Shown here in pieces: positions 1-45,108 of a stretch of 45,108 nucleotides of DNA (positions are counted from its first letter, which is position 1; every line of letters begins with the position of its first letter). The position numbers and the translations under genes were made by a program. The stretch is taken from positions 1 through 45,108 of the forward strand of contig ONLD01000011.1 of assembly GCA_900318565.1 (NCBI GenBank). The letters run 5' to 3'. The notes below the pieces were generated by a model. The model had not been told where the DNA came from, did not search any database, and saw only the letters and a program-made list of their open reading frames with translations. The DNA comes from an uncultured Bacteroidales bacterium. GTDB lineage: Bacteria; Bacteroidota; Bacteroidia; Bacteroidales; UBA932.

Positions 1-167
1 AGGCTCCTAGACTTAGCCCTCGCATTGCGCTCGATATACTCATATCTCTTACCATTCAATTCATACTCCTGAGTATAGTATATTTTATCCGGCGATTCAT
101 ATGAAGAGCAGCCACCAACTGAAAACAGTGACAGACATAGTGACATTACTATAACTACTTTTCTCAT
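1..167 (-). CDS. Lipoprotein, partial (C-terminus beyond window)
   Basis: An open frame starts at the ATG at 167 and runs off the window edge, giving 55 residues. The N-terminus is a lipoprotein signal (MRKVVIVMSLCLSLFSVGGC, lipid Cys at residue 20). After it come the residues PDKIYY and NGKRYEYIE. The same pattern (PDAIYY, NGKRYEFIE) follows the signal in the next gene upstream, so the two are tandem paralogs. It is the third of three related lipoprotein genes on this strand. The function is unknown; export to the outer membrane or periplasm is inferred from the lipobox. The frame was read directly because it is truncated by the edge. Confidence 0.75.
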   Translation of the reverse strand, partial: MRKVVIVMSLCLSLFSVGGCSSYESPDKIYYTQEYELNGKRYEYIERNARAKSRS

Positions 168-208
168 ACCTTAAATACTCTATTCCTCAAAATCTTGCAC
201 GAGCGCAA

Positions 209-761
209 TCACTCTGTCCGAAGGAAATCATAGAACTGAGGGTTATCTATGGGGCATCTGTTATAAATATCTATACGACCGTTTTTGTAATATATCGTAT
301 CGTTTTTCCAATTTGTTTTAGTACATTCGAAACAAACAGAGAATGATCAGCCAGTAATCAAAGTCAAATATGTTTCGGGTAAGGCCATCAAAAAAATCAA
401 TATATGATCCTGAAGAAGAGTACTTCTTACCCGACACAAAATAAGTCGTATCCGAAAAGAAATGCGCATTGCGTATAAGGCTGTAAGCTTTATTGAACCT
501 AAAATCTACACGTGATCGTCCCTCTTCGATACTAATTAACGGTGGATAATATGTGACGTCATCAAAAAGTCCCGACGACTGAGGCCACCTCGAATCGTGT
601 TCAATAAATTCATATCTCTTACCGTTCTTTTCAAACTCTACACTATAATAGATTGCATCCGGCGGAACAAATACAGAATCAACCAGGCCGTATAAATGGT
701 AGCAGCCACTAACCAGTATCAGTGACACGCTCAACAACAATAAACCTTTTATTCTTCTCAT
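209..761 (-). pseudogene. Lipoprotein, frameshifted near 335-345
   Basis: The gene starts at ATG 761 (MRRIKGLLLLSVSLILVSGC, lipid Cys 20); an upstream in-frame start at 809 would precede the promoter and is not used. The uninterrupted frame stops at 318 after ...FDFDYWLIILCLFRMY. In the next frame an open segment begins just after a stop near 340 and runs to a TGA at 209, encoding SFSVCFECTKTNWKNDT and ending FLRTE. That segment aligns with the C-terminal part of the neighbouring paralog at 908-1498 (SFSFEFEFTN, then NDTI and KGRVDV against NGRIDI). A single extra base around 335-345 explains the break. It may be a real decayed gene, a sequencing error, or a truncated but expressed 147-residue lipoprotein. 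No function is known. Confidence 0.7.
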
Positions 762-766
762 ATTCA

Positions 767-774
767 CAAATATA
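767..774 (-). promoter_or_regulatory. -7 promoter element (TATATTTG)
   Basis: The minus strand reads TATATTTG, an exact match to the Bacteroidota TAnnTTTG element. It ends only 5 nt before the ATG at 761, so the transcript of the frameshifted lipoprotein gene would have almost no leader. Confidence 0.55.
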
Positions 775-907
775 AGTCTTTTGTATTCATGCCTAATGCT
801 TTTATTCAAGGCATCAGCCGCGTGGCCGGCAAGAGGCTATACAACAGCACATTACGACTTTTGGTTGCACGCAAAATCTTGCACGGTTTGTTCTCTTTCT
901 ATTTCAT

Positions 908-1498
908 CTATTCCCTGTACCGTAGGTATTTTGCTGGGCCCAGATCTTTCTGATAAGCATTATGTTGGCTGCCCCACAACGCGGGAGCTGTCCACTCTCC
1001 TACATCTACTCGCCCCTTAAGCGAGTGTATCGTATCATTAGCATTGTATTTTACCATATTTGTGAATTCAAATTCAAAACTAAATGAAATATCAGGAGCA
1101 TCTGATGGCAAAAAACGAAAATATTTAGTAGAGACTTCCGGTCTTGTATAGTAAGGAACCCAGTTTTTATCCCAAATGTCTTGCTTTTTGTCTTTGGGAA
1201 AACAGTTTTCGTTATAATAAAAGAACGACGTATCAGACTCGAACTCAAAACCTAAACTGTAATCTCTCCTATGTCTCAATAAACCATCTGCCTCAAAATA
1301 AAATGTATTGGATAACCCGAATCTTATTGGCGTGTGATACAAATCAGTTTCCTTTGCCCAGACCGTATCACGAATTATTTCACCGTCCACAGCTACGCTT
1401 GTGACAGTCAGCCAGTGCGGCTTCTTTTCCTCCTTCGGGATGCAGGACACACATATCCCAAAGAGTACAATCAAAATAGGTAATAATAATCGTCTCAT
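908..1498 (-). CDS. Lipoprotein of unknown function (196 aa)
   Basis: The N-terminus (MRRLLLPILIVLFGICVSC) is a lipoprotein signal with the lipid Cys at 19. The mature part is rich in aromatic residues and alternating beta-type stretches (FYFEADG, LGFEFESD, ISFSFEFEFTN) and looks like an all-beta domain. The C-terminal third resembles the out-of-frame tail of the neighbour at 209-761. It starts 6 nt after the stop of the 110-residue lipoprotein gene, so the two are probably co-transcribed. I do not recognise a named family. Both this gene and its downstream paralog are followed by the same 14-bp sequence (872-885 and 188-201), which supports tandem duplication. Confidence 0.75.
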   Translation of the reverse strand: MRRLLLPILIVLFGICVSCIPKEEKKPHWLTVTSVAVDGEIIRDTVWAKETDLYHTPIRFGLSNTFYFEADGLLRHRRDYSLGFEFESDTSFFYYNENCFPKDKKQDIWDKNWVPYYTRPEVSTKYFRFLPSDAPDISFSFEFEFTNMVKYNANDTIHSLKGRVDVGEWTAPALWGSQHNAYQKDLGPAKYLRYRE

Positions 1499-1504
1499 TA
1501 TGCT

Positions 1505-1837
1505 CTAATTAAGCCCTTTATTCAATTCCTCAAGGTATCGCCGGGAAAAATCAAGTTCTTCCTCCGTGATGCCGATTCGCACCATCTCTTCTTGCGAGAG
1601 AGTCTGGACATAGACGCTGTCTTTTAAGCGTATTCCGTGCATCAATATCGTCAAATGATTTGACTGAGCCCTATGCAGAGCCTTCCTCGCAGCAAGATCA
1701 TCAATCTCGCTGCCGGACTTTGTGGTTATAGACCGCTTCAGCCTAACATTTGGTCTGACATTATCTACCGCATCTATCATAGTGTGTGAGCAAGATACTA
1801 ATGACAGCAGGAAAACAAATATACAAATTCTTTTCAT
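1505..1837 (-). CDS. Small lipoprotein of unknown function (110 aa)
   Basis: The protein begins MKRICIFVFLLSLVSC, a lipoprotein signal with lipid Cys 16. The mature region is short, charged and predicted helical (LAARKALHRAQ, EEELDFSRRYLEELNKG), unlike the beta-rich neighbours. The ATG lies 2 nt after the stop of the large hydrolase gene upstream, so it is very likely translated from the same mRNA. I recognise no family or catalytic motif. A helper or anchor for the neighbouring secreted proteins is possible but is only a guess from position. Confidence 0.7.
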   Translation of the reverse strand: MKRICIFVFLLSLVSCSHTMIDAVDNVRPNVRLKRSITTKSGSEIDDLAARKALHRAQSNHLTILMHGIRLKDSVYVQTLSQEEMVRIGITEEELDFSRRYLEELNKGLN

Positions 1838-1839
1838 TT

Positions 1840-4821
1840 TTAAAGTGCTGTTATTGTGAGAGGTATTCTCAATAAGACTGTGGTTCCGCTTCTTAAGCTA
1901 CAATGAAACAGATAGCCCAAGCCAGTATAATTTCCAGACTGTATTGCACTGATTGCATCAAGGACACCTTGGTGCTCCATCAAGTCGAAGCAATATATGG
2001 TCTTCATTTCGCCGTTAACAGATTGCTGAACAGTATCAGTCAACTGGATGGTTTGGGAGCCAATGAGTATGTTGTCAGGCACTAAAGGCTGCCCGTCATC
2101 TTCATTTATCCAGGCCAATGCATAATATGACGGGGAGTTTGCAGGGCCACCCGGGTCTTGAACGCCAGACCCATAATACATCCAGACATCATCTTCCGAT
2201 ACGAAAATCATTGAAGGCACCAACGCATATGGAGACAATTCTCCGACAATAGGATTAGACTCCAAGGTGCAAATTGTCTTACTTGGGGCCATAGCCCCCT
2301 TTCTGATTCTACAATAGACTGTTTTTTCGTTTCCGACATACTGGAATTGCCGCCCCGAAGATGCTTGCCACACAATTCCGCCAAGCGGAGCATCCATCCC
2401 CCATTCAAAGGATATTACATTTTTAGCCGCCAAGGTGTCCAAATATGCATTAAGAGTCGTATCTATGCACGATGCCGTTACTTGGAAATGGCCCGGTGAA
2501 GGACGTGTGACATTGAGAATCATATCCGGATATCCCGCGAGAATTGTCCGGTGCTTGCGAATTTGCTTACTGTCCTTTATCGCAGATGCAGTGAATCTAA
2601 CAAATTGCCCGGGAGCATTAACGCTCACTGTCCCGGTAATAGGGTTGATTGAAGCTATGCTCGAATCCGAACTGCTCCAAATGATATTGCTTAGTGAGAA
2701 TGAAGGATCGGTGGACAAGGAAAAAGTCTCACCGGGCAAGACCAGACCTTCCGGTCCGGAGATGGATGTTCCTATGTGCGACAGACACCAGTCAATAATA
2801 CCATCAGTAGAGTTTGCGTGATTCCCTGCATTGGAAAAATAAAAATCGTGGAATGGGGTCTGCGTCAAGGGCTCAACTAATTCATATGCGAAATTTGGGG
2901 TATAATTATCAACTGCCAAAGCACTCGCTATCGGCACGAATGTGAATTTTCCCTGAACATATAATCCCGGATAGGACACAGTAGAATCACTCAAATAAGA
3001 ACCGCTTAATAAATCATAACTGGTAGTAATAATAGGAGCAGTGCGGGTATGTGTATGAGTAACATTATGAATGCCTTGCGTCCAATTAATCTTCATAAAA
3101 GACAGAGTATCCGTCTCGACAACCGAGCTGCTTGCCGTGTGTCTGTACACGTGCATTGATAAGTCAAAATTAAATAAAGAAATAATACGCTTAATTATCG
3201 AATTAATTGGCAATTCAGAGATTTTTACGCCCAAAAGAGTGTCACCTGTCGAGTTTAAATCTTTGCCATTAATAACAGAAAGGTTCTCGATTGGATGTCC
3301 TGCATCTCCCTTTGGAAAACCTGTTTGAGACAAAATTCCTTGCCATTCATTGTGAACGCTGTCATTTATGCTTGAGGCACTGTTTACGTAATAGCAGAGC
3401 ATCTGACGGGCCGATGTAGATTCAAGAGCTCCGATTATCCGGTCTACTTTGCTCTTGAAAAAACTGGTATAGAGTATACCTTCCTGCCACCCGTTGCCAT
3501 AAAGAAAGCCGTACAGGTTCCTGACGGCATATTGGAACCCTATCGGCACGTTCGCCCCCAGGTGCGGAGAATCGAATGAGACGTAATAGTCGGTCTCGTG
3601 CGGATTTCCGTTTCTCTCCATCTCCGTCAATGCATATCTGGCAACCAATCCGCCCATACTATGCCCCATTATGATGTTTCGCCCAGGATTGCTTGAATTG
3701 TGCTTTTGCTGGTTGATATAATCGATGATACTCTCCAGCAAGGCCGCGTTTGCCCGAATGTCGGCCCTTGGGTTATGCCAGTCAACATATACAAAATCGT
3801 GATTATAGAGCAGATTCAAGTATCTACTTTTACTAACTTCGCTGTCAAAAGAGAATTGATTCGCATCGACTTCGTTTATAAGATTTGATACTTTCTCTTT
3901 AAAATCCGTTTGACTGGTGAACGTAGCCAGAACAGGATCATCAAAACCTTCCACGTAGATGAACGGATTCGTTATTACGCCGTTGTGAGAGCTGGAGCAT
4001 CTCCAAGACACTAGTGCAGACACAGGTTCTTGCTCATACTGGGTGTTCAATGAAAAAGTCTGAGAGCCATCGGTATATTCGGGACCGGGAGAGACCTCGG
4101 GCAATGTAATCAATATGCTTGAATGGCCCAAAAGGACAGAGCCGTTTGTCAGGGTTACCTTAACCTTCAATTCCTTATTGCCCGGAAATGGATATGTAAC
4201 TGAATAAGTAAAGTTCCCGCTTACAGGAACAAAGCCGCTGCCATCTCCGGCATCAAACTCGACGGTAGAGATTTGCTCCGCACAGTTAGAATACACATTC
4301 CCATTGTTACCCAAAGTATATGTGACATTTGTACCTTCGTGGACCATTTTGCCGGCAGCCAACAATAGGGCATATCCCAAGCCGTAGGGATTTATCCAAT
4401 TCTCATTCTCATCATAACAATCGTAGAACTGGCCTGCAATGACGTTTATCTTTCTGTCGCCGACTGCATTGGGGAGAAGGTAGTCATAGTAGAATAAACC
4501 TATGTTCAACACAACTCCGCTGCCGGACATCATTGAAGATACAATGGCATTTGCGTCATAGGAGGGAACAGATGAATCTGCCCTGGCTGAATTGAGAGTC
4601 CAAAAAAAGTTTCTGAATGTAATTATTGACGTCTCATTGGCTGGGGTCAAAGCAGAGCCATCATATATACCTAAATCTACATAGTCAATAGCCTTATCTT
4701 GAAGATATCCCGAACTTATTCTCTCGGACTCGAGTTCATCAAAATAGTTACCGACCAGATTAGGTTGGGCAGATACCGTTATGGTAACAAGAAGCGCTAA
4801 AAGGACAATGATTCTTCTCAT
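1840..4821 (-). CDS. Secreted alpha/beta hydrolase (lipase-like) with Ig-like domain
   Basis: This 993-residue protein carries a signal peptide (MRRIIVLLALLVTITVSAQ). A TTG two codons upstream is open, but the ATG at 4821 gives the normal signal start. The central region has an alpha/beta hydrolase fold: PFIYVEGFDDP, VYVDWHN, then the nucleophile elbow IIMGHSMGGLVARYAL with Ser near 388, and SFDSPHLGANVP after it. This resembles PGAP1/DUF676-type lipases and esterases. Residues ~688-768 look like a bacterial Ig-like (Big_2) domain (IIWSSSDSSIASI, then GTVSV). The rest is beta-rich and unassigned. It likely hydrolyses an ester or acyl bond outside the cytoplasm; the substrate is unknown. It lies between the DUF3244 gene and small lipoprotein genes in one minus-strand run. 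Confidence 0.8.
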   Translation of the reverse strand: MRRIIVLLALLVTITVSAQPNLVGNYFDELESERISSGYLQDKAIDYVDLGIYDGSALTPANETSIITFRNFFWTLNSARADSSVPSYDANAIVSSMMSGSGVVLNIGLFYYDYLLPNAVGDRKINVIAGQFYDCYDENENWINPYGLGYALLLAAGKMVHEGTNVTYTLGNNGNVYSNCAEQISTVEFDAGDGSGFVPVSGNFTYSVTYPFPGNKELKVKVTLTNGSVLLGHSSILITLPEVSPGPEYTDGSQTFSLNTQYEQEPVSALVSWRCSSSHNGVITNPFIYVEGFDDPVLATFTSQTDFKEKVSNLINEVDANQFSFDSEVSKSRYLNLLYNHDFVYVDWHNPRADIRANAALLESIIDYINQQKHNSSNPGRNIIMGHSMGGLVARYALTEMERNGNPHETDYYVSFDSPHLGANVPIGFQYAVRNLYGFLYGNGWQEGILYTSFFKSKVDRIIGALESTSARQMLCYYVNSASSINDSVHNEWQGILSQTGFPKGDAGHPIENLSVINGKDLNSTGDTLLGVKISELPINSIIKRIISLFNFDLSMHVYRHTASSSVVETDTLSFMKINWTQGIHNVTHTHTRTAPIITTSYDLLSGSYLSDSTVSYPGLYVQGKFTFVPIASALAVDNYTPNFAYELVEPLTQTPFHDFYFSNAGNHANSTDGIIDWCLSHIGTSISGPEGLVLPGETFSLSTDPSFSLSNIIWSSSDSSIASINPITGTVSVNAPGQFVRFTASAIKDSKQIRKHRTILAGYPDMILNVTRPSPGHFQVTASCIDTTLNAYLDTLAAKNVISFEWGMDAPLGGIVWQASSGRQFQYVGNEKTVYCRIRKGAMAPSKTICTLESNPIVGELSPYALVPSMIFVSEDDVWMYYGSGVQDPGGPANSPSYYALAWINEDDGQPLVPDNILIGSQTIQLTDTVQQSVNGEMKTIYCFDLMEHQGVLDAISAIQSGNYTGLGYLFHCSLRSGTTVLLRIPLTITAL

Positions 4822-4863
4822 AAACAAATAACAGCTACTTATTCTTACAAACGCAGCCGCCGG

Positions 4864-5250
4864 CTATTCAATACTGAACGACCCTTCATACACTGCACCT
4901 CCGGACATAGTAAAGGTAAGTGTATAATCCCCGGAGGAGCCGTTGAAGGGAAGCATAGCAGATAGTTCGGAACTGTCCACGCTAGTCTGCCAGACAAGAC
5001 CTGAACCATCCTTGTAGAGTTCGACATCGATGTCACCAAGGTCACATTGGAACGCGAGATAGATTGTGTTTCCAAGAACCATTCCCTGGATTGGAATCTG
5101 TGCGGGGACTCGGGGGATAGAGCCAGGAGCATCCGGAATAATGACAATGATTTCTGCAGGGGTCTGCGTGTTGCTTAAATCTTTTGCAGTCAAGAGTCCT
5201 GATACACCAAGACAAAGCACCAAAATTGAAAAAAATGAAAGCTTTTTCAT
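4864..5250 (-). CDS. DUF3244 family secreted protein (128 aa)
   Basis: The protein has a signal peptide (MKKLSFFSILVLCLGVSGLL) and a single beta-sandwich-like domain. The pattern PIQGMVLGNTIYLAF, then DIDVELYKDGSGLVW and YTLTFTMSGGAVYEGSF, is typical of the DUF3244 family, small secreted proteins of gut Bacteroidales. The family has no established biochemical role. It is the first gene after a -7 promoter element at 5278-5285 and lies 42 nt upstream of the lipase-like gene, suggesting one operon. An overlapping ORF in another frame at 4845-5147 is a shadow. Confidence 0.8.
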   Translation of the reverse strand: MKKLSFFSILVLCLGVSGLLTAKDLSNTQTPAEIIVIIPDAPGSIPRVPAQIPIQGMVLGNTIYLAFQCDLGDIDVELYKDGSGLVWQTSVDSSELSAMLPFNGSSGDYTLTFTMSGGAVYEGSFSIE

Positions 5251-5277
5251 ATCACTGATTATTTGTGGTTATTTTTA

Positions 5278-5285
5278 CAAAAATA
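5278..5285 (-). promoter_or_regulatory. -7 promoter element (TATTTTTG)
   Basis: The minus strand carries TATTTTTG, matching TAnnTTTG, with T-rich TTG-containing sequence about 16-22 nt upstream as a possible -33 element. The predicted start of transcription is about 25 nt before the DUF3244 ATG. This is the likely promoter of the run of genes from 5250 down to 908. Confidence 0.6.
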
Positions 5286-5436
5286 GATTATTATCTTCAG
5301 ACAAACACAAAAAATAACTTGAACAACACTCCGCAAAATCGCTGTATATCAACCGATTATCTTTTCAAAACTAGACAAAGCTTTCCTGTCCGGAACAATC
5401 TGTCAGACGAGTAATTATCAATGTTATGCTTTTCGC

Positions 5437-5444
5437 TACATTTG
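5437..5444 (+). promoter_or_regulatory. -7 promoter element (TACATTTG)
   Basis: TACATTTG matches TAnnTTTG and lies 41 nt before the chosen ATG of the TPR regulator. A second match, TAATTTTG at 5473-5480, is only 5 nt from the ATG and could give a near-leaderless transcript instead. Confidence 0.45.
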
Positions 5445-5485
5445 TGGCGTTTTTCTCTATGAGAATTTTCGCTAATTTTGTCTCT

Positions 5486-7099
5486 ATGAAACAGTTTCTC
5501 AAACCTTTGGTGATTGCGGTCCTTGCGGTGGGGTGCTCGGGAGGAGGGAAGATGGCGGAGTTGCAAAGAATTGAGGGCTTCCTGCAGGATGACCCTGCAG
5601 GGGCGAGGTCCGAATTGAGGTCTCTTGACAAGAACACGCTGGGGAGGGCCGAGGAAAAGGCGCTGTACTCGCTTCTGCTGTCGGCGGCCGAGGACAAATG
5701 CTACAACGACATCAAGGCAGACAGCCTTATTGCGCCGGCGGTGGCTTATTACAAAAGGCACGGCGACGGTTACCACAAGTTCCTGACATACTACTATCTT
5801 GGCCGGGTCTATGAAAATGCGGAGGATTACGGGGCCGCCACGGACGCCCTGGTCAAGGCTGAGGATTACGCCGAAGACGCCCCCGGAGAATACCGGACAA
5901 GGCTTTATGTAGCAAAGGAAAGGGTATATCTGCACCAGTTCGCCAAAGACAAGGCGCTCGAGTCGGTGCTCAAGGCTAAGGAGATTTCCAGGGACCTGGA
6001 CAATCCCGCTTTCTACCTGAGCAATTGCTATGACGTCCTGGCGCTTCTCACGATTCAGGAGGAGCACGGAAGGGCCCGGCAGGAATTGAAAGAACTTGAC
6101 GCCTGGATGCAGGAAAGGGGCTTGCAAAAGAACGCCGACTACTTCAGGACGGCACTCAGGACAGAATTATCCTCCCCGGAGAAAGACTCCGCAGCTGTAA
6201 GAAGACTGACAGAATCGTACCTCAATAAGTGCGCCTCCGATGGTGTGCAGATTAATCCCGTACTGGCAGCGGATGCCTACATATTTTTTGGCGATTTCGC
6301 CACTGCCGGCGCTTATATGAAAGGCCAGGAGAATGGGATTTCCCCTACACTTTTCGAGGCGGCCCGCAAATACATCACCCTGGCACAGATTGAAGAGGGT
6401 CTGGGCCACTACAAAAAGGCCCTGGAATACAGGGCAAAGCAGAGGGAGGTTTTTGACACGATCAATATGAGCGTCTTCAACAACGACGTACGCTTCATCG
6501 AAGAAAGATACAAGAGCGAACTGGAGCAGAGCCGCCTGCGGCAGGAAAGGATGCTCCTGTCGCTGGCTGTCTTCCTGCTGGGCGCCGGTTTGGCGTGGGG
6601 CATCGTGTACTACACTCGAAGGAAGAAGGAATATGAGGCCTCGGTGCGCGAAGCCCGCGCCGAATACGCTTTCCTGAAAGATATTGCCGGGCGGGAAGGA
6701 GAGGGAGGACGGTTCACGGAACTTATCACCAAACGGATTCAGGCGCTCCGTCCATATATCAGCGGCAAGGGCAACCTGCGCTTTATGGCCCGCAAGGATA
6801 TAGAACACATCAACGAAGCGCGCAAAGAGACCCTGAGGTCGCTCTTTCTCTTCTACGCCATCACTTACCCCGATTTCATACGGGAGCTCGCCGACAAGGG
6901 GCTCTCATCCGAGGAAGCGGGACTTTGCGTGCTCTACCTGCTGGGCTACTCGCTCAAGGAAATGAACGACTTCCTCAGCGCGCCAAGCATCCACCAGATT
7001 AACATCAGCATTCGAAAGAAAATGGACCTGCCGCCCAACGGCGCGAAACTCAAGACCGTCCTCAAAGAAATATTCGACCGGCACTATCCGGAGGCATAA
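5486..7099 (+). CDS. TPR membrane regulator with C-terminal HTH-like domain
   Basis: The ATG at 5486 gives a 537-residue protein with a lipoprotein-like signal (MKQFLKPLVIAVLAVGC). The longer frame from 5426 would add 20 residues before this signal and is rejected. Residues ~40-330 are helical repeats of the TPR type (YYLGRVYENAEDYGAA, AQIEEGLGHYKKALEYR). A transmembrane helix follows at ~356-377 (LLSLAVFLLGAGLAWGIVYY), then a charged coiled segment. The C-terminal ~70 residues read as a LuxR-like HTH (LSSEEAGLCVLYLLGYSLKE, then ISIRKKMDLP). This architecture is common in Bacteroidota one-component membrane regulators. The target is unknown; it stands between the lipase island and the nuclease locus and could act on either. 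Confidence 0.8.
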   Translation: MKQFLKPLVIAVLAVGCSGGGKMAELQRIEGFLQDDPAGARSELRSLDKNTLGRAEEKALYSLLLSAAEDKCYNDIKADSLIAPAVAYYKRHGDGYHKFLTYYYLGRVYENAEDYGAATDALVKAEDYAEDAPGEYRTRLYVAKERVYLHQFAKDKALESVLKAKEISRDLDNPAFYLSNCYDVLALLTIQEEHGRARQELKELDAWMQERGLQKNADYFRTALRTELSSPEKDSAAVRRLTESYLNKCASDGVQINPVLAADAYIFFGDFATAGAYMKGQENGISPTLFEAARKYITLAQIEEGLGHYKKALEYRAKQREVFDTINMSVFNNDVRFIEERYKSELEQSRLRQERMLLSLAVFLLGAGLAWGIVYYTRRKKEYEASVREARAEYAFLKDIAGREGEGGRFTELITKRIQALRPYISGKGNLRFMARKDIEHINEARKETLRSLFLFYAITYPDFIRELADKGLSSEEAGLCVLYLLGYSLKEMNDFLSAPSIHQINISIRKKMDLPPNGAKLKTVLKEIFDRHYPEA

Positions 7100-7137
7100 C
7101 CCCGGGGTGCCGGCCGAATCATAATCCGAAAGGAGGA

Positions 7138-9132
7138 CTACCTCAACCCGCGGGCGCGCAGCAGGGCTGCAGGGTCGGGGTCGGCGCCGCGGAAGGCGCG
7201 GTACAGGGTCATAGGCTCTTCGCTGCCGCCCTTCTCGAGCACGTTGCGGCGCAGGCTCATAGCCGTCTCGGGGTCAAAAATGCCTTTCTGCCTAAAGAGT
7301 TCGAAGGCGTCCTTGTCCAGCACCTCGGCCCAGAGATAGCTGTAGTAGCCGGCGCTGTAGCCGCTGGAGCCGAAGATATGGTTGAAATAGGTGCTGCGGT
7401 AGCGCGGCACAATCTCCTTGATAAGCCCCATATCCTCGCAGGCCCTGCGTTCGAAGGTATCCACGTCGATGCCTTCGACGCTGCCCAGTTCGTGCCACTT
7501 CATATCCAGTATGCTGGCGGCGCAGAGCTCGCCCGTGGTAAATCCCTGGTTGAAATTGGCAGCGGCCTGCACTTTCCGCACGAGAGCCTCGGGAATGACT
7601 TCCCCGGTCTTGTAGTGGAAGGCGTAGGTGGCGAGCACCTCGGGCTCGAAGGCCCAGTTCTCGTTGACCTGCGAAGGGAATTCCACGAAGTCGCGCTTCA
7701 CCGAAGTGCCGCTCGTGCCCTTGTACTTGCACTGGCTGAGCAGCCCGTGCAGCGCGTGGCCGAATTCGTGGAACATAGTCTCCACCTGGTCGATGGTCAG
7801 GAGCGAAGGGGTGTCGGCGGTGGGTTTGTTGAAATTGCCCACGTTGACGATGACGGGCCGCACGCCCTCCTGCTGCTCGACGAAGTTGGTCATCCAGGCG
7901 CCGCCCCGCTTGCTGTCGCGCGGGTAGTAGTCGGTGATGATGATGCCTATGAGCGAACCGTCGGAATCCGTGACCTTGAAAGCCTCGCACTCGGGATTGT
8001 ACAGGGGCACGCCGGAGACGGGCTCGAACTTGATGCCATAGAGGCGGGAAGCCGTGGCAAACACGCCCGCGCGGACGTTCTCCATCTTGAAGTACTGGCT
8101 CACTTCGGCCTCGTCCAGCTCGTAACGCGCGGCGCGCACCCTTTCGGCATAGTACATATAGTCCCAGGGCTCGATGCGGGAGCCGGCGGGCACCAGACCG
8201 GAGGCTATGTCGCGGTCCATAAAGACCTGCATATCGGCCACTTCCTCCTTCGCGCGGCGCATAGCGGCATCCATAATGTCGGCAAGGAAGAGGTCCACTG
8301 TCTGAGGGCTCCCCGCCATCTTGTCGCTGAGGATGAAGGCCGCCGGGGAATCGTAGCCGAGGAGCTTCGCCTTCTCGATGCGCAGGGCCATAGTCTTGAG
8401 CACCAGGGCCTTGTTGTCAAAGGAATCGCCGTGGGCACCGCGGGAGGTGTAGGCGCGGAAAAACTTTTCCCTCAGGGTCCTGTCGGGCTCGGAAGCCATC
8501 TTGTCGTAGTACGACGCCACGGAGAAGCCGCACTCTTCCTTGAATGCGTTGGACTGTGCAAGAAGGTTGTTGCCGAAACTCAGGGCCAGGCCGGCGAGTT
8601 CGGTGTTGATTTCGCGCATACGCTGGCGGGAAGCCTCGTCGAGGCCGATTCCGTTGCGGATGAAGCCCTCGTAGAACTTCTTGAGGAGCATCTGCTCCTC
8701 CCGGCTAAGGCCGTCCTGCGGAGCCTCGTAAACCGCCTTCACGCGGGCGAAGAGCTCAGGATTCATCATAATGTCGTCCTGGGCGGCGGAGACAAGCGGC
8801 GTCGCTTCCTCGACGACGGCATTGAGGGCCTCGCTGTAGTCGGACTCGCTGATATTGAAGAGAACGGCCGACACGCGGTCCAGAAGGGTTCCGCTGCGGT
8901 CCAAGGCTGCTACCGTGTTCTCGAAAGTCGGAGCGTCGGGGTTGTCGATGATGGCCTGTATCTCGGCCTGCTGCCGCGCTATGCCTTCACGTATGGCCGG
9001 CATATAGTCGGCGACCTCAATCTTGTCAAACGGAGGGATACCGTAAGGAGTGTCCCACTCCTGCAGGAAAACGTTTTCGCGGGCGCACGCTGTCATCATC
9101 ACAAGTCCCAGGGCAAATACAACTTTTTTCAT
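7138..9132 (-). CDS. dcp: M3 family dipeptidyl carboxypeptidase, lipoprotein
   Basis: The protein is 664 residues with a lipobox (MKKVVFALGLVMMTAC, Cys 16). The zinc site HEFGHALHG (His 455, Glu 456, His 459) and the downstream Glu at ~484 (DFVEFPSQVNENW) are intact, as is the C-terminal region with SSGYSAGYYSYLWAEV typical of the M3/Dcp family. The enzyme removes C-terminal dipeptides from peptides; the lipobox places it in the periplasm or outer membrane. Between NAFKEECGF (~195) and LREKFFRAYTSRG (~220) it appears to lack roughly 40 residues usual in the family. It is the last gene of a tightly packed six-gene unit, starting 3 nt after the DUF5689 gene. Confidence 0.92.
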   Translation of the reverse strand: MKKVVFALGLVMMTACARENVFLQEWDTPYGIPPFDKIEVADYMPAIREGIARQQAEIQAIIDNPDAPTFENTVAALDRSGTLLDRVSAVLFNISESDYSEALNAVVEEATPLVSAAQDDIMMNPELFARVKAVYEAPQDGLSREEQMLLKKFYEGFIRNGIGLDEASRQRMREINTELAGLALSFGNNLLAQSNAFKEECGFSVASYYDKMASEPDRTLREKFFRAYTSRGAHGDSFDNKALVLKTMALRIEKAKLLGYDSPAAFILSDKMAGSPQTVDLFLADIMDAAMRRAKEEVADMQVFMDRDIASGLVPAGSRIEPWDYMYYAERVRAARYELDEAEVSQYFKMENVRAGVFATASRLYGIKFEPVSGVPLYNPECEAFKVTDSDGSLIGIIITDYYPRDSKRGGAWMTNFVEQQEGVRPVIVNVGNFNKPTADTPSLLTIDQVETMFHEFGHALHGLLSQCKYKGTSGTSVKRDFVEFPSQVNENWAFEPEVLATYAFHYKTGEVIPEALVRKVQAAANFNQGFTTGELCAASILDMKWHELGSVEGIDVDTFERRACEDMGLIKEIVPRYRSTYFNHIFGSSGYSAGYYSYLWAEVLDKDAFELFRQKGIFDPETAMSLRRNVLEKGGSEEPMTLYRAFRGADPDPAALLRARGLR

Positions 9133-9135
9133 CTT

Positions 9136-10296
9136 TTAATACACTTTAACGCTGACGGAAGGCTCGTCCACGAGGGAGAACTGCGCCGCTCCGTTGTAGA
9201 TTGAAAGGATACCGGTGATATCGCACTTGGCGCTGCCGTCCAGCAGGCGCGAATCCAAGGGCGTGTCGGAGAAACGGGCATAGCCGCTGGTACGCACCTG
9301 CACATCCGTCTTGCCGATGCGGAAATAGTGAGACACGTAGTTGGCAGTGGCATATTTAACCATAATCTCCTTGTAGGACAGCCTCACGTCGGAGCCGAAA
9401 CTGTCGTAAGCCTTGGCTGCAATCTTATCCTTGAAGTCCTGGGGGCGGTTTGTAATGGTGCCGAAACGGGTGGCTCCGCTGCCTACCTCCGCCTCATCGA
9501 ACATTCCGTTCATCACGTACGTCATATACAGGTTCTTGGACATTGCCCAGGTATCTATTCCCCAGGTGCCCTTGTCGGAGAGGAACACGCGGTTCTCGGG
9601 ATTGGTGCTCTTGTGGGGCAGGTTGGGATTGGGATACACAAGGGCGAAAATCTCGTTGCCGTACTGGAGCCCGGGGACGGTCACGAGCTTGCCCCAGAGC
9701 TCTCCTGTGTAACCTGCGGAGATAGCCGCCTTGATATCATTCTCCGAGACCACGAGAGGCTTGAGCGCCTCCGCTTTGGCGCCGCGATAGACGTGCTGGT
9801 CGATGATGGCCTGCACGTCGATGTAGGAAGTTTCGTATTCATTGGTGGAGGTGCCGTCAGCTTCCATACCGAGCTGAGGCATACCGTTGTACGCGCCCAG
9901 CGTCAGGCCGTCGCAGTACACATATACCCACTGGCCGAGGCTGAATTCGCTGTAGAGGGAGGACTTGCCGATTTTCACGTCGATGCCGCCGGTCTCGTCC
10001 TGGATATACAGCTCGCGGTAGATGTTGCCCGTCACGTCGGACGAAATCACCTGGCCGCGTATCCAGACGTTGCCGCCGACCTCAATGCCGCCGCCCTTGT
10101 ACATAGCCTTCAGGTCGTGGATTGTGGTGAACTTGCCTCCGAAGCCGAATTCCCTCAGGTCGTCTTCAGTGTAGAGCTTTTCAGCCGCGGGGAGATTCTC
10201 CCCGAAAGTGAACACGGGCTCCCATTCTTCCCTCAGACTCCGGCAGGAAGAGAGCGCGGTCAGCGCCACGCAAAGTAAAGTAAGAATCTTTTTCAT
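9136..10296 (-). CDS. DUF5689 domain lipoprotein
   Basis: This 386-residue protein starts MKKILTLLCVALTALSSC (lipid Cys 18). The N-terminal half fits DUF5689, an OB-like module: TTIHDLKAMY, VWIRGQVISSDVTGNIYREL, YIQDETGGIDVKIG and GQWVYVYCDGLTLGAYNG. The C-terminal half repeats an OB-like pattern (YVSHYFRIGKTDVQVRTSGY, then CDITGILSIYNGAAQFSL). OB-type folds often bind nucleic acid or sugars; binding here is inferred from neighbours. It lies 3 nt downstream of the TonB receptor gene in the same unit, the usual position of a surface partner lipoprotein of that transporter. Confidence 0.85.
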   Translation of the reverse strand: MKKILTLLCVALTALSSCRSLREEWEPVFTFGENLPAAEKLYTEDDLREFGFGGKFTTIHDLKAMYKGGGIEVGGNVWIRGQVISSDVTGNIYRELYIQDETGGIDVKIGKSSLYSEFSLGQWVYVYCDGLTLGAYNGMPQLGMEADGTSTNEYETSYIDVQAIIDQHVYRGAKAEALKPLVVSENDIKAAISAGYTGELWGKLVTVPGLQYGNEIFALVYPNPNLPHKSTNPENRVFLSDKGTWGIDTWAMSKNLYMTYVMNGMFDEAEVGSGATRFGTITNRPQDFKDKIAAKAYDSFGSDVRLSYKEIMVKYATANYVSHYFRIGKTDVQVRTSGYARFSDTPLDSRLLDGSAKCDITGILSIYNGAAQFSLVDEPSVSVKVY

Positions 10297-10299
10297 AAG

Positions 10300-13227
10300 C
10301 TAGAATCTGAAATAAATGTTGAGCATATAGTTGAATCCCGCATTGTAGAAATACTTCGGGTCGAAGCGGTAGAAGCGCTCGCGGCTGACGGTGTTGTCAA
10401 CCAGACGGGTCTGCTCGTAGCCGCCGGTCTTGATATTCTTGTTGTTGAGCACGTTCTTGGCGTTGAGCGAGAAGCCGAGCTGGTACTTACGCTTGATGTA
10501 CCAGGACTTGCCCACGGAGAAGTTGACGAGCCAGGCGGGATCGAACATTTCCTGCGAAGTCATATACAGGACCTCGTCCGGCGCGTCCACGTAGTCGGGG
10601 CCGCCCACGGCGTAGTCGGTGCGGTACAAGGGATTCATATCCAGGAAGGAACGTCCGAAGTACTCCACGTCGGCGTCGATGAACCAGTAATTGTAGTTGT
10701 AGGAGAGGCCCAGGCTGGCCGCGATCTGCGGCGTGGAGGGCACGTAGTGCTTCTGCCAGCGCTCCACCTGATAGAAGCCCTCGCCGTCGGGGATGTAATT
10801 GCCGGAGGCGTCCTTGGCAAAGACGGGAGTGTGCTTCCAATAAGGCACCAGCACGTTCTCGGACACGATTTCGGCGCTGTTGTCAACGGTCTGGGTCATA
10901 CGGGGAGTCGAGGTATATACATACTCTCCGAGGCTCAGCACGCCCTGCACGGAAAGGTTCTCGACAATGTAAGTAGGCACCTTGAAGCCAAGCTCTATGC
11001 CCATATTGCGCTGGTCGATGCCGGTGATGGCGAAGTTGGAGAAGGCGTTCTGCAGGTCGTCGTAGGCGCTCATCACCTTGCTCTGGTTGCGTATTGTGGT
11101 ATAGAAGGCCGTGGCGCGCACGTTGATGCCGCCGCCGGAGTACTGCCAGTTGACGTCGCTCGAGAAGGTCTTCACGGGCTTGACTCCCTGCATCATAGTG
11201 TTGCGGGTCCTCGGCGAGAGGAACACCTGGTTGAACTTGGGGGCGTCGTTGAAATAGCCCACGTTGGCATAGACGCGCTGCGAGCCGCCGATGACGTAGT
11301 TGAGGTTCAGTTTGACGGCATAGGTCGGGAAGTTGGCTTTCTTGGACACCCAGGAAGAGCTCTCATCCGAAGGGACGATGCCGGCCTGTTCCCACTGGCG
11401 AGCCATTTCCGCATTGCTGGGATAGCCCGGGAAGAGGCCCTTGCGCATAAGGCCGTGGCGCCAGAAGGTCTCGTTGCCCAAGCGGGCGCCGAGCGATGCG
11501 CTGAGGTTGCCCAGGACGAACTTGCCGTTGACCCAGAAGCCCAGGGAACGCACTTGCGCGAGGTAATCGTAGCCGTATTTGTCGCCGACGTGGAGCTTGC
11601 GGGCTTCACCGTGGGCGAGGTAGTAGTTGAGGTCGTTCTGCACCTTCCAGGGCTGCGAAGCGAAGTCGCGCTCGGCGAAGTTGTCCACGTCCAGGAAGTA
11701 CTCGCCGCCGAGCAGGTCGGCCACGAGCTTATAGTTCTCGGTGCTGTTGATGCGGCCGTTGACGCCGCCCGTGACGGTCACGAAATCGGCGGCGCGCCAC
11801 TTGAAGGATGCGGCCAGGTTGAAGTCGTGCTGGTCCACGTGGCGCTCCTCCTGGATGTACTTGGCGCGGCCGTCAGCCTGGTTGCGGTTGACGTTGTAGA
11901 GGCGGTCCCAGTCGACGTGGGTCAGCGAAGGGTACTGGGCCGCGTGGGTCCACACTTCCCTGGCCCAGCCGGCCTTGATGCGGTTCATCCTGTTCATATC
12001 AGGATTGTCGTCCTTGAAGTAGCTCGGGAGGTTGCGGTAGTAGTCAGGACGGGGGTCCTGGGCATCGTACCAGTCGAGGGCCGTGTAGCCGTTCTTGCCG
12101 AAGCGGTAGAGCAGCGTGGCGCTGGCCTCGAACTTGTCGGAAGGCGTGTAGTCGTACTTCAGGAATGTCACGGGCTCGTGGGTCTTGCGCACGCGGGCAT
12201 TGCGGACGCGGCCGTTCTGGTAGCCCCAGTTGGAGTTGTACATATTGTCGCCCACCAGGTCATAGACTTCCTGCGTGGAGGCGTTCTGCGCTCCCCTCTC
12301 GCCCGGAGCGGCAAAGAAGGCGAAGCTCAGCTTATGGGCGTTGTTGAACACCTTGTCGGCGGCCAGGTAGTAGGCGAACGAACGGTAGTACACGCCGTCA
12401 ATCCAGTCGTTGCCGCCAAGACGCGCAGACACGTTGACGGCGAAGGCCCAGCCGTTGTCCATCAGGCCGGTGGCGTAGGAGCCCATAAGGCGCAGGCGAT
12501 ACAAGGTGCTGTTGGTCAGCACGCTGCCGCGAAGGCCCTTGCGCACGGAGGCGGCGTTGCCGAAGATGTTAGTGAGGCCGTTGTAGCCGCCGAAGCCGAA
12601 ATCGGAGACCTCGGCGCCGCTGACCGTCTCCTTCGAGCGCATAGCCTCGTTGAGGCCGCTCCACAGGGAGAAGGGGCTGTAGCCCGTCACGGCGTCGTTG
12701 AGCCGCACGCCGGCCAGGTACACGTCCTGGGACTCCGAGGCATAGCCGCGGGCGCGGAAACGCACCGCCGAGAAGTTGTAGCCGGCGATGTTGTTGAACA
12801 CGTCGTTGGAGCCGAAGAGGATGGTGGGATTGTCGTTGTAGCCGGAGTCTTCCATATCGAAGGCGCCGAACGAGTCGTCATCGATTTCCGTGATGCGGTT
12901 CACGGCGGTCATACCCAGGTTGAACATATTCTTGACATAGCCGTCGTTGACCGTGACCTGTACCTGGTTGTCCAGAAAGTCGGGAGCCACTATGGTCAGA
13001 GTGTACATTCCGTCGGGCAGGCCGGGAATCGAGAAAGAGCCGTCTTCGAGAGTCTCGGTCTCAGCCACCTGCTCTGCACCCTTGGAGAGCACCAGGCGGG
13101 CCTTTTCAATAGGCTGGCGGCCGTTGCGGTTGACGACGGTGCCTTTGACTCCTCCCGTGTAGTCCTGCGCGGACAGGGAGAAAGACAGGGCGATGGCGGC
13201 CAGCGCCGCCAGTAACATTCGTTTCAT
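10300..13227 (-). CDS. TonB-dependent outer-membrane receptor
   Basis: This 975-residue protein has a signal peptide (MKRMLLAALAAIALSFSLSA). Residues ~22-105 form a carboxypeptidase-regulatory-like domain (GGVKGTVVNRNGRQPIEKAR, then DGSFSIPGLPDGMYTL). A plug region follows (VRFRARGYASESQDVYLAG), then a long beta-barrel ending in aromatic NIYFRF. It should import a ligand across the outer membrane using TonB energy. It lies between a phosphatase/nuclease-fold lipoprotein and a DUF5689 lipoprotein, with spacing of 1 and 3 nt, so its substrate is probably a product of the locus nucleases. There is no SusD-like partner, so the binding role may fall to the OB-fold lipoproteins. Confidence 0.9.
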   Translation of the reverse strand: MKRMLLAALAAIALSFSLSAQDYTGGVKGTVVNRNGRQPIEKARLVLSKGAEQVAETETLEDGSFSIPGLPDGMYTLTIVAPDFLDNQVQVTVNDGYVKNMFNLGMTAVNRITEIDDDSFGAFDMEDSGYNDNPTILFGSNDVFNNIAGYNFSAVRFRARGYASESQDVYLAGVRLNDAVTGYSPFSLWSGLNEAMRSKETVSGAEVSDFGFGGYNGLTNIFGNAASVRKGLRGSVLTNSTLYRLRLMGSYATGLMDNGWAFAVNVSARLGGNDWIDGVYYRSFAYYLAADKVFNNAHKLSFAFFAAPGERGAQNASTQEVYDLVGDNMYNSNWGYQNGRVRNARVRKTHEPVTFLKYDYTPSDKFEASATLLYRFGKNGYTALDWYDAQDPRPDYYRNLPSYFKDDNPDMNRMNRIKAGWAREVWTHAAQYPSLTHVDWDRLYNVNRNQADGRAKYIQEERHVDQHDFNLAASFKWRAADFVTVTGGVNGRINSTENYKLVADLLGGEYFLDVDNFAERDFASQPWKVQNDLNYYLAHGEARKLHVGDKYGYDYLAQVRSLGFWVNGKFVLGNLSASLGARLGNETFWRHGLMRKGLFPGYPSNAEMARQWEQAGIVPSDESSSWVSKKANFPTYAVKLNLNYVIGGSQRVYANVGYFNDAPKFNQVFLSPRTRNTMMQGVKPVKTFSSDVNWQYSGGGINVRATAFYTTIRNQSKVMSAYDDLQNAFSNFAITGIDQRNMGIELGFKVPTYIVENLSVQGVLSLGEYVYTSTPRMTQTVDNSAEIVSENVLVPYWKHTPVFAKDASGNYIPDGEGFYQVERWQKHYVPSTPQIAASLGLSYNYNYWFIDADVEYFGRSFLDMNPLYRTDYAVGGPDYVDAPDEVLYMTSQEMFDPAWLVNFSVGKSWYIKRKYQLGFSLNAKNVLNNKNIKTGGYEQTRLVDNTVSRERFYRFDPKYFYNAGFNYMLNIYFRF

Positions 13228-13228
13228 A

Positions 13229-14323
13229 TTATTTCCGGATTACGATGTAAGTGGGATAGTGGTCGGAGTATCCGCCGACGAAGGCGCCATTCGAGAAAGT
13301 ACGGAAAGGAGTCCCCTTGTACTGGCCGGTCTGGTTGGTCATAAAGGGCTTGTTGAAGATGCGGGCGTAGTACTTGCCTTTGATGATGGGCTGTATCTGC
13401 CAGGTCCCCGGAGTGGCGTGGGCGAGGTTGTAGCCCACCAGGATGCAGTCGTAGATATTGCTTTCGCCGCGGTAGTAGAGGGAGCTGTAGCCCGCTTTGA
13501 GCATAGACAGGAAGGGGGAGAAGAAATCTTCGGGGCCCACTTCGGCTATGTCCTCCTTGCCGCGGAGGTACACTGCCATCGAGTCGTCGGTGGGGTTGTC
13601 GTTCATATCGCCCATCACCACGCAATTGATGCCGGGATACTTGCGGTTCATCTCCATAGCGTGGTTGTAGATGATTTCGCCGCCGCGGGCGCGCAGGTCC
13701 TGTCCCTTGCCGCCGAGGCGTGAAGGCAGGTGGCATACGTAGATGGCGAAATGCTCGCCTCCTATAAGGCCGTGGACGCAGAGCACGTCGCGGGTGCGGA
13801 AATTCTGCTGTTCCTCCGGGGTCATCTCGAACTCGATGGCGCTGCCCTCGAAGGTAAAGGGAATGGATTCGCTGTCGATGAGGGTGAATTTGGAAGGATC
13901 ATAGAGCATACCTACGTCCACGCCGCGGCGGTCGGGGCCGTCGTAATGGACTATCTGGTAGTTGGCTTCCGCAATCGCAGGCTCGGAGACAAGGTCCTCG
14001 AGGACGTGCCTGTTTTCGATTTCGGAGACGCCCAGCACAGTGTGCCATACTCCGTTGTCCTCCTTCATAGCCGCAATGACGCGGGCCATATTGGAGAGTT
14101 TCTGCCTGTATTTGGTCTCCGTCCACTGGTTGGCTCCGTCGGGCAGGTATTCGTAGTCGTTCTTGCCTTCGTCGTGGTAGGTGTCGAAGAGGTTCTCCAG
14201 ATTGTAGAAACCTATCACGTGGGCCGCTTTGGCGACCCTCGAGCCGCTGTCAGCCTGCCTGGCGGGGCCGCAGGCGGTCAGGGCCAGCAGGATGAGCAGC
14301 AGAGTAAAAGTGTATTTTTTCAT
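13229..14323 (-). CDS. Endonuclease/exonuclease/phosphatase family lipoprotein
   Basis: The protein is 364 residues with lipobox (MKKYTFTLLLILLALTAC). All EEP-fold motifs are visible: GFYNLENLFD (Asn 41, Glu 43), VSEIENR (Glu 101), GPDRRGVDVGMLY, CHLPSR (His 198), VMGDMND (Asp 239, Asn 241) and SDHYP (Asp 354, His 355). These are metal-dependent phosphodiesterases or phosphomonoesterases, and the form with NLENLFD resembles extracellular DNases such as the catalytic part of ExeM-type proteins. It is predicted to act at the cell envelope on DNA, RNA or nucleotides. Its stop is 1 nt from the TonB receptor ATG, so the two are probably translated together. Confidence 0.9.
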   Translation of the reverse strand: MKKYTFTLLLILLALTACGPARQADSGSRVAKAAHVIGFYNLENLFDTYHDEGKNDYEYLPDGANQWTETKYRQKLSNMARVIAAMKEDNGVWHTVLGVSEIENRHVLEDLVSEPAIAEANYQIVHYDGPDRRGVDVGMLYDPSKFTLIDSESIPFTFEGSAIEFEMTPEEQQNFRTRDVLCVHGLIGGEHFAIYVCHLPSRLGGKGQDLRARGGEIIYNHAMEMNRKYPGINCVVMGDMNDNPTDDSMAVYLRGKEDIAEVGPEDFFSPFLSMLKAGYSSLYYRGESNIYDCILVGYNLAHATPGTWQIQPIIKGKYYARIFNKPFMTNQTGQYKGTPFRTFSNGAFVGGYSDHYPTYIVIRK

Positions 14324-14343
14324 TATGAATAGTGATTAGCTTG

Positions 14344-15534
14344 TTATTTCCACCATTTCGAAGGGGTCTCGTCCTCTATTACGGCCGCCTGCGCGGCTCC
14401 CACGACGTCTTGAAGCAGGGGGAAGAAGTCGAGTCCGGTCTTCTTCTCCAGCTCGCTGACGGACATTATGTAGTCGGTGCACTTGCCTTCCGCGATCGAG
14501 GGGTCGTGGGGCAGGAAGAATCCGGCCGCCATATACCCGGAATGGGTGTAGGTGGACGTGCCCTTGAAGAGCAGCGCCTTGAAGTAATGCGTTGGCACCT
14601 TGACGGCAAATCCGGAGCTTGTGCCGGTCACCGTAGAGGAATCATCCCATTTGCAGCCGGTGACGACGTACAGGGTGTCTGCAAGGAAGGCATAACTGCG
14701 CACCTTGTCCTCGAGCGAAGCCCAGATGCCGCCGTTGAAATTGTATTCCTGCGGGGTCATATTGGTGCCGTAGAAGGTAGATACGTTGGCTGCGTAGGTC
14801 AAGCGGTCGGCCGAAGGTATCTGGTGGCCGCGGGTCCAGCCTCCGCCGTACGAGCCCGTTATGAGGTTGGGCTGGGCGTCGGCAGGAAGCAGGGGGTCAA
14901 GTCCCCAGACATTGCTGCGGGAGCCGGTGCCGCGGAGCGAACGGTTGAGCGGATAGGCCACCCATTGCGCGAGGTGTTCGGAGGCGTCCCAGTAGAAGGA
15001 CCAGTTGCGCACTCCGCTGCGGGCCTTGTCGGTGTATTCCTTGCCTTCCATATCGTGCGCGAAGAAGGTGCGGCCGTCGCCGGCCTTGGTGGCGGGAAGT
15101 TCGAGCCACTGCGGAGCCGCAGTATCCTTGCCGGAAATGCCGGTTCCGGGCGTGATGATGCCGGAGGATTTGCCCTGCTGCGTCACGGTGGCGCGGGCGG
15201 GAAGTCCTCCTGCAGGCCTGAGTATCATCGTCACCTGACGCTCCTCCGAAGAGCCGTTGGCGTCGTAGCGCAGGCGCACGTCGGCGCGGGAGCCGTTGCC
15301 TGAGGCCGGGTCGGCCGTAGCCCAGGACGGGGTACCGGAAGGGTACTCCAGATCGATGGTCCAGGCCCCGGAGGCAGTCACCTGCACGAATACGCTGCCC
15401 CCGTCCGGGCTCAGCGAAGTGTTGCGCGGCGTTATGGAGGCGGTGGTGTCAAGCGTCGTGTCCGTCCCGCCGCAGGAGACTGCGGCGAGAAGACAGACAA
15501 AGGCGGCTGCGAATAAAGGAATGCGGCTACGCAT
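14344..15534 (-). CDS. DNA/RNA non-specific endonuclease (NUC family) lipoprotein
   Basis: The ATG at 15534 gives 396 residues with a lipoprotein signal (MRSRIPLFAAAFVCLLAAVSC, Cys 21); the longer frame from 15642 overlaps the upstream gene and is rejected. Residues ~33-120 are a BACON-like Ig domain (ITPRNTSLSPDGGSVFV). Residues ~140-390 match the NUC domain: WTRGHQIPSADR with catalytic His 237 (the common DRGH reads TRGH here), TNMTPQEYNFN and IWASLE as the metal-binding Asn/Glu segment. These enzymes cut single- and double-stranded DNA and RNA. A surface nuclease is the simplest reading. It is flanked by an OB-fold lipoprotein gene 11 nt upstream and the EEP gene 20 nt downstream. Confidence 0.92.
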   Translation of the reverse strand: MRSRIPLFAAAFVCLLAAVSCGGTDTTLDTTASITPRNTSLSPDGGSVFVQVTASGAWTIDLEYPSGTPSWATADPASGNGSRADVRLRYDANGSSEERQVTMILRPAGGLPARATVTQQGKSSGIITPGTGISGKDTAAPQWLELPATKAGDGRTFFAHDMEGKEYTDKARSGVRNWSFYWDASEHLAQWVAYPLNRSLRGTGSRSNVWGLDPLLPADAQPNLITGSYGGGWTRGHQIPSADRLTYAANVSTFYGTNMTPQEYNFNGGIWASLEDKVRSYAFLADTLYVVTGCKWDDSSTVTGTSSGFAVKVPTHYFKALLFKGTSTYTHSGYMAAGFFLPHDPSIAEGKCTDYIMSVSELEKKTGLDFFPLLQDVVGAAQAAVIEDETPSKWWK

Positions 15535-15545
15535 AGGCCTTGATG

Positions 15546-17921
15546 CTATTCGTAAGTGAGGGTAAGGTTCTGGAACTGGGCGTTGTAGCCGTTGGTCACC
15601 AAGAAACGGTATGCCACTCCCGGCTCGCCGGAGACCTCCCACGAGTAATTGGTGCCCTTCTTGAGCTTGTCATTATTGACGTTAAGGCGTGTGCCGTCGG
15701 CTTTTGCAATGTCCGCAATCACGTTCTCGGATGCGCTGGCGCCGGTGAGGAACTCAACCTTCGTCAAGGCTTTGCCGTCGATGACGGGGAACTGGACATA
15801 GGAGCCCTGCTTGCCGAATAGCAGATAGAACTGTTCGTTGGACTTGGCCTGATAGAACTTGTCGGCGGCGTGGATAATGAATTCATATCCGCCGAGTTTA
15901 TAGGTGCCGTCCTTGAGGCCGGCGGCGCTTCCCTGAGGAAGATCAGGATTCTCAGCAGTGAAATCCACGCTGACGACTACGGCTTCGCCGCTTGAAGGCT
16001 TCGCCTGGGTCACAACGACAGTGGCCTCGAAGGAAGCGTCGGGGCAGCTGACCTTGATGTTGGCCACGCGTGCGGCATCGCCTTCGTTGGCGGAGAACTT
16101 GACGGTGACAGTCGCGTCGCCTTCGCCCGAGGCTGGCTCAACCTTGAAGGCGTCGTTGTCACTGACGGCGGTCCAGGCGGCGTTGGCATTGATACCAAAG
16201 GAGGCTTCGGTGGCATCGGCCTTGACGCTGATGGACTTGGGATCAACGGAGCAGTGCTTCGCGTTGGGATCGCCGGCGCCGATTTCGGTGGCGAGGATAT
16301 TGATGTACTTGGTCGTGGAGCCGGAGGTGCCGACGAAATAGCCCTTGACGATTACGTCCTTGCCGTCGAAGGAGCTGACGCCGAGCGACTCGAGAGGAGC
16401 CGACAGGGAGCCCTGGATGGCAGAGGAATCAACGCCGGGGATGGCTATATTGACATAATTGCCGGAGATGCTGAGGGTACCGCTGAGCTGGATGTACTCA
16501 GATACTGAAGACTGGTAGGAAGCGGCGCCGGCGGTGATATCCTTGGGCGCGGGATAGGTATAGCCGCTGCCGGAGGAAAGCACGGTGACCTTGGGCTCCG
16601 TGAATTCGGGGATGCCGCCGTAAACGCTCTTAGTGGCTTCGACTTTGACTTTGTCGCCGATGTTGGCGTTCGGGATGGTCTCTCCCTTCTTGTAGTAGAT
16701 ATAGACTGCGCCGCTCTCGTCGGCCACGATGAATCCGTAGTTGGACTTGCCGGCCACGAAAGCTTCATTGATGGTCACTTTGGCGCCCTCCGCAGCGGCT
16801 ATGGTCTGGGCCACGGTGCCGGTGACGCCCTGGACGGGAGCGCCTTCGGTGAAGCTCTCCACGGTCGTATTCATCACTTCGTGCTGCGACTTGGCGGAGT
16901 AGAACTCATAGGTGCCGGTGATTACGGCAGTGCCGCCGTCCTTGATTTTGGTAGCCCACTTGTCGTACTCGCCGTCCTTGAATCCGTACACGACGATGGA
17001 TGCCGTGTCGTCGGTCAGGTCGAACTGCATATAGTTCTTGCCGGATTTGTTGGTGCCGGTCTTGAAATTGGAGACTTTGCCAGTGAGACGGTAGTAGGTA
17101 TTGGGATCGGCCTTGGAGATGAATTCCGCGACGGAGCAGGAAGTGATTTCGGTCTGGTCGGGAGTCTTCTCCCCGACCTTGCCGTTGAGGCTGTAGAGGT
17201 ATGCTTCGTTCTGGACGGTCTCGGGGGTGTTGCCCTTGTAGTTGACCACCTTGCCGTGGATAATCACTTCGTCGCCTTTCTTGATGTCGGCGCCTGCTGC
17301 GGAAGTGTATTTCTTGTTGCCAAGGTACAGGATACGATAGCAGTAGAACTGGTTCTCGGCTTTGCCGTCATCGGAAATGTAGAACGTGGCGTTGCCGAAA
17401 GTGCCGGATGTGGCGTAGGTCTCGTCGGTCTTGGGGATATCGGAGATTATTCCCTTGACATAGACCTGCGAGGGGCTGTTGACGTCGGAGCCGAGGCTCT
17501 TGACGTACTCGATTGCGCCGGTGACGGTATAAGGGTCTTCGAGGGTACCGGTGCCCTTCTTGAGCTCGCCGGCGGAACCTTTCTGGACCACCTTGAGAGC
17601 TACTTTGCGAAGGTCGATGGAGAAGACCACGTCTCCCTCACGGTCAAAGCCGGGATTGGCATCCACGGTCACTGACACGGTCTGGGGCTTGGTGGAAGCC
17701 GGTCCGCTGCTGACGCTCAGCGCAAGCCAGTCGGGCTGGCTGGCGATATCCCAGTCGCGGGTGGCGGTCAGTTCCACGGTCTTGGAACCTTCGGCCTGGT
17801 CGAAAGAAAGCTCGGTGGGGTTTACCGTGATCCTGGCGGTGCCGAGCTCTTCTTGCTGCTCGCAGGCGGAGAGGACCGCCGTGAGGGCAAAAACAGAAGC
17901 AATAAAACGCTTTAAATACAT
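15546..17921 (-). CDS. OB-fold/BACON multidomain lipoprotein (791 aa)
   Basis: The lipobox is LSAC (Cys 20). Visible order: BACON domain ~31-114; OB-like module A ~126-250 (FYISDDG, KKGDEVIIHGKVVNY, AYLYSLNGK); a second OB-like module ~256-357 (YYRLTGKVSNFKTG); a two-part OB module B ~365-548 (YGFIVADESGAVYIYY, SSFDGKDVIVKGYF, YINILATEI); a second BACON ~556-641; and a C-terminal beta domain ~648-791. OB folds of this kind occur with extracellular nucleases (YhcR-type), and BACON domains act as surface spacers. It is the first gene after a promoter at 17963-17970 and heads the nuclease/TonB unit. I infer a surface nucleic-acid or nucleotide binder; binding is not shown by the sequence. Confidence 0.85.
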   Translation of the reverse strand: MYLKRFIASVFALTAVLSACEQQEELGTARITVNPTELSFDQAEGSKTVELTATRDWDIASQPDWLALSVSSGPASTKPQTVSVTVDANPGFDREGDVVFSIDLRKVALKVVQKGSAGELKKGTGTLEDPYTVTGAIEYVKSLGSDVNSPSQVYVKGIISDIPKTDETYATSGTFGNATFYISDDGKAENQFYCYRILYLGNKKYTSAAGADIKKGDEVIIHGKVVNYKGNTPETVQNEAYLYSLNGKVGEKTPDQTEITSCSVAEFISKADPNTYYRLTGKVSNFKTGTNKSGKNYMQFDLTDDTASIVVYGFKDGEYDKWATKIKDGGTAVITGTYEFYSAKSQHEVMNTTVESFTEGAPVQGVTGTVAQTIAAAEGAKVTINEAFVAGKSNYGFIVADESGAVYIYYKKGETIPNANIGDKVKVEATKSVYGGIPEFTEPKVTVLSSGSGYTYPAPKDITAGAASYQSSVSEYIQLSGTLSISGNYVNIAIPGVDSSAIQGSLSAPLESLGVSSFDGKDVIVKGYFVGTSGSTTKYINILATEIGAGDPNAKHCSVDPKSISVKADATEASFGINANAAWTAVSDNDAFKVEPASGEGDATVTVKFSANEGDAARVANIKVSCPDASFEATVVVTQAKPSSGEAVVVSVDFTAENPDLPQGSAAGLKDGTYKLGGYEFIIHAADKFYQAKSNEQFYLLFGKQGSYVQFPVIDGKALTKVEFLTGASASENVIADIAKADGTRLNVNNDKLKKGTNYSWEVSGEPGVAYRFLVTNGYNAQFQNLTLTYE

Positions 17922-17962
17922 AATGTTGAGTTTTAGATATTATTCGGGTTATTTACATTTTT

Positions 17963-17970
17963 CAAATATA
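17963..17970 (-). promoter_or_regulatory. -7 promoter element (TATATTTG) with -33 TTG
   Basis: The minus strand reads TATATTTG, with a TTG 20 nt upstream as a -33 element. Predicted transcription starts about 38 nt before the ATG at 17921. This would drive the six genes from 17921 down to 7138. Confidence 0.65.
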
Positions 17971-18002
17971 ATTTTTTTTCATCTAAACTCCAACACCGCA
18001 GC

Positions 18003-18036
18003 AAAAAAATACGCCGCCCCCGTCCGGGAGCGGCGT
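18003..18036 (-). terminator. Intrinsic terminator after the 634-aa lipoprotein gene
   Basis: On the minus strand, ACGCCGC and GCGGCGT pair around further G-C pairs with one mismatch and a four-base loop (18011-18036), followed by a run of seven T. It begins 22 nt past the stop at 18059 and separates the upstream TonB unit from the downstream nuclease unit. Confidence 0.85.
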
Positions 18037-18058
18037 AAATATCAAGCGGATATACAGA

Positions 18059-19963
18059 TTACTCGGTCTTTCCGTTGAGGGAGAACAGATAGGCCTGCTT
18101 GCCTGAAGTCTCGGCCACTTTGTTCTTGGCATAATAGGTCACGAGGCCATAAAGCATCACCTCGTCGCCTTCCTTGACGGTTCCGTTGCCCTCGACCCAG
18201 TTCTTGGCGCCGAAATAGAGGGCGTTGTAAGCCTCGAAATCCTTGGCGGGATCGTTCTTGAAGGCGCCGTCGTCGGAAATCCAGAACTGTGCGTTGCCGT
18301 ACTGTGCGGAATACTGGCTGGCGACCTTGGAGACCTTGCCCTTCACGAACACGGGATCGGCGAACTTGGAGCCGCCGCCCAGGAGGGCCGCAATCTCGGA
18401 TGCCAGGTAAGGATTGGCGTAGGTGCCCTTCGAACCGGGAGTGTACTCCTTGATGGAAGTAGCTATCACGTTGATGTACTTGTCGCTGCCGGAGAGGCCG
18501 TTGAAGTAACCGGTGATGACGATGTCCTTGCCGTCGAAGCTCTTGGCGTTCAGGTCGTCGACGGGATAGACGATGCTGCCCTGCTTGACCTTGCTGTCGA
18601 TGCCTTCGAGGTTGACGTTGAGGTAGTTGCCGGAGACTGCGAGCTTGCCGTAGAGGGTGATGTACTCAGCTTCGCCGGCCTTGTAGGTCAGAGCTTCGGG
18701 GGTCACGGCCCTGGCGGCAGGATAGTTGACCTTGTTGCCGCTGCTCTCAACTTTAACTTCGGAGACCTTCTCGACTTCGTGCACGCCGTTATAGACGGTC
18801 TTGGAGCCCTTCACGACCACGTTGTCGCCCAGGGCCACCGCGTTGGCGCCGCTGTCATAGACATAGACCGCCTTCGCGCCGTCGGAGATGACGAAGCCCT
18901 TGGTGGTCTTGGCCACGACGGTGGAAGCCTTGGTGGTCACCAGAGCGCCCTTCTCGGCCTCGAGGAGCTCGCTGACGGTGAGGTCCAGACCGGCCTGGTC
19001 GACGGTCAGGGTCACGGTAGAAGTGCCGCTGGAGAACTCCACCTTGCAGTTACGGGCAGCGTCGAGGTTGGGCTGCACCTTGAACTTCACGACAGCGGTG
19101 TCGGCAGGGTTGGGTTCGGTCTTGGAGGCCTGGCCCTTGATGTGTTTCATACCGGAGAGCACCACCCAGTCGGCCGAAGGATTCACGAACACGCCGTTGC
19201 CCTTGTAGGCAGCCGTGACGGTGAATTCGTCACCGGCCTTGTCGGCCACGACGGCATCCTTGTCTATCTTGAGGAGGGATTTCACGACCTTGATCACGGA
19301 CACGTCGACGAGTTCGACGGTGCCGTTGTAAGTGGTCTTGGGACCCTGGACGGTCACGACGTCGCCCACTTCGATGCCGAAGCTGGCCCAGTTGTAGCTG
19401 CCGGTGGCATCCACGGTACCGTAGATGTACACCTCACCGGTGCCGTCGTTCAGGTACCAGTTGCCATAGTTGGTGTTGGCGATGGAGGTGCAGGTTCCGG
19501 TGGTGGTGAAAGTCTTGCCGTCGGCACCTTCAAGGACCTCCTTGCAGGAAGCCTTCACGGCCTCCAGGGAGCCCTGGCGCACGATGATGTACTGGGTGGT
19601 CTTGGTCTCGCCGTCACCGACGAGGATGTGCATTTCCTGCTCGCGGCCGCCGTCGATAGGATCGGCGCTGAAGGTCACGGTCGCCTTTCCGGCGCCGCCT
19701 GAAAGGGTGCTAGCCTTCAGCCAGGCGGGAAGCTGGCCGTAGATGTTGTTCTTGTTGTCATCCTTGCCGAGCACGATGTCCTCGGCAAAGCTCCAGGCCT
19801 CCTTGGCGTCGATAGTCAGGGTGGCGTTGCCGCCGCCGGCAGGAATCGACAGGTAGGTCTTGTCCAGCTTTATGCTGTCCAGAGAAGTGGCTTCTTCCTT
19901 CTCGCAGGAAGCGAAGAGGCAAAGGGAAGAGGCGAGGGCGATGAATAAATATTTGAGTTTCAT
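18059..19963 (-). CDS. BACON/OB-fold multidomain lipoprotein (634 aa)
   Basis: The signal MKLKYLFIALASSLCLFASC places the lipid Cys at 20. Visible order: BACON ~30-131; OB-like module ~132-228 (GNWYLNDGTGEVYIYG, EVGDVVTVQGPKTTYNG); BACON ~230-324; OB module B ~328-504 (KGFVISDGAKAVYVYD, SFDGKDIVITGYF, YINVIATSI); and OB module A ~513-632 at the very C-terminus (FWISDDG, KEGDEVMLYGLV, AYLFSLNGK). Modules A and B are the same as in the 791-aa protein but in reversed order. It follows the Oar-like TonB receptor by 18 nt and ends at an intrinsic terminator, so the two form a receptor-lipoprotein pair. It is probably the surface ligand-binding partner of that receptor. Confidence 0.85.
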   Translation of the reverse strand: MKLKYLFIALASSLCLFASCEKEEATSLDSIKLDKTYLSIPAGGGNATLTIDAKEAWSFAEDIVLGKDDNKNNIYGQLPAWLKASTLSGGAGKATVTFSADPIDGGREQEMHILVGDGETKTTQYIIVRQGSLEAVKASCKEVLEGADGKTFTTTGTCTSIANTNYGNWYLNDGTGEVYIYGTVDATGSYNWASFGIEVGDVVTVQGPKTTYNGTVELVDVSVIKVVKSLLKIDKDAVVADKAGDEFTVTAAYKGNGVFVNPSADWVVLSGMKHIKGQASKTEPNPADTAVVKFKVQPNLDAARNCKVEFSSGTSTVTLTVDQAGLDLTVSELLEAEKGALVTTKASTVVAKTTKGFVISDGAKAVYVYDSGANAVALGDNVVVKGSKTVYNGVHEVEKVSEVKVESSGNKVNYPAARAVTPEALTYKAGEAEYITLYGKLAVSGNYLNVNLEGIDSKVKQGSIVYPVDDLNAKSFDGKDIVITGYFNGLSGSDKYINVIATSIKEYTPGSKGTYANPYLASEIAALLGGGSKFADPVFVKGKVSKVASQYSAQYGNAQFWISDDGAFKNDPAKDFEAYNALYFGAKNWVEGNGTVKEGDEVMLYGLVTYYAKNKVAETSGKQAYLFSLNGKTE

Positions 19964-19981
19964 ATTGCCTTACTTCTTGAA

Positions 19982-22900
19982 TTAGTTGAACATATATTTG
20001 AGGCCGACGGAAGCGTACCAGCACTGGCCGATAGCATAGACGGGAGCCCAGGTGTTGACGGTGCCGCTGACGGCGGAAGGAGTGGAGAAGGTAGCGTAGC
20101 CTTCGGCGTCTGCGCCTTCATATTTGAGGATACGGCCGGAGTTGAGCTGCGAGTTCATAGCCTTGGACACGCCCCAGCTGTTGTTGAAAAGGTTGGCGAT
20201 GTTCTTGAGGTCGCAGCTGAGCTGGAGGATGTGGGTGCTGTTGCCGACCTTGACCTTGAAATCGTGCTTGTAAGCGAAGTCGAAGCGGTGTACCCAAGGT
20301 GAGAACACTGCATAAGCCTCGGCATACTGTCCCTTGTGGGCGCTCAAGTAAGGATCGTTGTTGACATAGGCCATAAAGCGGTCGCGGTCGCCGTCTGAGA
20401 CGAAGCGGAACTCACGGTTCGCAACCTGGTCGTCGGTAGGGATATAAAGGGCGTCGTACTGATAGCCGTCGCCGTTCATATCGTTGGCCAGCATATAGGA
20501 GTAGTTGTAGCCGCCCCTCCAGGCCTCATAGATGAAGCTGAAGTGGTTGCCGCTGTGGTCGTTGTGGGTCACGGATGCAATCACACGGTCGGGAGTGACA
20601 TACTGCGAACTGTGCAGAGGGATGTTGTTGGGACCGTTGACGGTAGGGACGTAGGTGAATGCGGACTCGGCGTCGGAACCGGGCAGACCGGTAATCTCGT
20701 AGCGGGCTACGTGGGTGTAGGCTGCGTAGATATCGAGCTCGGGGACGGGCTGCATCTTCACGGAGAAGTTGGCGGACCAGCCGTAGCCGAGGGAAGTGTT
20801 GCTCAGCACGAATGCCTTGGTGCCGTTGCGGAAGGAGCCGGGATAAAGCGGGCGGTTGTCCGCGCCGTTGAAGCGGGTGAAGCTCTCGACGGGCTTCATA
20901 CTCCAGTCGCTCATAGTCACGTCGTTGACGGTCTTGTTGTAGATACCTTCAGCGCTGATGGTGAAGGGGAATGCGGTCGGGAAGCTGTAGTCCACTGCCA
21001 GGGAGGTCTTCCACTCCTGAGGCATCCTGAACTTAGGATCCACGGCTGCGATGGAGGAAGGCACGGAACCGGACTCGGGAGTCACGGAAGCGGGCAAGCC
21101 CATAGAGATGAGTTTGTCGTACAGAGCCTCACGGGTGAGCACTCCGCCGGCAAACTGGCCCATATCCACGGCGTTGCCGTTAATCTTGCTCTTCGCGTTG
21201 AGAGCGGCCCTGTACTGCACCAGACCGCCGTTGGTAGGCATATTGGTGAAGAACACCAGAGGAATACGGCCGGAGAAGAGACCGGTACCGCCGCGGACCT
21301 TGAGGCTCTTGTTGCCGAGGACGTCCCAGGAGAAGCCGATGCGGGGGCTGATGGTAATGCCTGCCGTAGGCCACTTGCCGGTGTCGATGTGCTGCTCGGT
21401 GTAGCCGTAGGTCTTGGGATAGTAGTTCAGGGCCTTGATGGCTGCATTGGTCATCAGGTCGTTGTTGTCGAAGAAGAGACCGTCAAAACGCACGCCGGCG
21501 GTCAGTTTGAAGCGCTCGGTGGCGGCCCACTCGTCCTGGATGTAGAGACCGGCCTTGTGCGAACGCACGCGGGCTGCGGGGGCATATTCGGGAGTGGTGC
21601 TGCCTTCCTTGATGTAGCCGTAGGTAAGGGCCACGATCTCGGGATTGGCGCCGCTGATGAAGTCGTTGACGCTGCCGTAGCGGTAGTAACCGGTACCGTT
21701 GCGCATATACTGGTTGTCAGCCATCTGGTACTCGTAGCTGGCACCTGCAGTCACTTTGTGGTTGCCGGCGTACCAGGTCACGTCGTCCTTGACGTTGGCC
21801 ACGGTGTTGTGGACGGCGTTGTTGAAGGTGAAGAGCTCATAGCCGAGCGACATATACTGCACGTTGTTGCCGGTGCCGTCCTGGATGTCGATGAACGGGA
21901 AGTCGGCGGAATTGGTGCCACGCACGTCGTCGAGCAGCGAGAAAGTGGCGAGGAACTGGTTGGACACCTTGTCGGAGATGCGGCTGTTGAGGTCGACGGA
22001 AGCGGTGTGGACGCGGTTGTTCATCGAGTACATAGAGTTCGCGAAGGACATCGAGTACAGGGAAGTACGGGCATAAGGCGAACGGGTACCGCCGTCCATA
22101 GAGGATGCGTTGGGACCAAGCCAGGAGAGGTTGTTGGTGTAGTTGTAACGCAGGGCGAGGTGGTGCTTGTCGTTGATGTTCCAGTCGATGCGGGCAAGGG
22201 CCTTGACGTTGTTCTCGTCTGCGGGGAAGTCGGTGTAGGAGCCGGTGTCGTAGTTGTATTTCTCCTTGACGAATTTCTTCACCCTCTCAAGGTCTGCGAC
22301 GGTACAGTAGGAAAGGTTGGCGGCTTCGTTGCCGATGCCGTTCTCGGAGCCTCTCCAGCGCACTGCCACGGAAGGAGTCTTGGAGTACTCGAAGTTGACG
22401 AAGAAGAAGAGCTTGTTCTTCACGATGGGGCCGCCGAGGGTCATACCGTAGGTAGTGTTGCGGTCGGTGTCACGGACGCCGGAAATCTCCTGGCCGTAGA
22501 TGTGGCTGCCGCGCATATTCTCGTTGCGGTGGTACACGTATGCGGTGCCTTTGAAGGTGTTGGTACCGGACTTGGTGATGGCGTTGACGCCGCCGCCCTT
22601 GAAGTTGGCCTGACGCACGTCATAGGGGGAAATCACCACCTGGATCTCTTCGAGAGCGTCGATGGAGATAGGATTGCCGCCACCGGGGAGCTTGTCGGAA
22701 AGACCGAAGTTGTTGTTGAAGTTGGCGCCGTCAACCGTGAAGTTGGCGGTACGGCCGTCGGTACCGGCGAAGCTCATTCCGTTGCCTCCGTAGGGAGATA
22801 TACGGGTAATGTCGGTGATGCTGCGGCTGACCGTAGGCATACTCATCATCTCGCGGTTGCTGATATTGGTCGCTGCGCCGGTCTTCTCGGTCGGGAACTT

Positions 22901-23284
22901 GGAGGAAGCCGTCGAGATGACCACTGCTTCGGAAAGAAGCTGGGAGTCATCGGAGAGTTTGGCGTCAAGAGCGAACACTTCAGCGAGCTGGAGGGTCACA
23001 TCCGTGTAATTAACCTTGCGATAGCCAAGGCAGGAAACTTCCACGGTGTAGGGGCCGCCTGTACGCATACCGTTGATGCTGTAACGGCCTTCAGCATTGG
23101 TGAGACCGTAGTACTGCGATCCGGAAGGGGTATGCACGGCCACCACTGTGGCACCGGGGACAGCCTCCCCGTTGGAATCGGTGACTCGGCCACCGAGCGA
23201 TGCAGTCGTGACCTGCGCGAACGCAGACACGGCAAAGAACATTGCTGCCAGGGACAGCAACATCACTTTAAAAGATTTTTTCAT
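19982..23284 (-). CDS. Oar-like TonB-dependent receptor (1100 aa)
   Basis: The protein has a signal peptide (MKKSFKVMLLSLAAMFFAVSAFA). A carboxypeptidase-regulatory-like domain lies at ~27-110 (LGGRVTDSNGEAVPGATVVA, then GRYSINGMRTGGPYTVEV). The plug has TVDGANFNNNFG, ISIDALEEIQVV and GGGVNAITKSGTN, the signature of the Oar-like TonB receptor family. A long barrel ends in GLKYMFN. It should transport an unknown large or scarce ligand across the outer membrane. It is the first gene of a two-gene unit with the 634-aa OB-fold lipoprotein, behind a clear promoter. No SusD homologue lies nearby. Confidence 0.92.
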   Translation of the reverse strand: MKKSFKVMLLSLAAMFFAVSAFAQVTTASLGGRVTDSNGEAVPGATVVAVHTPSGSQYYGLTNAEGRYSINGMRTGGPYTVEVSCLGYRKVNYTDVTLQLAEVFALDAKLSDDSQLLSEAVVISTASSKFPTEKTGAATNISNREMMSMPTVSRSITDITRISPYGGNGMSFAGTDGRTANFTVDGANFNNNFGLSDKLPGGGNPISIDALEEIQVVISPYDVRQANFKGGGVNAITKSGTNTFKGTAYVYHRNENMRGSHIYGQEISGVRDTDRNTTYGMTLGGPIVKNKLFFFVNFEYSKTPSVAVRWRGSENGIGNEAANLSYCTVADLERVKKFVKEKYNYDTGSYTDFPADENNVKALARIDWNINDKHHLALRYNYTNNLSWLGPNASSMDGGTRSPYARTSLYSMSFANSMYSMNNRVHTASVDLNSRISDKVSNQFLATFSLLDDVRGTNSADFPFIDIQDGTGNNVQYMSLGYELFTFNNAVHNTVANVKDDVTWYAGNHKVTAGASYEYQMADNQYMRNGTGYYRYGSVNDFISGANPEIVALTYGYIKEGSTTPEYAPAARVRSHKAGLYIQDEWAATERFKLTAGVRFDGLFFDNNDLMTNAAIKALNYYPKTYGYTEQHIDTGKWPTAGITISPRIGFSWDVLGNKSLKVRGGTGLFSGRIPLVFFTNMPTNGGLVQYRAALNAKSKINGNAVDMGQFAGGVLTREALYDKLISMGLPASVTPESGSVPSSIAAVDPKFRMPQEWKTSLAVDYSFPTAFPFTISAEGIYNKTVNDVTMSDWSMKPVESFTRFNGADNRPLYPGSFRNGTKAFVLSNTSLGYGWSANFSVKMQPVPELDIYAAYTHVARYEITGLPGSDAESAFTYVPTVNGPNNIPLHSSQYVTPDRVIASVTHNDHSGNHFSFIYEAWRGGYNYSYMLANDMNGDGYQYDALYIPTDDQVANREFRFVSDGDRDRFMAYVNNDPYLSAHKGQYAEAYAVFSPWVHRFDFAYKHDFKVKVGNSTHILQLSCDLKNIANLFNNSWGVSKAMNSQLNSGRILKYEGADAEGYATFSTPSAVSGTVNTWAPVYAIGQCWYASVGLKYMFN

Positions 23285-23322
23285 AAAATAAAAATAACGT
23301 TATAAATTTTATTTTCGTGGCG

Positions 23323-23330
23323 CAAAGTTA
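23323..23330 (-). promoter_or_regulatory. -7 promoter element (TAACTTTG) with -33 TTG
   Basis: The minus strand shows TAACTTTG with a TTG 20 nt upstream (GTTGATAG). Predicted transcription starts about 35 nt before the TonB receptor ATG at 23284. It lies back-to-back with the metK promoter. Confidence 0.65.
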
Positions 23331-23387
23331 TATCAAGAATTTATCTCTATCAACTAATAAATACACTTTTTATTAACATTTTTTACG

Positions 23388-23395
23388 TATCTTTG
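23388..23395 (+). promoter_or_regulatory. -7 promoter element of metK (TATCTTTG)
   Basis: TATCTTTG matches TAnnTTTG. Transcription would begin near 23399-23402, immediately before the first stem of the riboswitch-like leader, so almost the whole 5' UTR is the RNA element. Confidence 0.65.
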
Positions 23396-23408
23396 CACCC
23401 AATAACCT

Positions 23409-23459
23409 GCGAGGAAAGATTTGTATGCTTGCAACCTCGCTTTAAAAAATGCTAAAATG
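23409..23459 (+). promoter_or_regulatory. SAM-II-like riboswitch pseudoknot on metK
   Basis: The metK leader has a perfect 6-bp stem, GCGAGG (23409-23414) with CCTCGC (23435-23440). The loop contains GATTT (23418-23422) and TTGCAA (23429-23434). After the stem and a 10-nt A-rich linker comes GCTAAAATG (23451-23459). Stem, GAUUU, UUGC and GCUAAA in this order and spacing are the conserved core of the SAM-II class: loop UUGC pairs with GCUA through U-A, U·U, G-C and C-G, forming the ligand pocket. An extra A33-U50 pair is possible here. The pairing segment directly abuts the start codon, so bound S-adenosylmethionine would be expected to block translation of its own synthase. SAM-V shares a similar core and is the alternative. 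Confidence 0.75.
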
Positions 23460-24701
23460 AATTATCTCTTTACATCGGAGTCAGTCTCCGAAGGTCATCC
23501 CGACAAAGTCGCTGACCAGATTTCAGACGCAATCCTTGACGAATTCCTCTCCCAGGACCCTGAAGCGAAAGTGGCCTGCGAGACTTTCTGCACCGCCGGA
23601 CTGGTGGTGGTGGGCGGCGAGGTCCGCTCCGAAAACGCGTATGTGGACATACAGGAGACCGTGCGCCGCACCATCTCCAGAATCGGCTACAACAAAGCTG
23701 AATACGGCTTCGACGCCTCTTCCTGCGGAGTAATCAGCACCATCCACGAGCAGAGCCGCGACATAAACCGCGGCGTGGTGCGCGAAAGCGAGGAAGCCCA
23801 GGGCGCCGGCGACCAGGGAATGATGTTCGGCTACGCCTGCCGCGACACCGAGGACTATATGCCTCTCGCGCTGTCGCTCTCGCACGCGATGCTGCGCATC
23901 CTTTCCGACATCCGCCACAACGAGCCCGAATTGATGCCCTACCTGCGCCCGGATGCGAAATCCCAGTTCACCGTGGAATTCTCCTCGCACCACCATCCCG
24001 TCAGGGTGCACACCATCGTGCTCAGCACCCAACACGACGAATTCGACACCGACGAGCGTATGCACAAGAGGATCGAAGCGGACGTGAGGAACATTTTGAT
24101 TCCCCGCCTGATAGCCTCGCTCCCCGAGAAGACCGCAGCCCTCTTCAAGGGGGACTGGATACTGCACGTAAACCCGACCGGCAAATTCGTCATCGGCGGC
24201 CCCGCAGGTGACACCGGCCTTACCGGACGCAAGATTATCGTCGATACTTACGGCGGCCGCGGAGCCCACGGCGGCGGCGCCTTCTCCGGCAAGGATTCCT
24301 CCAAGGTGGACCGCAGCGGCGCCTATGCCGCCCGCCACATAGCCAAGAACCTCGTAGCGGCAGGCGTCTGTGACGAGTGCCTGGTGCAGATTGCCTACGC
24401 CATCGGCGTGGCAGAGCCCGTCAGCGTGTTCGTCGACACCTACGGCAGCGCCCACGTTGAAGGCGGCGACGGCCTGATTGCCGGCAAGGTACGCGAGCTG
24501 TTCGACCTGCGCCCGGCCGCCATCGTGCGCCGGTTCGGACTCAAGAACCCCATTTTCTCCCCCACCGCCGCCTACGGGCACGTCGGCCGCAAGCCCTACA
24601 AAGACACAGTGCGCATCCAGGGCGAGGACCGGGAGGTGCAGTTCTTCGGATGGGAGCTGCTGGACAGGGTGAACGAGATTAAAAAGGCCTTCGGCTTATG
24701 A
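23457..24701 (+). CDS. metK: S-adenosylmethionine synthetase
   Basis: This 414-residue enzyme makes S-adenosylmethionine from methionine and ATP in the cytoplasm. Family motifs are plain: SEGHPDKVADQISDAILD at the N-terminus, GAGDQGMMFGYA, and GGGAFSGKDSSKVDRSGAY for the ATP/phosphate loop. The ATG at 23457 is chosen because it gives the standard MNYLFTSESVSEGHPDK start; the longer frame begins at a TTG inside the leader hairpin. It is preceded by a SAM-II-like RNA and followed by smpB with a 4-nt overlap, so the two are co-transcribed. Confidence 0.98.
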   Translation: MNYLFTSESVSEGHPDKVADQISDAILDEFLSQDPEAKVACETFCTAGLVVVGGEVRSENAYVDIQETVRRTISRIGYNKAEYGFDASSCGVISTIHEQSRDINRGVVRESEEAQGAGDQGMMFGYACRDTEDYMPLALSLSHAMLRILSDIRHNEPELMPYLRPDAKSQFTVEFSSHHHPVRVHTIVLSTQHDEFDTDERMHKRIEADVRNILIPRLIASLPEKTAALFKGDWILHVNPTGKFVIGGPAGDTGLTGRKIIVDTYGGRGAHGGGAFSGKDSSKVDRSGAYAARHIAKNLVAAGVCDECLVQIAYAIGVAEPVSVFVDTYGSAHVEGGDGLIAGKVRELFDLRPAAIVRRFGLKNPIFSPTAAYGHVGRKPYKDTVRIQGEDREVQFFGWELLDRVNEIKKAFGL

Positions 24702-25159
24702 GCGCCGTAAAGAAAAAGTCCCCTCGGGTACAGATCAACAACAAGCGGGCGTCGTTCGACTACGAGTTTCTCGAGCAGTACGACGCCGGCATTGTGCTGG
24801 TCGGCACCGAAATCAAGTCGCTCCGGGCGGGCAAAGCCTCGCTCGCCGATGCCTGGTGCTACTTCTCCGGCGGCGAGCTGTATGTCAAGGGGATGAACAT
24901 CTCGACCTACTTCTGGGCATCCAAGTGGGGCAGCCACGAGCCCGCGCGCGACCGCAAGCTCCTGCTGACCCGCCGCGAGCTGCGGCATCTCGAGCAGGCG
25001 ACCAAGACCAAGGGCCTGACCATCGTGGCCGTGCGCGCCTACATCGCCGACAACGGCTTCGCCAAGCTCCACATAGCCCTCGCCCGCGGCAAGAAGGAGT
25101 TCGACAAGCGCGCCACCATACGCGAGAAAGACATCCGCCGCGAGCTGGAGCGGGGCTAA
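24698..25159 (+). CDS. smpB: SsrA-binding protein SmpB
   Basis: This 153-residue protein binds tmRNA and delivers it to stalled ribosomes. Motifs: NNKRASFDYEFLEQYDAGIV, LVGTEIKSLRAGKASLADAW, a central beta-barrel, and the basic tail KKEFDKRATIREKDIRREL that enters the mRNA channel. The length is normal. It starts within the last codon of metK (ATGA overlap), which indicates coupled translation. Its 3' end overlaps by 4 nt the stop of the convergent carboxypeptidase gene. Confidence 0.97.
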   Translation: MSAVKKKSPRVQINNKRASFDYEFLEQYDAGIVLVGTEIKSLRAGKASLADAWCYFSGGELYVKGMNISTYFWASKWGSHEPARDRKLLLTRRELRHLEQATKTKGLTIVAVRAYIADNGFAKLHIALARGKKEFDKRATIREKDIRRELERG

Positions 25160-26667
25160 GGCTCGGAGGCGAGGCTAAGCAGGATTTCGTCGATTATGGG
25201 TGCGACCTTCCAGGAGGGCGCCGAGACGTTGTTGGTAAGGATGGAGAAGAAGATGGTCTTGGAGCGGTCGGAGTCCGGGGAGAGGATGTAGCCGCTGTAG
25301 CACAGCACCCCGTTCATAGAGCCGCTCTTCATAAAGATACGCCGCCTGACTTCCGATGAGGCGCCGGCGAGGCGGTTCTTGAGAGTCCCTTTCCCGGGAT
25401 TCGGAAGCGATGCGACATAATAATCCCGCGCCGGGCCGGAGTACATCCTGCGCAGGAAACGCACGAAAAACTCAGGCGAAACATAATTCTTCCTTGACAG
25501 CCCGCTGCCGTCCCTGATTACGCAAGCGCCGTACGGTCTCAGTCCCAGCGAGGAGAGCATCTCCGTGGCAGCCTGGGCGGAAAGAGCCCTGTCCGAGACG
25601 CCGTACTGCTTGACGGCCAGCATATTGAAGAGAGTCTCCGCATAGAAGTTGTTGCTGTCGAAATTGGTGTCACGCACGATGCCCCAAAGGTCCGGAGAGT
25701 CCTTGGTGCCGAGTGATTCGAGGTCACCGGAGACGGCAGCGGCGTGCCCGATGTCGGAGAAAAGCAGGTCGGAACGGACATTGCCCTGCGGGGAAATGTC
25801 GGCATAGCCGCCCTCAACCGCGATACCGTTGGAAATCAGGTAATTGCAGAAAAAGTACGCACAGGTATATGCCGGGAAAGGGTTGGAGCAATAGAGCTTA
25901 TAATCCTTGCGCCCGGAGGGGAACTTCCCGTGGAACTCGCCGCAAGGGGCAAGGTCCGAGCAGACATAGTACAGGGAGTTGTCGCTCTTGACCTCCGTCG
26001 TGACGGCGGAATTGACATAGCTCATCCAGGGCGTGTCGGGGTACAGGGTCTCTATCTGCGGAGCCTTGCCCACTTCGCCGCCGCTGACGTTGAACACCAC
26101 TGAGTTGCCGAAAAAATTCAGCCCCTGCGGCCCGGCTCCGTCAATGGACCCGAGGTCCTCGGCCTGCCAGGAAGAGTCCACCAGCGGACGGTTGAAAAAG
26201 CGTGAATCCCCCACGATGCGGCCCTTGATGGTGCGTATGCCGCTACGTTCAAGCACTGCCTTCCAGGCACGGAAAGTCACTTCGAGGGAATCGGCGCAGC
26301 TGGTCTGCGCGGCAATGGTGGGGTCTCCCCCGCCGACGATATAAAGGTCGCCGTCCAGCACTCCGTCGCTGATGCTGCCGGTGTAAGACAGCGTGGTCTT
26401 GAAACGCCAGTCGGCACCCAGACTGAGCAGCGAAAGCCCCGTCGTGATAAGCTTCACGTTCGAGGCAGGCACCATCTTGATCCTGCGGTTCATCTGGGCG
26501 AGCGTGTCGGCGCCCCGCACGGCAAGCACGCCGACAATACCCGAACGCAGAGGCTCCGCTCCGGCATATCCGGAAAGAAGCTTCTGCGTCTGTGTGTCCT
26601 GGCCCGCCGCGCCTGCAGCGGATAGCAGCAGGAAGAACGGGAGCGCTATTTTAGCTACAAGTCTCAA
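25156..26667 (-). CDS. dacB: D-alanyl-D-alanine carboxypeptidase/endopeptidase (PBP4 family)
   Basis: This 503-residue peptidase has a signal peptide (ALPFFLLLSAAGAAGQ) and the three S13 family motifs: SNVK (Ser 69, Lys 72), SNN (338-340) and KSG (447-449). It trims or cleaves peptidoglycan stem peptides in the periplasm. The only start that keeps the signal peptide is the TTG at 26667, which overlaps the TGA of the upstream 91-residue gene (TTGA). Translation is therefore probably coupled to that gene. There is no ATG before the mature region. Confidence 0.93.
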   Translation of the reverse strand: MRLVAKIALPFFLLLSAAGAAGQDTQTQKLLSGYAGAEPLRSGIVGVLAVRGADTLAQMNRRIKMVPASNVKLITTGLSLLSLGADWRFKTTLSYTGSISDGVLDGDLYIVGGGDPTIAAQTSCADSLEVTFRAWKAVLERSGIRTIKGRIVGDSRFFNRPLVDSSWQAEDLGSIDGAGPQGLNFFGNSVVFNVSGGEVGKAPQIETLYPDTPWMSYVNSAVTTEVKSDNSLYYVCSDLAPCGEFHGKFPSGRKDYKLYCSNPFPAYTCAYFFCNYLISNGIAVEGGYADISPQGNVRSDLLFSDIGHAAAVSGDLESLGTKDSPDLWGIVRDTNFDSNNFYAETLFNMLAVKQYGVSDRALSAQAATEMLSSLGLRPYGACVIRDGSGLSRKNYVSPEFFVRFLRRMYSGPARDYYVASLPNPGKGTLKNRLAGASSEVRRRIFMKSGSMNGVLCYSGYILSPDSDRSKTIFFSILTNNVSAPSWKVAPIIDEILLSLASEP

Positions 26668-26939
26668 GCCTGCTTTTTCACGGCCGCGCTAAGGGCCTCA
26701 TAGAGAGCGTCGGTACGCTCGAGGACCTCCTTGCGAAGGGCGTTGTAATACTGACGGGCAGGGCCCTCAGCCTTATTGACCTTGTCACGCAGCTCGTTGT
26801 ACAGGTCAACGGCCTGTTCCATAAGCTCGGAGGCCTTATCTTCAGTCACTTTGGAGTTCACGGCTGCCACGAGGGAGCAATCCTCGATAAAAGCGCTCAG
26901 GATGTAGTCAATGTCCTTTTTGATGTCACGAAGATTCAT
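26664..26939 (-). CDS. Conserved small protein of unknown function (91 aa)
   Basis: The protein has no signal peptide and is nearly all helical and charged (MNLRDIKKDIDYILSAFIED, VTEDKASELMEQAVDLYNEL, then LRKEVLERTDALYEAL), so it is probably a cytoplasmic coiled-coil or helical-bundle protein. I recognise it only as a hypothetical-protein type common in Bacteroidales. It overlaps the dacB start by 4 nt and has its own promoter at 26962-26969. Its first ~9 codons and its promoter recur in degraded form at 28464-28490 and 28929-28975. Confidence 0.8.
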   Translation of the reverse strand: MNLRDIKKDIDYILSAFIEDCSLVAAVNSKVTEDKASELMEQAVDLYNELRDKVNKAEGPARQYYNALRKEVLERTDALYEALSAAVKKQA

Positions 26940-26961
26940 AACTTTCTGAATTTATTCGGTG

Positions 26962-26969
26962 CAAAGATA
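26962..26969 (-). promoter_or_regulatory. -7 promoter element (TATCTTTG)
   Basis: The minus strand reads TATCTTTG, about 22 nt before the ATG of the 91-residue gene. The surrounding ~45 bp recurs with a few changes at 28929-28975. Confidence 0.6.
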
Positions 26970-27330
26970 AGCATTTTTCCGGAATAGTAAACCCGAAGGA
27001 AGGCAAGGTCTGCCAGAACCGGGACTCAGGGAGCGAAAACAGCAAAGAAACGCCCGTTTGCTATGGCTGTTTCCGGATCTTTGTCGGCTTCCGGCCAACT
27101 CCGTTTCGAACAAAATACGGCATATTCTGTCCCGAAGTCCTGACGACCGGTGCTCCGGGACAGAAAGCGGATATTTTCGTCCGAAGCCCTGACTGCAGGT
27201 TCTGCCAGGACAGAAAACGGGATTTATTGTCCAGAAAGTAGTTTTATGATGATTTTCGGACAGGAAACGGCAATCATTGTCCAGAAAAACATTATATTTA
27301 CAACGAGGGTCTTATCCCGAAACTTGAATT
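26970..27330. other. Non-coding stretch upstream of the RAYT gene
   Basis: No gene is seen here. It holds an inverted repeat at 27041-27062 (AGCAAA/TTTGCT, nested in AACAGC/GCTGTT), then the four-unit palindrome array at 27108-27282. A weak -7-like TATATTTA lies at 27292-27299 before the transposase ATG; it has one mismatch to the usual element. Confidence 0.6.
27108..27282. repeat. Upstream palindrome array, four 25-bp units, 50-bp period
   Basis: Units are at 27108-27132, 27158-27182, 27208-27232 and 27258-27282, start to start exactly 50 bp. Each begins GGACA (GAACA in the first) followed by an A-rich stretch and CGG, and ends TGTCC or CGTCC. The ends pair (GGACA with TGTCC), so each unit can form a short hairpin with the CGG in its loop. 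The 25-bp linkers are partly conserved in the first two intervals (GAAG-CCTGAC) and diverged in the third. The array ends 48 bp before the RAYT start codon and looks like a REP/BIME-type array. Confidence 0.8.
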
Positions 27331-28254
27331 ATGAAATCTTTTTCTGAACTTGAGGGCAAGTGTGCCCTGCTATTCAATGAGTTCCTGCCCTACTGGCATA
27401 TTTGGACTCCCGAAAACCACCCTGTGTTCCTACCGGACAAAGATGCGTTCAAGGCTGCGATGAATATCCTCGCAATATGCGCCTTGATGGTCCCCGAAGT
27501 CAAAATCATCACTTTTCAGCTGATGACAAACCATCTGCATCTGACAGTTTCCGGGTCCAGGGCAGATTGTATGAGGCTATTTTTATTGTTCAGCCGGCAC
27601 CTCACAAAATACCTTAAGGGCCGCGGGCTTTCGGCCGGGTTGTCGTTCGGAGCAGTGTCGCCCCGCCCGGTGGAGAGCATCCAGGACCTGCGAAATGTCA
27701 TCACCTACAACAATCGGAACGGATACATAGTAAGCCCGGACGAGACTCCCTTTTCCTACCCTTGGGGAGCCAACTCATATTACTTCAACTATGCGGCGAA
27801 AGCAAGATACGGCGAATCGGAAAAGTATCTGAATCGGGAGAGTAGGAGACAAGTGTTGCACTCGCACGTCGCGGATATGCTTAAACGAAAGATAGTCATC
27901 ATCGATGGGTACGCCTGTCCTATGGGGTTCTGCGATATTGCACTTGGCGAAAGTATGTTCCGATGCGCTTCACACTATTTCAGGGAAGTATCCCGGAATA
28001 TCGAGTCGCAGAAAAAGATAGCAAAGGAAATCGGAGAGAGCATCTTTTACACCGATGATGAGTTGTTCGGTGTAGTGCTGTCTGTCTGCCAGGATAAATA
28101 CAACGGCCAACGGCCCTCCCTGCTCCCGGTATCTGCAAAACAGGAGCTTGCGTTGTTTCTCCACAAAGAATACAATGCCGGCAATAAGCAAATCCAGCGG
28201 ATGCTACGGTTGGACCCGTCAGCCGTAGCGGCAATGTTCCCGCAAAAGTTCTGA
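27331..28254 (+). CDS. RAYT-like HUH transposase (Y1_Tnp / IS200-like family)
   Basis: This 307-residue protein shows the REP-associated tyrosine transposase pattern. The metal-binding HUH motif is FQLMTNHLHLTVSG (His 68, His 70). The catalytic tyrosine is probably Tyr 126 in LRNVITYNNRNGYIVSP, followed by the family's YPW segment (FSYPWGANSYYF). The C-terminus (QELALFLHKEYNAGNKQIQR) resembles a helix-turn-helix. RAYTs cut single-stranded DNA at short palindromes and are linked to the spread of REP elements. It is flanked on both sides by regular palindrome arrays, which supports the assignment. No terminal repeats of a classical insertion sequence are seen, so it may be a domesticated, single-copy enzyme. 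Confidence 0.8.
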   Translation: MKSFSELEGKCALLFNEFLPYWHIWTPENHPVFLPDKDAFKAAMNILAICALMVPEVKIITFQLMTNHLHLTVSGSRADCMRLFLLFSRHLTKYLKGRGLSAGLSFGAVSPRPVESIQDLRNVITYNNRNGYIVSPDETPFSYPWGANSYYFNYAAKARYGESEKYLNRESRRQVLHSHVADMLKRKIVIIDGYACPMGFCDIALGESMFRCASHYFREVSRNIESQKKIAKEIGESIFYTDDELFGVVLSVCQDKYNGQRPSLLPVSAKQELALFLHKEYNAGNKQIQRMLRLDPSAVAAMFPQKF

Positions 28255-28268
28255 CACCTCCCATTACG

Positions 28269-28446
28269 GGACAAAAATCGGCAATCTCTGCCCCCACAAC
28301 CGGCTGATGCCCAACTTCCGGACAAAAATTACCGGTTTCTGGCCCGATAACAGGCTGACGCCCAACTTCCGGACAAAAATCAGCGGTTTCTGGCCCGATA
28401 ACCGGCTGGCGCCCAGTCTCCGGACAAAAATCAGCGGTTTTTGTCT
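28269..28446. repeat. Downstream palindrome array, four 25-bp units, 51-bp period
   Basis: Units are at 28269-28293, 28320-28344, 28371-28395 and 28422-28446, start to start exactly 51 bp. Each begins GGACAAAAAT, contains CGG in the middle, and ends in TGGCC, TGCCC or TGTCT. The last unit has a perfect GACAAAAA/TTTTTGTC stem. The 26-bp linkers are well conserved (…AAC.GGCTG.…GCCCA.…CTCC/TTCC). The array begins 15 bp after the RAYT stop. Units share layout and orientation with the upstream array but differ in sequence, as if each array expanded separately. Confidence 0.85.
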
Positions 28447-28463
28447 CGGCTAACGAAATGCCG

Positions 28464-28490
28464 GTCTTTCTTGATTTCCCGAAGATTCAT
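28464..28490 (-). pseudogene. Degraded copy of the start of the 91-aa gene
   Basis: The minus strand from ATG 28490 encodes MNLREIKKD and then diverges; the intact gene at 26939 encodes MNLRDIKKD. Over 28 bp, 24 positions are identical to 26913-26940. It therefore marks a duplicated gene start lying on the far side of the RAYT and its arrays. Confidence 0.6.
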
Positions 28491-28502
28491 AATATAGTAA
28501 AT

Positions 28503-28859
28503 TCAACGCTTCAGCCGGCCGTTGGCTTCATCGAGGAAGGCGGCTAGTTCGGCATTCTGCCGGATCTGCTCCCGGAAGCGTTCTCCGAAATGTCCGGCAA
28601 AGGTCTCCGGTGTCTGCCCCCTGTAGAAACCTTCGGGCAGGTCGGTCCGGACAGTCCCGCCTCCGTAGTTGCCGGCGGACCATCCGGGAGTATAGACATC
28701 CTCCCGCAGGTAGGGGCCCTTATCCGAGAAGCAGAGGGTCAATTTGGAATACTCGTGGTGCTCATCGTCCCGTTGATCAGCCAGGAAGATCTCGCGATAC
28801 GTTGTTTCCTGGAATGTCTGAGAGGCAGATCCCTTTGAACGGCTATTCATCTTGGTCAT
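28503..28859 (-). CDS. Orphan protein of unknown function (118 aa)
   Basis: The ATG at 28859 (MTKMNSRSKGS) is chosen; the open frame continues to an ATG at 28970, but that lies upstream of the predicted transcription start. The ATG at 28850 is an alternative. There is no signal peptide. The middle is acidic and aromatic (YREIFLADQRDDEHHEYSKL, then TPGWSAGNYGGGT) and the end is helical (FAGHFGERFREQIRQNAEL). I recognise no family. It has a clear promoter at 28959-28966 with a leader of ~90 nt, and it sits between two duplicated fragments of the 91-aa gene, suggesting insertion. Confidence 0.55.
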   Translation of the reverse strand: MTKMNSRSKGSASQTFQETTYREIFLADQRDDEHHEYSKLTLCFSDKGPYLREDVYTPGWSAGNYGGGTVRTDLPEGFYRGQTPETFAGHFGERFREQIRQNAELAAFLDEANGRLKR

Positions 28860-28958
28860 CTTTTTCAATATCCTGGGCTTTGGGCAAGATCCGGGTTGGC
28901 GGTCAGGGCCGTGTTCGGAGTGGAAAAGAGATTCACGTCTTTTTGAATTAATTCGGGG

Positions 28959-28966
28959 CAAAGATA
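28959..28966 (-). promoter_or_regulatory. -7 promoter element (TATCTTTG), duplicated copy
   Basis: TATCTTTG on the minus strand lies inside a ~45-bp segment (28929-28975) that closely matches the promoter and first codons of the 91-aa gene at 26932-26980. Here the ATG of that gene reads GTG. Confidence 0.55.
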
Positions 28967-29108
28967 GCATTTTTCTTTGAATCTAAACCGGCATTTGGCA
29001 TTACACGCGATCTGGGCAACTTTCAATGAAATGTCCGTATAGTTTAAAGGAATTGTCCCGCTTCCGAGCGGCAGCTTGGCATATATTCGCATATTGAAAA
29101 AGTACTAT

Positions 29109-32100
29109 ATGAAAAGAGTCTTCACCTTTGCGCTGTTGTCAGCTGTTCTTTTGCTGTCAGGATGCATAAAACACAAAGAAAATGTGATTCCGGTCACCGG
29201 GGTTGAATTGAATGAAAACGCGCTCAAGCTTTGCCCGGGGGAAACGTATACGCTCACTGCCACTGTTCATCCGGCAAATGCCGACAACCGCGCAGTCGAA
29301 TGGTCCAGCTCGGATGAAAAGGTCGCATCCGTGGCAGAAGGGCTTGTCAGGGCTGAAGCAGAAGGCACAGCCGTTGTCTCAGTCAAAACTGTCGACGGCG
29401 CCTACACGGCCACTTGCTCCGTGACAGTCGAGGACAAGGCCCCTCTGGTTCCCGAAGAGAAGAAAGGCGGCTCGGCAGAGGGCGCTGACTACTCTTACAA
29501 ACTGTCGGACAATTCTGTTCTTGTCTCTGTAGATATGATGAAGCACATCAGCGAGGCCTCGCAGCAGGGATTCACCGTAGATTTTTCCAACCTCGGCGGC
29601 AGCGGCCTTGCACAAGGCGACATTCTCTTTTTCCCGCCCTGCGAGCAGTATCCTGAAGGATATGCCGCCAGAATCACGGGGTCCCAAAGTGCCGGGGACA
29701 AGACAATCGTCACTACGGAACTGGCTCCGCTCAATGAGGTGTTTGAAACCCTTCACCTGAAGGTATCCAGCCAGGATATAACGGAGCACATAGACCGGAT
29801 TATGTTTGAAGGGCGTGAAGTCCCTGTCACAAAAGCCGGCACTGCTTTCACCATAGAGATACCCCAGATTCTGGGCATAGATGCCAGCTTCAATATCGGT
29901 CCCGGCTGCACGGTCACGCCAAAATTCTCTTTCCGCTTTTCCCTGGATATGGAGTGCGACATAGACTGGTTCACGGTCAATTCGTTCAAGGCCCGCATCG
30001 AGGAGGAATTCGGTTTCCAGTGCTCCTTTGCCTGCAAGGCCGAAGGCAGCCTCACACCGCTCAGGATAGGCGAATTCCTCTTCTCGTCCACAGTCCCGAT
30101 TATGGTCGGAGGCGTGATACCGGTGTCGCCGGCCATCCACGGAGTCCTTGTCATAGAGCCCAAGGGAGAAATCTCCCTCAACACGGACCTTGACCTGAGG
30201 CTGGGCGCTTATGCAGAATGCGGGTATACTTCCGGAAGCGGCGTCTATACTGACTGCGGCCTGCTGAGTCCCCCCTCAGACTATACCCCGGTCAAGATCA
30301 GCGGCGCCCTGAGCGGAGGCATAGAAGTAGGGCCGGATATGGGCATAGGTGCACGTATCGCAGGAGGAGCCCTGGATTTTATGCTTGACCTTAAACCGAG
30401 ACTCAAGGCATATCTGTCCGCCAGCGCTCCGTTCAATGCCGAAACCCTGCAAGCCATTTGCAGGGGAGATTTCAGCTACGCTATGGGCAACGCATATTTT
30501 GAGCCTTCCATAGGCCTGCAGTTCGGCGGATACCTCGGCCTGGGTTGGAACTGGACAAAGACTTTCGATTTTCCCGGAGATTTGTCGCACTCGTTCGGCA
30601 AGTATTATCTTGTACCCAGGCTTGCCCCCGTAAATGCAAGAAATGAGTATATGAAGCTGTCCGGCAGACCGGATAACAACCTCGTGAAGATTGAAATGAA
30701 CCGCAAGGGCCTGAATTTGTTCGGCGAAGATATCTTTATCAATCTGGTGGAGAGAACTCCCAATCCGAAGAATCCGGCAGAAGTCACGGAAACCAAGACA
30801 AAAGTAATGCTGGAATCGGGCACCCCGCCCCAGAATGATGATGAGACAGTTGCCTGTACCGCTGTGCTGAATGGCCTGAAAAAGTCCCCTGTAAGCTATT
30901 CTATCGAAGGGCCTTTTACAGATGTTTCATTGTTTGGTGAAACATATCCTGTCCCCCTGTATGACGGATACAACGGATATGGGTCCTGGTTGACGACGGG
31001 TTTCTCTCTGCCGAACTATCCTTTCGAGAAAACCCGGGAATTACTGCTGGATATTCTGGGTGACTGCGATCCGGAGAGCTATCAGACAGAATATAATGAC
31101 GGAAAATCCATATACTGCAATTGGAAAGATCCGGATGCAATCAGTTTCTCCGATGTCTATGAATCGATCTGCTACGATGATGAAGAAGTGAAGCACGATC
31201 TGTTACATATCGATATGCCGGGACGTGTGAACGACGTCGTATCTATCTCGGATCATAATTTGCCTTTTTGGTGGCTTTTGTCTATGCCTTATGAGATAAA
31301 CGGTCAGCCGCAGACAATTCGGTCGTTCACCGTTGAGGACAGGACCTTCAACGGCACAAGTGCTCGTGTGTCTGAAAAATTGGTTGTTCACAGTCCAGCA
31401 TTAGATAAGAATTCTTTTATGTATTATTATTCTACTCTGGAATTATTGGATTTATCCGGAACAAGCATTGACGGTTTAAGGCTCGATAATTTTAAAGGCA
31501 GACTCATACTTGACAACTGCCCTAAAATCAAGTATTTAGACTTCAGCAGCGCCGCGGACAAAGCCGCGACACTGCCGGAATCAATTTCCGCCGCGGGTGT
31601 GACTTTTGACTATGTAGGCGTTGACGCACACAATCTGACAGAAGAATCACTCACTTTCTTGCAGGGAATCCAGAGTGATAAATTAATCATTAATGGGACA
31701 AGCAGCGGCAACTTGATTATACCTTCGACTTCGAGTAAAGCAATAAGTGTTTACGGTAGTTACTTGCCCGGCGAAAAGGGAGAAACCGGAATACAAGGAG
31801 TCTCAATAAGGGGATTGTCTGACGCGACAGACCTGGGAATCAGAAACGTTCATTCTATCTCCATTTTCGACTGCCCGTCGCTGAAGAGTATCCATATCTG
31901 GGTTAATCCGGGTTTCCAGATTACTGAATTGTCTGCCGCCGGTCTGCCGGGGCTGACTATACCCGGTAGTTTTGCAGTCCACGATGTTTCCGGTCCGGCC
32001 CCTTACGGGCTGAAATCCACCGCGAGCAATTGCCACAGTCTGTCTTATCAGCACAGATATAATTACACCTGGGAATACTATTACGACGAGCGTGGCACGC

Positions 32101-32216
32101 GGAGGAGAAGAAATATGTCTTTCTGGGACTATAACAAAGGATGGTATTACCCCGGAGAGCCTCAGCAGGGATATCACGTCAACTCCGGTTATGATGCGGA
32201 GAATTCCAATTACTGA
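29109..32216 (+). CDS. Large lipoprotein with Ig-like and LRR-like regions (1035 aa)
   Basis: The ATG at 29109 gives a lipoprotein signal (MKRVFTFALLSAVLLLSGC, Cys 19); 11 further upstream codons are open but unlikely. Residues ~29-110 are a Big_2-type Ig domain (PVTGVELNENALKLCPGETY, VEWSSSDEKVASV). The middle is a long unassigned beta-rich region with many glycines. Residues ~777-960 alternate short leucine/isoleucine strands (LELLDLSGTSIDGLRLDNF, LILDNCPKIKYLDFSS, ISIFDCPSLKSIHIWV), as in BspA-like leucine-rich repeats. The C-terminus is Tyr/Arg-rich (YYYDERGTRRRR). It is probably a surface adhesin or binding protein; no enzyme motif is seen. Its stop directly abuts the stop of the convergent YARHG gene. 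Confidence 0.75.
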   Translation: MKRVFTFALLSAVLLLSGCIKHKENVIPVTGVELNENALKLCPGETYTLTATVHPANADNRAVEWSSSDEKVASVAEGLVRAEAEGTAVVSVKTVDGAYTATCSVTVEDKAPLVPEEKKGGSAEGADYSYKLSDNSVLVSVDMMKHISEASQQGFTVDFSNLGGSGLAQGDILFFPPCEQYPEGYAARITGSQSAGDKTIVTTELAPLNEVFETLHLKVSSQDITEHIDRIMFEGREVPVTKAGTAFTIEIPQILGIDASFNIGPGCTVTPKFSFRFSLDMECDIDWFTVNSFKARIEEEFGFQCSFACKAEGSLTPLRIGEFLFSSTVPIMVGGVIPVSPAIHGVLVIEPKGEISLNTDLDLRLGAYAECGYTSGSGVYTDCGLLSPPSDYTPVKISGALSGGIEVGPDMGIGARIAGGALDFMLDLKPRLKAYLSASAPFNAETLQAICRGDFSYAMGNAYFEPSIGLQFGGYLGLGWNWTKTFDFPGDLSHSFGKYYLVPRLAPVNARNEYMKLSGRPDNNLVKIEMNRKGLNLFGEDIFINLVERTPNPKNPAEVTETKTKVMLESGTPPQNDDETVACTAVLNGLKKSPVSYSIEGPFTDVSLFGETYPVPLYDGYNGYGSWLTTGFSLPNYPFEKTRELLLDILGDCDPESYQTEYNDGKSIYCNWKDPDAISFSDVYESICYDDEEVKHDLLHIDMPGRVNDVVSISDHNLPFWWLLSMPYEINGQPQTIRSFTVEDRTFNGTSARVSEKLVVHSPALDKNSFMYYYSTLELLDLSGTSIDGLRLDNFKGRLILDNCPKIKYLDFSSAADKAATLPESISAAGVTFDYVGVDAHNLTEESLTFLQGIQSDKLIINGTSSGNLIIPSTSSKAISVYGSYLPGEKGETGIQGVSIRGLSDATDLGIRNVHSISIFDCPSLKSIHIWVNPGFQITELSAAGLPGLTIPGSFAVHDVSGPAPYGLKSTASNCHSLSYQHRYNYTWEYYYDERGTRRRRNMSFWDYNKGWYYPGEPQQGYHVNSGYDAENSNY

Positions 32217-33452
32217 TTACTGAGCCCGCTCGGCGGCCTGGATCAGGGCGACGTTGAGCTGCTCCAGCAGGGTCAGTTTGACGGAAGCGTTGCTCTGCGC
32301 AGGAGTGTACCACAGCTGATCCTCGAAATACGCCTTCAGGTCCTTCGCCTTGAACACATAGCCGTGTGCGGCCAGGATGGCGTTGCGCATCACACGCAAC
32401 GTGGGCTTGTCCAGGCGGCGAAGGCCGCTGTTGAGCAGGGAGCGGCTTGCAAAGTCGAAGCGGCTTTCCCTCCCTGTCCACTCGAGTTCGTAGCTGGAGA
32501 CGGTCTTCTCATACCAGGGTTCCCCCTCGTTCATCTTGACTTCGGTCATACGAAGGCCTCCCGGAGTGGGCACAGCTTCCACCTTGCCCACAAAGAACGG
32601 TCCCCCGCTGCCGAAATCGAGCACGCCCGTAACCATACCGTTGAAGGTCACCGGCGCAAAACGCATATCCTTTCCCTTATATGACCCCTGGTCGCTCCAT
32701 ATCTTGACCTGGGAGCCGCTTTCGGTGCAGTAATCGCCCGTGATCATCTCCATCCACTTTCTGACATTAAGCTGCTGGGCGTCCGACACTTTCGTTGCCT
32801 CCAACGCATCCATCAGCAGATTGTCCTTTTTACCGTAAAAGCACAGCACATCGAGGCTTCCCTGCCTGATACGCCGGGCATAACCGGCAGCCCCGAATTG
32901 GTTAACCACCTCGTCCGGCCCGTCCGAAACCACGTACAAATCGCCTCCGTCCGTTATCGGGGTTAGCACGAACTCGTGCTCCTCGCCTTCAGCCGAAGCT
33001 TTCATAAGCACGCTTTCCTCCTCGAAAGTATGGGCTGTATAGACCAGCGCATCACCGTGCCAGAAACTGCCATCTTCAAAAGAGTCCATAGGCTTTACGA
33101 GCGGCAGCACCTTGAGAACGATGTCGTTGTCCCCTATGACCTCCAGGTAGCTGTTGTCCGGACGGCTGACAAAGTTGACACGGCAGCCGAACTCCGCGCC
33201 GTACTTCGGATCTTCGGCATTGCGGCTGGGCCGCAGCCTGAACACATCCGGCGTCGAGCCCCATTGCTCCAGCGTCAGTTCTTCTTCCCCGAGGACATCC
33301 GTCAAATAGACGACCGTGCCCATACGGATCTCCTTGACGGTATAGGCTACATCCCCGTCATAGAAAGTGTCTCCAACGTGTATGCCCTGCGCATAGGCGA
33401 GGGTGATTGAGCTCAGCGCGAATGCGAGCAATGTGATGATAATCCTTTTCAT
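32217..33452 (-). CDS. Secreted YARHG-domain protein (411 aa)
   Basis: The ATG at 33452 gives a clean signal peptide (MKRIIITLLAFALSSITLAYAQ). The C-terminal part (~352-400) matches the YARHG extracellular domain: RVMRNAILAAHGYVFKAKDL, then YFEDQLWYTP. The N-terminal ~300 residues are beta-rich and not assigned (VGDTFYDGDVAYTVKEIRMG). YARHG domains occur in secreted bacterial proteins of unknown function, often with peptidoglycan- or surface-related partners. A -7 promoter element lies 20 nt upstream. It converges on the large lipoprotein gene with no space for a separate terminator. Confidence 0.8.
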   Translation of the reverse strand: MKRIIITLLAFALSSITLAYAQGIHVGDTFYDGDVAYTVKEIRMGTVVYLTDVLGEEELTLEQWGSTPDVFRLRPSRNAEDPKYGAEFGCRVNFVSRPDNSYLEVIGDNDIVLKVLPLVKPMDSFEDGSFWHGDALVYTAHTFEEESVLMKASAEGEEHEFVLTPITDGGDLYVVSDGPDEVVNQFGAAGYARRIRQGSLDVLCFYGKKDNLLMDALEATKVSDAQQLNVRKWMEMITGDYCTESGSQVKIWSDQGSYKGKDMRFAPVTFNGMVTGVLDFGSGGPFFVGKVEAVPTPGGLRMTEVKMNEGEPWYEKTVSSYELEWTGRESRFDFASRSLLNSGLRRLDKPTLRVMRNAILAAHGYVFKAKDLKAYFEDQLWYTPAQSNASVKLTLLEQLNVALIQAAERAQ

Positions 33453-33472
33453 AGCCGATAAAGACATTTTTA

Positions 33473-33480
33473 CAAATATA
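33473..33480 (-). promoter_or_regulatory. -7 promoter element (TATATTTG)
   Basis: The minus strand TATATTTG lies 20 nt before the ATG of the YARHG-domain gene at 33452. Confidence 0.6.
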
Positions 33481-33540
33481 ATAATATTTCCTTAATGTAT
33501 GGCCTTGCATTACTATGCAGCTTGCCAAACTGGCGCAGGT

Positions 33541-33575
33541 GCTCCCGCCGGATGATTTCCCTAGCCAGCGGGAGC
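33541..33575. repeat. Inverted repeat GCTCCCGC/GCGGGAGC
   Basis: A perfect 8-bp stem with a 19-nt loop lies between the divergent YARHG and NlpC/P60 promoters. There is no T-run on either side. It could be an operator or a decayed palindromic repeat; no role can be read from the sequence. Confidence 0.35.
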
Positions 33576-33627
33576 AGTGGCAGCAGCAAAACAAATAGGG
33601 GTTTCTGCATTAAACAGAAATAATCAT

Positions 33628-33635
33628 TATATTTG
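33628..33635 (+). promoter_or_regulatory. -7 promoter element (TATATTTG)
   Basis: TATATTTG lies ~83 nt before the NlpC/P60 ATG. A small inverted repeat TTTCTG/CAGAAA (33602-33620) covers the place of the -33 element and could be an operator. Confidence 0.5.
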
Positions 33636-33718
33636 CTTGTTGTATAAAACTTGTCCGACAATGAACGGGCGGGCAGAAATCATCCCTCCCCGCATCCCTG
33701 TTCACTGTCCCTAAGTAA

Positions 33719-34615
33719 ATGATTATTATGACTCTTATTTCCCTACTCGGCTGGGCGGTGGTGACGCTGTCGTCCAGTTTTATGAGGGCGCAGCCAGATT
33801 ATGAGGCGCCCCTGGACAACCAGATGCTTATGGGGGCCCTTGTGGAGACCCTCGGAGAGACCGACCGCTACTGGGTCAAGGTCCGCGCGGAAGACTACAC
33901 CGGCTGGGTCACCGACCTCGCGATCCACGAACTCACTGACGAAGAAAAGGACGCCTGGCTCGCAGCGCCCAAATGGATATGCACCGCAGAGTACTCCCGC
34001 GTGCGGGAAAAGCCCGGCAAAGACAGCGACCCCATCTGCGACTTCACTATGGGCAACCTTGTGCGCCAGACAGGAGAAACCTGCCCCTGCGGCCGCTGGA
34101 CAAAGGTACAGCTCCCCGACGGACGCTTCGGCTGGGTACCCACGGCAGACATAGCCGACTTTGCGGCTCGCACCGCGGCCCTGAAGCCCAATGCCGAAGA
34201 CATCCTGAAGCTCGCCCGCAGCTTCGCCGGCACCCCCTATATGTGGGGCGGCAACTCCATCAAGCACTTCGACTGCAGCGGGCTGGTGAAGTTCTGCTAC
34301 TATATGAACGGCCTCATCCTGCCCCGCAACGCCAGCCAGCAGATAAAGTGTGGAAAGCCGGTTGCCGACGGCCGGTGGCAGCCCGGCGACCTGCTGTTCT
34401 TCGGCAGCGCCAAACCCTTCAGGGTCACACACGTAGCCCTGTATGCAGGAGACAACACGATAGTCCATTCTTCCAAGAAGGTCAAGATAGAGACCCTCGA
34501 TGTGTATGGCCGCAAACCCATAGGCGCCGTGCGCATCCTTGGAAATGAAAGCAACGGCGTGAAGTTCCTTAAGGACGATCCCTACTATTTCAAGCAAGAT
34601 GGCAAGCAAAAGTAA
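33719..34615 (+). CDS. NlpC/P60 peptidoglycan endopeptidase with SH3-like domains
   Basis: This 298-residue protein has two SH3-like segments (~11-68, ~85-145: YSRVREKPG, DGRFGWVPTADIADF) and a C-terminal NlpC/P60 domain with the catalytic set Cys 186 (HFDCSGLVKFCYY), His 238 (RVTHVALYAGD) and His 250. Such enzymes cleave the gamma-D-Glu-diamino acid bond in stem peptides. The start is fixed because an in-frame TAA immediately precedes the ATG at 33719. The N-terminus MIIMTLISLLGWAVVTL is only a short hydrophobic run merging into the first SH3 domain, so a normal cleavable signal peptide is missing. It overlaps radA by 17 nt. Confidence 0.9.
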   Translation: MIIMTLISLLGWAVVTLSSSFMRAQPDYEAPLDNQMLMGALVETLGETDRYWVKVRAEDYTGWVTDLAIHELTDEEKDAWLAAPKWICTAEYSRVREKPGKDSDPICDFTMGNLVRQTGETCPCGRWTKVQLPDGRFGWVPTADIADFAARTAALKPNAEDILKLARSFAGTPYMWGGNSIKHFDCSGLVKFCYYMNGLILPRNASQQIKCGKPVADGRWQPGDLLFFGSAKPFRVTHVALYAGDNTIVHSSKKVKIETLDVYGRKPIGAVRILGNESNGVKFLKDDPYYFKQDGKQK

Positions 34616-35969
34616 GAGCGTCTGGTACTGCACCAGCTGCGGCAACGAGAGCCCGAAATGGATGGGGCGCTGCCCCGCCTGCGGCGAGTGGAACACGATG
34701 GTGGAAGCTCCCTCGGAAGCGAAAAAGCAGGCCGGCGGCAGTGCCAGACCCGGCGCCGACGGCCGCAAGCCCCGCAGACTCAGCGACGTGGATTTTTCGG
34801 CCGAGGCACGCAAGGCCCTCGGAATAGCCGAGCTCGACCGACTGCTAGGCGGCGGAATCGTGGGCGGCTCGCTCATACTGATAGGCGGCGAGCCCGGCAT
34901 AGGCAAGTCCACCCTCAGCCTGCAGATTCCCCTCGGCTGCCCGTCGCTGAGGACTCTCTACGTGACTGGCGAGGAAAGCGAAAAACAAGTGAAAATGAGG
35001 GCGTTGCGCCTTGCCCCGGAAGGCATTCCGGACGACTGTCTCATCTTCTGCGAGACGCAGATCGAAGCCGTGATCGAGCAGGCCCGCTCCCTGCAGCCGG
35101 ACCTTATGATCGTGGACTCCGTGCAGACTATGTACACCGACGCGCTCGAGAGCACGCCGGGCTCCGTGAGCCAGATCAAGGAAGTGGCCGCTATGCTGCT
35201 GCGTTTCGCAAAAGACAGCGGTGTGCCGGTGATCCTTATCGGCCACATCACAAAAGACGGCTACATCGCCGGGCCCAAGGTCCTGGAGCACATCGTGGAC
35301 GTGGTCTTGCAGTTCGAAGGCGACAACAAAGGCTCCTACCGCATCCTTCGCAGCATCAAGAACCGCTTCGGCAGCACTTCGGAGCTGGCGGTCTTCGAGA
35401 TGACCGGCAGCGGCCTGCGCGAGGTGCCGAATCCTTCGGAAATGCTGATCCCGATGCACGAGGAGGGCCTCAGCGGCACCGCCATCACCGCAATGCTGGA
35501 CGGCACGCGCCCCCTGCTGTTCGAGGTGCAGGCCCTGGTTTCGTCCGCCGCATACGGCACGGCGCAGCGCTCCGCCACCGGCTTCGATACCCGCCGCCTC
35601 AATATGCTCCTCGCTGTGCTGGAAAAGCGCGCCGGCTTCCACCTCAGCGCCAAAGATGTGTTCCTCAATATGGCCGGCGGCCTCAAGGTCAGCGACCCGG
35701 CCTGCGACCTCGCTGTCATCTGCGCCGTGCTATCGTCCAACTTCGATTATCCCCTGTCGCTGGACTGCTGCTTTGCCGGCGAAGTGGGCCTGAGCGGAGA
35801 AATCCGCCCCGTCGCCCAGACCGACCGACGCATCAGCGAAGCCGCCCGCCTGGGTTTCAAGAAGATATTCATCAGTTCCTACAGCAGCATAGACGGCAAG
35901 ACACCCGCCGGAATACGGGTGGTCAAGGTAGCCGACGTGCCTGAGCTCGTCAAGGCGCTGTTTAAATGA
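34599..35969 (+). CDS. radA: DNA repair protein RadA
   Basis: This 456-residue protein has the N-terminal four-cysteine zinc finger (Cys 11, 14, 25, 28), the Walker A motif GGEPGIGKST (96-105), the RadA-specific KNRFG motif (254-258) and a C-terminal Lon-protease-like domain (GGLKVSDPACDLAV, GEVGLSGEIRPV). RadA is a DnaB-type helicase that promotes branch migration in homologous recombination. The start lies inside the 3' end of the NlpC/P60 gene, so the two are co-transcribed. The 3' end overlaps the convergent isomerase-like gene by 8 nt. Confidence 0.97.
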   Translation: MASKSKSVWYCTSCGNESPKWMGRCPACGEWNTMVEAPSEAKKQAGGSARPGADGRKPRRLSDVDFSAEARKALGIAELDRLLGGGIVGGSLILIGGEPGIGKSTLSLQIPLGCPSLRTLYVTGEESEKQVKMRALRLAPEGIPDDCLIFCETQIEAVIEQARSLQPDLMIVDSVQTMYTDALESTPGSVSQIKEVAAMLLRFAKDSGVPVILIGHITKDGYIAGPKVLEHIVDVVLQFEGDNKGSYRILRSIKNRFGSTSELAVFEMTGSGLREVPNPSEMLIPMHEEGLSGTAITAMLDGTRPLLFEVQALVSSAAYGTAQRSATGFDTRRLNMLLAVLEKRAGFHLSAKDVFLNMAGGLKVSDPACDLAVICAVLSSNFDYPLSLDCCFAGEVGLSGEIRPVAQTDRRISEAARLGFKKIFISSYSSIDGKTPAGIRVVKVADVPELVKALFK

Positions 35970-37173
35970 CCAGAATGTGGTGGTTGCCAAGGGGTGTGCG
36001 CAGGAAATAGCGCTTCAGGTCGGATGCCGGGTGGTTTGAGGGGCTGACCAGCACCTGGGTGCGGCAGAGGTTGTCTTCGTAGTTGTTGGCGTAGAGTTCC
36101 ACTTCTTCGTCGATGCAACTGAGAAGGTCGGCGCTGATCTTGTAGATGCGCGCCTTGCCGACGGGAAGCTCGCCGTGGATAGCCACGCCTATTCCGGACT
36201 CGAAATGGGTGTCGTAGCAGTAGTCCGTGACCATATTCAGGGGCACGGTACAGTGCGCAAATAGGAAACTGCCGCCGGAAATACGGGACAGATTCACCTG
36301 GAAGCCTGTTTTTCCGTAGCGCTGTTGCAGCACGGCCATCGACAGCATCGCCGGGATGTCGCCTTCGCAGGCGGCTACGATTCCTTCGGCGTTGAGCATC
36401 GAAAGGGCCAGGCACCCGGTGTTGCCAAGGGCGGTGAGAAGGTCGAAACAGCGGAGGGTCAGGCCGTCGAGCTTATAATCCGCAATTATCTGACGCAAGG
36501 CGCGATAAATGGCCTGCGCCCCGCGGAAATCAGCCTCGGAAATAGGCTTTCCGAACTTGGGCTCGTTCATCGGCTTGAGCCGGATGGCAGAGCCTTCCGC
36601 ACCGCCCCCGGCCCGCACTATCTCCACCAGCCTTTCAATGGGAATGTCCACGATTTCCGCGCCGAGCATATCCCGGACCTGCTCGTAATCCACTACGCTG
36701 CTTATCAGCCAGTCGGAAGGCCGGCCCACGACTCCGTAGCGCTTGCCTTCCAGCACGTCTATGTCGGCGAACGGCTGGATGAGCGGCGAGACCACGCGCG
36801 AGCGCCTGGGATAGTAACGCTGCAGCTCCGAGGCGATGTGCTCTATGGAGCCGTGGATAATCTCTCCGTCCATACCTTGAGCGCGCAGCCAGGCAAGGAT
36901 TTCCATCGATGCGGCGAGCGAATTGCTCTGCCCGCTGGTCAGGAGCCGTACGCGGGCGCCTTCGTGCCCGGCAAAGACTTCCTTGAAAATGGATTCCGTG
37001 CCGCCGGTGCGGACATATATTATGTCGCCGACGGCGCCGTAGTCGGAATAATCCGTCTCACGGTAATCGAACTGCAGTCCGAGTGCAGCCTCTATGTCTT
37101 TGATAAACTGCTCGTTGTGGGCATTCTTTGCGAGCTCGCCGTGAAGGTCCGAGGTAAGCGTAAAAAGTCTCAT
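35962..37173 (-). CDS. L-fucose/L-arabinose isomerase-like protein
   Basis: This 403-residue cytoplasmic protein resembles the sugar-isomerase superfamily that includes FucI and AraA: TSDLHGELAKNAHNE, a sugar-isomerase-like central domain (GVVGRPSDWLISSVVDYE), NTGCLALSMLNAEGIVAACEGD, and a C-terminal FucI-type domain (FLFAHCTVPLNMV). The AC-E-GD segment matches a substrate/metal region of the family. The exact substrate is not clear. It is a single gene with a -7 element only 4 nt from the ATG. It converges on radA with overlapping ends, and no sugar-utilisation partner is nearby. Confidence 0.75.
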   Translation of the reverse strand: MRLFTLTSDLHGELAKNAHNEQFIKDIEAALGLQFDYRETDYSDYGAVGDIIYVRTGGTESIFKEVFAGHEGARVRLLTSGQSNSLAASMEILAWLRAQGMDGEIIHGSIEHIASELQRYYPRRSRVVSPLIQPFADIDVLEGKRYGVVGRPSDWLISSVVDYEQVRDMLGAEIVDIPIERLVEIVRAGGGAEGSAIRLKPMNEPKFGKPISEADFRGAQAIYRALRQIIADYKLDGLTLRCFDLLTALGNTGCLALSMLNAEGIVAACEGDIPAMLSMAVLQQRYGKTGFQVNLSRISGGSFLFAHCTVPLNMVTDYCYDTHFESGIGVAIHGELPVGKARIYKISADLLSCIDEEVELYANNYEDNLCRTQVLVSPSNHPASDLKRYFLRTPLGNHHILVI

Positions 37174-37177
37174 ACCA

Positions 37178-37185
37178 CAAATTTA
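37178..37185 (-). promoter_or_regulatory. -7 promoter element (TAAATTTG)
   Basis: TAAATTTG on the minus strand ends 4 nt before the ATG at 37173, so the isomerase-like mRNA would be nearly leaderless. Confidence 0.55.
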
Positions 37186-37197
37186 AAGAAAAATCAC

Positions 37198-37205
37198 CAT
37201 CTTTG
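37198..37205 (+). promoter_or_regulatory. Possible -7 promoter element of rsmE (CATCTTTG)
   Basis: CATCTTTG differs from TAnnTTTG by one base and ends 8 nt before the rsmE ATG at 37214. It lies divergent to the isomerase-like promoter, 13 bp away. Confidence 0.45.
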
Positions 37206-37213
37206 TGCCCGGT

Positions 37214-38044
37214 ATGGAAATTTTCTTCAGCGAAAATATAGACGGCTCCTTCCTGAGTCTCGACCAGGAGGAATCCGCACACTGCGTCAGGGTGCTGCGG
37301 CACCGCTGCGGCGACGAGGTCTGCGTCATCGACGGACACGGGAATTTGTATCGTTGCACTCTTGTGGAGGCTGACGCCAAAGGGGCCGTGGCCCGTATCG
37401 ACAGCCTCGAGAAAGGATTCGGAGCGCATCCATACAGGCTGACTATGGCGGTCTGCCCCACCAAGAACATCGACCGCTACGAGTGGTTCGTGGAAAAGGC
37501 TACGGAGATTGGGGTGGATGTGGTCGCGCCGGTAATCGGAGAGCGTTCCGAGCGCAAAATTCTTAAGACAGAGAGGCTTAAGAGACTGGTGCTGTCGGCG
37601 GCGAAGCAGTCGCTCAAAGGCACCGTGCCGGTGGTAGAGGAGCCCTTGAGCGTGCGGGACTTCATCCTCGCCGCTCCCGAGCACGCGCTGAAAATGATTT
37701 GCTATTGCTTCGACGGGCAGAAATTCACCATCCCGGAACTGCTAGCCGGCAGGGGGGATGTGTCCCCGGACCGTGACCACCCGTGGTCACGTAAACGGGA
37801 GGGGCCCGCGCCGTCCGGCGTGGGAGGGATGAGCGAAGCGAAGTCCGGGGACACATCCCCCCTGCCGGCGGAAGATTCCGAGCCTGAAATATGCATCCTG
37901 ATAGGACCGGAAGGCGATTTCAGCCCCGAGGAGGCGGCCCTTGCGCAGGAGCGCGGCTGGCTGCCCGTCACATTAGGAAAAAGCCGCCTCCGGACGGAGA
38001 CGGCTGCACTTGTCGCTGTTACGCAAGTTTACTCGGCTTTCTGA
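37214..38044 (+). CDS. rsmE: 16S rRNA (uracil-1498-N3)-methyltransferase RsmE with in-frame insert
   Basis: RsmE methylates U1498 of 16S rRNA using S-adenosylmethionine. The SPOUT-fold signatures are present: YEWFVEKATEIGVDVVAPV, IGPEGDFSPEEA and LGKSRLRTETAALVAVTQV. The ATG at 37214 is preferred over a GTG three codons upstream. The protein is 276 residues, about 40 longer than usual. The excess is a single Gly/Ser/Pro/Arg-rich block at ~179-219 (GRGDVSPDRDHPW … KSGDTSPLPA) encoded exactly by a palindromic DNA element. The insert falls just before the knot-forming IGPEGDFS segment, in a position likely to be a surface loop, so activity may be kept. Confidence 0.93.
   Translation: MEIFFSENIDGSFLSLDQEESAHCVRVLRHRCGDEVCVIDGHGNLYRCTLVEADAKGAVARIDSLEKGFGAHPYRLTMAVCPTKNIDRYEWFVEKATEIGVDVVAPVIGERSERKILKTERLKRLVLSAAKQSLKGTVPVVEEPLSVRDFILAAPEHALKMICYCFDGQKFTIPELLAGRGDVSPDRDHPWSRKREGPAPSGVGGMSEAKSGDTSPLPAEDSEPEICILIGPEGDFSPEEAALAQERGWLPVTLGKSRLRTETAALVAVTQVYSAF
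37745..37869. repeat. 125-bp palindromic element inserted in frame in rsmE
   Basis: The ends are perfect 26-bp inverted repeats, 37745-37770 and 37844-37869 (beginning GCCGGCAGGGGGGATGTG on the left arm). Between them lie two more hairpins: CGTGACCAC/GTGGTCACG with a 2-base loop (37772-37791) and CGCCG/CGGCG extended by further pairs (around 37806-37825). The whole can fold into a three-way or cruciform structure. It adds about 41 codons without breaking the reading frame, and both strands are free of stops in the relevant frames. It resembles in type, not in sequence, the Rickettsia palindromic elements that sit within genes. Confidence 0.9.
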
Positions 38045-38304
38045 CCGCCTTCGCAAGCCTGGCCTTCGGCCTTCTCGCCCTGGCAGCACTCTTTGCCTTC
38101 TTCCTTGCACTTGTCGCAGCACTCCTTGCCCTCTTCCTTGCACTCGCCGCAACACTCTTTGCCTTCTTCTTTGCACTTGCCGCAGCATTCTTCAGCCTGC
38201 TCGACAGCAGCGGCCTCACCTTCAGCCTGCTTGTTCTGGTTGTTGTTACCGCAAGAACAGAGGCAGAGGGCCGCGATAGCCATAGAAATAATAACCTTCT
38301 TCAT
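38029..38304 (-). CDS. Cysteine-rich repeat lipoprotein (91 aa)
   Basis: The signal MKKVIISMAIAALCLCSC gives lipid Cys 18. The mature part is a low-complexity tandem repeat of about 12 residues, ECCGKCKEEGKE, repeated three to four times with small changes (ECCGECKEEGKE, ECCDKCKEEGKE, ECCQGEKAEGQ). It has over a dozen cysteines in CC and CxxC pairs among Lys and Glu. Metal binding or redox buffering at the envelope is a reasonable guess; no family is recognised. It has its own promoter at 38349-38356. Its 3' end overlaps the convergent rsmE gene by 16 nt. Confidence 0.8.
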   Translation of the reverse strand: MKKVIISMAIAALCLCSCGNNNQNKQAEGEAAAVEQAEECCGKCKEEGKECCGECKEEGKECCDKCKEEGKECCQGEKAEGQACEGGQKAE

Positions 38305-38340
38305 TGCTTTAAAATTTTAAAAACAGTTAAACTTTACTGA

Positions 38341-38853
38341 CTAACCTGCAAAGATACCATTATTTTTTGGCAATTCAAATACCTCCATATCTTTAACTTC
38401 ACCACTTTCTATCTTGAACCTCAACGCAGTGCGCACCAACTGCCATCCCTGAAGGCCTGCCGCACCGGGATTTATGTAGAGGTGGCCGTACTTAGGGTCC
38501 CGCATAACTTTGAGGATATGAGAATGCCCGCAGATGAAAACATCGGGCTTATGCTCCTCGATAAGCGCTTTCGCGGCAGGATAATAATGGCCCGGTGAGC
38601 CTCCGATATGCATCATCAGAATCTCGAGCCCCTGCACTTTAAGAATCTGCACCTCGGGATACAGATAGCGCACTCCGGAGCCGTCGCAGTTGCCGTGCAC
38701 GCCGACCACGGGCTTAAACCCGCTGATACTCTCGCAGAAAGCGCCGTCGCCGCCCCAGTCGCCCGCGTGCCAGATGACGTCCACCGGAGCGAAAAACTCC
38801 TTGAACTGCTCTCCGAACACCCCGTGGGTATCTGAAATCAAGCCGATATACAT
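38341..38853 (-). CDS. YfcE/MJ0936-type metallophosphoesterase
   Basis: This 170-residue cytoplasmic enzyme has the calcineurin-like metal-binding motifs in order: GLISDTHG, WHAGDWG, VHGNCDG, MMHIGG and FICGHSH. The size fits the YfcE family of single-domain phosphodiesterases. The physiological substrate is not known. It is the last gene of a packed minus-strand unit, starting 6 nt after the tsaC-type gene. Confidence 0.93.
   Translation of the reverse strand: MYIGLISDTHGVFGEQFKEFFAPVDVIWHAGDWGGDGAFCESISGFKPVVGVHGNCDGSGVRYLYPEVQILKVQGLEILMMHIGGSPGHYYPAAKALIEEHKPDVFICGHSHILKVMRDPKYGHLYINPGAAGLQGWQLVRTALRFKIESGEVKDMEVFELPKNNGIFAG
38349..38356 (-). promoter_or_regulatory. -7 promoter element (TATCTTTG)
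   Basis: TATCTTTG on the minus strand lies inside the last codons of the phosphoesterase gene, about 44 nt before the ATG of the Cys-rich lipoprotein. Confidence 0.6.
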
Positions 38854-38859
38854 AGAGCG

Positions 38860-39423
38860 TCAGGGACGTATAATCTCGACCTCGCCGCGCAGCCCCAGCT
38901 TGATAATCTGGGACGCCCTGCCCGTGGAGCCCTGTTCGAACCTGCGGGGAGCTGTCCAATCCACGGCCGCGCGAATCTCGGGCGCTATATCGGCAAACGA
39001 AGCGGGCGCCGGCTCACCTGACACGTTGGCGGAAGTAGACACCAGCGGCCTGCGCAGCCTGCGTACCAGCTGCTCGCAAAACTCGTGGCGGGGAATCCTT
39101 ATGCCCACCGAACCGTCTTCAGCCACCACATTGGCGGCCAGTCCCTGGGCTCCGGGGTACACGATGGTCATAGGTGCGTCGTTGACCTCGACCAGGTCGA
39201 TGGCAATCGAAGGAATCTCCTTCACGTGCAGCGCAACCATATCCAGGTCGCAGGCCAGCAGCACCAGCGACTTGGCCTCGCTGCGGCGCTTGATGGCGAA
39301 CACTTTAGCAACGGCCTCCTCATTCGTGGCGTCGCATCCCAGACCCCACACAGTATCGGTGGGATACAAAATAACTCCGCCCGCCTTCAGGATGCGGACG
39401 GCTTCATCTATAATCTCTTTCAT
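38860..39423 (-). CDS. tsaC: L-threonylcarbamoyladenylate synthase (Sua5/YciO/YrdC family)
   Basis: The protein is 187 residues and makes the threonylcarbamoyl-AMP used for the t6A modification of ANN-decoding tRNAs. Signature regions: GGVILYPTDTVWGLGCDATN, FAIKRRSEAKSLVLL, and LVSTSANVSGEPAP. It is the short single-domain TsaC/YrdC form without the Sua5 C-terminal domain. The YciO subgroup is similar, so the exact assignment carries some doubt. Its ATG overlaps the stop of the rhomboid gene by 4 nt. Confidence 0.9.
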   Translation of the reverse strand: MKEIIDEAVRILKAGGVILYPTDTVWGLGCDATNEEAVAKVFAIKRRSEAKSLVLLACDLDMVALHVKEIPSIAIDLVEVNDAPMTIVYPGAQGLAANVVAEDGSVGIRIPRHEFCEQLVRRLRRPLVSTSANVSGEPAPASFADIAPEIRAAVDWTAPRRFEQGSTGRASQIIKLGLRGEVEIIRP

Positions 39424-40112
39424 AATCTGTCTCTGTCAAAAAGCACTCCCCTGCGCCTCCAGAAGCGGATAAGCAGCCAGCCGATGAGCATACCGCCGAG
39501 GTGTGCAAAATGCGCCACGCCGTCGGCGAAGCCCACCACGCCGGTGAAAAGCTCGATGACGGCGAACACTATGACCATCCATTTCGCGCTCAGCGTCACG
39601 GGAGGGAAAAGCAGGGTCATCTTCGACTGCGGGAACAGCATAGCGTACCCGATCAGCACACCGTAGATTGCTCCCGACGCGCCCACGGTAGGCGTACGCT
39701 TGAGGTCTATCAGCGACTGCAGCGCAGTCTGGGAATCCGAATTCATAAAGGCCTGCACCTCAAGGTACTGCGTACCCATCTGCAAGGCCGCGGCTCCTAA
39801 GCCGCACACGAAATAGAACAGCAGGAATTTCTTGCTCCCGATTATCCGTTCCACCACCACTCCGAATATGAACAGAGTGTACATATTGAACAAGATGTGC
39901 CAGAAGCCTCCGTGCATAAACATATGCGTAATCACCTGCCACCAGCGGAAGTAGGGAGACGTGGGATAGAAGAGGCCGAAAGTGCCTATCATAAAGTTTT
40001 CGTTTATGATAGTGGCCACGAAAATCAGCACGTTGATGATTATGAGGTTTTTCGTGACCGGAGGCACGTTGGAGAGGAATCCCCTGCGGTTTTCTTGATA
40101 ATAGTATGACAT
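39420..40112 (-). CDS. Rhomboid family intramembrane serine protease
   Basis: This 230-residue membrane protein has about six hydrophobic helices. The catalytic serine lies in TVGASGAIYG (Ser 146) and the histidine in HFAHLGGMLIGW (His 204); the conserved helix-2 segment HGGFWHILFNMYTLFIFG is also present. Rhomboids cleave transmembrane segments of other proteins within the membrane. The gene starts 3 nt after mutL and overlaps the tsaC-type gene, so it is in the same unit. Confidence 0.93.
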   Translation of the reverse strand: MSYYYQENRRGFLSNVPPVTKNLIIINVLIFVATIINENFMIGTFGLFYPTSPYFRWWQVITHMFMHGGFWHILFNMYTLFIFGVVVERIIGSKKFLLFYFVCGLGAAALQMGTQYLEVQAFMNSDSQTALQSLIDLKRTPTVGASGAIYGVLIGYAMLFPQSKMTLLFPPVTLSAKWMVIVFAVIELFTGVVGFADGVAHFAHLGGMLIGWLLIRFWRRRGVLFDRDRL

Positions 40113-40115
40113 CCT

Positions 40116-41945
40116 TTAAAATCTCTTTTCTATTTCATCCACGTCCATCACGGAGATGATGCGCCTGCCGCCGGACGTGAATTCGGCATTTTCACAAGCA
40201 AAAAGCATATCAAGCAAAGTGCGCACCCCCTGCGGCGAATCGGGCACCCGGGCATTTACCGAGCCGAGCATCGCGAACTTGGAGGCGGTCTTCTGCTGCA
40301 TCACCTCTTCCAGGGCGGTCCTGCAATCCGACAGAATCAGCAGCAGGTCCCCTATCATCTGCTCCACCTTGCCCGGTTCGCAGCTGTAGCCTTCGGGCAC
40401 TCCGCCCACTGCTACGGTATCCGTACCTATGGGGTTGATATCGAAACCGAGGCTCGAAAGCAGGGCGGCGTTCTCGTCCAGCAACAGGCGCTGCTCCACG
40501 CCCACGCGCACCTGCACGGGGAAGAGTGCCGTCTGCGTCACGTGGACGCCGTCAGCAAGAGCGCGCAGGGCCTGCTCGTAGAGGATGCGCTCCCAGGCGC
40601 GGCGTATATTCACTATCATAATGCCCGAGGCGCTGCGGGTCACGATGAACTTGCCCTGGATGACCATCGCGTCGGCAGAGACCTGCACGGAATCGAAGAG
40701 ACGGACGTAGTCCTTGGGGCCTGCAGAGAGCCCGCCAAGCGAATATGGAGCCGGTGCTGAATTGCCGCCGGCCGAAGACGGGGCTGACGGAGCGGGGGCG
40801 AAGCTATCGTGGCCGCTGCCGGATTCGAAGGGGTCGAACGCAGGGTCAAACTCCACCGAGGGGCTGAACTGCGCGCCGCGGTACTCCTCGAAGCCGCGCC
40901 CGCGCTGCGGGAATTCCACCGCGCCCTCCGAGTCGAAGTCCAGGCTGGCTCCGAAGCTGCCCTTGCCCAGGGCCTCACGCACGGCGGCAAAGAGCACCTG
41001 GAACACCACGTTATCGTCTTCAAACTTGATTTCGGTCTTGGTAGGATGGATGTTCACGTCGATGGAATGCGGGTCCACTTCCAGGAACAGGAAGTACGAG
41101 GGAGTCAGCCCCTCGGGCACGAATTCCTCGTAGGCCTTCATCACGGCCTTATGGAGATAGGGACTGCGGAAATAGCGCCCGCCCACAAAGAAAAACTGGT
41201 TGCCGAGAGCCTTGCGCGCGCTCTCAGGCCGGCCCGCGAAACCGCTGATTTTCACCACGCTGGTTTCGGCCTCCACATCCACCACGTCCCCCATCACATT
41301 GCGCCCGAGAAGGTCCTGGATGCGGAACTTCAGCGACTTCGCCTTGCGCAGCACGAAAACCTCCTTGCCGTTGTGGGTCAGCGTGAAGGAGATGTCCGGG
41401 CGAGGGATTGCCACCCGGGTGAATTCTTCCACTATGTGCTTGAACTCCACATTGTCGGACTTAAGGAATTTGCGGCGCGCGGGGGTGTTGTAGAAAAGGT
41501 TGCGTACCGCAAAGTTGGAGCCTGCCGGGGCGGAGACCGATGAAGTCTTGACCTCACTCGTGCCGGAAATGGTCACCTGGGTGCCGGTGTCGTCCTGCTC
41601 CCTGCGCGTACGCAAGGTCACTTCCGACACGGCGGCTATGCTGGCCAGCGCCTCTCCGCGGAAACCGTAGGTCAGTATGTTCTCCAGGTCGGCTGCGGTG
41701 GCGATTTTGGAGGTTGCGTGCCGCTCGAAACAGAGCACAGCGTCCGACGGGCTCATCCCGGAGCCGTTGTCAATCACCTGGATGAGCGTGCGCCCTGCGT
41801 CGGTAATGACCACCCTCACATCGTCCGCCCCGGCATCTACTGCGTTCTCCATCAACTCCTTCACGACCGAAGCGGGCCGCTGGACCACCTCGCCCGCGGC
41901 TATCATATTGGATATTCGTGCCGACAGAACTTTGAGCTTTCCCAT
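40116..41945 (-). CDS. mutL: DNA mismatch repair protein MutL
   Basis: The protein is 609 residues. The N-terminal GHKL ATPase is complete: KELMENAVDAGADDV (Glu 30, Asn 34), IDNGSGM (Asp 59), TYGFRGEALASIAAVSEV, and HSIDVNIHPTKTEIKFED in the second domain. A Ser/Pro/Gly-rich linker (~330-410) joins the C-terminal dimerisation domain. In the C-terminal domain the endonuclease-type DQHA(x)2E(x)4E motif appears as NIRRAWERILYE (446-457), keeping only the Glu part, so nicking activity is doubtful. MutL links mismatch recognition by MutS to repair. It overlaps the upstream 100-residue gene by 1 nt. Confidence 0.97.
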   Translation of the reverse strand: MGKLKVLSARISNMIAAGEVVQRPASVVKELMENAVDAGADDVRVVITDAGRTLIQVIDNGSGMSPSDAVLCFERHATSKIATAADLENILTYGFRGEALASIAAVSEVTLRTRREQDDTGTQVTISGTSEVKTSSVSAPAGSNFAVRNLFYNTPARRKFLKSDNVEFKHIVEEFTRVAIPRPDISFTLTHNGKEVFVLRKAKSLKFRIQDLLGRNVMGDVVDVEAETSVVKISGFAGRPESARKALGNQFFFVGGRYFRSPYLHKAVMKAYEEFVPEGLTPSYFLFLEVDPHSIDVNIHPTKTEIKFEDDNVVFQVLFAAVREALGKGSFGASLDFDSEGAVEFPQRGRGFEEYRGAQFSPSVEFDPAFDPFESGSGHDSFAPAPSAPSSAGGNSAPAPYSLGGLSAGPKDYVRLFDSVQVSADAMVIQGKFIVTRSASGIMIVNIRRAWERILYEQALRALADGVHVTQTALFPVQVRVGVEQRLLLDENAALLSSLGFDINPIGTDTVAVGGVPEGYSCEPGKVEQMIGDLLLILSDCRTALEEVMQQKTASKFAMLGSVNARVPDSPQGVRTLLDMLFACENAEFTSGGRRIISVMDVDEIEKRF

Positions 41946-42247
41946 CAGAGCATCGAATAAAACTTGGCAATAAAATAAAGTACCGCCACAATCAGCAGCA
42001 GGCTGATGATGCCGATGATGGTGTGGGTCTTGCCCATATGGCTGCGGGTACGGCTGTAAGCTCCGTCACGCAACGAACCCTTGATGTAGGAGCCGGGCAC
42101 GTAGGTGTCTTTCTTCTGCTCCTTGTCGAGGGTACCGTCCACGGCGCCGAACATTTTCTTGCGCTTTTCCTCCTCCGGGTCGTAGTAGATCGGCTTGTAG
42201 TTGAAAACGCGGTGCTCGTTGTCACCGAAAAAATTGAATAATCCCAT
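41945..42247 (-). CDS. Small membrane-anchored conserved protein (100 aa)
   Basis: The N-terminal two thirds are polar (MGLFNFFGDNEHRVFNYKPI, YDPEEEKRKKMFG) and the C-terminus is a single transmembrane helix (IIGIISLLLIVAVLYFIAKF). It would be a tail-anchored inner-membrane protein with a cytoplasmic domain. I recognise it only as a Bacteroidales hypothetical protein next to mutL. The stop overlaps the mutL start by one base (TGATG), so the two are translationally coupled. The promoter element 7 nt upstream makes its mRNA nearly leaderless. Confidence 0.8.
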   Translation of the reverse strand: MGLFNFFGDNEHRVFNYKPIYYDPEEEKRKKMFGAVDGTLDKEQKKDTYVPGSYIKGSLRDGAYSRTRSHMGKTHTIIGIISLLLIVAVLYFIAKFYSML

Positions 42248-42254
42248 AAGTTTA

Positions 42255-42262
42255 CAAAATTA
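42255..42262 (-). promoter_or_regulatory. -7 promoter element of the mutL unit (TAATTTTG)
   Basis: TAATTTTG on the minus strand ends 7 nt before the ATG at 42247. It would drive the five genes from 42247 down to 38341. Confidence 0.55.
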
Positions 42263-42266
42263 ATGA

Positions 42267-42274
42267 TATTTTTG
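42267..42274 (+). promoter_or_regulatory. -7 promoter element (TATTTTTG)
   Basis: TATTTTTG lies 19 nt before the YhhN-family ATG. It is only 4 bp from the opposing mutL-unit element, so the two RNA polymerases would compete for the same site. Confidence 0.6.
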
Positions 42275-42293
42275 TAAACAAATCGGATTCGCT

Positions 42294-42989
42294 ATGAGAA
42301 AACTAAATCTTTGGTACATTCCCGCGGCCTTCTTTGCCGTGTGCTGCATTCTCAATCTATACGGATGCCTGACCGAATACGGGCTTGAGCGCTGCGTCAA
42401 GCCTGCGCTGCTGCCGCTGCTGTGCGTCACGACCTTGGCCTACCTCCTGGAGGGCGGCGGGCAGCCTGATTTCAAAAAGACTGCCCTGCTGGTATGCGGC
42501 CAGTTGTTCGGCTTCGCCGGCGACACGATGCTTCTCGGAAAGGGATTCCCGTTTTTCGCGGGCGGAATCGGCCTTTTCCTCATCGGCCACATATTCTATA
42601 TATCGCTGTTCGGCGGACAGTCCTGGAAAGGGATGAGGCCGTGGGCCTGGGCGGCAGCCATACCCGTCTGCCTCGCCGCCACGGCAGCCCTGGCGCTCGG
42701 AATCGGAGTCAGCGGCGTTATGCTCCTTCCGATGGGTGTTTACGGATTCGTGCTTATGCTGCTGATTTTCAGCACGCTCGCAGGAGTCCTGCGCCGGGGC
42801 GGTGCGACCTGGCGGATACTGCTTTGCGGCGCGCTGTTGTTTACATTCTCCGACGCACTTATCGCCGTCCGCAATTTCGGCGACCTCAGCCCGTTTATGA
42901 GCGGGTTCGGGGTTATGAGCACCTACCTTGCGGCGCAGGTGCTGCTCGCAGTCGGAGGAATCAGGCTCGTGCGGCAGGAAGCTATTTAG
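42294..42989 (+). CDS. YhhN family membrane protein (lysoplasmalogenase-like)
   Basis: This 231-residue protein has seven to eight hydrophobic helices. The YhhN/TMEM86 signature is visible: FGFAGDTMLL, FLIGHIFYISLF and LFTFSDALIAVRNF, with conserved Asp and His that form the active site in the family. Members studied elsewhere hydrolyse the vinyl-ether bond of lysoplasmalogens; whether this bacterium has such lipids is not shown. It is a single gene with its own promoter and overlaps the convergent mini-lipoprotein gene by 8 nt. Confidence 0.85.
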   Translation: MRKLNLWYIPAAFFAVCCILNLYGCLTEYGLERCVKPALLPLLCVTTLAYLLEGGGQPDFKKTALLVCGQLFGFAGDTMLLGKGFPFFAGGIGLFLIGHIFYISLFGGQSWKGMRPWAWAAAIPVCLAATAALALGIGVSGVMLLPMGVYGFVLMLLIFSTLAGVLRRGGATWRILLCGALLFTFSDALIAVRNFGDLSPFMSGFGVMSTYLAAQVLLAVGGIRLVRQEAI

Positions 42990-43377
42990 TCTTGATGACT
43001 ATCGCTCCGCCGGCAGCGGTGGTGCCGAGTATGACAGCGGATGAAGGATCCAGCACGGAAATCAGCCGTACATCGCTCAGAGCCAATCCCGTGTAGCTGT
43101 CGGCCTTCACGTCGTCAATCATTATCAACGCCTTGTTGTAACGGGAGAAATTCGGCACGTTGGCGCTGAGGAAATTGCCTATGTCGTTTTTGTAGCGGGT
43201 GACGTCATCGGAAGTCGGTGAATAACCTTTCAGCGAGGTGATTTTGCGGGATGCAGCAGTGTCTCCGTAGGGTTGCGCCACTTCTTTGTCCGCAGCCTGG
43301 CTCCGGCTGACCTGGTAACCGCTCGAACAGGAAGCAAGCAGCAGAGCGGCAGATGCTATGATGAGAATTCTTTTCAT
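42982..43377 (-). CDS. Small lipoprotein with TonB-plug-like C-terminus (131 aa)
   Basis: The ATG at 43377 gives a lipoprotein signal (MKRILIIASAALLLASC, Cys 17). The mature part ends LISVLDPSSAVILGTTAAGG then AIVIKTK. This closely resembles the end of the plug domain of SusC-type receptors, which usually reads VLKDASAAAIYGSRAANGVI. No barrel follows, so it is a free-standing plug-like lipoprotein. Its role is unknown; it could interact with a TonB receptor or be a plug fold adapted to another use. A -7 element lies 15 nt upstream. Confidence 0.75.
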   Translation of the reverse strand: MKRILIIASAALLLASCSSGYQVSRSQAADKEVAQPYGDTAASRKITSLKGYSPTSDDVTRYKNDIGNFLSANVPNFSRYNKALIMIDDVKADSYTGLALSDVRLISVLDPSSAVILGTTAAGGAIVIKTK

Positions 43378-43392
43378 TGTATCAATTTTTGT

Positions 43393-43400
43393 CAAAAATA
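43393..43400 (-). promoter_or_regulatory. -7 promoter element (TATTTTTG)
   Basis: TATTTTTG on the minus strand lies 15 nt before the ATG of the plug-like lipoprotein. Confidence 0.6.
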
Positions 43401-43431
43401 AGTAATTGTCTCTGATTATTGTCCCGCCCCT

Positions 43432-44067
43432 TTAAAGCATAAGGTCCTCCTGCCGGATTTTGGGGACATAGTGGACGCCGTCTTTGCGGTAGTAGCGGAG
43501 GTCGGACCCTTCGGGCACGTCCACGAGCTCGATTTTGTCGGTCCCTTTGCCTATCGCAAGTACGGCGAGAGGCTCGAGGGGGAGGTCGAGAGCCCGGCGG
43601 ACTTCTTCCCGGTTGAACGCGCGCACTATCAGCGCGTTGAGCCCAATTTCCACTGCCTTGAGGGCCATACTCTGAAGCGCGATACCAAGGTCTATATCCA
43701 CGGAGGGCGATTCCGCTTCAGTGCAGCACACGATGATGAACGCCTTCGGCTCCGTCCCCGGCAGGGGAAGGTGCAGCTCGGGTAGATAAGCGCCGAACCG
43801 CAGGAAACGGCAGAAATCTTCTCCGCCGCCGGAAGCGTCCAGCAGTTTGAAGCGGAAGCGCTGGGCGTTCTTGCTTGACGGCAGTTTGGGATTCACGGAC
43901 ACTATGGACTCAAGCTGCCGCATCGCAACTTGGTATTCGGAATCGAAGCCTCTGTGGCTCCGGTTCTTAAGCAGAAGGGTGTCGAGCGAAGGGGTGTTGC
44001 GCCGCAGCACTGTGCGTCCGGCCGTGCGGATGGCCTCTTCGCGCCTTTCAAGATAATTGTCTGCCAT
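43432..44067 (-). CDS. Nitroreductase family protein
   Basis: The ATG at 44067 gives 211 residues; the longer frame starts at a TTG within the promoter element. Family features: NRSHRGFDSEYQVAMRQLES at the N-terminus, LPSSKNAQRFRFKLL, and the central DIDLGIALQSMALKAVEIG, the helix seen in flavin-dependent nitroreductases. A C-terminal segment (PLAVLAIGKG) fits the FMN-binding core. It likely uses FMN and NAD(P)H to reduce a nitro compound or quinone; the substrate is unknown. It is a single gene divergent from the cyclophilin lipoprotein. Confidence 0.88.
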   Translation of the reverse strand: MADNYLERREEAIRTAGRTVLRRNTPSLDTLLLKNRSHRGFDSEYQVAMRQLESIVSVNPKLPSSKNAQRFRFKLLDASGGGEDFCRFLRFGAYLPELHLPLPGTEPKAFIIVCCTEAESPSVDIDLGIALQSMALKAVEIGLNALIVRAFNREEVRRALDLPLEPLAVLAIGKGTDKIELVDVPEGSDLRYYRKDGVHYVPKIRQEDLML

Positions 44068-44088
44068 TTCAATTGTACATATTCTTTC

Positions 44089-44096
44089 CAAAAATA
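44089..44096 (-). promoter_or_regulatory. -7 promoter element (TATTTTTG)
   Basis: TATTTTTG on the minus strand lies 21 nt before the nitroreductase ATG at 44067. Confidence 0.6.
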
Positions 44097-44107
44097 CGCA
44101 TTTTTAT

Positions 44108-44115
44108 TATTTTTG
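44108..44115 (+). promoter_or_regulatory. -7 promoter element (TATTTTTG)
   Basis: TATTTTTG lies 19 nt before the cyclophilin ATG at 44135, divergent to the nitroreductase element 11 bp away. Confidence 0.6.
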
Positions 44116-44134
44116 CGTAATTAAGTTTGAACGT

Positions 44135-44821
44135 ATGAAAAGAATCATCAGCATTATCAGCGTAGCCGCCCTGCTGATTGCAGCAGCCGGCTGCGGCAAC
44201 AACCCCAAAGGCGGACAGAAAGAAGCGGAGGCCCAGGCCGAAGCCGATTCCGCAGCAGCAGTAGAAAAAACAATGAAAACAATGGAAAAAATCGCAGCAT
44301 TGCCCGCAGAGCCGGTATTCGACATCATCACCAGCCTCGGCACAATCAAAGTGCGGCTCTACGCCGACACCCCCAAGCACCGTGATAACTTTGCCCGCCT
44401 CGCATTCGAGGGCTTCTATGACGGGCTCCAGTTCCACCGCATCATCCGGGACTTTATGATCCAGGGAGGCGACCCTCTGACCAAGTTCCCCGACAAGGTG
44501 GCAGAATATGGCACCGGCGGCCCCGGTTACCAGATCGAGGCTGAAATCCGTCCGGAACACCACCACAAGAAAGGTGCTCTTGCAGCTGCACGCAAAGGCG
44601 ATATGGCCAATCCTATGAAGGAGTCCAGCGGCTCGCAGTTCTACATCGTCCAGAGCGAAGAAGGCTGCCGCCACCTCGACGGAGAGTACACTATTTTCGG
44701 TGAGACCATCGACGGTTTCAAGGTCATCGACGACATCGCAGCCGTCCAGACCAACCAGCGCGGACTCCCGACCAACCCCGTGAAGATAATTTCTGTTAAA
44801 TTAGACGAAGAATTGAACTAG
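44135..44821 (+). CDS. Cyclophilin-type peptidyl-prolyl cis-trans isomerase, lipoprotein
   Basis: The ATG at 44135 gives 228 residues with a lipoprotein signal (MKRIISIISVAALLIAAAGC, Cys 20), then a Lys/Ala/Glu-rich linker (~25-55). The cyclophilin domain shows GLQFHRIIRDFMIQGGDPL with the active-site Arg and Phe, GALAAARKGD, SSGSQFYIV and DGEYTIFGETIDG. It speeds proline isomerisation in exported proteins at the envelope. It is a single gene with its own promoter. It is followed by inverted repeats and a possible terminator. Confidence 0.95.
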   Translation: MKRIISIISVAALLIAAAGCGNNPKGGQKEAEAQAEADSAAAVEKTMKTMEKIAALPAEPVFDIITSLGTIKVRLYADTPKHRDNFARLAFEGFYDGLQFHRIIRDFMIQGGDPLTKFPDKVAEYGTGGPGYQIEAEIRPEHHHKKGALAAARKGDMANPMKESSGSQFYIVQSEEGCRHLDGEYTIFGETIDGFKVIDDIAAVQTNQRGLPTNPVKIISVKLDEELN

Positions 44822-44834
44822 TTTGGCACACTAC

Positions 44835-45108
44835 TTGCAATAGAATTTAACCGAATAGTTTTTTCATAGGTTAAATTTTAGGTTAGAATTGCAATCACCC
44901 TGCGTCGCGAGATGCGGGGTGTATTGTTGTGCCGCCGGCCGCGCGCATCTGCCGTGAAATGTAACTACCTATAAACTAGCGCATCATATGAAATCGTCCC
45001 GACCAAAAAGGAGGCCACTGAAAAAGGTTATCCCCAAATAACCTCCTGAGATTTACATATTTGAACGATCCCCTCGAGTTATTGATTCCGATTCCGGATT
45101 TTCGATTC
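44835..45108. other. Non-coding end region with nested inverted repeats
   Basis: No gene of convincing length is seen. AATTTAACC (44844-44852) pairs with GGTTAAATT (44869-44877) inside an outer TTGCAAT/ATTGCAA pair (44835-44841, 44888-44894). A further hairpin, AGGTTAT/ATAACCT, lies at 45025-45044. An 18-codon frame at 44988-45041 (MKSSRPKRRPLKKV…) is too short to support. The region may be the leader of a gene beyond the window. Confidence 0.4.
44896..44930 (+). terminator. Possible terminator after the cyclophilin gene
   Basis: CACCCTGC (44896-44903) pairs with GCGGGGTG (44914-44921) with one G·U pair, followed by the T-rich TATTGTTGT. The T-run is interrupted, so termination would be weak. 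Confidence 0.45.

Follow-up and report, generated by a model that had tools for sequence, protein, structure and literature searches.

What is a 125-bp palindrome doing inside the reading frame of rsmE in an uncultured Bacteroidales bacterium? The locus lies in contig ONLD01000011.1, of which the whole stretch of 45,108 nt that was analysed is referred to here as the window, and an earlier inspection of these letters had suggested a mobile element tolerated inside genes. The parts of the rsmE copy are listed in Table 1.

Table 1. Parts of the palindromic element in rsmE and of its host gene, in window coordinates
Feature	Position	Strand	Basis
Whole palindromic element, in frame in rsmE	37745..37869	+ (core strand)	sequence; family matches
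Left arm, 27 bp, copy-specific sequence	37745..37771	+	inverted-repeat and arm comparison
Right arm, reverse complement of left arm	37843..37869	+	inverted-repeat comparison
Conserved core, 71 nt, common to family	37772..37842	+	comparison between copies
Core hairpin P1, CGTGACC-(ACCCGT)-GGTCACG	37772..37791	+	covariation (helix 2)
P1 loop CCCGT, pseudoknot 5' strand, partner 37795-37799	37780..37784	+	covariation (helix 3)
ACGGG, pseudoknot 3' strand	37795..37799	+	covariation
Core hairpin P2, CCCGCGCC-GTCC-GGCGTGGG	37805..37824	+	inverted repeat; covariation (helix 4)
P3 mini-hairpin motif GCGAAGC; longer stems in some other copies	37833..37839	+	hairpin counts; DNA stability of the motif (PMC4686876, consulted in part)
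Host gene rsmE, open across the element	37205..38044	+	reading frame, Pfam, structure match, AlphaFold2

The palindrome and its host enzyme

The two arms are 100% complementary and 71 nt apart, so that the perfection of the inverted repeats first described holds, their length being 27 rather than 26 bp. The two further hairpins reported between the arms are present as well, both belonging to a pseudoknotted core that lay beyond the reading of a single copy. A 135-nt stretch with the element has a minimum free energy of -98 kcal/mol (z = -8.8), none of 200 shuffles being as stable. Several other copies have outer ends similar to the outer GCCGGCAG of the left arm.

The 279-aa frame of rsmE is uninterrupted by the element and retains IGPEGDFSPEE and LGKSRLRTETAAL, in agreement with the original prediction of an in-frame insertion free of stop codons in an otherwise intact protein; the opposite strand, likewise predicted to be open, is so over the element (37702-37971, 89 aa). 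Extra length was also borne out, the figure of about 41 added residues becoming some 34-40, directly before ILIGPEGDF, when set against three element-free orthologues: the LKMICYC motif and IGPEG are separated by 71 residues here versus 37 (G064), 31 (G008) and 33 (G015), in a comparison for which 20 of 30 orthologue loci were parsable. The best solved relative, 3kw2, aligns to RsmE residues 5-184 and 228-276 with only 10 residues between them, and an AlphaFold2 model built with 31 orthologues has a mean pLDDT of 87.3, residues 192-200 and 204-223 falling below 50. The enzyme is predicted to be intact, with a disordered loop at the insert. Following rsmE, a small ORF on the - strand (38029-38304) begins like a lipoprotein and contains KCKEEGKECC repeat units.

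A dispersed family with filled and empty sites

The rsmE palindrome is one of many copies scattered through a gut Bacteroidales genus. In a DNA search of its own genome, the inner part of the block matched many places with quite different arms, and covariance models returned 26 matches at E<=1 (model from six copies) and 25 at E<=0.01 (second model, from 99 copies); the genome-wide multiplicity expected from the first reading is thus borne out by about 25 copies. Among 41 genomes searched at E<=0.001, the family was found in 21 of 25 of the genus, own genome included, and in none of 16 from other families, with 284 copies summed over the genus table and a maximum of 39 detected in one genome. 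The confinement to the genus that this search suggested was overturned across the order, where at least 5 of 247 genomes matched (the own genome, one in another genus of the same family and three in other families), as many as 14 copies being counted outside the genus; since 15 candidates were scored per genome, 5/247 is a lower bound. To judge from record names, two of the four records with the rsmE site come from yak omasum or rumen surveys. Searches of phage and plasmid collections gave no match of the element and viral contigs no occurrence of one exact 19-base core pattern, and phage or plasmid carriage was rejected on that basis. A literature search, mostly at abstract level and with thin coverage of subscription journals, returned no account of this palindrome family.

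Copies occur within and between genes in the own and related genomes, as the nucleotide search proposed with the original prediction should reveal for a mobile element. Some open frame encloses 73 of the 113 copies analysed, and 41 rows have at least 40 residues on either side of the insert. Nine of 20 scanned proteins have Pfam domains that either run across the insert or lie on each side of it, and are named here after these domains: RsmE, a PP-loop protein (by reading, presumably TilS-like), a nucleotidyltransferase, riboflavin kinase/FAD synthetase twice, a UvrD/PcrA helicase, a UPF0004 radical-SAM protein, a Radical_SAM_N protein and a ferredoxin-type protein. A domain was found on one side only in six of the 20, a DnaX-type protein among them, and no family in five.

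Orthologous linkers free of the element were likewise found as anticipated. The block is filled in four of 80 RsmE orthologue loci and is not conserved across orthologues; the methyltransferase linker is filled in five of the 24 genomes where it is readable (G000, G011, G063, G004 and G127), and a linker of the gene that we take, from its sequence motifs, to be uvrA is filled in G176 and G043 according to model matches and partly in G011 by reading (21 of 26 loci parsed). That the element is neither unique to rsmE nor shared by all RsmE orthologues supports its interpretation as a mobile in-gene palindrome. Two intergenic element-free sites show neither arm between strongly diverged flanks, and some empty sites, such as the uvrA linker of G169, may be losses. 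Other hairpins in the same linkers of other orthologues mark these as insertion-tolerant places. By eye, a second hairpin family has TTGGCCCTTACGAAC, or the complement of it, between two complementary arms (rsmE linker of L056; intergenic in L255), and a third kind of core, CACGTCC..TCTCGCTG.., stands between complementary arms in the methyltransferase linker of G176 and G043 (L306, L308). The uvrA gene of L352 carries a short REP-like hairpin, CATTCTGAGCGAAGCGAAGAATC, read as HSERSEES, with a one-base variant in rsmE of L073.

Complementary arms around a covarying core

The set of 113 copies consists of 122 matches minus nine, seven of them weak or atypical (L127, L128, L129, L149, L150, L089 and L028) and two repeats (L174 of L145, L027 of L131); L379-L391, 13 of 20 further stretches, stand outside the analysis, and copies sampled from genomes other than the own are mostly the best-scoring, a subset of all matches. 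Over 2724 arm base pairs there are 97 mismatches (96.4% paired) and 51 copies are perfect, counts that lean to perfection as arm extension halts at mismatches; median arm length is 26 bp. In a 99-copy alignment, 95.8% of 3782 cells are paired, the covariation score is 0.734, as against 0.184 in shuffles and no more than 0.10 with partners slid, and changes on both sides are seen in every one of the 20 arm pairs; being fitted to the model structure, this alignment favours the arms, P1 and P2, and the pseudoknot is absent from the model. Pseudoknot pair 35/50 is GC in 54, TA in 29, AT in 12 and CG in two of the 99 sequences, and the variable positions read GT/AC in 44, TC/GA in 28, GC/GC in 10, AT/AT in eight and AC/GT in three. 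Judged by this covariation, the core of most copies is an H-type pseudoknot plus hairpins, in the order arm, P1 with the pseudoknot loop, AGGGG, P2, AGGGATGAGCGAAGCGAA with mini-hairpin P3, arm. Some copies are partial (the core of L006 is 10 nt shorter and that of the G011 uvrA copy is incomplete), and those of L014 and L021 are longer than usual. In G004 and G011, copies L137, L179, L184 and L208 seem by eye to have a further outer stem past the arms, with letters such as GGAGCGGATGC and GCGCAGCGGAGC recurring in the gap.

A hairpin with a cGNAg loop on a stem of at least 2 bp is found in 102 of 111 cores (200 shuffles: mean 9.8, maximum 18). On stems of at least 3 bp, cGNAg accounts for 60 of 97 triloops, and GNRA for seven of 54 tetraloops. 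GNA and GNNA loops on two or more G-C pairs are described, in the available part of PMC4686876, as extraordinarily stable DNA mini-hairpins, GCGAAGC having a Tm of 78 C. Their occurrence in most cores makes a folded single-stranded DNA form a live possibility, to which they point short of proof.

Covariation of the pseudoknot and helices would also fit a structured pseudoknot RNA with a closing stem, spread through the genome, in which ordinary selection for RNA folding maintains the pairing of the arms. This explanation also draws on P2 pair 63/140, which is G.U in 45 sequences, and on the arm mismatches of the main set, which on the core strand comprise 65 G.T, 13 A.C and 19 others (G.T to A.C 43:8 when counted once per copy, and 14:3 in the 22 own-genome copies of this set). 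The skew, however, did not recur in 17 other copies (4:4) or in 27 picked by core similarity alone (9:6); the covariance-model choice of copies may therefore have favoured it, and as proof of a one-strand fold it failed in the held-out copies and is suggestive at most. The prevalence of cGNAg triloops over GNRA tetraloops, and the presence of the element in either orientation within rsmE, argue further against a structured RNA. In one stretch of the window and 12 loci, moreover, the element drew no Rfam match at the gathering score, two microRNA models scoring far below it, and a known RNA family was rejected on this result. We regard the explanation as a whole as improbable. A TPP riboswitch (68 bits) adjoins an element copy in G019 (L192, 494-590).

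Arms and cores have diverged to different extents. Among copies of G014 core identity is 0.96 and arm identity 0.56, and among those of G007 the values are 0.93 and 0.49; as shuffled arms would give 0.26, a weak arm consensus remains. Such near-identical cores between very different arms make copying of the whole unit insufficient without later turnover or core conversion. Arms differ among most sampled copies, yet recur in two genomes: three G576 copies have near-identical arms, L372 in a clearly different context (two of the three adjoin a second shared element and may represent a single larger duplication), and in G169 the arms of six copies grade into one another, one compensated change separating L392 from L409. 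The idea that the arms are mini-hairpins of their own, as in REP pairs, was rejected, their self-folding being hardly above that of shuffles (mean z -0.21).

At sites shared between genomes, the core may face either way. In rsmE, the L025 copy (G063 by position) and that of G023 are identical at 23 of 31 arm positions, with four changed on both arms, and the arms of L030 and L034 are 0.95 identical; despite orthologous arms, the cores of both pairs are in opposite orientation. Opposite orientations are also seen at sites C, D, E and J between arms without clear orthology, whose identity is at most, or barely above, that of paralogues; these may be independent insertions. Orthologous cores at site D are 0.61-0.72 identical and paralogous averages reach 0.73-0.82, as if cores had been converted within genomes. 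The dnaX arms (12 of 21 positions identical) are more diverged than their flank (79%). Flanks of the best sister pairs are some 80-88% identical, a divergence that leaves insertion ends short of base resolution.

These patterns could tentatively be read as mobility of the core alone, which would home into existing palindromes or build its arms by inverted duplication of the target flank. Near-identical cores with different arms in one genome suit this idea, as does the G021/G024 pair, in which the arms are 0.95 identical but the cores 0.79, and so do L410 and L393 of G169, which have the inner arm in common and not the outer. It would also explain native codons within the palindrome at uvrA: in both G011 and G176, codons native to UvrA (NGPA, SGPG) make up the outermost 10-11 bp, and their reverse complement is found at the opposite end. 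The recurrence of near-identical arms at different loci in G576 and G169 speaks against it, as does the empty methyltransferase linker of G023, which has neither arm of its near relative G063.

Spread of the family and likeness to known elements

The site comparisons, with flanks about 80-88% identical in the best sister pairs, revealed neither a target-site duplication nor a transposition event, and no mover came to light. The original prediction had named a RAYT 10 kb away as one possible mover. RAYT relatives are present in 22 of 25 genus genomes and the element in 21 of 25, and the REP-like hairpin of the same uvrA linker in L352, of which rsmE of L073 has a one-base variant, has the GAGCGAAGCGAAG module in common with the family core, which would fit an ordinary REP element driven by this RAYT or a relative. 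Yet 10 loci of RAYT relatives, covered over some 1.5 kb to either side as far as the contigs extend, are without the element, and five readable RAYT flanks carry other repeats. G013 and G014 have copies without a detected RAYT relative and G009, G010 and G018 the reverse, several genomes being incomplete; G013, which is 96% complete, has no Y1_Tnp match either. No association of the RAYT with the element was found in these comparisons, and we hold a RAYT-driven origin to be very unlikely. In the window (27080-28460), the RAYT-like gene is flanked by repeats CCGGACAAAAATC(A/G)GC, the RAYTs of related genomes carrying other arrays; its product (27331-28254) is a divergent protein with a TNHLHL motif and no Pfam match above threshold, a relative of which, at G000:C27, also matches Y1_Tnp.

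Dispersal, filled and empty orthologous sites, in-frame residence in linkers, covarying helices with a pseudoknot, complementary copy-specific arms and core flips are, at the level of sequence comparison, established, and we consider it probable (roughly 75%) that they reflect a mobile palindrome of non-autonomous, REP/MITE-like type that is tolerated in frame, template switching being what re-matches its arms and flips its core. The family would spread as an arm-core-arm unit moved in trans by some enzyme, perhaps on folded single-stranded DNA. After insertion the arms would drift, and template switching by DNA polymerase in the hairpin would copy one arm onto the other, restoring complementarity, sometimes invert the core, and at sites such as uvrA extend the palindrome into native flanking codons. 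Within genes, the copies to survive would be those that lie in disordered linkers and leave the frame open, as in rsmE. Template switching is consistent at once with arms that match again, with core flips and with palindrome growth into native codons; the process is reported to make the arms of inverted repeats alike while turning the spacer round (PMC8604942) and to produce multibase compensatory changes in stems (PMC8794818). More speculative is the further proposal that the family works as a folded DNA strand even in translated genes, with a natural DNA pseudoknot, GNA mini-hairpins, arms free in sequence, a mover that reads structure, and template switching.

Some of the puzzling insertions, roughly 35-45 residues in length, that conserved enzymes carry in uncultured Bacteroidales are explained by the family. 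With it, two questions can be put to the test: how long DNA palindromes remain perfect even as they drift, and whether what a bacterial mobility enzyme recognises is a single strand of DNA folded with a pseudoknot.

Among known systems, in-frame palindromic elements are already on record in Rickettsia and among REPs. Rickettsia palindromic elements, to which the original prediction compared the insert, are palindromic repeats of about 150 bp found in frame in unrelated genes, according to the sections consulted of PMC10969869 and PMC3733652. They resemble the present family in forming a stable palindrome of 100-150 bp (here 125 bp, z = -8.8) and in their in-frame insertion in unrelated genes (here 9/20 by Pfam, with function from domains alone); the comparison stands for behaviour, as a likeness by description rather than by sequence. 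They belong to another phylum, and a conserved core with a covarying pseudoknot between copy-specific arms is a feature of the Bacteroidales family. REPs are, in the same excerpts of PMC3733652, 20-40 bp elements with an unpaired GTAG or CGTC end, found within genes that include uvrA and a UvrD/REP helicase, CGTC repeats without a dedicated transposase being mentioned for Bacteroidetes; RAYT subclasses and REP types for this phylum are given in the accessible part of PMC6006769. The likeness to these GTAG and CGTC super-families, REPINs included, lies in dispersed palindromes, some of them inside genes. The rsmE copy, at 125 bp and with several covarying helices, does not match a single hairpin of 20-40 bp, nor does the absence of the element from the flanks in 10 RAYT loci match the REP/RAYT system. 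By reading, no unpaired GTAG or CGTC stands at the foot of the rsmE hairpin; the letters GTAG do occur in some copies, e.g. of G016.

As for MITEs, arms here differ in most sampled copies, recurring in G576 and G169, and flanks are too diverged to set duplication ends. Template-switch inverted repeats show the same arm homogenisation and spacer inversion, the cases in the abstracts of those two papers being yeast genes and RNA genes with no dispersed family. Palindromes within or between organelle genes include the RHE/double hairpin elements of sponge mitochondria (PMC2800124) and the coding palindromes of Nematomorpha (PMC6649704), both consulted in part; the sponge elements, as far as that source was available, have conserved stems and variable loops, the reverse of the Bacteroidales family. 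The family thus behaves like the Rickettsia and REP kinds but fails the REP size, and what sets it apart is the combination of up to 39 detected copies per genome, sites common to species, and a conserved core between arms that change pairwise.
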